Positions 1 through 33,878 of a stretch of DNA of 33,878 bases are shown here, piece by piece. Origin of the DNA: Clostridia bacterium. Its GTDB lineage: Bacteria > Bacillota > Clostridia > Oscillospirales > Acutalibacteraceae. The first letter of the stretch is position 1. Each line of letters opens with the position of its first letter. The stretch covers positions 1 through 33,878 of the forward strand of contig JAGBAK010000100.1 in the NCBI GenBank assembly GCA_017938985.1. Direction: 5' to 3'. Position numbers and translations under genes: made by a program. The notes under the pieces are model-generated. The model had not been told where the DNA came from and ran no database searches. It was given only the letters and a program-made list of their open reading frames with translations.

Positions 1-964
1 GAACAATTGATGAAAGGTCATATTTGCTGACGTCATTCTGAAGCATAAGGCGGTACATTGTTGGCGGTACGCAGAAGGTGGTAACTTTGTATTTTTCAAG
101 CTTTGAAAGAATATCAGCGCCGTCAAACTTATCAAAGTCATAAACCATAATAACGCTTTCGCCCATCCACTGACCGTAGTATTTACCCCAAAGGGATTTT
201 ACCCAGCCTGTGTCTGAAACGGTGAAATGAACTCCGCCGTCAACAACGTGGTGCCAGAAAACGCCCGTCATAATGTGACCGAGAGGATATTTAAAATCGT
301 GAGCGATGATTTTGGGATAACCTGTTGTGCCTGATGAGAAGTTGATAATCATCGTATCTTTAACGGTTGTTGCTGCATCGCCCGTGGGTCTTGTCCAGCT
401 TTCGTCGGCTTTCTCAAAGCCTTCTTCAAAATCAATCCAGCCGTCAATGGGTTTGTGCTTTGTGACAAACTTTTTGAGGATGGTTTCGTACTGACCTTCG
501 CCGCCGTCAAAATATTCCGTGCATTCATCGTCGCCTGTAATAAGGGCATATTTGATTTCAGCCTTGTTGCAGCGATAAACGTAGTCCTTTGCTTTGAGCA
601 TATTTGAAGCGGGAACCATAATTGCGCCGATTTTGTTCAGCGCAAGGGTAACAATCCAGAAAAGGTAGCTTCTTTTGAGAACAAGAAGAACGGGATCGCC
701 CTTCCTGACGCCCTGCGAAACAAAGTAGTTAGCCGCCTTGTCGGAAAGTCTTTTCATATCGCCAAAGGTGAAACGCTTTTCCTCGCCTTTGTTGGATATA
801 TAAAGGAGAGCTTCTTTGTCGGGCTTTTCCGTACCGAGAACGTCGATAACGTCATAGGCGTAGTTAAAGCTGTCGTCGCAGGTGATTTTGAAGTTCTCCT
901 GGCAGTCCTGAAGAGAAACAAAAGAATCTCTTGTTCTGCCTATAAATTTTTCGTAAATCGCCAT
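1..964 (-). CDS. AMP-forming acyl-CoA synthetase, MACS-type (3' end cut by window)
   Basis: Adenylate-forming ligase that activates a carboxylic acid with ATP and CoA. The first 321 residues are visible; the AMP-binding P-loop SSGTTGYPK and the downstream DTGW and PPTMYR motifs are in place, a pattern typical of the medium-chain acyl-CoA synthetase group. The start ATG at 962-964 follows GGAGAAAG at good spacing. It is the last visible gene of the ten-gene operon, 19 bases after the XRE-cupin regulator. With a branched-chain 2-oxoacid oxidoreductase and aminotransferase in the same operon, isobutyrate, 2-methylbutyrate or isovalerate are plausible substrates; this is inferred from context. 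The C-terminal swivel domain lies outside the window. The family call is firm, the substrate is not. Confidence 0.9.
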   Translation of the reverse strand, partial: MAIYEKFIGRTRDSFVSLQDCQENFKITCDDSFNYAYDVIDVLGTEKPDKEALLYISNKGEEKRFTFGDMKRLSDKAANYFVSQGVRKGDPVLLVLKRSYLFWIVTLALNKIGAIMVPASNMLKAKDYVYRCNKAEIKYALITGDDECTEYFDGGEGQYETILKKFVTKHKPIDGWIDFEEGFEKADESWTRPTGDAATTVKDTMIINFSSGTTGYPKIIAHDFKYPLGHIMTGVFWHHVVDGGVHFTVSDTGWVKSLWGKYYGQWMGESVIMVYDFDKFDGADILSKLEKYKVTTFCVPPTMYRLMLQNDVSKYDLSSIV

Positions 965-983
965 AAATCTTTCTCCGTTTGGA

Positions 984-1532
984 TTATTTCAGAACAAGAG
1001 CAATAAACTGTGCGGGGCTCTCGTCGATAACTTTGTGCGCATGGGGGATAGTTGAATCAAAATATGCGCTGTCGCCTTCGTTAAGCTCATAGCAGATGTC
1101 GCCGATGTAGAGCATCAGATGACCCGAAAGCACATAGTCAAATTCCTGACCCTCATGTTCATCCATAACGGGAGGGTTGCCGTTGGGTTCGATAGTTACA
1201 AGGAAGGGCTCTGCCTTCTTATCCTTAAAGGTATATGCAAGATGAGAAAATTCGTAGCCGGGGTTGCGGTTGACAACAAAGCCCTTGCCTTTTTTAACAA
1301 CCGTGCAGGTTGAAAGACGGGGTGATTCTCCGCTGATGATGTCAAGAATATCAACGCCGAGAATAAGAGCAATGTTGTTGAGCGTGCTGATTGCAAAGTC
1401 ATACTCGCCGTGTTCAAAGGAAATGTAATCGTCCTCTGAAATTTCAAGCTTTTCAGCCATTTCGGTGGCGGTAATTTCGCACATTTCACGCAGGGAAGCA
1501 ACTCGCAGACCGATTTCTTTTAATTCAAGCAT
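984..1532 (-). CDS. XRE-family regulator with C-terminal cupin sensor domain
   Basis: Probable transcription factor of 182 residues. Residues about 8-65 form a Cro/C1-type helix-turn-helix (MAEKLEISEDDYISFEHG is the HTH core). Residues about 105-180 form a small cupin barrel, with EHEGQEFDYVLSG and the later HAHKV segment supplying the usual metal or ligand residues. This XRE-cupin architecture is known from regulators of amino-acid, polyamine and acyl-CoA metabolism. The start follows AAGGAGAACTCAG. It lies between the oxidoreductase gamma subunit and an acyl-CoA synthetase, so it most likely controls this operon in response to a small acid, amino acid or CoA ester; this is inference. No operator is identified with confidence. 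Confidence 0.88.
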   Translation of the reverse strand: MLELKEIGLRVASLREMCEITATEMAEKLEISEDDYISFEHGEYDFAISTLNNIALILGVDILDIISGESPRLSTCTVVKKGKGFVVNRNPGYEFSHLAYTFKDKKAEPFLVTIEPNGNPPVMDEHEGQEFDYVLSGHLMLYIGDICYELNEGDSAYFDSTIPHAHKVIDESPAQFIALVLK

Positions 1533-1550
1533 CTGAGTTCTCCTTAATAA

Positions 1551-2084
1551 TTAATCAAAGTTATAACCAAGCTCAACAGCTTTGATATTGAGGGCAAGCT
1601 TGTCCTGCTTCTTTGCGGGAACAACCTTTGCCATAACCTTTTCTACGTTTTCGTAAGGCATAACGCCTGCTTTTTTGATCATATAACCGATCATAATCAT
1701 ATTTGCAAGACCGCTTAAACCTTCGTCGGAAGCCATCTTTGTTGCAGGAATGTAATAAGCTTCAACGTCTTCTCTGTTAACCTTGCGGTCAATGAGTGAG
1801 CTGTCAACAAAAATCTTTGCGCCGGGAACAGCTTCGTTTTCAAACTTGTCAAGTGAGGGCAGGTTCATTGCAATAAGAATGTCGGGGTTAGAAACGATGG
1901 GGGAGCCGATCTGAGTATCGCTGAGGATAACGGAGCAGTTGCAAGTGCCGCCTCTCATTTCGGGGCCGTATGAAGGAAGCCAGCTTACCTGACGGTCTTC
2001 AATAAGTCCGTCATAAGCAAGAAACTTGCCTGAAAAGAGGATACCCTGACCGCCGAAACCTGCAAGAAGAATCTGATGTGTCAT
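1551..2084 (-). CDS. 2-oxoacid:ferredoxin oxidoreductase, gamma subunit
   Basis: Gamma subunit (177 residues) of a CoA-dependent 2-oxoacid:ferredoxin oxidoreductase. The N-terminal LLAGFGGQGILFSGKFLA is the family signature, and SYGPEMRGGTCNCSV is the conserved second block. In the complex it packs against alpha and beta and contributes to CoA binding. Its ribosome site AAAGGAGGAT lies inside the last codons of the beta gene, two bases separate the genes, and translational coupling is likely. Complete and of normal length. Paralogues for pyruvate, 2-oxoglutarate or indolepyruvate share this fold; the branched-chain assignment rests on the alpha subunit and the aminotransferase neighbour. Confidence 0.93.
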   Translation of the reverse strand: MTHQILLAGFGGQGILFSGKFLAYDGLIEDRQVSWLPSYGPEMRGGTCNCSVILSDTQIGSPIVSNPDILIAMNLPSLDKFENEAVPGAKIFVDSSLIDRKVNREDVEAYYIPATKMASDEGLSGLANMIMIGYMIKKAGVMPYENVEKVMAKVVPAKKQDKLALNIKAVELGYNFD

Positions 2085-2086
2085 AA

Positions 2087-2842
2087 TTATTTATCCTCCT
2101 TTTCTGCAAACTTATCCTTATAAACACCGAGAGGATAATAGGGAAGCATATTATCCTCAAGCCACTCAAGAGCTTTTTCGGGTGTAAGACCCCAGTTTGT
2201 GGGGCAGGTTGAAACAACTTCGATAAGGGAGAAGCCTTTACCGTCAAGCTGATTCTGGAAAGCTTTTTTGATAGCCTTTTTAGCGTTTTTAACGTTCTTT
2301 ACGTTATTTACTGCGACTCTTTCAAGATATGTTGCGCCGTCAACGTTTGAGAGCATTTCGCAAACCTTAACGGGGAAACCAACCTTGCTTGTGTCTCTGC
2401 CGTAGGGTGAGGTCTGAGTAACCTGACCGGGAAGAGTTGTGGGGGCCATCTGACCGCCAGTCATGCCGTAGATAGCGTTGTTAACAAAAATAACCGTGAT
2501 GTTTTCGCCTCTTGCTGCAGCGTGAACTGTTTCCGCAGTACCGATAGCTGCAAGGTCGCCGTCACCCTGATATGTAAAAACAACGTTATTTTCGGGATCT
2601 GAACGCTTAACGCCTGTTGCAACGGCGGGAGCTCTGCCGTGAGCAGCCTCAATCATATCGCAGTTAAAATAGTTATAAGCAAAAACGGAGCATCCTACGG
2701 GTGCTATGCCGATTGTTCTGCCTTCAATGCCGAGTTCATCAATAACTTCGGCAACAAGGCGGTGGATAATGCCGTGTGTGCAGCCCGGACAATAATGGAG
2801 CGGAACGTCTGCAAGGGCCTTGGGTTTTTCAAAAACAACCAT
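2087..2842 (-). CDS. 2-oxoacid:ferredoxin oxidoreductase, beta (TPP-binding) subunit
   Basis: Catalytic thiamine-diphosphate subunit, 251 residues. YCPGCTHG near residue 17 and GCSVFAYNYF near residue 50 are conserved blocks of the family and carry cysteines. The TPP/Mg motif runs from GDGDLAAIG through VIFVNNAIYGMTGGQ. It decarboxylates the 2-oxoacid (or carboxylates acyl-CoA in reverse) and passes electrons to ferredoxin. The start ATG overlaps the alpha-subunit stop by one base, so translation is coupled. No pyruvate-type long fused polypeptide is present; this is the four-subunit architecture typical of VOR, KOR and IOR-like enzymes. Confidence 0.94.
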   Translation of the reverse strand: MVVFEKPKALADVPLHYCPGCTHGIIHRLVAEVIDELGIEGRTIGIAPVGCSVFAYNYFNCDMIEAAHGRAPAVATGVKRSDPENNVVFTYQGDGDLAAIGTAETVHAAARGENITVIFVNNAIYGMTGGQMAPTTLPGQVTQTSPYGRDTSKVGFPVKVCEMLSNVDGATYLERVAVNNVKNVKNAKKAIKKAFQNQLDGKGFSLIEVVSTCPTNWGLTPEKALEWLEDNMLPYYPLGVYKDKFAEKEDK

Positions 2843-3912
2843 TATTTGTCACCTCCGATTTTATTTGCTTCCTCAATCTTGGAAAGCACGTCGCCTGTTG
2901 TGGGAATCATACCGCCTGTTCTGTTGCAAAGAAGAACGGGCTTCTTGCAGCGGATAGCGAGTTCAATATCTTCAATCATCTGACCCATTGAAAGTTCAAC
3001 GCTTACGAATGCCTTAACCTTGTCAGCTGCAGCGTTAAGTACAGCCTTGGGGAAGGGCCAGAGAGTGATGGGTCTGATCATACCGACCTTGATGCCGTTT
3101 TCTCTTGCCTTGTCGATAGCGTTCTGCGAAACTCTTGCAGCTACGCCGTAAGCAACGATGCAGATTTCAGCATCTTCCATACGGTATTCGTCATACATAA
3201 CTTCGTTTGCTTCAATCTGAGCATAACGTTCAAAACGCTCAAAGTTATATTTTTCAAGCTCGTCGGGCTGAATGAAAAGGGAGTTAACAACGTTGTGCTC
3301 TCTTTCGCATTTTGTGCCGCAAGCTGCCCATGATGACTTGTCATATTCCTTAACTTCACCCATATCAAGTGAAACGGGTTCCATCATCTGACCCATTGTG
3401 CCGTCTGAAAGAAGCATTGTGGGCATTCTGTATTTATCGGCAAGATCGAAGCCTTTGAACGTAAGGTCAACCATTTCCTGGACGGAAGCGGGAGCAAGAA
3501 CGATGAGGTGGAAATCGCCGTGACCTGCACTCTTTGTTGCCTGGAAGTAGTCGGACTGTGAGGGCTGGATGCCGCCGAGACCGGGGCCGCCTCTCTGTAC
3601 GTTGATGATAAGAGCCGGGAGGTCGGAACCTGCAAGATAGGAAATACCTTCGCTCTTGAGTGCAATTCCGGGGCTTGAGCTTGATGTCATTGCTCTTTTG
3701 CCTGCTGCGGCAGCGCCGTATACCATGTTGATAGCAGCGATTTCGCTTTCAGCCTGAAGGAATGTGCCGCCGATGAGGGGCATTCTTTTTGCCATATAAG
3801 CGGCAATTTCAGTCTGAGGTGTAATGGGGTAGCCGAAGTAATGGCGGCAGCCGGCCATAATGGCGGCTTCTGCAAGAGCTTCGTTACCTTTCATCAAAAC
3901 TTTATCAGCCAT
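2842..3912 (-). CDS. vorB: 2-oxoacid:ferredoxin oxidoreductase, alpha subunit (VorB type)
   Basis: Alpha subunit, 356 residues from the ATG at 3910-3912, which sits behind AAGGAGGAGAAGAAA. A TTG 24 bases upstream is also open but overlaps the ferredoxin stop and lacks a ribosome site, so it was not used. The N-terminal KGNEALAEAAIMAGC and FGYPITPQTEI segments and the QRGGPGLGG and QPSQSDYFQATK blocks match proteins annotated as 3-methyl-2-oxobutanoate dehydrogenase VorB in clostridia. This subunit binds TPP together with beta and holds the substrate-side residues. Association with a branched-chain aminotransferase supports a branched 2-oxoacid substrate; 2-oxoglutarate or aromatic oxoacids are alternatives. 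Confidence 0.92.
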   Translation of the reverse strand: MADKVLMKGNEALAEAAIMAGCRHYFGYPITPQTEIAAYMAKRMPLIGGTFLQAESEIAAINMVYGAAAAGKRAMTSSSSPGIALKSEGISYLAGSDLPALIINVQRGGPGLGGIQPSQSDYFQATKSAGHGDFHLIVLAPASVQEMVDLTFKGFDLADKYRMPTMLLSDGTMGQMMEPVSLDMGEVKEYDKSSWAACGTKCEREHNVVNSLFIQPDELEKYNFERFERYAQIEANEVMYDEYRMEDAEICIVAYGVAARVSQNAIDKARENGIKVGMIRPITLWPFPKAVLNAAADKVKAFVSVELSMGQMIEDIELAIRCKKPVLLCNRTGGMIPTTGDVLSKIEEANKIGGDK

Positions 3913-3925
3913 TTTCTTCTCCTCC

Positions 3926-4132
3926 TTACTTCTCAACGGTGATTACGCAGTCGGGGCACATTGTTGCGCAGAAAGCGCAGCCGATGCAAGCTGACTGGTC
4001 GGTGATGCCTGCGGGATGATAGCCCTTGGCGTTGATTTCGTCTTTAAGGAGAGCCACAATCTTTTTGGGGCAAGCTCCTACGCAGAGTCCGCAGCCTTTG
4101 CAGCGGTCTGTGTTAAATGTTACTTTTGCCAT
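3926..4132 (-). CDS. 2[4Fe-4S] ferredoxin-type delta subunit of the oxidoreductase
   Basis: Electron-transfer subunit of 68 residues with two CxxCxxCxxxCP clusters: CKGCGLCVGACPKK and CIGCAFCATMCPD. It carries electrons between the TPP site and external ferredoxin. The ATG at 4130-4132 follows AGGAGGAAAACTT; an upstream in-frame ATG eight codons earlier has a weaker context. The gene overlaps the end of the P-loop ATPase gene by 13 bases and lies 13 bases before the alpha gene, so coupled expression of the complex is expected. Confidence 0.93.
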   Translation of the reverse strand: MAKVTFNTDRCKGCGLCVGACPKKIVALLKDEINAKGYHPAGITDQSACIGCAFCATMCPDCVITVEK

Positions 4133-4815
4133 AAGTTTTCCTCCTGTTTTGCCCACGATTGCCTTACATAAAGCTTAATCGGGAAGCAATCTGAAACTTT
4201 ATCTTTCACTGATTCATATAAATCTTCTTTTACCGTGGTCATTTTAATCGGCAATCCGCTTGCTTTCGCTATTTCTTCGGCATATACAAGCGAACCGAGA
4301 ATGTCTTCGGCGGTTGTTTCCTCGCCGAGATTTGAATTGTTGATGATGCCCGTGAATTTCATTCCTGCTGCCGTTTCAATCTCACGCATAACGCCGATTG
4401 TTGAAGCGCAGTCAGGGGTGAGGGGACGGAATTTGTTGATGACAAGCAGCATTTCGTAGTCATTCTGTTTGAGAATGGCAGGCGCATATCTGCCGAGCGC
4501 AAGAGCGCCTCTGTCGTCACCGCCGACGTCAATAACTGCCTGAACGGATTCATCGTCAATAATTGCATAAGCTTCTGCAGGCAGAGCGGGTACGTCAACG
4601 TTTGAGTTCGCGTATTCCGAGGATATCAGATGAATACCCCTGCTCTCAAGGAAAGCTTCGCTGTCCTTTGTGCGGAAATACGGGTTAACAATATCAAGGT
4701 CGGCGATATCCACTCTGTCAAAATGCTCTCTCAGATGGAGCGCATAGTTAACGGCAATGTTTGTTTTGCCGCTGCCGTAATGACCTGCAAAAAGAGTTAT
4801 TCTTTTATAATCCAT
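4120..4815 (-). CDS. ParA/MinD-like P-loop ATPase linked to the oxidoreductase
   Basis: Protein of 231 residues of unknown role. Residues 11-18 are a Walker A loop, GHYGSGKT, followed by DLDIVNPYFRT and a Walker B-like VIDVGGDD. The order matches the SIMIBI class that includes ParA/MinD and cofactor-insertion ATPases. It lacks the deviant KGG-x-GK loop of MinD. It lies between the aminotransferase (two-base gap) and the ferredoxin subunit (13-base overlap). Related ATPases are, to my recollection, often encoded next to this class of oxidoreductase in clostridia, which suggests a maturation or allosteric role for the complex; that is inference. Confidence 0.82.
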   Translation of the reverse strand: MDYKRITLFAGHYGSGKTNIAVNYALHLREHFDRVDIADLDIVNPYFRTKDSEAFLESRGIHLISSEYANSNVDVPALPAEAYAIIDDESVQAVIDVGGDDRGALALGRYAPAILKQNDYEMLLVINKFRPLTPDCASTIGVMREIETAAGMKFTGIINNSNLGEETTAEDILGSLVYAEEIAKASGLPIKMTTVKEDLYESVKDKVSDCFPIKLYVRQSWAKQEENLWQK

Positions 4816-4817
4816 AA

Positions 4818-5882
4818 TTAAAGAACTGTTACCCAGCCGAACTTATCTTCAACCGTGCCGCCCTGAATGCCTGTAACGGTGTCATAAAGCTTCTGGCTGA
4901 TTTCGCCGATTTCGCCGCCATTGATTGTCATAACGTCGTCCTTATAGCGGAGTTTGCCGACAGGTGAAATAACAGCAGCTGTGCCTGTGCCGAAGCATTC
5001 TTCGAGAGTACCGTTGTTCTGAGCTTCAAGAAGTTCTTCAACAGAAATCTTTCTTTCTTCAACAGGCAGACCCCAGCTCTTGCAAAGCTCAATTACGGAG
5101 TTTCTTGTGATACCGGGAAGAATGCTGCCGTTGAGCATGGGCGTAACAATTGTGCCGTTAATCTTGAAGAAGATGTTCATTGCGCCAACTTCTTCGATAT
5201 ATTTTCTCTCAACGCCGTCAAGCCAGAGAACCTGTGAATAGCCGTCGTCGTGAGCCTTAACCTGAGCTGCAAGGCTGGCAGCGTAGTTACCGCCGGTTTT
5301 TGCAAAGCCCATACCGCCTCTTACTGCTCTGACGTAGTCATCTTCAATCCATATGCCGACGGGAGCAAGACCGCTTGAATAGTAAGCGCCTGAGGGGGAG
5401 AGGATAACGATGAAGAGATATGTCTTTGAGGGAGCAACGCCGAGGAAGTCATCAGTTGCGATGATGAAGGGGCGGATGTAAAGCGATGTGCCGGGAGCCG
5501 AGGGAATCCAATCCTTGTCAACTCTTACAACTTCGCTTACAGCCTGAACAAAATCCTCAACAGGAAGCTCGGGGATGCAAAGACGCTTGTTTGTGTCATT
5601 TGTTCTCTTGGCGTTCATTTCGGGTCTGAAAAGGCGAACTTCGCCGTCAGCGCCCTTATAAGCCTTAAGACCTTCGAACATTTCCTGGCCATAGTGGAAA
5701 ACCATGCAAGCGGGAGAAAGGGAAAGGTTGCCGTAAGGAACTATTCTTGCGTCGTGCCAACCCTGACCCTCGGTATAGTTCATAACAAACATGTGGTCAG
5801 TAAAGATTTTGCCGAAGCCGAGATTGTTTTCATCGGGCTTCTGTTTGGGAGATGTTGTTTTCTCAATTTTAATGTTTAACAT
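4818..5882 (-). CDS. ilvE: branched-chain amino acid aminotransferase
   Basis: PLP-dependent fold-type IV transaminase, 354 residues, of the longer BCAT subgroup. Lys195 in FAKTGGNY is the expected Schiff-base lysine, followed by the conserved ERKYIEEVGAMNIFF stretch and FGTGTAAVISPVG near residue 300. It interconverts leucine, isoleucine and valine with their 2-oxoacids using glutamate/2-oxoglutarate. The start follows AAAGGGTGTAAAAT. It is the metabolic partner of the adjacent VOR complex: together they link free branched amino acids with branched acyl-CoA. Confidence 0.96.
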   Translation of the reverse strand: MLNIKIEKTTSPKQKPDENNLGFGKIFTDHMFVMNYTEGQGWHDARIVPYGNLSLSPACMVFHYGQEMFEGLKAYKGADGEVRLFRPEMNAKRTNDTNKRLCIPELPVEDFVQAVSEVVRVDKDWIPSAPGTSLYIRPFIIATDDFLGVAPSKTYLFIVILSPSGAYYSSGLAPVGIWIEDDYVRAVRGGMGFAKTGGNYAASLAAQVKAHDDGYSQVLWLDGVERKYIEEVGAMNIFFKINGTIVTPMLNGSILPGITRNSVIELCKSWGLPVEERKISVEELLEAQNNGTLEECFGTGTAAVISPVGKLRYKDDVMTINGGEIGEISQKLYDTVTGIQGGTVEDKFGWVTVL

Positions 5883-5915
5883 ATTTTACACCCTTTCGGT
5901 AGATAATTAACTTTA

Positions 5916-8423
5916 TTATTTGTTCAGACCGAGCTTTTCGGCGGCAGCTTCTCTCATTTTATATTTGAGGATTTTGCCTGCTGCGTTCTTCGGGAAATCA
6001 TCAACAAATTGAATATAGCGCGGAACTTTGTGTCTTGCCATATGGGATTTGATGTAATCCTTCATTTCCTCTTCGGTCATTGATTTGCCTTCTTTAAGAA
6101 CAACGCTTGCCCAGATTTCTTCGCCGTAACGCTTATCGGGCACGCCGATAACCTGAACGTCCTGAACAAACTCGTGGGTAAGAATAAATTCTTCAATCTC
6201 ACGGGGATAAATGTTTTCACCGCCGCGGATAATCATATCCTTGAGTCTGCCTGTGATGAGGTAATAGCCGTCCGGACGTCTGCAGGCAATATCGCCGCTG
6301 TGAAGCCAACCGTCTTTATCAATAGCCAGTTCGGTTGCCTTGGGCATTTTATAATAGCCTTTCATAACGTTAGAGCCTCTGGCAACAAATTCGCCGTTCT
6401 GACCGTCAGGCAAATCTTCGCCTGTTTCGGGGTCGATGATTTTGCACTCAACGTTCGGGAAAGATTTGCCGACGGTTTCGGTTCTGTCAGCAAGTGTTTC
6501 GCTGACCTCGCCCATTGTGCAGCCGGGTGAAGCTTCTGTCTGACCGTAAACGCTGAGAATCTCTGTCATATTCATCTCTGCCGCCGCACGTTTCATAAGG
6601 TCGGGCGGACAGTTGGCGCCTGCCATAATACCTGTTCTCATATATGAGAAATCGGTTTTTGCCATATCCTCGTGTTGGAACATTGCAATGAACATTGTGG
6701 GCACGCCGTTGAAGCAAGTGATATGTTCCTGATTGATGCAGGCAAGCGATGACTTTGCCGAGAAATAGGGCAAAGGCGAAAGTGTGCCGCCGTGAGTCAT
6801 CATAGATGTCATTGAAAGAACCATGCCGAAGCAGTGGAACATCGGAACCTGAATCATCATTCTGTCGGCGGTGGACATATCCATTCTGTCGCCGATGCAC
6901 TTGCCGTTGTTGACGATGTTATAGTGCGTGAGCATAACACCCTTGGGGAAGCCTGTTGTGCCTGAAGTGTACTGCATATTGGCAACGTCGTGGCAGTTGA
7001 CAGCGGCTGCTCTGCGGTAAACTTCTTCAATGGGAACTCTTACGGACATATCCATTGCTTCTTCCCAGGTAAGGCAGCCTTTCTGACGGTAGCCTACTGT
7101 GATGATGTTGCGCAGGAAGGGGAGCTTGCGGCAGTGGAGAGGCTTGCCGGGAACGGCAACCTCAAGCTCGGGGCAAAGCTCTGCGATGGATTCGGCATAA
7201 TTTGAATCAAGGCATGATTCGATGGTAATAAGAGTGTGAGTATCGGACTGGCGAAGAAGATACTCGATTTCGTGGATTTTGTAAGCGGTGTTGACGGTAA
7301 CAAGAACTGCGCCGATTTTTGTTGTTGCCCAGAAAGCGATGAACCACTGCGGCAGGTTGGTGAGCCATACCGCAACCTTGTCGCCGGGTTTTACGCCGAG
7401 AGCGATGAGTGAACGCGCAAAGGTATCAACGTCATCTCTGAACTGCGAATATGTTCTTGTGTAGTCAAGCGTTGTGTATTTGTAAGCAATCTGATCGGGG
7501 AATTTTTCGCACATTGTGTCAAGCACTTCGGAAAAGGTCTTGTTGATGAGCGAATATTTTTCCCAAACGAATTTGCCTGTGCCTGCTCTGTTTGAATAGA
7601 GAAGCTCTTCGGACTTTTTCTTATTGTCATAAACGCTTATGGCGTTGATGAAATGGGGGAAAGTGATTTCCGCAATGCCGAAATCTTCCATTGTTTCGGG
7701 CTGACACTCATATGAGAGGAATCCGTCGTAGTTTACGGAATCAAGCGCTCTGAGCATTGTGCCGATAGGAAGAGTGCCTTCGCCGATAAGGCGGTATTTG
7801 ACTTCGCCGTCCTCAACAACCGAATCCTTGACGTGGACGTGCTTTATATAAGCACCGAGGTTTGTGATTGTTGTGTCGGGATCTTCTTCAAAGAATCTGT
7901 AGGGATGGTTGATATCCCAAAGGGCCGCCAGATTGTCGCAGGCGAAAATGTTGAGAAGGTCGCGCAGTCTTTTTGTGTCTGCATAAATACCAACCGTTTC
8001 AACAAGCAACGCAACGTTATCCTGTTCTGCTTTGCTTATGAGTCTGCCGATGAGCGACGTAACGTGCGAATCTTCTGCCTGTTTGTCCTCTCCGATGGTA
8101 TAGGCGTGAATTCTGACGTAAGGGCATCTTACTCTTGCTGCGATTTCGATTGCGGTTGCAATTTCTTCGTAGTTTTCATCTGCGCTTTTGCCGTCGGCAA
8201 TGTTGCAGAAAGTGTCGATGCAGGGGATAGTGAGCGAATTTTCAAGCAGCTTGTGAAGCGTTGCTGCTGAATTTGATTTATTGAACGGAGCGTCGGAACC
8301 CGTGAATCTGTTATCCGTTATGTTGTGAATCTCAATGCCGTTGAAGCCGAGTTCATTTGCGGTGTTTACAAAGTCAGACCAAGAAAGCTCCTGCCATCCG
8401 TTGGTTGAAAATGACAGTTTCAT
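5916..8423 (-). CDS. fusion of sugar-phosphate isomerase-like TIM barrel and acyl-CoA synthetase
   Basis: Single 835-residue open frame with two enzyme domains. Residues 1-265 resemble the xylose-isomerase-like TIM barrel (AP-endonuclease 2 family), and the usual metal-ligand positions appear filled: Glu142 (LLVETVG), Asp170 (LWDINHP), His197 (HVHVKD) and Glu239 (LSYECQPE). Residues about 290-835 are a complete AMP-forming acyl-CoA synthetase with the P-loop YTSGTTGFPK at 485-494, YGQTE, RGGENIYP and the C-terminal catalytic-lysine segment NAAGKILKY. The gene overlaps the upstream LeuA-like gene by four bases (ATGA), so translation is coupled. No frameshift was needed to read it through. The pairing of an epimerase barrel with a ligase is unusual, and the substrate of the barrel is unknown. 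Confidence 0.9.
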   Translation of the reverse strand: MKLSFSTNGWQELSWSDFVNTANELGFNGIEIHNITDNRFTGSDAPFNKSNSAATLHKLLENSLTIPCIDTFCNIADGKSADENYEEIATAIEIAARVRCPYVRIHAYTIGEDKQAEDSHVTSLIGRLISKAEQDNVALLVETVGIYADTKRLRDLLNIFACDNLAALWDINHPYRFFEEDPDTTITNLGAYIKHVHVKDSVVEDGEVKYRLIGEGTLPIGTMLRALDSVNYDGFLSYECQPETMEDFGIAEITFPHFINAISVYDNKKKSEELLYSNRAGTGKFVWEKYSLINKTFSEVLDTMCEKFPDQIAYKYTTLDYTRTYSQFRDDVDTFARSLIALGVKPGDKVAVWLTNLPQWFIAFWATTKIGAVLVTVNTAYKIHEIEYLLRQSDTHTLITIESCLDSNYAESIAELCPELEVAVPGKPLHCRKLPFLRNIITVGYRQKGCLTWEEAMDMSVRVPIEEVYRRAAAVNCHDVANMQYTSGTTGFPKGVMLTHYNIVNNGKCIGDRMDMSTADRMMIQVPMFHCFGMVLSMTSMMTHGGTLSPLPYFSAKSSLACINQEHITCFNGVPTMFIAMFQHEDMAKTDFSYMRTGIMAGANCPPDLMKRAAAEMNMTEILSVYGQTEASPGCTMGEVSETLADRTETVGKSFPNVECKIIDPETGEDLPDGQNGEFVARGSNVMKGYYKMPKATELAIDKDGWLHSGDIACRRPDGYYLITGRLKDMIIRGGENIYPREIEEFILTHEFVQDVQVIGVPDKRYGEEIWASVVLKEGKSMTEEEMKDYIKSHMARHKVPRYIQFVDDFPKNAAGKILKYKMREAAAEKLGLNK

Positions 8424-9835
8424 ATTTCTTTCTCCTCATAAACGATTTTGTTGAGTGCGTTGATATAGGCGGTGATGCTTGAACCGATGATGTCTGTTCC
8501 GATACCCTTGCCCGAATAGAGCTTACCGTTTGAACGGAGCTTGACAACGGCTTCGCCCATAGCTTCTCGGCCTTCGGTAACGGACTGAATCTGGAAATCG
8601 TCGAGTTCATAGTGGTGACCTATAATCTGTTCGATTGTGAGGAAAGCGGCGTCAATGGGACCGTCACCCATACATACTGCTTTGAGCGTTCTGTTACCTT
8701 TTTCAAGAACGATGTTTGCGGTTGAGGGAATAACGTTACCGCTGTTGATAACGTAGCTCTGAAGTCTGTACGTGGGGGGAACCTGATTTGCAACGCTTGC
8801 GATGATTGCGTCAAGCTCTTTTGCGCCGACCTGTTTTTTGCCTGCGATGTTTTTGAAAGCTTCAAAAACCTTTGCCGTGTCGTCTTCTGTCAGTTCATAA
8901 CCGAGAGAAACGATTGCGTTGCTGACCTTTGCAATATCAGCCGTGTCGTCAAGCAGAACGTTGCTTGCGCTTGTTGTAACGCCGTAGTCAAATTTATCTG
9001 AATCTGCATGCTTGGAATTTACAAGGCGCAGAATCTGATTTGCGGAGTGGTTAATTGCCATTGAATTAACATCGTAGCCTGTGCCGAGAGTGTGACCCTT
9101 GACCTGAAGTGCTTTCATAACCTTTTCAAGCTCGGGCAAAGCTTCGCAGCCGATAGCAGTTTTAATCTCAAGAGCACCTTCTGCAATGCAGCTGAAAATG
9201 CAGGCGTTTGCCATATCAAGTTCATTGCTGCATTCAACGCCGAGGGTTATGTTTGCGATTTCGGGAACAGCGGCATAGAGTTCTTTGATAAGCTGGGCAA
9301 ATTCCGTGGGAAGAAGAGCACCTGCTGTGTCGCAGAGCGTTACGTTTTTTGCGCCGTTTTCAATTGCAACCTTTACTGCTTCAAAAAGATATTCCTTTTC
9401 TGCTCTTGTTGCATCAACTGCGGCAAACTCAACGTCGGTGCAAATTGAAGAGCAATGAGCAGTTAAGGTTTTAATAAGCTCAATCATCTGAGCTGGTTTT
9501 TTATGGCAAATGTATTCCATCTGAACGGCTGAAACAGGGAGCGAAACAAGAAGTCTGGGTTTCTTTGTTGCTGCAATTGAGCGCATAGCTCTGTCAGCTT
9601 CTTCAACGGAAAAACCTACGGGGCAGGATAGAATGCTGTTCTTTAGGAGAGGGCTGATTGTGCGCAAAACAAGAGTGTCAATCTTTTCGTCTGCCACGGG
9701 AGCAGCTTCAATAACGTTGACCTGAAGCTTGTCAAGGAGCTTTGCAATTTCAAGCTTCTCTTTAAAGCTGAGCGCAAGGTCGCCTCTGTGTGCAAACGCT
9801 CTGAGTGTTGCGTCTGCAATGATGATTTTTTTCAT
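8420..9835 (-). CDS. 2-isopropylmalate-synthase-like protein with degenerate active site
   Basis: 471-residue protein aligning by eye with LeuA: DRE-TIM barrel (1-270) and C-terminal LeuA allosteric domain (about 355-465, with GDGPIDAAF and TDIIGSSITAY). The barrel has lost most catalytic residues. The usual LRDGEQ is LRAFAH, so the metal-binding Asp is Ala13. The usual VEFSxE Glu is Val140. The HxHND metal histidines are Glu201 and Ser203 in VECSNE. Only Arg12 of the set remains. The regulatory domain looks intact, so a leucine- or acyl-CoA-sensing or scaffold role is possible. The start ATG at 9833-9835 follows AAGGAGAG; the frame stays open 67 codons upstream but crosses the promoter. First gene of the operon. 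Confidence 0.85.
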   Translation of the reverse strand: MKKIIIADATLRAFAHRGDLALSFKEKLEIAKLLDKLQVNVIEAAPVADEKIDTLVLRTISPLLKNSILSCPVGFSVEEADRAMRSIAATKKPRLLVSLPVSAVQMEYICHKKPAQMIELIKTLTAHCSSICTDVEFAAVDATRAEKEYLFEAVKVAIENGAKNVTLCDTAGALLPTEFAQLIKELYAAVPEIANITLGVECSNELDMANACIFSCIAEGALEIKTAIGCEALPELEKVMKALQVKGHTLGTGYDVNSMAINHSANQILRLVNSKHADSDKFDYGVTTSASNVLLDDTADIAKVSNAIVSLGYELTEDDTAKVFEAFKNIAGKKQVGAKELDAIIASVANQVPPTYRLQSYVINSGNVIPSTANIVLEKGNRTLKAVCMGDGPIDAAFLTIEQIIGHHYELDDFQIQSVTEGREAMGEAVVKLRSNGKLYSGKGIGTDIIGSSITAYINALNKIVYEEKEI

Positions 9836-9949
9836 ACGAAATCTCTCCTTTTTGCCGTTTTTTACGGCGATGATTAGAACAGCAAATCCCGGATGAGGGA
9901 TTAAAAACTGCCTGCCCGGCAGAAAAACACTAATGCATTTTAATGTTTT
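9836..9949 (-). promoter_or_regulatory. structured 5' leader of the ten-gene operon
   Basis: About 114 transcribed bases between the predicted start site and the LeuA-like gene. Read on the minus strand it can form three small hairpins: 9908-9922 (CTGCC/GGCAG), 9885-9902 (AATCCC/GGGATT) and 9854-9868 (GCCGT/ACGGC, just before the ribosome site). No T-box, known riboswitch core or poly-U attenuator was recognised. Confidence 0.35.
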
Positions 9950-9955
9950 CATAAT

Positions 9956-9984
9956 ATTATATATAAAAGGGATTGCAAAGTCAA
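9956..9984 (-). promoter_or_regulatory. sigma-A-type promoter of the ten-gene operon
   Basis: On the minus strand, TTGACT (9979-9984) and a perfect TATAAT (9956-9961) are separated by exactly 17 bases. Predicted start of transcription is near 9949. It is the only strong promoter seen for the block from 9835 down to the window edge. Confidence 0.85.
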
Positions 9985-10139
9985 TATTATTTGAGCCGTT
10001 AAAAACGCACTGAAACAAAATCGTATACTGCAACAATTATACTTTTTTAAAAGAAAAAAATAATGTTGATTTTTCACAAACAATTGAGAACTCGTTTTGC
10101 TTTGCTTTACCTGTGAGTTAAAAATTAGAATAAATCACA

Positions 10140-10173
10140 TTGACAATTTGAAAAAAATGTTATAAAGTATAAT
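10140..10173 (+). promoter_or_regulatory. probable promoter of the Nudix/glycosyltransferase unit
   Basis: A perfect TTGACA lies at 10140-10145. Two candidate -10 boxes follow: TATAAA at 10161-10166 (15-base spacer) and TATAAT at 10168-10173 (22-base spacer). Neither spacing is ideal, so the exact start is unsure. Confidence 0.5.
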
Positions 10174-10216
10174 TCGTATAGGTATATTTGTCAATTATGC
10201 GGAGGCGGTTGTTGTT

Positions 10217-10612
10217 ATGACGCAGGTTGTTGCGGCTCTGATTTGGGAACAGAACAAATTTATGATTTGCCAAAGACCTGCAAACAAAACAAGGGCTTTT
10301 GAATGGGAATTTGTTGGCGGTAAGGTTGAAAAAAACGAAACCCTTCAACAGGCACTTGTCAGAGAATGCCGTGAAGAAATCGGCGTTGATATTGAGGTCG
10401 GCAGCGTTTTTATGGAGGTTGACCACGTTTACCCCGATATTACCATTCACCTCACGTTATTCAACGCTTCGCTTAACGGCAAAACGCCCAAAAAGCTTGA
10501 GCATAACGATATCCGTTTTATTCTTCCGTCAGAGATTCCGCTCTATGAATTCTGCCCTGCAGACAAGGAAATTCTGAAAAAGATTATTCGTGATTCTGAT
10601 AAAGCTGATTAA
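10217..10612 (+). CDS. mutT: MutT-type Nudix hydrolase
   Basis: 131-residue Nudix enzyme. The full Nudix box G-x5-E-x7-REUxEExGU is present from Gly35 to Gly56 (GKVEKNE then RECREEIGV). The short length and N-terminal VVAALIWEQNKFMICQR segment match 8-oxo-dGTP diphosphatases, which clear oxidised nucleotides from the pool; other (d)NTPs are possible. The ATG lies 11 bases after GGAGG, slightly long spacing. It precedes the glycosyltransferase gene by 56 bases, with no convincing terminator between them, so the two may be cotranscribed. Confidence 0.88.
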   Translation: MTQVVAALIWEQNKFMICQRPANKTRAFEWEFVGGKVEKNETLQQALVRECREEIGVDIEVGSVFMEVDHVYPDITIHLTLFNASLNGKTPKKLEHNDIRFILPSEIPLYEFCPADKEILKKIIRDSDKAD

Positions 10613-10668
10613 TAATTTGAACCGGACACAAACTTCGATTTTCGTTTGTCAATGAAAGGATAAATACA

Positions 10669-13293
10669 ATGTCGGATATGAATTTTAAGTACAAGATGTC
10701 GGTAATTATCCCCGTTTATAATTGTGAACCGTATATAAAAAAATGCGTCAAGAGCCTTCTCAAACAAACAATGCCTTTAAAGGATTTCCAGATTGTTTTT
10801 GTTAACGACGGCTCAAGCGATGCTTCTGGCGAAATCTGCAAAAAATATGCGGCGAAATACAGCGATAACATAGTATATTTTGAAAAAGAAAACGGCGGCG
10901 TTTCAACCGCCCGAAACAAGGGTCTTGAGCTTGCTCAGGGCAAGTATATCCTTTTCCTTGATTCTGACGATTCACTGTCAAACAACACGCTTCAGGACGT
11001 ATTTAACTTTTTTGAAGCTCATAATGACGAAGTTGATTTGGTTACGTATACAATTCAGTATCTTAACGAAAACGGCAGGGTTTCATCGCATAAGCGCTTT
11101 GAAATTCTTGACCACACAGGTGTTTACGATATTCACTGCAACTACAATCTTCTGCAAACAACAATGAATGTGTGCGTCAAAAACGTACCTGAAGAAGAAA
11201 GAATATATTTTGATGAATCGCTTACTCTCGGCGAAGATCAGTGGTTCATTTTCTCCTGGCTTCTGAAAAAAGAGAAAATCGGATTTGTCAAGGATGCGGT
11301 TTACGTTTATTACAGACATTCCGATTCTGCAAGCTCTGTTCACAACAACCCTTATTATTGCTTTGATGAATACGTCAGCTTTATGCGCAAGGTTCTTGAT
11401 GCGAAAAGAGACAAAGACGGCAAAGCTCACCCCACTGCACAGTCAATGATTATTTATAATCTCAGCTGGCGTTTATCGGCGGATATGCTTGTTTCTCACA
11501 TTGATGAGGAAACCGAAAACAGCCAGATGGATATTATCAGAGATATTCTTTCGGAGATTGACGTTGATATTATTGCAAACTCTATATATATCAATCCTTA
11601 TCATATTGAATTCTTCATACATATGAAGAACGGCAAATTTGAGCTTGCTTTCAACAATTCCCAAATGAGCGCATATTGCGATGACCGTCTGATGTTTTCG
11701 CAGACTTTTGCAGTTTTCCTTAATAACATTACAATCAGGGATAACAAATGCCATATTATCGGCTACGTAAGAAACGGTATTGTTGATTACAAAGACCTGA
11801 CGCTCTACCTTCTCGATAAGGATAATAAGCTGCACGAAATCCCCATGCATAAAACAACGTACAGCTATCACATCAGTAAGTGCGAAACCAACCGTTTCGG
11901 CGGCTTTGATTTCAGCATTGATCTTGAAGACGTAACGTCAATTGCTTTCAGACTTAAGTTCGGCGATGAAATCGTATCGCTTTCGCCGTTTTTCAGCTTC
12001 AAGTGTATTGTCAATTCGCAGAAGTCTGTTGTTGCCTGCGGCGAATATATTGTTGAATTTCTTTCTTCATCGGGCAGCATACTTATAACAAAAGCTGATG
12101 CAGCATCTCTTGCCGCGGTCAGAAAAGCTGCTAATATAAAGATAATGCGTTCAAACAACAGAACCGTTATTTACCGAAAAAGCGGCGAGATGAAAAGGGA
12201 AAAGAACGAAGAAGTCTGGCTTTATACTGACCGTGAGGGAATTCTTGATAACGCTTATTATCAGTTTATTCACGATTTTGCCATCAACGACGGCGTTAAA
12301 CGTTATTATATCTGTGATAAGCTTAAGAACAAGAAAAAGTATTTCACAGCCGAGCAGAGAAAGAATCTTGTTAATTTCAAGAGCATCAAGCATAAAACGT
12401 TGTTTATGCAGTGCAGCAAGATTTTTACGTCTTTTGCTTCGCTCCCGATTATAAGTCCGTTCGGCGCTATGCCTCTCAAATGGTATTCCGATATTGCAAG
12501 GTATGAGGTAATTTATCTTCAGCACGGTATACTTCACGCAAGATTGCCGCTTATGTATTCAAAAGAGCGAGCTAACGTTGATAAGGTTGTAATCTCTTCT
12601 GAGTTTGAAAGAAAGAATTTCACGGAAATTTATAATTTCAAGGATGAAGACCTGATTATGAGCGGTATGCCGAGATTTGACGTTATTGACTTGGAGTCAA
12701 AACCTAAAAGAAAAATCCTCTATTCTCCCTCGTGGAGAAAGAATCTTATCGGCGAATATACCAACAACACAAGAGAGCTTATGCCCGAAAAGTTCGTTGA
12801 GTCGGATTATTTCAAAGAAACCTGTGCATTCCTGAATTCGCCTGAGCTTATCAGATTCCTTGAAAAATATGACCTTGAAATTGATTTCCAGAATCATCCG
12901 ATTTTCAAGGATTATGAAGACCTTTACGTTATCAATAATCCGAGAGTTCACATTACGTCTGAGGGCGAGATGCAGGATTATCTGATAATGATAACGGACT
13001 ATTCATCAATTGTTTTTGACTTTGTTTATCTTGGCAGACCTATTGCATATTTTGTACCTGACTATATTGAGTTTAAGGCCGGCATTACGCACAGCTATCA
13101 GAAGCTTGACTTGCCTCTTGAAGAGGGCTTCGGTGAAATAGCTCTCACAGGCGAAGAACTTCTTGCTGTTGTTGAAAGAATAGCAGAAAACGACTTCAAA
13201 CCTCTGGCACCCTATGATAAGAGAATCAATGAATTCTTTGATTCAAGAGAAAACACCCACAGGGATAAGCTTTATAAAGCCATTAAAGGCTGA
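10669..13293 (+). CDS. GT2 glycosyltransferase fused to CDP-glycerol glycerophosphotransferase domain
   Basis: 874-residue bifunctional envelope polymer enzyme. Residues about 10-230 are a GT-A family 2 domain (MSVIIPVYN, FVNDGSSD, and the metal-binding LDSDD). Residues about 330-480 are a beta-rich linker without a recognised motif. The C-terminal half, about 490-870, resembles TagB/TagF-type transferases: YLQHGILHAR near residue 618, then ILYSPSWRKN and a late ITDYSSIVFDF motif that matches the CDP-binding region. It probably builds or decorates teichoic acid or a glycerol-phosphate-modified surface glycan. No transmembrane segment was seen. The ribosome site is AAAGGATAAATAC and a terminator follows 11 bases after the stop. 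Confidence 0.9.
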   Translation: MSDMNFKYKMSVIIPVYNCEPYIKKCVKSLLKQTMPLKDFQIVFVNDGSSDASGEICKKYAAKYSDNIVYFEKENGGVSTARNKGLELAQGKYILFLDSDDSLSNNTLQDVFNFFEAHNDEVDLVTYTIQYLNENGRVSSHKRFEILDHTGVYDIHCNYNLLQTTMNVCVKNVPEEERIYFDESLTLGEDQWFIFSWLLKKEKIGFVKDAVYVYYRHSDSASSVHNNPYYCFDEYVSFMRKVLDAKRDKDGKAHPTAQSMIIYNLSWRLSADMLVSHIDEETENSQMDIIRDILSEIDVDIIANSIYINPYHIEFFIHMKNGKFELAFNNSQMSAYCDDRLMFSQTFAVFLNNITIRDNKCHIIGYVRNGIVDYKDLTLYLLDKDNKLHEIPMHKTTYSYHISKCETNRFGGFDFSIDLEDVTSIAFRLKFGDEIVSLSPFFSFKCIVNSQKSVVACGEYIVEFLSSSGSILITKADAASLAAVRKAANIKIMRSNNRTVIYRKSGEMKREKNEEVWLYTDREGILDNAYYQFIHDFAINDGVKRYYICDKLKNKKKYFTAEQRKNLVNFKSIKHKTLFMQCSKIFTSFASLPIISPFGAMPLKWYSDIARYEVIYLQHGILHARLPLMYSKERANVDKVVISSEFERKNFTEIYNFKDEDLIMSGMPRFDVIDLESKPKRKILYSPSWRKNLIGEYTNNTRELMPEKFVESDYFKETCAFLNSPELIRFLEKYDLEIDFQNHPIFKDYEDLYVINNPRVHITSEGEMQDYLIMITDYSSIVFDFVYLGRPIAYFVPDYIEFKAGITHSYQKLDLPLEEGFGEIALTGEELLAVVERIAENDFKPLAPYDKRINEFFDSRENTHRDKLYKAIKG

Positions 13294-13304
13294 ATAACAA
13301 AAAC

Positions 13305-13339
13305 ACGGTTGTCACTTAATAGTGATGACCGTATTTTTT
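13305..13339 (+). terminator. rho-independent terminator after the glycosyltransferase fusion
   Basis: A 12-base stem with one mismatch (ACGGTTGTCACT / AGTGATGACCGT) around a TAAT loop, followed by a run of six T. Confidence 0.9.
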
Positions 13340-13435
13340 ATGAAAAAGTTCAACAAAAATTTAGTGAGCAGTTTTCAAACAAACGACATTCTTTGTTTGA
13401 ATTTAACAAAATACAACTATTGATATTGAACATAT

Positions 13436-13542
13436 TGCACAAAATAATTTTGGCGGATTAATAAAAACTATGAAGGCTAAACAGTTTAGCTGACTAAAAT
13501 ATTTGTGCATAATCAACAAACCGAAGAATATATATTTGTGCA
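13436..13542. repeat. three dispersed copies of TTTGTGCA
   Basis: The 8-mer occurs at 13502-13509 and 13535-13542 (plus strand) and inverted at 13436-13443. The two direct copies share ATATTTGTGCA and are 33 bases apart, about three helix turns; the last ends seven bases before the -35 box. They could be binding sites for a regulator. Confidence 0.45.
13476..13490. promoter_or_regulatory. 15-bp palindrome, possible operator
   Basis: GCTAAAC, one central base, then GTTTAGC: a perfect inverted repeat typical in size of dimeric regulator sites. It lies 60 bases upstream of the -35 box of the small-ORF promoter. The bound protein is unknown. Confidence 0.45.
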
Positions 13543-13549
13543 AAATGAC

Positions 13550-13577
13550 TTGACTTTTTTGAAAATGTGAGTATAAT
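13550..13577 (+). promoter_or_regulatory. promoter of the small ORF/RNA locus
   Basis: TTGACT (13550-13555) and TATAAT (13572-13577) with a 16-base spacer. Predicted start near 13584, about 25 bases before the small ORF. Confidence 0.8.
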
Positions 13578-13608
13578 AAAGACATCACAAGAAGAAAGGA
13601 TGAATGTA

Positions 13609-13734
13609 ATGAACTACGACATTTACACAAAACAAATCGAAAGCGAGCTCCTTAAGGAAATTGAAAAAGAAAAGAAGTTCACATTCAGAAAGCTTCTTAA
13701 AATCCTTGAGCTCAATGCAATGCTCACAAGATAA
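13609..13734 (+). CDS. 41-residue small protein of unknown function
   Basis: Short frame from ATG 13609 to TAA 13734 behind AGAAAGGA with eight-base spacing; the ATG at 13600 overlaps that ribosome site and was not used. The peptide starts MNYDIYTKQIE and ends LELNAMLTR. It is rich in Lys and Glu with regularly spaced Leu/Ile, so one or two amphipathic helices are likely; there is no signal peptide, membrane segment or Cys pair. It has its own consensus promoter and is followed directly by a structured RNA and a terminator, which supports a real transcript. I do not recognise the family. It may be a small regulator or the coding part of a dual-function RNA. Confidence 0.6.
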   Translation: MNYDIYTKQIESELLKEIEKEKKFTFRKLLKILELNAMLTR

Positions 13735-13830
13735 GAGCATCGCGGGTTAAACCCCGTAAAAATATCACGCAGGAAACTGCTGTGATTTTACATAACCCGA
13801 GCGGGTTTTTACCCGTATCGGTCACAGAAA
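13735..13830 (+). ncRNA. structured RNA element following the small ORF
   Basis: The 96 bases between the stop codon and the terminator can fold well. An outer stem CGGGTTA (13743-13749) / TAACCCG (13793-13799) encloses an arm of three helices: GTAAA/TTTAC, ATCAC/GTGAT and GCAG/CTGC, closed by a GAAA tetraloop at 13773-13776. A second hairpin CGGGT-TTTT-ACCCG is at 13802-13815. The repeated GGGTT/AACCC segments also allow competing pairings. No protein frame explains this. The Rfam class was not recognised. Confidence 0.5.
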
Positions 13831-13833
13831 AAC

Positions 13834-13864
13834 AAAAGCCGTCGGAATCGCTCCGACGGCTTTT
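13834..13864. terminator. bidirectional rho-independent terminator
   Basis: Perfect 13-base stem AAAAGCCGTCGGA / TCCGACGGCTTTT around ATCGC, with A-run and T-run flanks, so it can end both the small-ORF transcript and the convergent Tim44-like gene. Confidence 0.92.
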
Positions 13865-13874
13865 AATGTTTATA

Positions 13875-14834
13875 TTAACCTACTGTTCTTTGCGAAAGAC
13901 CTTTTATTCCTGAAAGTACCCAGTCAAAATCATCAGTTTCAATTATGGAACCGCAGTATTCGCATTTAGCTGATTTATTGAGGTTGAGAGGTGCACCGCA
14001 ATTAGGGCAGTTGCTTGCACTTTCACCGTTGTTCTGACCTGTCTGTCTGCCGATTGTGCGGATGTGGTTCCATTCATAGGTCATAAACTTTTCGGCAGTG
14101 TTGCTGCCTCTGATTATGTTGCCTGTTGCATCGTCAACAACGTAGTCAACAATTCTTGTCTGTAGCCTTGCAATCATTACGTCATTGCCGCTTTCCTGTT
14201 TCCAACCGAGAAGGTCAACGCCCATAACAGAAATACGCTCAATGCGGTTAGTTTGTTTGTTTTTGCGGTATGCGTCAAGCTGGCGGTCAATCTGTGCATA
14301 AAAATCGTCTGAAAGGCAGGGGCGGATATCTTCAAGTTTCTTGTTCTGCCAAGCATTCTGGAATCTTATATACATATTTGAAATTTCTTCGCAGAAATCG
14401 GGCTGTGAGAAATTCGGGTCAACGGAATTATATTCGCTGACAGGTTTCAGCGTTGAAACGTCTGTGGGCAGTGCGCCCGGTGCGATAACTGTCTTTTTGT
14501 TTTTGCCAAGTAATGATTTAATTACCGGAATGCCGAAAATCAGAACTATTAAAACGATTAACACTATCCAACCTTTGCCGCCGGAACCGCCCGAATCGGA
14601 ATTATCGACCACAACTGCTCCTCCGCCATTGTAATCGTCATCGTAGTCATCGTAGTCGTCGTAGTCATCGTCATAATCGTCGTAGCCGTCATAATCATTA
14701 TAGCTGTCGTTGTAATCATATCCGTAATCTGCGTTACCGCCGTAATCGCCGAAATCAGCATTGGCTGTCAGGGCAAACGTAAACAGCAGTGTGATTATTA
14801 CGGTTATGTATTTCAGAATCGAACGTTTTCTCAT
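13875..14834 (-). CDS. membrane protein with Asp/Tyr-rich segment, Tim44-like domain and zinc ribbon
   Basis: 319 residues. A signal-type hydrophobic segment (about 8-25) is followed by a low-complexity Asp/Tyr/Gly region (27-70), a Gly/Ser stretch and a strong membrane helix at about 88-106 (WIVLIVLIVLIFGIPVI). Residues about 130-265 resemble the Tim44-like lipid/protein-binding domain. A C-terminal zinc ribbon has CPNCG and CEYCG pairs near 280-298. Tim44-like domains occur in bacterial proteins of unclear role, possibly membrane-protein handling. The acidic part is probably outside and the Tim44/zinc part inside. Single gene with its own promoter; ribosome site AAGGAGTGTGATAAA; ends 10 bases from the shared terminator. 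Confidence 0.83.
   Translation of the reverse strand: MRKRSILKYITVIITLLFTFALTANADFGDYGGNADYGYDYNDSYNDYDGYDDYDDDYDDYDDYDDDYNGGGAVVVDNSDSGGSGGKGWIVLIVLIVLIFGIPVIKSLLGKNKKTVIAPGALPTDVSTLKPVSEYNSVDPNFSQPDFCEEISNMYIRFQNAWQNKKLEDIRPCLSDDFYAQIDRQLDAYRKNKQTNRIERISVMGVDLLGWKQESGNDVMIARLQTRIVDYVVDDATGNIIRGSNTAEKFMTYEWNHIRTIGRQTGQNNGESASNCPNCGAPLNLNKSAKCEYCGSIIETDDFDWVLSGIKGLSQRTVG
14631..14711. repeat. GAT/TAC-type trinucleotide-rich coding repeat
   Basis: Nearly uninterrupted Asp and Tyr codons in the Tim44-like gene give a short-period repeat of three bases. Such tracts are prone to in-frame length change; the reading frame is intact here. Confidence 0.7.
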
Positions 14835-14855
14835 TTTATCACACTCCTTAATGTT

Positions 14856-14884
14856 ATTATACTATATTAAATTGATTATGTCAA
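14856..14884 (-). promoter_or_regulatory. promoter of the Tim44-like gene
   Basis: Minus strand TTGACA (14879-14884), 17-base spacer, TATAAT (14856-14861): a full consensus. The -35 box abuts the T-run of the preceding terminator. Confidence 0.88.
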
Positions 14885-14885
14885 A

Positions 14886-14915
14886 AGAAAAACTCTCCGT
14901 TTTAAGGCGGAGAGT
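14886..14915 (-). terminator. terminator after the broken esterase gene
   Basis: Minus-strand stem ACTCTCCG / CGGAGAGT followed by TTTTTCTTTT. It lies 11 bases after the esterase stop. Confidence 0.85.
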
Positions 14916-14925
14916 CAGCTTTTTA

Positions 14926-16410
14926 TTAAGCGAATAATTCGGAGAAAATTCCGAGAATTCCGCCGCTTTTTTCTTCGGCAGGAGTAACGGGAATCAGATT
15001 CCCTTCTTTGTCTGCTGCCATAAACTGCGGATATTCTTCGTATGTATGGACGGTTACTTTGTTTTCCGCAAGGAAATAGGTGTCCAGAAACTTAAGATAA
15101 CCTGCAGGAAAAACGCTGTGGCTCATACCGCTGAAAAACCAGGTGTATTCGGGAAAAGCACAGGTTGAAGCGTCAACCGCCAGATCTGCCGAAACGTGGT
15201 TGTGACCGCAGTCAACAGCCTGAACGTAGTTTTCACCGAGTGTATCGCCAAGCGGAGCGCAGGTTGCGCCGATAGACATATACTTTGTGTCAATCAGAAA
15301 ATCTGAATGAACGGCAGGCGTTAAGCTGACGGGGATTGTAGAAATATTATAGCCTGCACAAATAATGATATCTGTGCCGTCAACCATTGCTTCTTCAAGG
15401 ATTTCGGGCAGCTTTACCTGAACGTTATCATGATAATAGTTGATTTTTTCAAGGACAGGAGCGTTTTCTCTGCCTTCAAACATCGCTTCAACCGCATCGT
15501 CAAAGTATTCGTCGGGAACAAAGCTCCATGTGCCTGCAAGATTTCCGAATGCGGGAGCGAGACACTCTTTATAGATCAAATCAAACTGGCTTGTAAGGTA
15601 TTTCTGAAGGAATCTGAGCAGACCGTCGGTAAAACCTGTAAAATTCAGAGCGCCGAGAAGAAGAGAAACCACGTCGGTGCCTGCGGACTCGCCCATAATC
15701 GATTCAACAAAGAATTTGAGCTGGTCTGCTTTGTCTGAAAGGTCAGCTTCTTTGCGGTAGAGTGAACCTAAAATTGATATGCCCTGAAAAGCAGGGGAAA
15801 GGAAAGCGATTTTTTCAATACCTTTGTTGCCGTAAAGCTCAAGATAGGCTGCAACAACGGTGTTGCCCTGACTGTGGCACATAATTGAAACTGTGTTGTG
15901 ACCTGTAAGCTCTTTGACGTATTCGATAAAATCTTTCAGGTCAGACGCATTGTCAATCGGAGAAAGTCTCCAGTCATATTCAAAGTCAAAGGTTCTGTCG
16001 GTGACGTCATCGGTAATGATTCGGTGATAATCCGTTTAGGAGTATTCAAAAGGTTTAATAGAAGTATCTTTAACAGGTTCGCCGTTTTCATCACAGGCAA
16101 GGTTAGCCAGAAGCTTGTTGGCTGCTCTGACTGCAGCTTTGCCCAAAAGAGATTCGTTGCCCATTGCTATTCCCATAATTGCAACAAAGAAATCGGGAAT
16201 GGCCTTTAAAATATCGGAGACGCTTGGCGGATATACCGCGGTCCGGTCATCACTTTCGGGGTTAAGGTAAATGCCTGCACCGAATCCCGGCACGTAAACA
16301 ATCGGCGTATATTCGCAATCGCCGTTACATTCATCTTGCTCCGCAAAAGCAACGGAGCAAATCGAAAAGACCATTGAAAGAGTAAGGATAAGACTGATTA
16401 ATTTTTTCAT
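14926..16410 (-). pseudogene. secreted LCAT-like alpha/beta-hydrolase interrupted by an in-frame TAA
   Basis: Two open segments, 16036-16410 and 14926-15882, lie in the same frame and are joined by 51 sense codons with no other stop. Codon 125 is TAA (16036-16038). Before it are a signal peptide (residues 1-23) and TPIVYVPGFGAGIYLNP, the oxyanion-side motif of LCAT-type lipases/acyltransferases. After it come DWRLSPIDNASDL and the nucleophile motif IMCHSQGN. The reconstructed protein would be 494 codons, a normal length. As read, only a 124-residue stub with no nucleophile is made from the true start AAGGAG-ATG. This may be a recent nonsense mutation or a sequencing error. It sits 23 bases after the metallophosphoesterase gene. 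Confidence 0.85.
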
Positions 16411-16433
16411 CTTTTTGACTCTCCTTCGCTTTA

Positions 16434-17414
16434 TTATACAAGGGGAATTACGTATTCATAGGGGGTGTACCATATGTCGGAAGTGTAGCTTCTTGCTCTG
16501 ATTATAACTTCATCGTCATAAACCTCGAAATTGAAGCCGTTGCCGTTAAGCACCTGACCTCTTGCGTTGAAATATGTATATGCAGGCAGGTTTATGCTGT
16601 GGAAAGAACCTTCCGATTCAACGGATGTATAACCCCAGATTTTTTCTGTTGCTTTTTCGCCGATTCCGTTGTGCAGGTGACCGCTTATCATAAACACGTT
16701 GTCATACTTTTTAAGAATGGCTTCAACGGCAGCGGATTCGTCGCCGATACCGCCGTCATCGGGTTCAGGTTCATCGTCGCCCCAGGTTTCGGGCAAGCCG
16801 TGTGACTGATTGATTGGCCAATGGCTGATAACAAATATCGGAAGATTGTCCTGTGCCGCAACAGACATTGTTTCTTCAAGCCATTCAAGCTGTTCGGGAC
16901 TGAAATAAGCGGCAGTTCTGTCAGTTTCACTTCCGAGAACAACAAAGGTGTAGCCGTTGATTTTTGTTGAGTAATACATTTCGGTGATTTCTCTGTCACT
17001 GATTTCACTGTTGAATTCTATGAAATGTTCTTTTGCTTTTTCAAAGCTTTCGTCTGTCCACGTGTCATGGTTGCCGCAGGCAAGAACGATTTCGTCAGCA
17101 GGGTCGTATTTTGAAAAACTTTCTGTAAGAGCTGTCCATTCATCATATTCGCCGTGGTCTGTAAGGTCGCCTGAAACGACAAGCGCATCAAGCCGTGAAT
17201 CTGAGTTTTCCATACCGTTCAGACCGAGCTCAACCATAAACTGACGGATGAACTCATCTTTCATGTGGGTGTCCGATATTGCGGCAAAGTTGAGTTTACA
17301 TTCGTCGGGTTTGACAGGCTCTGATTTTTCTTTGATGTTGCCGAAAAACGGAAACGAAATCAGCATCAGTACGGGAGTGATAAGAGAGAGAAGTTTTTGA
17401 ATAAAAAATACCAT
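16434..17414 (-). CDS. exported calcineurin-like metallophosphoesterase
   Basis: 326 residues from the ATG at 17412-17414, spaced correctly behind AAAGGCGG; a GTG nine bases earlier overlaps that site. An N-terminal hydrophobic segment (about 3-25) anchors or exports it. All dimetal motifs are present in order: ISDTH, SGDLTDHG, GNHDTW, VISHWPIN and SGHLHNG. The substrate may be a nucleotide, phospholipid headgroup or sugar phosphate. It shares a promoter with the broken LCAT-like esterase, which hints at sequential lipid or glycan breakdown outside the cell; that link is inference. Confidence 0.9.
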   Translation of the reverse strand: MVFFIQKLLSLITPVLMLISFPFFGNIKEKSEPVKPDECKLNFAAISDTHMKDEFIRQFMVELGLNGMENSDSRLDALVVSGDLTDHGEYDEWTALTESFSKYDPADEIVLACGNHDTWTDESFEKAKEHFIEFNSEISDREITEMYYSTKINGYTFVVLGSETDRTAAYFSPEQLEWLEETMSVAAQDNLPIFVISHWPINQSHGLPETWGDDEPEPDDGGIGDESAAVEAILKKYDNVFMISGHLHNGIGEKATEKIWGYTSVESEGSFHSINLPAYTYFNARGQVLNGNGFNFEVYDDEVIIRARSYTSDIWYTPYEYVIPLV

Positions 17415-17446
17415 ATTCAACACCGCCTTTTAGAATTATCAAGAAT

Positions 17447-17475
17447 ATATTAACAAATAAATTTTGCCATTTCAA
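17447..17475 (-). promoter_or_regulatory. promoter of the metallophosphoesterase-esterase unit
   Basis: Minus strand TTGAAA (17470-17475), 17-base spacer, TAATAT (17447-17452), 32 bases before the start codon. Confidence 0.7.
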
Positions 17476-17519
17476 TAAATAAGAAAAAATCGGACAAAAA
17501 CATGATTAATTATCTGAGA

Positions 17520-18200
17520 TTATCTCAAAGTATTCAAATAAGCTTTTTGACTTTTGTCTATTCTGTAACTGTCAATTGCTTTTTGAATTGTGCGTTTGTG
17601 CGTTTCCGGGTCGAGCACACGTTTTTCAATATAGGGGAGAGTTTCGTTATAATGCTTTGCAAGCGCAGTTGCAAAATACCACGCAACCATCATACTTACG
17701 TAGTATTCACTGCAGTTTACGGCGGCAACTTTTTCTGCGTGAGCATTATTGAATTGACCGTCAAGAAAATAAACCATCAGGCACTCTATGCCGAATCTGA
17801 CGGTGTAAGTTTTCTCTGATTCAATCCAATCGAATGCTTGCTTTTCAAGTGAGGCAGGATTCTTTTTGAATACTTTGGGGCGCAGAGAGTCGCAGGTTGC
17901 CCAGTTGTCGATATACGGAAGAAAACCGTTCACCGCTTTGACGCAATCATTGAAATCTTTGATGTTCTCAATCAAAAATGCGTGCAGATTGTTTTCTTCA
18001 TAGTATTTGTGCGGAAGACTTTGCAGAAAAAACTCCGCTTCGGGTGTGCCGTTTATTTCTTTTGCGAGCCGCCTTAAATCGGGAATACGCACGCCGATAA
18101 TCAATTCGGGGTCAACATTCGGCATCAGTCGGGAGTGAAAAGCTTTGTACCGCAAATCCTGCATCTCAAAAAGTCTTTTTCTTATTGTTTCATTATTCAT
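17520..18200 (-). CDS. AlkD-like DNA alkylation repair protein
   Basis: 226-residue all-helical HEAT-repeat protein of the DNA alkylation repair family. The residues known to matter in Bacillus cereus AlkD have counterparts: Trp100 and Asp104 (NWATCDSL), Arg135 (TVRFGIE) and Trp174 (VAWYFAT). It would excise N3- and N7-alkylated purines without base flipping. The start codon directly abuts the TAA of the upstream glycosidase gene, and its ribosome site AGAGGAACAG lies in that gene, so the two are cotranscribed and probably coupled. The functional tie to a secreted glycosidase is unclear and may be incidental. No terminator was recognised after it. Confidence 0.92.
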   Translation of the reverse strand: MNNETIRKRLFEMQDLRYKAFHSRLMPNVDPELIIGVRIPDLRRLAKEINGTPEAEFFLQSLPHKYYEENNLHAFLIENIKDFNDCVKAVNGFLPYIDNWATCDSLRPKVFKKNPASLEKQAFDWIESEKTYTVRFGIECLMVYFLDGQFNNAHAEKVAAVNCSEYYVSMMVAWYFATALAKHYNETLPYIEKRVLDPETHKRTIQKAIDSYRIDKSQKAYLNTLR

Positions 18201-20717
18201 TTACTGTTCCTCTGAAGCTTTATTGACGGTAATATTCTTGATTCTGGGGGATACGGGAACAGAGCCGTTAAAGTCGTATTCACCGTTGTTTGAAAGGGTT
18301 ATTGTGTTTTCGCCCTCTTCAAGTTCAAGGTTGAAGGTAACGGTTTTGTAGGTATCCCAACTGTAGGTGTTTCTGCACCAGATGTTTTCGGTGCTGTTTT
18401 TTGCGGTAACGGTAACAAAGCTTTCAATCAGGTCAACGTTATATGCGTGGTAGCCGCCCTCAAGGTTGTTGGCGTATGTGAGCGTAACTCTGTAACTGCC
18501 TTTTTCGGGTGCGTTAACTGCAAATGAAGCGCTGCCGGCGTTTGCGGCAATGCTTTCGATGTAACCGTTTTCATTCAGCACAGCACCGCCGCTGAGTGCA
18601 AAATCTTCGGCGTTGAAGCCTGAGCTGAATCCTGCTTTTTCTGAAACCGAGATGTTCAGGGGAGCGTTTTTGACTGAAATATCAACGTAATTCAGACCTC
18701 TGCGCAGATAAACCGTTGCCTTGCCGCTTTCGGTGCTGCCCTTTGCGCCATCGATAGCAAATTCGGTATTTGCCGCGGTTATAAGGTCATAAAATCCGTC
18801 GTGAGGAGCGATTGCGAGGTATGAGGTTACACCGTTGATGCTTCTGTCAGCATCGGGTATGAGAGCAATGTTTTTATCTGTATCAACAGGCTTGACAAGC
18901 ATACTGTCAAGAACAAAAGTGCCCTGTTTATGGCTGAACGTGACAGAATGCGTTCCTTTTTTAAGATAAGTTTCAACCGTAAATTTATCGGTATACTCGC
19001 TTTTGATTGTGTTGGGCAGACTTATTTCTTCTGCGTTGCCGTCAAGAGCCATTATTGCCGTTGTGTGGGTTCGGTCTGCAGCGGTGCTGCCGTCGTTGGA
19101 GTTGCCGAAAATAAAACTGAGGCTGTAATTGCCGCTTTCGGGAATCTTAAAATCAAGCTTTACGCCGTCGCCGATTTGTTCCATACCGCCGACCATTCCG
19201 TTCTGAAGTCCTGTTGTGCCGTAGGCACTGTCATACGTATAAGCCGCACCGAGAAGCGTACCGTTTTCAAACTCGTATCTGACAGGCAGATTATTGTTGA
19301 CAAAGCTGTCTGTTTCAGTATCTGTTTCTGTAATTACAATGCGGTAAACCGCTGTAGGATCCATTTCGTTAAATCTTATTTTCAGCTTGCCGTTTTTGAC
19401 GTTATCCGTATATTCTTTGACGGTTATCGGCTTGTTGACTATGCCGCTCAGACCCTCAAAATAAACGCATTCAATTTTAACGTTTACCTTGCTGTTTTTC
19501 AGCTCGGTTTTGTTGAGATTCTTTATAACAATATCCGATGAATAGTCACTGCCGCCGCAAAGAACATCAATTCTTCTGCCGTTCATTGCCGCCATTCCCG
19601 TGAGTTCATCGTAGCAGAAATTTTTACGGTTATATTTTATAAGATTGGCAAAATCACAGTGGGGGATATCAATTATTTTTGTTTTGAGCAGGTTGCCTTC
19701 CATATCGGCATACCATCGGTAGAGCCACCAGTTTGAGTTGGGTGAGTTGTTATCTGCCGCCGTATCGCAAAGATTGTTTGCAAGGCGCCAATATGCAACG
19801 TTGCCGTAAGTTCCTGTTTTTTCCATCTGAACTATGTATTGAAGCATATCGCCCGGTACGCCGCATTCAGCCATTGTGCCGTATTCGGTTATGATAATCG
19901 GTAACTCATCAATGCCAAGCTCCGCTTCGATTGAACGGTATTCGTTGACGTGAACTTCCCACAAAGCGGAAGAATTTTCATAAAGCTCGTGGTAAATCAT
20001 AACGTCGGGCAGACAGTTGTTATTTTTGCAGAATTCAAGAAATTCACGGATTTCATATGCATCGTAATCGCAATAGCCCGGTCCGCCTATCATTGCATCG
20101 GGGTCAATACTCTTAACAAGTTCATATGTTTCTTTCCAGGCGGCATAAAACTCTGCTCTGGCTTTTTCGTCAAACGCACTCCATGTAAAATCTTCATTGG
20201 GCGTGCCGAACCATACGGCGTTGTCACACTCATTATAAAGGCAATAAACAAGTCTGTCGGCATAGTCTTTTTGCGAAAGCTCGGTCACTTTTTCGCGTAC
20301 CTGCGGCAGAAAACGTTCACGCATAAATTCAAGCCCGTCATAGTTTCCGCTTTTGCGCAGGTTGTTTATTTCCTCGTGGCAATAATACCACGTGTCGAAG
20401 CAATCCTGAAGATAAACAACAATGTAGTCGCAACTGTCAAGCTGCGGCGAAACGTCGTCAACGTCGCCGATGGGGTGTTGCAGACCGCCGATTACTTTCT
20501 GCGAAACGCTTGAAATATCAAGGCTTTCAACAATGTTTGAATCGGGTACGTTGCTTTGTGCAAGACCGTAAAGGTATCCCGTTGCCTTTGTTGAAACGTC
20601 GCCGAGCGATACCGATGCATCTATAACGATTGTGGGTCTGAACATATAGGGTATTCCCTCAGCGGAGAGAGAAAGGGCAGTAAAAAGACTCAGCAACATA
20701 CTGATTATTTTTTGCAT
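18201..20717 (-). CDS. secreted GH-A-clan glycoside hydrolase with C-terminal carbohydrate-binding modules
   Basis: 838 residues with a signal peptide (about 1-20). Residues about 25-400 form a TIM-barrel glycosidase that recalls family 39-like enzymes: Asn162-Glu163 in CLYNECDNAVWF is the likely acid/base and Glu278 in IITEYGTM the likely nucleophile. The rest is beta-rich: one linker sandwich (about 400-490) and at least two CBM6/CBM35-like modules (about 490-635 and 700-838; YEFENGTLLG and SGNYSLSFIFGN are typical strands). It probably acts on plant or host glycans outside the cell; family and substrate are uncertain. Ribosome site ACGGAGG. First gene of a unit with the AlkD-like gene. Confidence 0.82.
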   Translation of the reverse strand: MQKIISMLLSLFTALSLSAEGIPYMFRPTIVIDASVSLGDVSTKATGYLYGLAQSNVPDSNIVESLDISSVSQKVIGGLQHPIGDVDDVSPQLDSCDYIVVYLQDCFDTWYYCHEEINNLRKSGNYDGLEFMRERFLPQVREKVTELSQKDYADRLVYCLYNECDNAVWFGTPNEDFTWSAFDEKARAEFYAAWKETYELVKSIDPDAMIGGPGYCDYDAYEIREFLEFCKNNNCLPDVMIYHELYENSSALWEVHVNEYRSIEAELGIDELPIIITEYGTMAECGVPGDMLQYIVQMEKTGTYGNVAYWRLANNLCDTAADNNSPNSNWWLYRWYADMEGNLLKTKIIDIPHCDFANLIKYNRKNFCYDELTGMAAMNGRRIDVLCGGSDYSSDIVIKNLNKTELKNSKVNVKIECVYFEGLSGIVNKPITVKEYTDNVKNGKLKIRFNEMDPTAVYRIVITETDTETDSFVNNNLPVRYEFENGTLLGAAYTYDSAYGTTGLQNGMVGGMEQIGDGVKLDFKIPESGNYSLSFIFGNSNDGSTAADRTHTTAIMALDGNAEEISLPNTIKSEYTDKFTVETYLKKGTHSVTFSHKQGTFVLDSMLVKPVDTDKNIALIPDADRSINGVTSYLAIAPHDGFYDLITAANTEFAIDGAKGSTESGKATVYLRRGLNYVDISVKNAPLNISVSEKAGFSSGFNAEDFALSGGAVLNENGYIESIAANAGSASFAVNAPEKGSYRVTLTYANNLEGGYHAYNVDLIESFVTVTAKNSTENIWCRNTYSWDTYKTVTFNLELEEGENTITLSNNGEYDFNGSVPVSPRIKNITVNKASEEQ

Positions 20718-20766
20718 AATAGCCTCCGTAATATCTGTTTTGGCTGAACATATAAACTATATATTA

Positions 20767-20795
20767 ATTTTAACAAATTAAACCGATAATTGCAA
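20767..20795 (-). promoter_or_regulatory. promoter of the glycosidase-AlkD unit
   Basis: Minus strand TTGCAA (20790-20795), 17-base spacer, TAAAAT (20767-20772). It begins one base after the T-run of the upstream terminator. Confidence 0.65.
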
Positions 20796-20796
20796 C

Positions 20797-20825
20797 AAAA
20801 AAAGGACCCGCCGAAGCGAGTCCTT
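20797..20825 (-). terminator. terminator after the ceramidase-like gene
   Basis: Minus-strand stem AAGGACTCGC / GCGGGTCCTT with a stable TTCG tetraloop, then seven T. Confidence 0.93.
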
Positions 20826-20843
20826 AAAAAATTGTTTATGGTT

Positions 20844-22592
20844 TTATTTTACTTTTTCTGAAATTCTGACAAATTCTTCCATGATGGATGAAGCTGCATA
20901 CTTGCCGAGAGAAATCATTTCCTGATAGTGACCGTCGATAAGTGCAAGTGCGTAGTCGTTATCGGGAACAACGTAGCCGATAGCATCGTTTGCAAGACCG
21001 AAGCAGAGTGTGTCTTCGCCAAAGAGTTCGTCAATGCAGGGCTGTTCAAAATCCTTGCCTGAATATGAGCCTTCAGCTGTGAGTGAAGAACCGCCTTCGA
21101 TAAGGTCCTGAACGATTTCGCCGGGCATAAGAACAACCTTAACGTCGCCGATTTCCATATAGCCGACTTCTACGAAGATGTAGTATCTGAGACCTTCCTT
21201 ATAAACGTTGTAGTTAACAAGACCAAGCTTGCCTACAAGCTGAATAAGGGGATTGGTAACTCTTATTTTTGCTTCGGAAATCATAATGTTGAGCATGGGA
21301 TCAAGCTCTTTTTCTGTAGCGGGTTCCCAGTTTTCAAACCAGAGTGTGTAGTGTTCGCCGCCGATTTCCATTTCTTTATTGAGCGTTTTCCAGTCAGCGT
21401 TTGCGCGGATGACATCTTCGGAGTTTGTGAGGTTAAGAGCGATTGTGCCGAGCTCTCTGCCGATTCTTTCGGATTCGTTCCAACGTCTTTCAGTGGGAAC
21501 ACCGTCACTTGCAGGGTGTCTGCCGGCATAAATACCCGCAATAGCACCGTTGAAGAACATAAAGTTTTTGCCGGCTTCTTCAATTACCTTGCCCATATGA
21601 ACAACGTAGTCGCCTGAAAGCTGTCTGCCGTTATCAATTTTATCAACTGCAAGACCTGCGATGTCGGGGTGAGCAGAGTAGTTAACAATAAGAGTTTCTC
21701 TGTGGGCGGTGTCGATTACGTCGGGAGTGAATGTGAATCTTGCCATCTCCTGAATAAGAGAATCTGATGAAGGTCTGTTCTTGTTGTTGAAATATTCCTC
21801 ATCAAGCTCTTTAACGGCATATTTCATTGTGCCGGGAGTCATATTTTCAATAGCTTCCTTCATAGCGCCTGTAGCTTTCTCAGTAAGGAATGCCATATAT
21901 TCGGTGTCAACGCCGGGGGTCATCTGACCGATGCCGATGTAGTTCTTTGCAATGTTGCCAAGGAGCTTGGGCAGAAGGTTTGTCCAGAGACCCTGTGTGT
22001 CAACGCCGCTGTGAACGTGAGTTGCGGTAACGGTGATTGTGCTGAACTTTGTGTTGGGCATAAGTTCAATAAGAGCTTTTCTGATGTTTTTGATGTCATA
22101 GTTTGACATACCGATTGAGTCGATGTTAGCAAAAACAGCAATGCCTCTGCCTGAACCGTCGTCAACTGCGATAACTCTTACCTGCATATCGTCAACAACT
22201 TCTTCAATCTTGTTTGCCATACCGTTCTGGAGTGACATGAAGCCGCCAAGATAATAATCCTTGGTCTGCCAATCTTCGGGAACAACGGATGCTTTGCCGT
22301 AACCGAGCTTCCACTTTGCGTTTTCGGCAGGTTCTTCAAGCCATTTTTCTGTGCCGCGATAAAGCAGTTCGTCAGTGTAATCCTTCATTTTCATGATTTC
22401 GTCGCTGTCGGGTATTATGAGGTTGAGAGCGCCGATAACTGTGGTGAGAATCTTGTCAAGAGCAAAAACGCCGAAGTCGGTAAAGAATTCTGCAGCGGAT
22501 GAAGCTGCTGCTGCGCCTGTTGAAGTGGCGCATGCAAATACCATTGACAGGGCGAGAATGATGCTGACAACTTTTTTGCTGAAGCCGTTCAT
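20844..22592 (-). CDS. exported neutral ceramidase-like hydrolase
   Basis: 582 residues. The N terminus is a signal sequence (about 1-28); VFAC at 18-21 could be a weak lipobox. The core resembles the neutral/alkaline ceramidase N-terminal domain: TATHVHSG (His192, His194) corresponds to the zinc-site THTHSG motif, and YSAHPD, LMPGEIVQDL and GYVVPDNDY match the later blocks that supply Glu and Tyr zinc ligands. It would cleave an amide-linked lipid such as ceramide, though members of this family also hydrolyse other esters or amides. It is shorter than characterised ceramidases and lacks an obvious C-terminal Ig-like domain. Ribosome site AAGGAGAC; single gene. Confidence 0.82.
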   Translation of the reverse strand: MNGFSKKVVSIILALSMVFACATSTGAAAASSAAEFFTDFGVFALDKILTTVIGALNLIIPDSDEIMKMKDYTDELLYRGTEKWLEEPAENAKWKLGYGKASVVPEDWQTKDYYLGGFMSLQNGMANKIEEVVDDMQVRVIAVDDGSGRGIAVFANIDSIGMSNYDIKNIRKALIELMPNTKFSTITVTATHVHSGVDTQGLWTNLLPKLLGNIAKNYIGIGQMTPGVDTEYMAFLTEKATGAMKEAIENMTPGTMKYAVKELDEEYFNNKNRPSSDSLIQEMARFTFTPDVIDTAHRETLIVNYSAHPDIAGLAVDKIDNGRQLSGDYVVHMGKVIEEAGKNFMFFNGAIAGIYAGRHPASDGVPTERRWNESERIGRELGTIALNLTNSEDVIRANADWKTLNKEMEIGGEHYTLWFENWEPATEKELDPMLNIMISEAKIRVTNPLIQLVGKLGLVNYNVYKEGLRYYIFVEVGYMEIGDVKVVLMPGEIVQDLIEGGSSLTAEGSYSGKDFEQPCIDELFGEDTLCFGLANDAIGYVVPDNDYALALIDGHYQEMISLGKYAASSIMEEFVRISEKVK

Positions 22593-22641
22593 TTTAAAGT
22601 CTCCTTACAAATAAAATTTGTATAAGTAATAATACCCATTA

Positions 22642-22670
22642 ATATTAGCACTTTTTACGCTGTATGTAAA
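22642..22670 (-). promoter_or_regulatory. promoter of the ceramidase-like gene
   Basis: Minus strand TTTACA (22665-22670), 17-base spacer, TAATAT (22642-22647). A 7-base inverted repeat, TACAAAT/ATTTGTA at 22606-22622, lies in the leader just before the ribosome site. Confidence 0.7.
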
Positions 22671-22750
22671 GTGTTTTTTCACGCAATAACCAAAAAAATC
22701 TGTTTGGGAATACAATAAAGAATTAAAATATACAAAATTAATTTTGAGTG

Positions 22751-22779
22751 TTGAAAATTTTGAAATCGGGTTGTATAAT
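22751..22779 (+). promoter_or_regulatory. promoter of the pdxK-thyA-folA-ppa-guaB unit
   Basis: TTGAAA (22751-22756), 17-base spacer, TATAAT (22774-22779). The predicted start near 22786 leaves about 30 bases before the TTG start codon. Confidence 0.75.
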
Positions 22780-22815
22780 AGATAAAATACTTGAATGCCA
22801 AAAGGACGGATAGAT

Positions 22816-23658
22816 TTGGAAAAGCAGAGGAGAGTTGCCGCAATTCACGATATATCGGGCATCGGCAAGTGCTCTTTGACTGCCGCTTTGCCGATAATTT
22901 CGGCAGCCGGAATTGAAGCGGCGGCTATGCCCACGGCCGTTCTTTCAACCCATACGGGTGATATCACGGGTTACACTTACCGTGACCTGACAAGCGACTT
23001 GCCCTCAATGGCAAAACACTGGAAATCGCTCGGTATAGAATTTGACGGTATTTACAGCGGTTTTCTCGGCTCAACAGAGCAGGTTGAGATGGTCTGTGAT
23101 TTTATTGATGAATTCAGGAAAGACGGCTGTGTGGTTCTTGTTGACCCCGCAATGGCGGACAGCGGAAGAATGTACACAACCTTTGATGAAAACTTTGCTG
23201 AAGAAATGGCAAAGCTTTGCGGAAAGGCGGATATAATTGTTCCAAACCTTACCGAGGCAGCTTTTCTTCTTGGTGAAGAATACGTTGAGCCGCCTTACAG
23301 TAAGGAATATATTGAGAGTCTGCTCGAACGCCTTTCGGCAATCGGACCAAAGAAAATCGTTCTTACTGGTGTCTCTTTTAATGAAGACGAAATCGGATGT
23401 GCCGTATTTAACGGCGGCGATATTCACTATAATTTTTCAGAAAAGTATGACGGCATATATTACGGCACGGGTGACGTTTTTGCTTCGGCTCTTATCGGAG
23501 CATATATGAGAGGTAAAAATATTTTTGAGAGTGCTGACATAGCGCTTGATTTTACCTGCGCCGCCATCAGAAGAACGCACGACGCAAAAACCGATACCCG
23601 TTTCGGTGTTAACTTTGAACAGGGGATTGGCGATTATATAAACAAACTGGGAGGTTAA
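22816..23658 (+). CDS. pdxK: pyridoxal/pyridoxamine kinase
   Basis: Ribokinase-fold kinase (280 residues from TTG 22816) that phosphorylates B6 vitamers to feed PLP supply. Visible blocks are IHDISGIGKCSLTAALP at the N terminus, STHTGDITGYTYRDL, DPAMADSGRMY, PNLTEAAFLLG and the ATP/catalytic GTGDVFASALIGA near the C terminus. The TTG was chosen because AAAAGGACGG lies just upstream; the in-frame ATG at 22795 lacks a ribosome site and overlaps it. The final codons (Leu-Gly-Gly) carry the GGGAGG ribosome site of thyA. PLP is needed by serine hydroxymethyltransferase, which makes the methylene-folate used by the next gene. Confidence 0.88.
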   Translation: MEKQRRVAAIHDISGIGKCSLTAALPIISAAGIEAAAMPTAVLSTHTGDITGYTYRDLTSDLPSMAKHWKSLGIEFDGIYSGFLGSTEQVEMVCDFIDEFRKDGCVVLVDPAMADSGRMYTTFDENFAEEMAKLCGKADIIVPNLTEAAFLLGEEYVEPPYSKEYIESLLERLSAIGPKKIVLTGVSFNEDEIGCAVFNGGDIHYNFSEKYDGIYYGTGDVFASALIGAYMRGKNIFESADIALDFTCAAIRRTHDAKTDTRFGVNFEQGIGDYINKLGG

Positions 23659-23662
23659 ACTG

Positions 23663-24493
23663 ATGAGCTTTGCCGATAAAGTATTTATTGATACCTGCAA
23701 GGATATTCTTCAGAACGGAATATGGGATACCGACCTTGACGTCCGACCCAGATGGGAAGACGGAACTCCCGCACACACAATCAAAAAATTCTGCGTTGTT
23801 AACCGGTATAATCTTGCAGAAGAGTTTCCCATTCTCACTCTGAGAAAAACATTTCTCAAGAGCGCAGTTGACGAAATGCTCTGGATATGGCAGAAAAAGT
23901 CAAACAATATCAATGATCTCGGCAGCCATGTATGGGATCAGTGGGCGGACGAAAACGGCTCAATCGGTAAGGCATACGGCTACCAGCTTGGCGTTAAGCA
24001 TCATTATAAAGAGGGCGATATGGACCAGGTTGACCGTGTTCTTTATGATTTGAAGCATAACCCCCAGAGCCGCCGTATTCTTACAAACATCTACGTGCAT
24101 CAGGATTTGAGTGAAATGGCTCTTTATCCCTGTGCATACGGTATGACCTTCAACGTAACGGGCAACAAGCTTAATGCGATTCTTAACCAGCGCTCGCAGG
24201 ATATGCTTGCCGCAAACATCTGGAACGTGTGCCAGTATTCGGCGCTCACCTGTATGCTTGCACAGGTCAGCGGTCTTGAGGTCGGCGAATTTGTTCACGT
24301 TATTGCCGATGCCCATATCTATGACCGTCACGTACCCATTGTTGAAAAGCTTATTGAAAAAACTCCTTTTGATGCTCCGACGGTAACACTTGATAAGAGC
24401 ATAACGGATTTTTATTCTTTCACAAAAGACAGCTTCAAAATTGAAAACTATAATTTCCACGAGTTTACGGAAAAAATTCCCGTTGCAATCTGA
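23663..24493 (+). CDS. thyA: thymidylate synthase
   Basis: 276-residue folate-dependent thymidylate synthase: dUMP plus methylene-tetrahydrofolate gives dTMP and dihydrofolate. The nucleophile is Cys157 in ALYPCAYG; QRSQDM, IWNVCQY and DAHIYDRH follow in the usual order, and the C terminus KIPVAI matches the closing tail. HVWDQW and the DGT-like IGKAYGYQLG segment make it resemble the Bacillus subtilis/phage phi3T ThyA branch more than the E. coli one, judged from memory. Starts four bases after pdxK behind GGGAGGTTAAACTG. Confidence 0.96.
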   Translation: MSFADKVFIDTCKDILQNGIWDTDLDVRPRWEDGTPAHTIKKFCVVNRYNLAEEFPILTLRKTFLKSAVDEMLWIWQKKSNNINDLGSHVWDQWADENGSIGKAYGYQLGVKHHYKEGDMDQVDRVLYDLKHNPQSRRILTNIYVHQDLSEMALYPCAYGMTFNVTGNKLNAILNQRSQDMLAANIWNVCQYSALTCMLAQVSGLEVGEFVHVIADAHIYDRHVPIVEKLIEKTPFDAPTVTLDKSITDFYSFTKDSFKIENYNFHEFTEKIPVAI

Positions 24494-24530
24494 GCACGGG
24501 CGAGTTTGTATATAGAAGAGGATAAATTGA

Positions 24531-25019
24531 ATGAAAGCAATTGTTAATGTTGATACCAACTGGGCTATCGGCAACGGAGATTCCTTGCTTAACCGCATTC
24601 CTGCCGATATGAGATTTTTTAAAGAAAAAACAACGGGCAATGTTGTTGTTATGGGCAGAAAAACCTTTATGACTTTCCCCGGTCCCAAAGCGCTGCCTGA
24701 CAGAGTGAACATAGTTCTCACAAAGGATGAGAACTGGAGTGCACCCGACGTTATAACCTGTCACTCAATTGATGAACTTTTTGTTCAGCTTGAGAGATAT
24801 GACACAAACACGGTTTACGTTATAGGCGGTTCGGCGGTTTATGAGCTTCTTTTGCCTTATTGTGATACCGCTTACGTTACAAAGGTTGATTCGGCAAAGC
24901 CTGCCGATAAGTTTTTTCCCAACCTTGAAACGGCGCAGGATTGGGTTCTTGCCGTTGAGGACGAAGAACTCGAACATAACGGCGTTAAGTTCAAATTTAC
25001 AACATATAAACGAATTTAA
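24531..25019 (+). CDS. folA: dihydrofolate reductase
   Basis: 162 residues. NADPH-dependent reduction of dihydrofolate, regenerating the cofactor spent by ThyA next door. Motifs: WAIGNGDSLL (Trp11), IPADMRFFKEKT with the catalytic Asp26, VMGRKTF at 41-47 and VYVIGGSAVYELLLP for NADPH binding. The start follows AGAGGATAAATTGA, 37 bases after thyA. The thyA-folA pair is a classic arrangement. Confidence 0.97.
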   Translation: MKAIVNVDTNWAIGNGDSLLNRIPADMRFFKEKTTGNVVVMGRKTFMTFPGPKALPDRVNIVLTKDENWSAPDVITCHSIDELFVQLERYDTNTVYVIGGSAVYELLLPYCDTAYVTKVDSAKPADKFFPNLETAQDWVLAVEDEELEHNGVKFKFTTYKRI

Positions 25020-25033
25020 CAGAAGGCGATAAA

Positions 25034-25567
25034 ATGAGTAATATTTGGCACAGCATCAGCCCCAAAAGAATAACTCCCGATGATTTTATGGCGGTTATTG
25101 AAATCAAAAAGGGCAGCAAAAAGAAATATGAGCTTGATAAAGAAACAGGTCTGCTTATGCTTGACCGTATCCTTTACACCTCAACGCATTACCCTTCAAA
25201 CTACGGCTTTATTCCCAGAACCTACGGCGATGACGGTGACCCGCTTGACGTTGTTGTTATCAGCAGCGAAAGCATTGATCCGATGACTCTTGTTCGTTGC
25301 TATCCCATAGGCGTTATTACCATGAAGGACAGCGGAAAATTTGACGAAAAAATCATTTCCATTCCCTTCAACGACCCTAACTATAACGAATACAAAGATA
25401 TTTCGGAGCTTCCCAAGCATCTTTTTGATGAAATGAAACACTTTTTCTCGGTTTATAAATCTCTTGAAGGCAAAGAAACCGTTGTTGATGAGATTCAGAA
25501 CAGAGAAAAAGCGATTGAAATTATCAAAAGCAGTATCGATAACTATGTAGCGGAATTCTGCAGATAA
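25034..25567 (+). CDS. ppa: family I inorganic pyrophosphatase
   Basis: 177 residues. Hydrolyses PPi released by nucleotide and CoA-ester synthesis, pulling those reactions forward. The signature GDDGDPLDVVV gives Asp67, Asp69 and Asp72; KDSGKFDEK supplies Asp99 and Asp104, together making the Mg site. YGFIPRTYG precedes the signature. The gene starts 14 bases after folA behind AAGGCGATAAA. Cytosolic soluble type, not the membrane pump. Confidence 0.95.
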   Translation: MSNIWHSISPKRITPDDFMAVIEIKKGSKKKYELDKETGLLMLDRILYTSTHYPSNYGFIPRTYGDDGDPLDVVVISSESIDPMTLVRCYPIGVITMKDSGKFDEKIISIPFNDPNYNEYKDISELPKHLFDEMKHFFSVYKSLEGKETVVDEIQNREKAIEIIKSSIDNYVAEFCR

Positions 25568-25626
25568 GCAGACCGTTACTTAATTCAAATAAAATAAAAA
25601 TGACTAATATATAAGGAGTGATTAAA

Positions 25627-27135
25627 ATGGCAATTTATTGTCAGGAGCCTTCAAGAACATTCAGCGAGTATCTTCTCATCCCCGGTTACACTTCAAGAGA
25701 GTGCATCCCCGTTAACGTTTCTCTGAAAACACCTCTTGTTAAGTACAGAAAGGGCGAAGAGGAATGCCCCATCAGCCTCAACATACCTATGGTTTCTGCA
25801 ATTATGCAGTCGGTTTCAAACGACACGCTGGCAATTGCACTTGCAAAAGAAGGCGGCATTTCATTTATCTACGGTTCGCAGAGCATTGAAGACGAGGCTG
25901 CTATGGTTGCAAGAGTTAAAAACTATAAGGCAGGTTTTGTTGTAAGTGACTCAAACCTTAAGCCCGATTCAACACTTGCAGAAGTTCTTGAGCTTGTTGA
26001 AGCAACAGGTCACAGCACAATGGCTGTTACAGATGACGGCACACCCAACGGTAAGCTTCTCGGCGTTGTTACAGGCAGAGATTACAGAGTCAGCAGAATG
26101 TCTCCCGAAACTCCTGTTGCCGATTTTATGACTCCTTTTGATAAGCTTATTACTGCGCCCGATACAACGTCTCTTAAGGATGCCAACGATATCATCTGGG
26201 AGCATAAGCTTAATTCCCTTCCTCTTATTGACGCAGAAGGCAATCTTAGCTATTTTGTATTCCGTAAGGACTATTCACAGCACAAGGAGAATCCTCAGGA
26301 GCTCCTTGATGCAAACAAGAGCTACCTTGTCGGTGCAGGTATAAATACTCTTGATTACGAAAAGAGAGTTCCCGCACTCGTTGAAGCAGGTGCAGACGTT
26401 CTTTGCATTGACTCATCAGAAGGCTACACAGTATGGCAGGAGCAGACCCTTGCATTCATCCGTGAAAAGTATGGCGATAAGGTGAAGGTCGGCGCAGGCA
26501 ACGTTGTTGACAGAGACGGCTTCCTCTTCCTTGCAAAAGCAGGTGCAGACTTTGTTAAGGTCGGCATCGGCGGCGGTTCAATCTGCATCACAAGAGAAAC
26601 AAAGGGTATCGGCAGAGGTCAGGCAACAGCTCTTATCGAAGTTGCTGCTGCAAGAGATGAGTATTATAAGGAAACGGGCATTTACGTTCCCATTTGCTCA
26701 GACGGCGGCATTGTTCACGATTATCATATGACACTCGCTCTTGCAATGGGCGCAGACTTCCTTATGCTCGGCAGATACTTTGCCCGTTTTGACGAAAGCC
26801 CCACAAACAAGCTTATGGTTAACGGCGTTTACGTTAAGGAATATTGGGGTGAAGGCTCGAACAGAGCAAGAAACTGGCAGAGATATGACCTCGGCGGCAA
26901 AGCAAAGCTCAGCTTTGAAGAGGGCGTTGATTCATACGTAACCTATGCCGGTTCACTCAGTGATAACGTTGCAAAGAGCCTTTATAAGGTAAAGTCAACA
27001 ATGTGCAACTGCGGCGTGCTTAATATTCCCGACCTTCAGAAGAATGCAAAGCTCACCGTTGTTTCGGCAACAAGTATTGTTGAGGGCGGATATCACGACG
27101 TTATGCTCAAAACAACAGCCAACCCCACAAGATAA
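25627..27135 (+). CDS. guaB: IMP dehydrogenase
   Basis: 502 residues. NAD-dependent oxidation of IMP to XMP, first committed step to GMP. Catalytic Cys320 lies in [10 protein letters not shown]; Arg419-Tyr420 in NWQRYD match the mobile-flap pair. Two CBS repeats interrupt the barrel at about 110-230, the usual nucleotide-sensing insert. The flap region [13 protein letters not shown] differs from the E. coli-type MGS sequence, so this is a divergent IMPDH subgroup. ATG 25627 was chosen behind AAGGAGTGATTAAA rather than the GTG nine bases upstream. Last gene before a terminator. Confidence 0.94.
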
Positions 27136-27151
27136 ACTCAATATAAAATTT

Positions 27152-27181
27152 AAAGCCACTGCAAACAAGCAGTGGCTTTTT
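27152..27181. terminator. bidirectional terminator between guaB and the sulfatase gene
   Basis: Stem AAAGCCACTGC / GCAGTGGCTTT around AAACAA with T-run on the plus strand and A/T flank on the other side. It can serve both convergent units. Confidence 0.9.
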
Positions 27182-27189
27182 GCGTTTAG

Positions 27190-28479
27190 CTATTGTTTTG
27201 GCTGAATATCAAGACAGGGTTCTCCTGCTTTCTGCATATATTCAATCAAAATGTTGCGGAGCATTTCTCGTTCTGCTTTATATTTCGGGTCGGAGATAAG
27301 GTTTGTCTTTTCATAAGGGTCTGTCTCAAGGTCATAAAGGCAATCTTCATAATATTTTTCGGCAAAAGCACAGTCGGCATTCTTGGCGCAAACGCTGTAT
27401 TTCCATTTGTTGGTGCGGACAGCTCTGCCAATCTGGCTCTCCGATATCTGCATAAACACACTTTCGTGCCCCTTGAGATCACAAAGGCTCTTGCCCATAA
27501 AATGTTCGGGAATTTCTGCGCCTGCAATTTCAAGCAGGGTAGCGGGCAGGTCAATAAGCGAAACAAGGTCTTTTACTCTTCCGCCGCCTGTGAAGCCGCC
27601 TCCGCATATAACAAGCGGAACTTTTGTGCTTCCGTCGTGACATGAGCGCTTATATTCAAAGTTTCTTGTTCTGAAATGGCAGCCGTGGTCAGAGGTGTAT
27701 ATGATTATTGTATTATCGTAAATGCCTTCGTCTTTAAGAGTCTGAATGAGTTTACCGAAGTTTACGTCAACCCTGTTGCAACAGGCGAGATAGGAGGGCA
27801 TCTGCAGTTTCCAGTCTCCGAGCATTCCCTGCAGGTCACCGGGCACGTCATAGTTTTTAAAATTCTTTTTTGCACCCTTGGGTGCTTCAAAACGCAGTCT
27901 GTCATTCTGATGATGCGGTTCAAGCTGCGAAACGAACATAAAGAAAGGCTTTTCATGCTTTTCTTTTTTAATATACTCAATTGCATAATCATTGATTCTG
28001 TCTGCTCTGTAGCCTTTGAAATCAAGGCGGTTGCAGTTTTCATCAAAAATATAGCCGTTGTAGCCGTGAGAGGTAAATTCAAGAATATCGGAAGCACGCC
28101 AGTAATCATAGCCGCCTCTGCGCTCTTTGGGCGTGGGCTTTGTTTTGAGGTTGTGGTCTTTATCGGATGCAAGATGCCATTTTCCTATGTATGCAGTGTC
28201 GTAGCCTGCGTCTTTAATATAGTGAGCAATGGTTTTGCAGTCTGTTGGCAGAGCAATATCGTTGCGGTAACAACCGATTTGTGAGGCATAAACGCCGCTT
28301 TGCAGGCAGGCTCTCATCGGACCGCAGACAGGCTGACAAGTGAAAGCATTTTCAAAAAGAGTGCCTTCTTCTGCAAGTGCGTCAAGGTTTGGCGTTACGG
28401 GCAGCTTCTGACCGTAACAGCCTGCACTGTCGGCTCTCTGCTGGTCGGAAAAATAAAAAATTATGTTAGGTTTTTTCAT
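27190..28479 (-). CDS. type I sulfatase (formylglycine enzyme), no signal peptide
   Basis: 429 residues of the alkaline-phosphatase superfamily. NIIFYFSDQQRADS supplies the first metal Asp; the maturation motif C-x-P-x-R is Cys52-Gly-Pro54-Met-Arg56, so Cys52 should be oxidised to formylglycine. GKWHLA and TSDHGCHFR carry further active-site residues. No signal peptide is visible, so it is probably cytosolic and acts on imported sulfated sugars or choline-O-sulfate-type compounds. It starts four bases after the maturase gene, whose last codons carry its ribosome site (GTGAGG). Confidence 0.93.
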   Translation of the reverse strand: MKKPNIIFYFSDQQRADSAGCYGQKLPVTPNLDALAEEGTLFENAFTCQPVCGPMRACLQSGVYASQIGCYRNDIALPTDCKTIAHYIKDAGYDTAYIGKWHLASDKDHNLKTKPTPKERRGGYDYWRASDILEFTSHGYNGYIFDENCNRLDFKGYRADRINDYAIEYIKKEKHEKPFFMFVSQLEPHHQNDRLRFEAPKGAKKNFKNYDVPGDLQGMLGDWKLQMPSYLACCNRVDVNFGKLIQTLKDEGIYDNTIIIYTSDHGCHFRTRNFEYKRSCHDGSTKVPLVICGGGFTGGGRVKDLVSLIDLPATLLEIAGAEIPEHFMGKSLCDLKGHESVFMQISESQIGRAVRTNKWKYSVCAKNADCAFAEKYYEDCLYDLETDPYEKTNLISDPKYKAEREMLRNILIEYMQKAGEPCLDIQPKQ

Positions 28480-28483
28480 ATCG

Positions 28484-29548
28484 TTACCTCACGTTCTTTA
28501 GCTTTTCAACTGCGTGAATAATAAAATCCATTCTCGGACAGTAACCTGAAAGCTGATTATAAAGACTTCTGTATCTTTTGCAGCCGCCGTTACAAAGCGG
28601 TCTGACGGGGCATTCGGCGCAGAGCTTGTTTTTTGGCTCGTCATAATCCATAAACTTGCGCAATCCGTCGCATTTAAGAATATCGTTGATTGATGCTGAA
28701 TTAATGTTGGGGCATTCGTATTCGTCAAGACAGTAAAAATCACAGGGGTAACAGGTGCCGTCAGCTTCAACAACAAGCTGCGCATTGCATCTGCCGCTTG
28801 CGCCGCACTGCTCGGCATAGCCGACAGTCATAAGAGAGAGCAGATTGTCAAAATCCCTGACGTAGAATCTTCCGCCGTTTGATATCTCGGAAAACCAAAG
28901 ATTGAAAAACCTTTTCTGGAATCTTGCAAATGATTTTGCGTCAAGGCTGTAGTCACTTTTATTGCCGTTGAGAGGGTCAAGGCAATATATCGGCTGAACG
29001 TCACGAAAATCGTTTTCTTTGTAAAATGCAAAAAGCTTTGCTGCATCGGTTTTTGACGTGATAACCGAAAGAATGTTGAAATCAACGCCGTTTTTGCGAA
29101 GCAAATCAATGCCGTTCATTGCTTTTTTAAAAGAACCGCATCGGTTTGCGTTGTGCGTTGCTTCATCTCCGTCAATAGAGACACCTATCAAAAAGCCGTG
29201 CTCTTTGAAAAACTCAGCAAATTCATCGTTAATAAGTGTGCCGTTTGTTTGCAGCGAATATCTGATTTTCGTTTCGCTGTCTTTTAAACTTTCGGCGGTA
29301 CCAATAAACTTTTTGAAAAAGTCAGTGCCTGCCATAAGCGGTTCTCCGCCCTGAAACATAAAGCTTATATCCGAGCCTTCACCGCAAAAGTCAAGAACTC
29401 TTCTTATAAGATTTTCGGCAGTTTCGGCTGACATAACCGAAGCATTTCCGCCGTTTCTGTTTTCTGCCTCGTCGCAATAAAAACAGTAAGAGCATTTTAA
29501 ATTGCACAGCGATGAAGCAGGTTTTACCAAAACGTTCATTTGCCGCAT
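28484..29548 (-). CDS. anaerobic sulfatase-maturating radical SAM enzyme (anSME-type)
   Basis: 354 residues. The radical-SAM cluster motif C-x3-C-x2-C is Cys15, Cys19 and Cys22 (CNLKCSYC). FMFQGGEPLMAG is the GGEP SAM-binding block. The C-terminal third has the SPASM-type cysteines (CGASGRCN, CYPCDFYC, CAECPVRPLCNGGC) for two auxiliary 4Fe-4S clusters. It converts the Cys of the C-x-P-x-R motif into formylglycine without oxygen; the only visible partner is the sulfatase encoded directly downstream. Start ATG 29546-29548 follows GAGGTAATCTT. Confidence 0.93.
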   Translation of the reverse strand: MRQMNVLVKPASSLCNLKCSYCFYCDEAENRNGGNASVMSAETAENLIRRVLDFCGEGSDISFMFQGGEPLMAGTDFFKKFIGTAESLKDSETKIRYSLQTNGTLINDEFAEFFKEHGFLIGVSIDGDEATHNANRCGSFKKAMNGIDLLRKNGVDFNILSVITSKTDAAKLFAFYKENDFRDVQPIYCLDPLNGNKSDYSLDAKSFARFQKRFFNLWFSEISNGGRFYVRDFDNLLSLMTVGYAEQCGASGRCNAQLVVEADGTCYPCDFYCLDEYECPNINSASINDILKCDGLRKFMDYDEPKNKLCAECPVRPLCNGGCKRYRSLYNQLSGYCPRMDFIIHAVEKLKNVR

Positions 29549-29567
29549 AAGATTACCTCGTTTGCTA

Positions 29568-29595
29568 AATATAAATGCGGGTGATTTGATGACAA
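29568..29595 (-). promoter_or_regulatory. possible promoter of the maturase-sulfatase operon
   Basis: Minus strand TTGTCA (29590-29595), 16-base spacer, TATATT (29568-29573). The -35 box overlaps the start codon of the divergent membrane-protein gene, so both cannot be read freely at once. Confidence 0.45.
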
Positions 29596-29987
29596 GATTA
29601 AAAGAAAGTTTGTTTTGTTTCGCTTTTGGCGGTGTATTCTACGGTATGCTTGAGGTTGTCGCCAGAGGATACACACACTGGACGATGGTGCTCACGGGCG
29701 GCGCAGTGCTTGTGCTGCTGAATATGATAAATAAAAGCAAAGATATCGGACTGTTTTACCGTTGCCTGATGGGCGCCTTTATTATAACAAGCCTCGAACT
29801 TGCCGTCGGACTTATCGTCAACGTAAAGCTTGGCTGGGGAGTTTGGGATTATTCTGATAAGCCGTTTAACTTTATGGGGCAGATATGCCTGCATTTCTTT
29901 GGGTGTTGGTTTTTGCTGAGCATACCTGCCTATAAAATCTGTGATCTGATTAATCGCAAAATCAGCTCTTTGCAAGATAGTCCTTAA
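29589..29987 (+). CDS. small membrane protein, putative ABC-transporter type IV (CmpB-like) family
   Basis: 132 residues with about four membrane helices: about 8-25, 33-48, 58-80 and 98-118. The pattern LCFAFGGVFYGMLEV, then ELAVGLIVN and WDYSDKPFNFMGQICLHFF matches proteins called putative ABC-transporter type IV or CmpB-like, common in Firmicutes and of unknown function. ATG 29589 was chosen because the membrane domain begins here; the longer frame upstream is antisense to the maturase gene. Its 3' end overlaps the amidase gene end by 26 bases. Confidence 0.8.
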   Translation: MTRLKESLFCFAFGGVFYGMLEVVARGYTHWTMVLTGGAVLVLLNMINKSKDIGLFYRCLMGAFIITSLELAVGLIVNVKLGWGVWDYSDKPFNFMGQICLHFFGCWFLLSIPAYKICDLINRKISSLQDSP

Positions 29988-32862
29988 TGCCGTCAACCGT
30001 TGCCTGTGCAAGAATTTCACGGGTTTCGGCGTTCTGAAGAGTCTGACATTCTTCGATGTTTGAAACAAAACCGTATTCAATCAGTATTGCCGGGCATTCC
30101 TCAACCCTTGCAACTCTGAAGGCATAGAAGTTTGTGCCTCTGTCAATCTTGATTTCGGTGTTGTCTTTGTAAATCTCTGTCTTATATGCGTCAACCAGTC
30201 TGTCATGAACGGCTTTTGCAAGCGGCTGGGAATAAGCTCTGTAATAATAAGCCGACGTTCCCGTTGCAGAGGCGGTTGAGCTTGAGTCGCAGTGGATAGA
30301 GATAAACATATCGGGGTCGCGGTCTCTGACGGCGTTGTTGCGCTGGGTGTAGCTTCGCCAGTCATCGCCGTTTCTTGTCATAATAACGGTTGCGCCCTCT
30401 GCTTCAAGAAGCTCTTTTACCGTTGCGGCAATTGAAAGGTTGATGTCTTTTTCGTTGTTAAAGCCTGTAACCTTAACTGCGCAGGCGGCACCGGGGTCAA
30501 TTCCGCCGTGACCGGGGTCAAGCATGATTACGGCATCTTTGAGCGATTTGGGCTTGTGGCTGATTGTTATGGTGAGCATTCCGTCTTTGCCATACTCATA
30601 ATGATAGCCGTAGAATTTACCGCTGTTTGTGAGTGTCAGCGAAAGAGTTACGGTTGAATTGTCGCGGTCTGAATCCCACTTGCTGCTCTTGATTACGGAA
30701 TTCATAAAGGCGTTTGAACCGCTTGCATCATAAGTGTCGCTGAAAACAAATTCAAGACCCTTGCAGTTGAGCGAGCTGACGGTTACGTATCTGTCAGGTG
30801 CATATTGACCGTATGTCTGACCCGTAAGCTTTGCGTTGAATGCAACAGGGCGGTTCATATCAAGAACAATAACCGTTTTATCATCGTTGCAGGTTGTGGA
30901 AACTACACGGATGCTGTTTTTAGGCATAACGTATCCGTTGGTGATCTTGACGTGTTTGATTGTTCCGTTTACGCCCGAATCCAATCTTTCTTCATGAAGC
31001 TCGGGAACTTTTACGCCTGAAGCGAGAATATAGTATGTGTCAGTTTCGTCAAATATTGCTTCATCAACAACGTAATCAACAGTTGTTTTGGGCAACGGTG
31101 AGCAATCGGGAACGGAATATGTGGCTGATGTATAGCCCGGATATACTTCAACGTAATCGTCGATTATTTCACAAATTCTTGCCGTGCCGTAGCCGTAATT
31201 TTGCGTGTAATAATATCTTTCAAGCTTATCGCCGCTGTTACCCGAAGTGGTGATTGAACCTGTGTTTTCAGGGTCTTTTGTTGAAGGCTCTGTTGCGTTA
31301 ACGCCGGAACCTGTTGTTGATTCGGATGTTACGTTTTCTGTTGGTTTTTCGGTTGTAGTCGTGGCAGGAGGTGTAGGCGGAGCAGGGGGAGGCGCAGCTT
31401 TTGCTTTAACCGTGATGTTGCCGCCGCTGAGTGTCTCGGAAAGTGAACCGTAGGTTGCCTTTACGGTAAATTTGCCGAGCTTTTGTGCGGACGTGGTTGC
31501 GGCAGGCATTTTTAAAGTTGCCGTGAAATCAGAAAAATCTGATTCCGTGTCAAGAGTATCGCTTTCCTCATCAAAAATACCGCCCAGTTCTGTCATTTCA
31601 ACCGTTTTGCCGTTAAATGTTACCGTAACTTTTGCTCCCTTGAGAGCAAGTGCGGTAACGTTTACCTCCATTCCTCCCGGAACAGTTGAATCAGTTGACG
31701 GTGAAACAGATTTGAGAAGCTTTATTTTGTAGGTTACCGTGTAAACGTAGGATTTGCCTTTATGTTCAAAAGTGATTTTATTTTCGCCCGGGTTAAGTTC
31801 ACAGTCAACCGAAAAATCGCCCGTTTTGGCAACTTTCAGCTTCTGACCGTTGCAAAGGAGATCGTATGCAGGGCTTGACGTTCCTCTGAAAGTTACCGTT
31901 GACTGTTCAACGGTGAATGTTGTTGATTTGTGGCTTGTGATTTCAAGCTCTTTGTCAAGCAGATACGTCTGCCTTGTTTTTATGTATTCGAGAAGAGAAT
32001 CTGCAGCCGCACCGCTCGCGGATGATATGTCTTTGAAGGGCGTAAATGCAATACCCTTGCACATAGATATGTTTGCGGAATTTGAAATCAATGCTATGAA
32101 CTCCGTTGCTTTTGCTGTATCAAAAGACGATAAACCCGTCAGATTATGGCAGAGCCATACCGGCGAGCCGTTTTCGCTCCACGTAATCTGTGCCTTCGCA
32201 AAAGATTCCATGCCTGATTTGTCATTCGTTTTTTGCGCAACGTAAACAAAATCAACACATTTGCCGATTAAAGCAGTCAGACTTTCGTTTGCGATCTGGA
32301 TATTTGTAGGTTCAACTCCGATTTCTGTTGCAGCGTCAATTGTTTTGATGCTTTTACATATATCGCTTACGGTTTTGCCGTAATCAGACGAGGCTTCGTC
32401 AATACCTGAAACTATAACAAAATCGACGTTGTTTTTTTCGATAAATGCCGTAATAAATGCGCTGTTTTCAGAGATATCTGTTTTGATGCCGAAATAGAGC
32501 TGTGCGGTTTTGGCGCTTTCGAGAAGCGGCAAAACTGTTTCGGCGTTTTCGGCCGTCAGTTCAAAAATAACTGTGTTGAAGCCGAATTTATGGAATTCTG
32601 CAAGTTCTGCAGCGCTTTTGTCCGAATAAGAAGAATAAACAGTTGCAACCACTGAATCGGGTTTCTTGCTTTTGGGACGTGTTGCGGCAGGCAGAACCGT
32701 TGTTTCATCACTTTGCTGCGTTACTTTTGTTGCGGATGTTTTGCCGTCTTTTTCTTCTTTATCCTTGGAAAATATGCCTGTCAGAACCATAGCGGTAATA
32801 ATACCGACCATAGCCGTAACAACACATATTATAGCAATTATAAGACCTTTATTATTTTTCAT
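29962..32862 (-). CDS. membrane-anchored N-acetylmuramoyl-L-alanine amidase with degenerate N-terminal TIM-barrel-like region
   Basis: 966 residues. An N-terminal membrane anchor (about 6-30) is followed by about 300 residues (60-300) that recall a GHL10-like glycosidase barrel (FGFNTVIFELTAENAE, VDFVIVSGIDE, VDFVYVAQK) but without obvious acid residues in the usual places. Then come beta-sandwich regions (about 310-480), a Pro/Thr/Glu-rich linker (about 490-545) and a further beta domain. The C-terminal Amidase_3 domain (773-966) has the zinc set His785, Glu804, His857 and Glu929 (LDPGHGG, NNEKDIN, SIHCD, LIEYGF). It would cleave the amide between MurNAc and the stem peptide. Eleven bases separate it from the upstream GHL10-type gene. 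Confidence 0.9.
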   Translation of the reverse strand: MKNNKGLIIAIICVVTAMVGIITAMVLTGIFSKDKEEKDGKTSATKVTQQSDETTVLPAATRPKSKKPDSVVATVYSSYSDKSAAELAEFHKFGFNTVIFELTAENAETVLPLLESAKTAQLYFGIKTDISENSAFITAFIEKNNVDFVIVSGIDEASSDYGKTVSDICKSIKTIDAATEIGVEPTNIQIANESLTALIGKCVDFVYVAQKTNDKSGMESFAKAQITWSENGSPVWLCHNLTGLSSFDTAKATEFIALISNSANISMCKGIAFTPFKDISSASGAAADSLLEYIKTRQTYLLDKELEITSHKSTTFTVEQSTVTFRGTSSPAYDLLCNGQKLKVAKTGDFSVDCELNPGENKITFEHKGKSYVYTVTYKIKLLKSVSPSTDSTVPGGMEVNVTALALKGAKVTVTFNGKTVEMTELGGIFDEESDTLDTESDFSDFTATLKMPAATTSAQKLGKFTVKATYGSLSETLSGGNITVKAKAAPPPAPPTPPATTTTEKPTENVTSESTTGSGVNATEPSTKDPENTGSITTSGNSGDKLERYYYTQNYGYGTARICEIIDDYVEVYPGYTSATYSVPDCSPLPKTTVDYVVDEAIFDETDTYYILASGVKVPELHEERLDSGVNGTIKHVKITNGYVMPKNSIRVVSTTCNDDKTVIVLDMNRPVAFNAKLTGQTYGQYAPDRYVTVSSLNCKGLEFVFSDTYDASGSNAFMNSVIKSSKWDSDRDNSTVTLSLTLTNSGKFYGYHYEYGKDGMLTITISHKPKSLKDAVIMLDPGHGGIDPGAACAVKVTGFNNEKDINLSIAATVKELLEAEGATVIMTRNGDDWRSYTQRNNAVRDRDPDMFISIHCDSSSTASATGTSAYYYRAYSQPLAKAVHDRLVDAYKTEIYKDNTEIKIDRGTNFYAFRVARVEECPAILIEYGFVSNIEECQTLQNAETREILAQATVDGIKDYLAKS

Positions 32863-32873
32863 CTTTTACCCCG

Positions 32874-33878
32874 TTATTTTTTTATTTCGTTTTTTAAATT
32901 CTGAATTTCTGTTTTACAGGCAGCTCTTTCAAGATCAGCGTAAGAGAAAACCGCAAAACCGCTGTAGTTTTTGTTTTTGCGTATGCTTTGCAGCTGTCTT
33001 GCAAGCACGTCTGTGTTTTGTATCCATTCGTCTTTGCCCGTGCCTGCATAAGCATCTGCTTTTGCACATTTATAAGCAGGAATGCCGCAGACAAGCTTTA
33101 CCGAAGCGTGACGTGGCAGGTAAGCCCATTGCTTGAGAAGTTTTTCGAAATCCTGCGTCTGGTGGTCAAATCCAAAATAAATCTGCGGAATGATGATATC
33201 GGCATATCCGCTTTGCTTGAGCCACGTACGGCAGTCAGCATATGCTTCGGCAAGAGTTTTATCAACCTGCCCCGAAGGGCTTATGCTGACAATCAGCGTA
33301 GAATCAATTGCTTTAACCGTAGAATAAAGCGCAGATACAAACGAGTTGACGTTTGCAATTCTCCATTGGGTAAGGCTGAGCTTGCCGCCCGAGGATTTAT
33401 AGGCAGAATACTGGATTTTATCGATTTCTTCGCTTGTTGACGGATAAAAATAATCGTCAATATGAATTCCGTCAACATCATATTTATTAATAATCTCACG
33501 CACGCCTTCAAGAATCAGCTTGTGATTTTCTGTGTGCGCAGGATTATAGTAAATGCCGTTTGCAAGCACGCAGACTCTGCCATCGGCATTGCCCGAATCG
33601 AGAATTTTTTTGGCAGGGTTGCTGTTGCTCAGAACGTTTACGTCGTTTTTGGTGTTCACACGGAACGGATTTATCCAGCCGTGAACAGAGATTCCGTTTG
33701 CTTTTGCGCTTTCAAGCAGAACTTCAAACGGGTCAAATGAAAGCGAGTTGCCTTCTTTGCCTGCAATGTATGTTGAATACGGAAAAATATCCGATTTGTA
33801 AAAAGCATCGGAATTTGCACGCAGATGAACAAAAGCGGTGTTGAAGCCGTTATCTTTTATGTTTTTGGACATTTTGTC
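32874..33878 (-). CDS. GHL10-type glycosidase-like protein (5' end cut by window)
   Basis: Frame stays open to the window edge, so the real start is outside; an internal ATG at 33870-33872 is not the start because family sequence continues before it. NTAFVHLRANSDAFYKSDIFP, HGWINPFRVN, VDGIHIDDYFYP and VSISPSG are the characteristic blocks of the YngK/DUF187-type family 10-like glycosidases; HIDDYFYP holds the probable catalytic acid. Substrate is unproven, probably a cell-wall glycan. It is cotranscribed with the amidase gene downstream, which supports a joint role in wall turnover. Confidence 0.85.
   Translation of the reverse strand, partial: DKMSKNIKDNGFNTAFVHLRANSDAFYKSDIFPYSTYIAGKEGNSLSFDPFEVLLESAKANGISVHGWINPFRVNTKNDVNVLSNSNPAKKILDSGNADGRVCVLANGIYYNPAHTENHKLILEGVREIINKYDVDGIHIDDYFYPSTSEEIDKIQYSAYKSSGGKLSLTQWRIANVNSFVSALYSTVKAIDSTLIVSISPSGQVDKTLAEAYADCRTWLKQSGYADIIIPQIYFGFDHQTQDFEKLLKQWAYLPRHASVKLVCGIPAYKCAKADAYAGTGKDEWIQNTDVLARQLQSIRKNKNYSGFAVFSYADLERAACKTEIQNLKNEIKK

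Follow-up and report, generated by a model that had tools for sequence, protein, structure and literature searches.

The locus examined here raises the question of what a descendant of 2-isopropylmalate synthase (LeuA) is kept for once the residues that made it an enzyme are gone. The window, i.e., the whole 33,878-nucleotide stretch of Clostridia contig JAGBAK010000100.1 that was analysed, carries such a gene immediately upstream of genes predicted to convert branched-chain compounds:

9956..9984, minus strand: promoter-like pair TTGACT (9984-9979) and TATAAT (9961-9956) with 17-nt spacing; nine near relatives conserve it
9930..9943, minus strand: possible operator, a short inverted repeat that closely follows the -10 box and is conserved in near relatives
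8420..9835, minus strand: LeuA-derived protein of 471 codons, catalytically dead as judged from Pfam and alignments
5916..8423, minus strand: xylose-isomerase-like TIM barrel (AP_endonuc_2, residues 21-242) fused to an AMP-forming acyl-CoA ligase (residues 303-817)
4818..5882, minus strand: branched-chain-amino-acid transaminase, IlvE type II (TIGR01123, 415 bits, cut-off 250)
4120..4815, minus strand: protein of 231 aa in which a P-loop (GHYGSGKT) can be seen; Pfam and NCBIfam gave no match at E values up to 0.001
3926..4156, minus strand: ferredoxin-like subunit of a 2-oxoacid oxidoreductase, assigned solely from two CxxCxxCxxxC motifs in the frame
2842..3936, minus strand: VorB, alpha subunit of a 2-oxoisovalerate-type ferredoxin oxidoreductase (545 bits, cut-off 399)
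2087..2842, minus strand: thiamine-diphosphate beta subunit, Vor/Kor family, below the NCBIfam cut-offs
1551..2084, minus strand: gamma subunit, Vor/Kor family, below the NCBIfam cut-offs
984..1532, minus strand: HTH-cupin protein, a probable regulator by its domain matches
2..964, minus strand: MbcS-like acyl-CoA synthetase, truncated at the edge of the window; the 321-aa piece has AcylCoAsynMbcS as best NCBIfam match (150 bits, cut-off 850)

The LeuA-derived frame opens with an ATG (9835) preceded by a GGAG box and closes with a TGA at 8420-8422 that overlaps the ATG of the fusion gene (8423) as ATGA; the intact, well-started frame and the coupling to an acyl-CoA synthetase fusion described in the earlier note were thus both found. 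Its product comprises a degenerate HMGL-like barrel (approximately residues 1-235; Pfam, 103 bits), a shortened linker, and a LeuA_dimer allosteric domain (residues 336-464; Pfam, 101 bits). Both Pfam and solved LeuA chains indicate homology of the barrel to the HMGL-like barrel of LeuA, while the allosteric domain alone had no match in the PDB up to E 0.1. Against TIGR00973 the protein scores 254 bits, below the curated cut-off of 598.7.

Alignment, including alignment to solved LeuA chains, bears out the four substitutions read from the single sequence. The LRDGEQ Asp is Ala13, the catalytic Glu is Val140, and the two HxHND His are Glu201 and Ser203, leaving none of the three metal ligands in place. 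Canonical clostridial LeuA sequences have D, E, H and H at these columns in 24 of 24 cases. The substitutions also hold across homologues: among 104 pseudo-LeuA proteins (the protein of the window plus distinct open frames from fetched loci scoring above 250 bits against it, with identical frames dropped and near-copies kept), neither the LRDGEQ Asp nor the first metal His survives in any of the 104, the second metal His is gone from 103 and the catalytic Glu from 87. The exceptions are 17 proteins that keep the Glu and one that keeps the second His. Canonical counts come from the 24 chosen LeuA alone, in an alignment that repeats the pseudo-LeuA counts at the four sites. Substitute metal-type residues in the same columns were ruled out, since position 13 is Glu in 44 of the 104, position 201 Glu in 31 and position 203 Ser in 70. 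Relative to three canonical sequences and a consensus, NGIGERAGN has changed and lost four residues, and a 28-residue stretch around HESGIHQHG...TYEI is absent; both losses had been overlooked in the earlier note. Its statement that only Arg12 remains proved too strong: Asp8, Thr10, Asp141, Arg144 and Asp169 are kept in 102 to 104 of the 104 proteins, and position 12 is Arg in just 59. Judged from these alignments, it is close to certain that the protein has lost LeuA catalysis.

Simple decay was ruled out, as had been argued from the frame alone, by the long intact frame, low dN/dS and a conserved clade. In a tree built with 35 of the 104 proteins, the pseudo-LeuA group as a single clade that branches from within clostridial LeuA (support 100/100), with members from gut and rumen Clostridia. 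Across 14 close pairs, dN/dS is 0.04-0.11 for the barrel and 0-0.07 for the allosteric domain, i.e., strong purifying selection. Sequence comparison therefore supports a maintained pseudo-enzyme that has lost its catalytic residues and is still under purifying selection. The initial observation on this gene is confirmed, and is broader than one sequence could show.

The allosteric domain was said to have been retained, which is true of the domain itself and of its GDGP motif (G, D, G and P in 104, 102, 104 and 103 of the 104 proteins), but it is not unchanged. The Glu of canonical TDIIEAS is replaced by Gly at 451 in 99 of 104 proteins, and the canonical Asp at 424 by Glu in 97; because these changes are fixed, the ligand of the domain may differ. 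LeuA_dimer is nevertheless the most conserved part of pseudo-LeuA, with a mean identity of 69% against 45% for the barrel, the reverse of the 24 canonical LeuA (51% and 63%, respectively). Of 5356 pseudo-LeuA pairs, 5355 show higher conservation in this domain than in the barrel, compared with 9 of 276 canonical pairs.

The pairing with the fusion ligase extends well beyond the window. Loci were taken as the best 80 of at least 406 relatives, the most distant of which lie outside the counts, and in 79 of these 80 the gene that follows encodes this TIM-barrel/acyl-CoA-ligase fusion. The ligase motif YTSGTTGFPKG is unchanged in all 66 fusions aligned. VOR or a long one-chain oxidoreductase lies nearby in 31 of the 47 loci, among the same best 80 of at least 406, that have at least 6.5 kb downstream; oxidoreductase, MbcS-like ligase and IlvE are all missing from 9 of these 47. 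The two one-chain oxidoreductases scanned match pyruvate:ferredoxin oxidoreductase above cut-off, and the full-length MbcS-like ligases scanned reach approximately half the MbcS cut-off. A whole-genome search found the fusion (by frame length) without the dead LeuA in 13 of 299 genomes of the phylum, one of which has a full leuABCD set; the fusion ligase can thus work without a sensor.

Signals for amino acid-specific control were found upstream of many of these genes. T-box cores precede the pseudo-LeuA gene in 52 of the best 80 of at least 406 loci, with 53 cores in total, and Rfam's own T-box threshold was passed by 14 of the 24 loci submitted. Specifiers were read as the triplet that starts 9 and ends 7 bases before the stem I GAG, a rule fixed after viewing the matches and then scripted; two core patterns were used, the one for the 80-locus scan being slightly wider. 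All 47 readable pseudo-LeuA specifiers are Leu codons (CTC 39, CTG 8; 6 unread). A Leu T-box is present, for example, at locus L045 of the named strain Neobittarella massiliensis Marseille-P4047. The MbcS-like ligases of the same 80 loci (best 80 of at least 406) have 34 cores, mostly with Ile or Val specifiers (ATC 23, GTA 4, GTC 1, CGG 1; 5 unread). The single CGG (locus L081) is probably a misreading. On the strength of the specifiers, Leu, Ile and Val appear to be split between the ligases. No T-box core was present in 28 of the 80 loci (best 80 of at least 406) or in 24 of 29 further loci, some of which have short leaders. The window's own leader has no T-box according to Rfam, with just weak matches far below threshold, and none of its closest relatives (L004-L013) has a core by pattern. 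The inverted repeat at 9930..9943 occupies the position that a T-box holds in other lineages; it has one exact copy in the window, and weaker matches are at chance level.

The classical leucine pathway seems mostly to be missing where the dead LeuA occurs. Sixty genomes were compared, comprising 24 non-carriers and 36 hand-counted carriers (the window's own genome included; in G001 the gene is a fragment and in G005 it is split). LeuB was found in 4 of the 36 carriers against 14 of the 24 non-carriers, and LeuC-sized frames (aconitase-family frames of 415-480 aa, hand-counted) in 4 of 36 against 13 of 24; both occur together in 4 of 36 carriers. Two more carriers (G047, G052) have LeuB-family frames below the cut-off. 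IlvC was found in 6 of the 36, and the window's genome keeps ilvC. That assembly, which is 81% complete, has no LeuB match; its single aconitase-family frame runs off a contig end, with a score resembling those of the long aconitases of relatives. The T-boxes, together with the scarcity of leuB and leuC among carriers, suggest that the pathway builds up from branched-chain acids rather than breaking amino acids down. The earlier note had left the direction of the pathway open.

It is moderately probable that the operon makes leucine from isovalerate, with the dead LeuA acting as a leucine-feedback module and not as an enzyme. A retired 2-isopropylmalate synthase would no longer make isopropylmalate and would have retained its dimeric allosteric domain as a leucine-sensing module. 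The fusion ligase would convert isovalerate, its presumed substrate, to isovaleryl-CoA, which the 2-oxoacid:ferredoxin oxidoreductase would reductively carboxylate to 2-oxoisocaproate, and transamination would yield leucine. When plentiful, leucine would bind the LeuA_dimer domain; the degenerate barrel would dock on the ligase, possibly on its TIM-barrel domain, and the leucine-bound protein would turn the ligase down. The proposal that this is a sensor pseudo-enzyme for the fusion stands as regards the maintained pseudo-enzyme (one clade, low dN/dS) and its fusion ligase neighbour (79 of the best 80 of at least 406 loci). For the sensing itself, leucine is the favoured, putative signal, given the Leu T-boxes of homologous loci. 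The chances are about even that the LeuA ancestor was retired once in Clostridia and rebuilt as a leucine-gated subunit of an isovaleryl-CoA ligase, in loci that show T-box-tagged Leu, Ile and Val ligases.

Alternatively, the barrel could have gained a new, metal-free reaction or could bind a pathway intermediate (an acyl-CoA or oxoacid), with leucine feedback acting there and not on the ligase. The strong purifying selection on the barrel fits such a role, as do its own near-invariant Phe24, Pro100, Lys113 and Lys225, absent from the 24 canonical LeuA; moreover, the AP_endonuc_2 domain of the fusion has no step in the proposed route, and an extra reaction may therefore exist. A site in the same pocket should, however, show invariant polar residues, and the former active-site columns (13, 14, 16, 140, 201) are variable among the 104 proteins, which makes this explanation unlikely. 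Slightly more doubtful is a mere dimerising scaffold on which the ligase, and perhaps the oxidoreductase too, would be assembled, its allosteric domain kept for dimerisation and not for leucine. Pfam does describe LeuA_dimer as an allosteric (dimerisation) domain, the gene pairing is fixed, and altered metal ligands in the xylose-isomerase-like domain of 21 of 66 fusions suggest that TIM barrels here may be docking parts. Dimerisation alone, however, gives no reason for LeuA_dimer to be conserved above the level of canonical LeuA, and the leucine T-boxes link the gene to leucine supply.

The operon might also run in the breakdown direction, from amino acid to acyl-CoA to acid, the dead LeuA sensing leucine as a substrate. 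VOR and AMP-forming ligases are reversible in principle, and VOR is best known from amino acid fermentation. This is nonetheless very unlikely, because Leu, Ile and Val T-boxes turn genes on under amino acid shortage and LeuB, LeuC and IlvC were found in so few carriers (4, 4 and 6 of 36). A mixed dimer in which the protein regulates a true LeuA is largely ruled out and hardly credible: a dimerising domain is present and six carriers (G002, G010, G035, G036, G052, G058) have other long LeuA-family frames, but the remaining 30 of 36, the window's genome included, have no second LeuA-family frame beyond short weak ones among the matches listed, so that the dead LeuA is present without LeuA.

The preferred reading, a leucine-feedback module for an isovalerate route, can be set beside several known systems. 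The pseudo-LeuA share with LeuA (TIGR00973) the domain order and a LeuA_dimer with GDGP, and nest among clostridial LeuA. They differ in lacking the metal ligands, mostly the catalytic Glu, and the NGIGERAGN and HESGIHQHG segments, in their reversed conservation pattern, and in that so few carriers have LeuB and LeuC together. HisZ is a regulatory pseudo-enzyme in which a dead enzyme copy controls amino acid synthesis, as is proposed for the dead LeuA. HisZ, however, is descended from a tRNA synthetase and works in the classical pathway; the dead LeuA was once the first step itself and seems to act for a pathway that replaced the original one. Nothing relevant to a dead LeuA or to the operon was found among the literature matches listed.

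Rumen bacteria make leucine from isovalerate by a carboxylation route (Allison and others 1962, 1966, cited in PMC7356843, excerpt). Going by that excerpt, the proposed reactions (carboxylation of isovalerate, then amination) are the same and the habitat is similar; the difference is that candidate genes with leucine-specific control are offered here, and no literature linking such genes or their control to the route was found among the matches listed. According to the portion of PMC10026030 available, MbcS of S. aureus accepts 2-methylbutyrate and isobutyrate and hardly isovalerate, so that a separate isovalerate ligase would be expected. In likeness, MbcS is the best NCBIfam match of the operon's second ligase and of relatives with Ile T-boxes. 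These ligases, however, score approximately half the MbcS cut-off or less, the leucine-branch ligase belongs to another family with an N-terminal TIM barrel, and MbcS feeds fatty acid synthesis in the same portion of PMC10026030. A T-box also precedes a leuA-type gene in Geobacter and Pelobacter (PMC2494555, in part), where, unlike here, the gene is named 2-isopropylmalate synthase, by name alone.

On this evidence, a retired enzyme appears to have been turned into a control device, next to an enzyme that probably supplies another leucine route. Similarity annotation may label such proteins 2-isopropylmalate synthase and so credit genomes with a leucine pathway that in most cases appears to be missing. 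The gene pair and the amino-acid-specific T-boxes make the genes and control of the isovalerate route directly testable in a relative that can be cultured. If the proposed function is correct, this would be a clear case of a dead first enzyme moving its feedback site to a replacement pathway, and the isovalerate route would have inherited the feedback control of the route that was lost.

The gene for the LeuA-derived protein (dead LeuA) stands at the head of a same-strand series with the following members:

8420–9835, minus strand: dead LeuA, an intact, well-started frame of 471 codons behind a GGAG box
5916–8423, minus strand: fusion of a xylose-isomerase-like TIM barrel with an AMP-forming acyl-CoA ligase, downstream of dead LeuA
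4120–4815, minus strand: P-loop protein of 231 aa, without a Pfam or NCBIfam match
downstream of dead LeuA, minus strand: IlvE-type transaminase
downstream of dead LeuA, minus strand: 2-oxoisovalerate-type ferredoxin oxidoreductase in three subunits, together with a ferredoxin-like subunit
downstream of dead LeuA, minus strand: HTH-cupin protein
downstream of dead LeuA, minus strand: MbcS-like acyl-CoA synthetase, truncated at the edge of the window

The earlier note had described an intact, well-started frame coupled by ATGA to the acyl-CoA synthetase fusion, and both points are borne out, the TGA stop of dead LeuA overlapping the ATG of the next gene. Pfam assigns residues 4–228 to an HMGL-like barrel and residues 336–464 to the allosteric LeuA_dimer domain. 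The 17 NCBIfam matches, to 2-isopropylmalate synthases and other HMGL-type enzymes, are all far below their cut-offs (254 bits for TIGR00973, cut-off 598.7). In many relatives, the P-loop protein gene adjoins ferredoxin and VorB genes. The HTH-cupin protein and the MbcS-like ligase are separate genes in the window, while in some lineages the two sequences share a single open frame, as if a regulator had been fused to an enzyme (loci L028 13054–15117, L056 3–1661 and L050 5724–6881). Two long minus-strand frames in the window, 14926–15882 (318 aa) and 20844–22592 (582 aa), have no Pfam match up to E 0.001.

Relatives were gathered by a genome-contig scan, from which the best 80 of 406 were kept, and by a search of 60 genomes (the window's own included) that added more. 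In an alignment of 104 distinct pseudo-LeuA sequences (the window's protein and open frames from fetched loci scoring above 250 bits against it), the loss of catalytic and metal residues proposed from the window alone holds across the family. The Asp of LRDGEQ and the first His of HxHND are lost in all 104, the second His in 103 (L095 retains it); the catalytic Glu is gone from 87. The four columns read D, E, H and H in 24/24 canonical clostridial LeuA. Compared with three canonical sequences, and in agreement with the family consensuses, the NGIGERAGN segment is four residues shorter and a 28-residue stretch (HESGIHQHG...TYEI) is missing. In the active enzyme, LeuA, metal binding and catalysis depend on these residues and segments.

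The pattern of conservation is inverted relative to the canonical enzyme. Among the 104 pseudo-LeuA, pairwise identity averages 45% for the barrel (1–228), 35% for the linker and 69% for LeuA_dimer (351–465), and in 5355 of 5356 pairs LeuA_dimer is more alike than the barrel; the corresponding values for the 24 canonical LeuA are 63%, 62% and 51%, with LeuA_dimer ahead in only 9 of 276 pairs. Of the canonical near-invariant columns, the pseudo-LeuA barrel retains 30 of 92 and LeuA_dimer 24 of 29. The allosteric domain that the earlier note considered kept is largely so, but it carries changes of its own, with Gly replacing Glu at position 451 (99/104) and Glu replacing Asp at position 424 (97/104). 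In the M. tuberculosis LeuA structure, dimer-interface pockets of this domain hold leucine (PMC11057210). The pseudo-LeuA barrel has near-invariant residues that are not found in the canonical set (Phe24, Pro100, Lys113 and Lys225), and across 14 close pairs dN/dS is 0.04–0.11 in the barrel and 0–0.07 in LeuA_dimer, with one high linker value (0.34, pair L007–L008); these ratios are rough because many dS values are near 1. In a tree of 35 of the 104 pseudo-LeuA, the 24 canonical LeuA and three citramalate-synthase-like sequences, with bootstrap not fully settled, all pseudo-LeuA form one clade (support 100/100) within canonical clostridial LeuA.

Dead LeuA is carried by 36 of the 60 genomes searched. 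LeuC-sized aconitase-family frames occur in 4/36 carriers versus 13/24 non-carriers (Fisher p 0.0004), and LeuB above cut-off in 4/36 versus 14/24 (p 0.0001), p values that are uncorrected for shared descent and incomplete assemblies. LeuB and LeuC coincide, the four carriers being the same for each (G002, G010, G035 and G036), and two others (G047 and G052) have LeuB-family frames below cut-off. IlvC is above cut-off in 6/36 carriers, including the window's own genome. Neither canonical LeuA nor LeuB was found in that genome (81% complete), and its single aconitase-family frame, at a contig end, scores like the long aconitases of relatives. Given the rarity of LeuB and LeuC, the isopropylmalate route seems closed to most carriers.

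The next same-strand gene is the TIM-barrel/ligase fusion in 79 of 80 dead-LeuA loci; in the 80th, the contig stops 213 bases past dead LeuA. The ligase motif YTSGTTGFPKG is identical in all 66 aligned fusions. In the AP_endonuc_2 domain the metal ligands EDHE, at positions we take by analogy with that superfamily, are complete in 45/66 fusions, including that of the window, and altered in 21/66, so some family members seem to be losing catalysis in this second TIM barrel of the system. Downstream sequence of 6.5 kb or more is available for 47 loci. Counting neighbours on either side and strand, a 2-oxoacid:ferredoxin oxidoreductase, either the multi-subunit VOR or a long one-chain enzyme, is present in 31 of them, an MbcS-like ligase in 29 and IlvE in 13; nine show none of the three. 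The two one-chain enzymes scanned score above cut-off as pyruvate:ferredoxin oxidoreductase, and their branched-chain use is therefore only putative. In a phylum sample of 299 genomes, dead LeuA was found in the window's own genome and in only one other (G112), there too adjoining the fusion. Fusion-sized frames were found in 13 genomes lacking dead LeuA by whole-genome search; in the 10 with fetched surroundings, the frame does contain the ligase half, and dead LeuA was not seen, some contigs ending nearby. One of these 10 (G079) has a complete leuABCD set. These fusions count against a strict dependence of the ligase on dead LeuA.

A T-box switches its gene on in response to the uncharged cognate tRNA, and the genes that bear one here are therefore supply genes. 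At the Rfam threshold, a T-box directly precedes dead LeuA in 14 of 24 relatives' loci scanned (7/15 and 7/9), and a pattern search located 53 cores in 52 of 80 loci. Every readable specifier is a leucine codon (CTC 39, CTG 8, unread 6). The relatives search gave another 29 loci, of which five have a T-box (CTC 4, CTG 1) and 24 have none. In L045 (Neobittarella massiliensis, 7540–7950), two tandem antiterminator-type cores (7760 and 7883) precede dead leuA, with apparently a single stem I and a CTG specifier read by eye; in L036, a THF riboswitch lies upstream of the dead leuA locus (5597–5697). Neither Rfam nor the pattern search found a T-box in the window's own leader. In its place, the leaders of the window and of nine near relatives have in common a sigma-70-like promoter and a short inverted repeat. 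The repeat (window 9930–9943; leaders of L005–L013) is conserved immediately downstream of the -10 box, in the position that the T-box takes in other lineages, and is possibly a site of the HTH-cupin protein.

The MbcS-like ligase genes of the 80 loci have 34 T-box cores, with specifiers for isoleucine (ATC 23) and valine (GTA 4, GTC 1), one CGG and five unread. L025 12015–12255, L031 5550–5790 and L079 12018–12255 are among the examples with Ile or Val specifiers, and additional ligase genes of this kind are in L060, L062, L066, L079 and L075. The specifiers suggest that in branched-chain acid carboxylation the Ile and Val branches each have a ligase of their own. The S. aureus MbcS activates 2-methylbutyrate and isobutyrate, matching Ile and Val, and accepts isovalerate poorly (PMC10026030). 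Those MbcS-like ligases that were scanned at full length reach about half of the MbcS family cut-off, and the transfer of specificity is therefore tentative. With isovalerate left over by MbcS specificity, the fusion ligase is the candidate for its activation, in agreement with the leucine T-box.

Isovalerate is common in the gut and rumen. In what is most likely the route, the fusion ligase would activate isovalerate, reduced ferredoxin would drive its carboxylation to 2-oxoisocaproate, and amination of this oxoacid would give leucine. Carboxylation and subsequent amination of isovalerate are known in rumen bacteria, according to a paper citing Allison and others (PMC7356843). In many lineages a T-box in the RNA senses leucine supply; LeuA_dimer would do so at the protein level, where the leucine-bound domain would restrain the ligase via the degenerate barrel. 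This restraint is the step we infer, and the main uncertainty of the proposal. Rival explanations are that the degenerate barrel has a new function, that dead LeuA is a bare scaffold and that the operon has a breakdown role.

Among the literature matches listed, there was no description of dead LeuA and nothing matching isovalerate-route genes or their T-boxes, which is weak evidence of absence as most subscription journals lie outside the scope. Regulatory pseudo-enzymes are already known, for example HisZ, which dead LeuA would resemble in its proposed role. What would be new is a pseudo-enzyme derived from the first enzyme of a lost pathway and tied to the replacement pathway.
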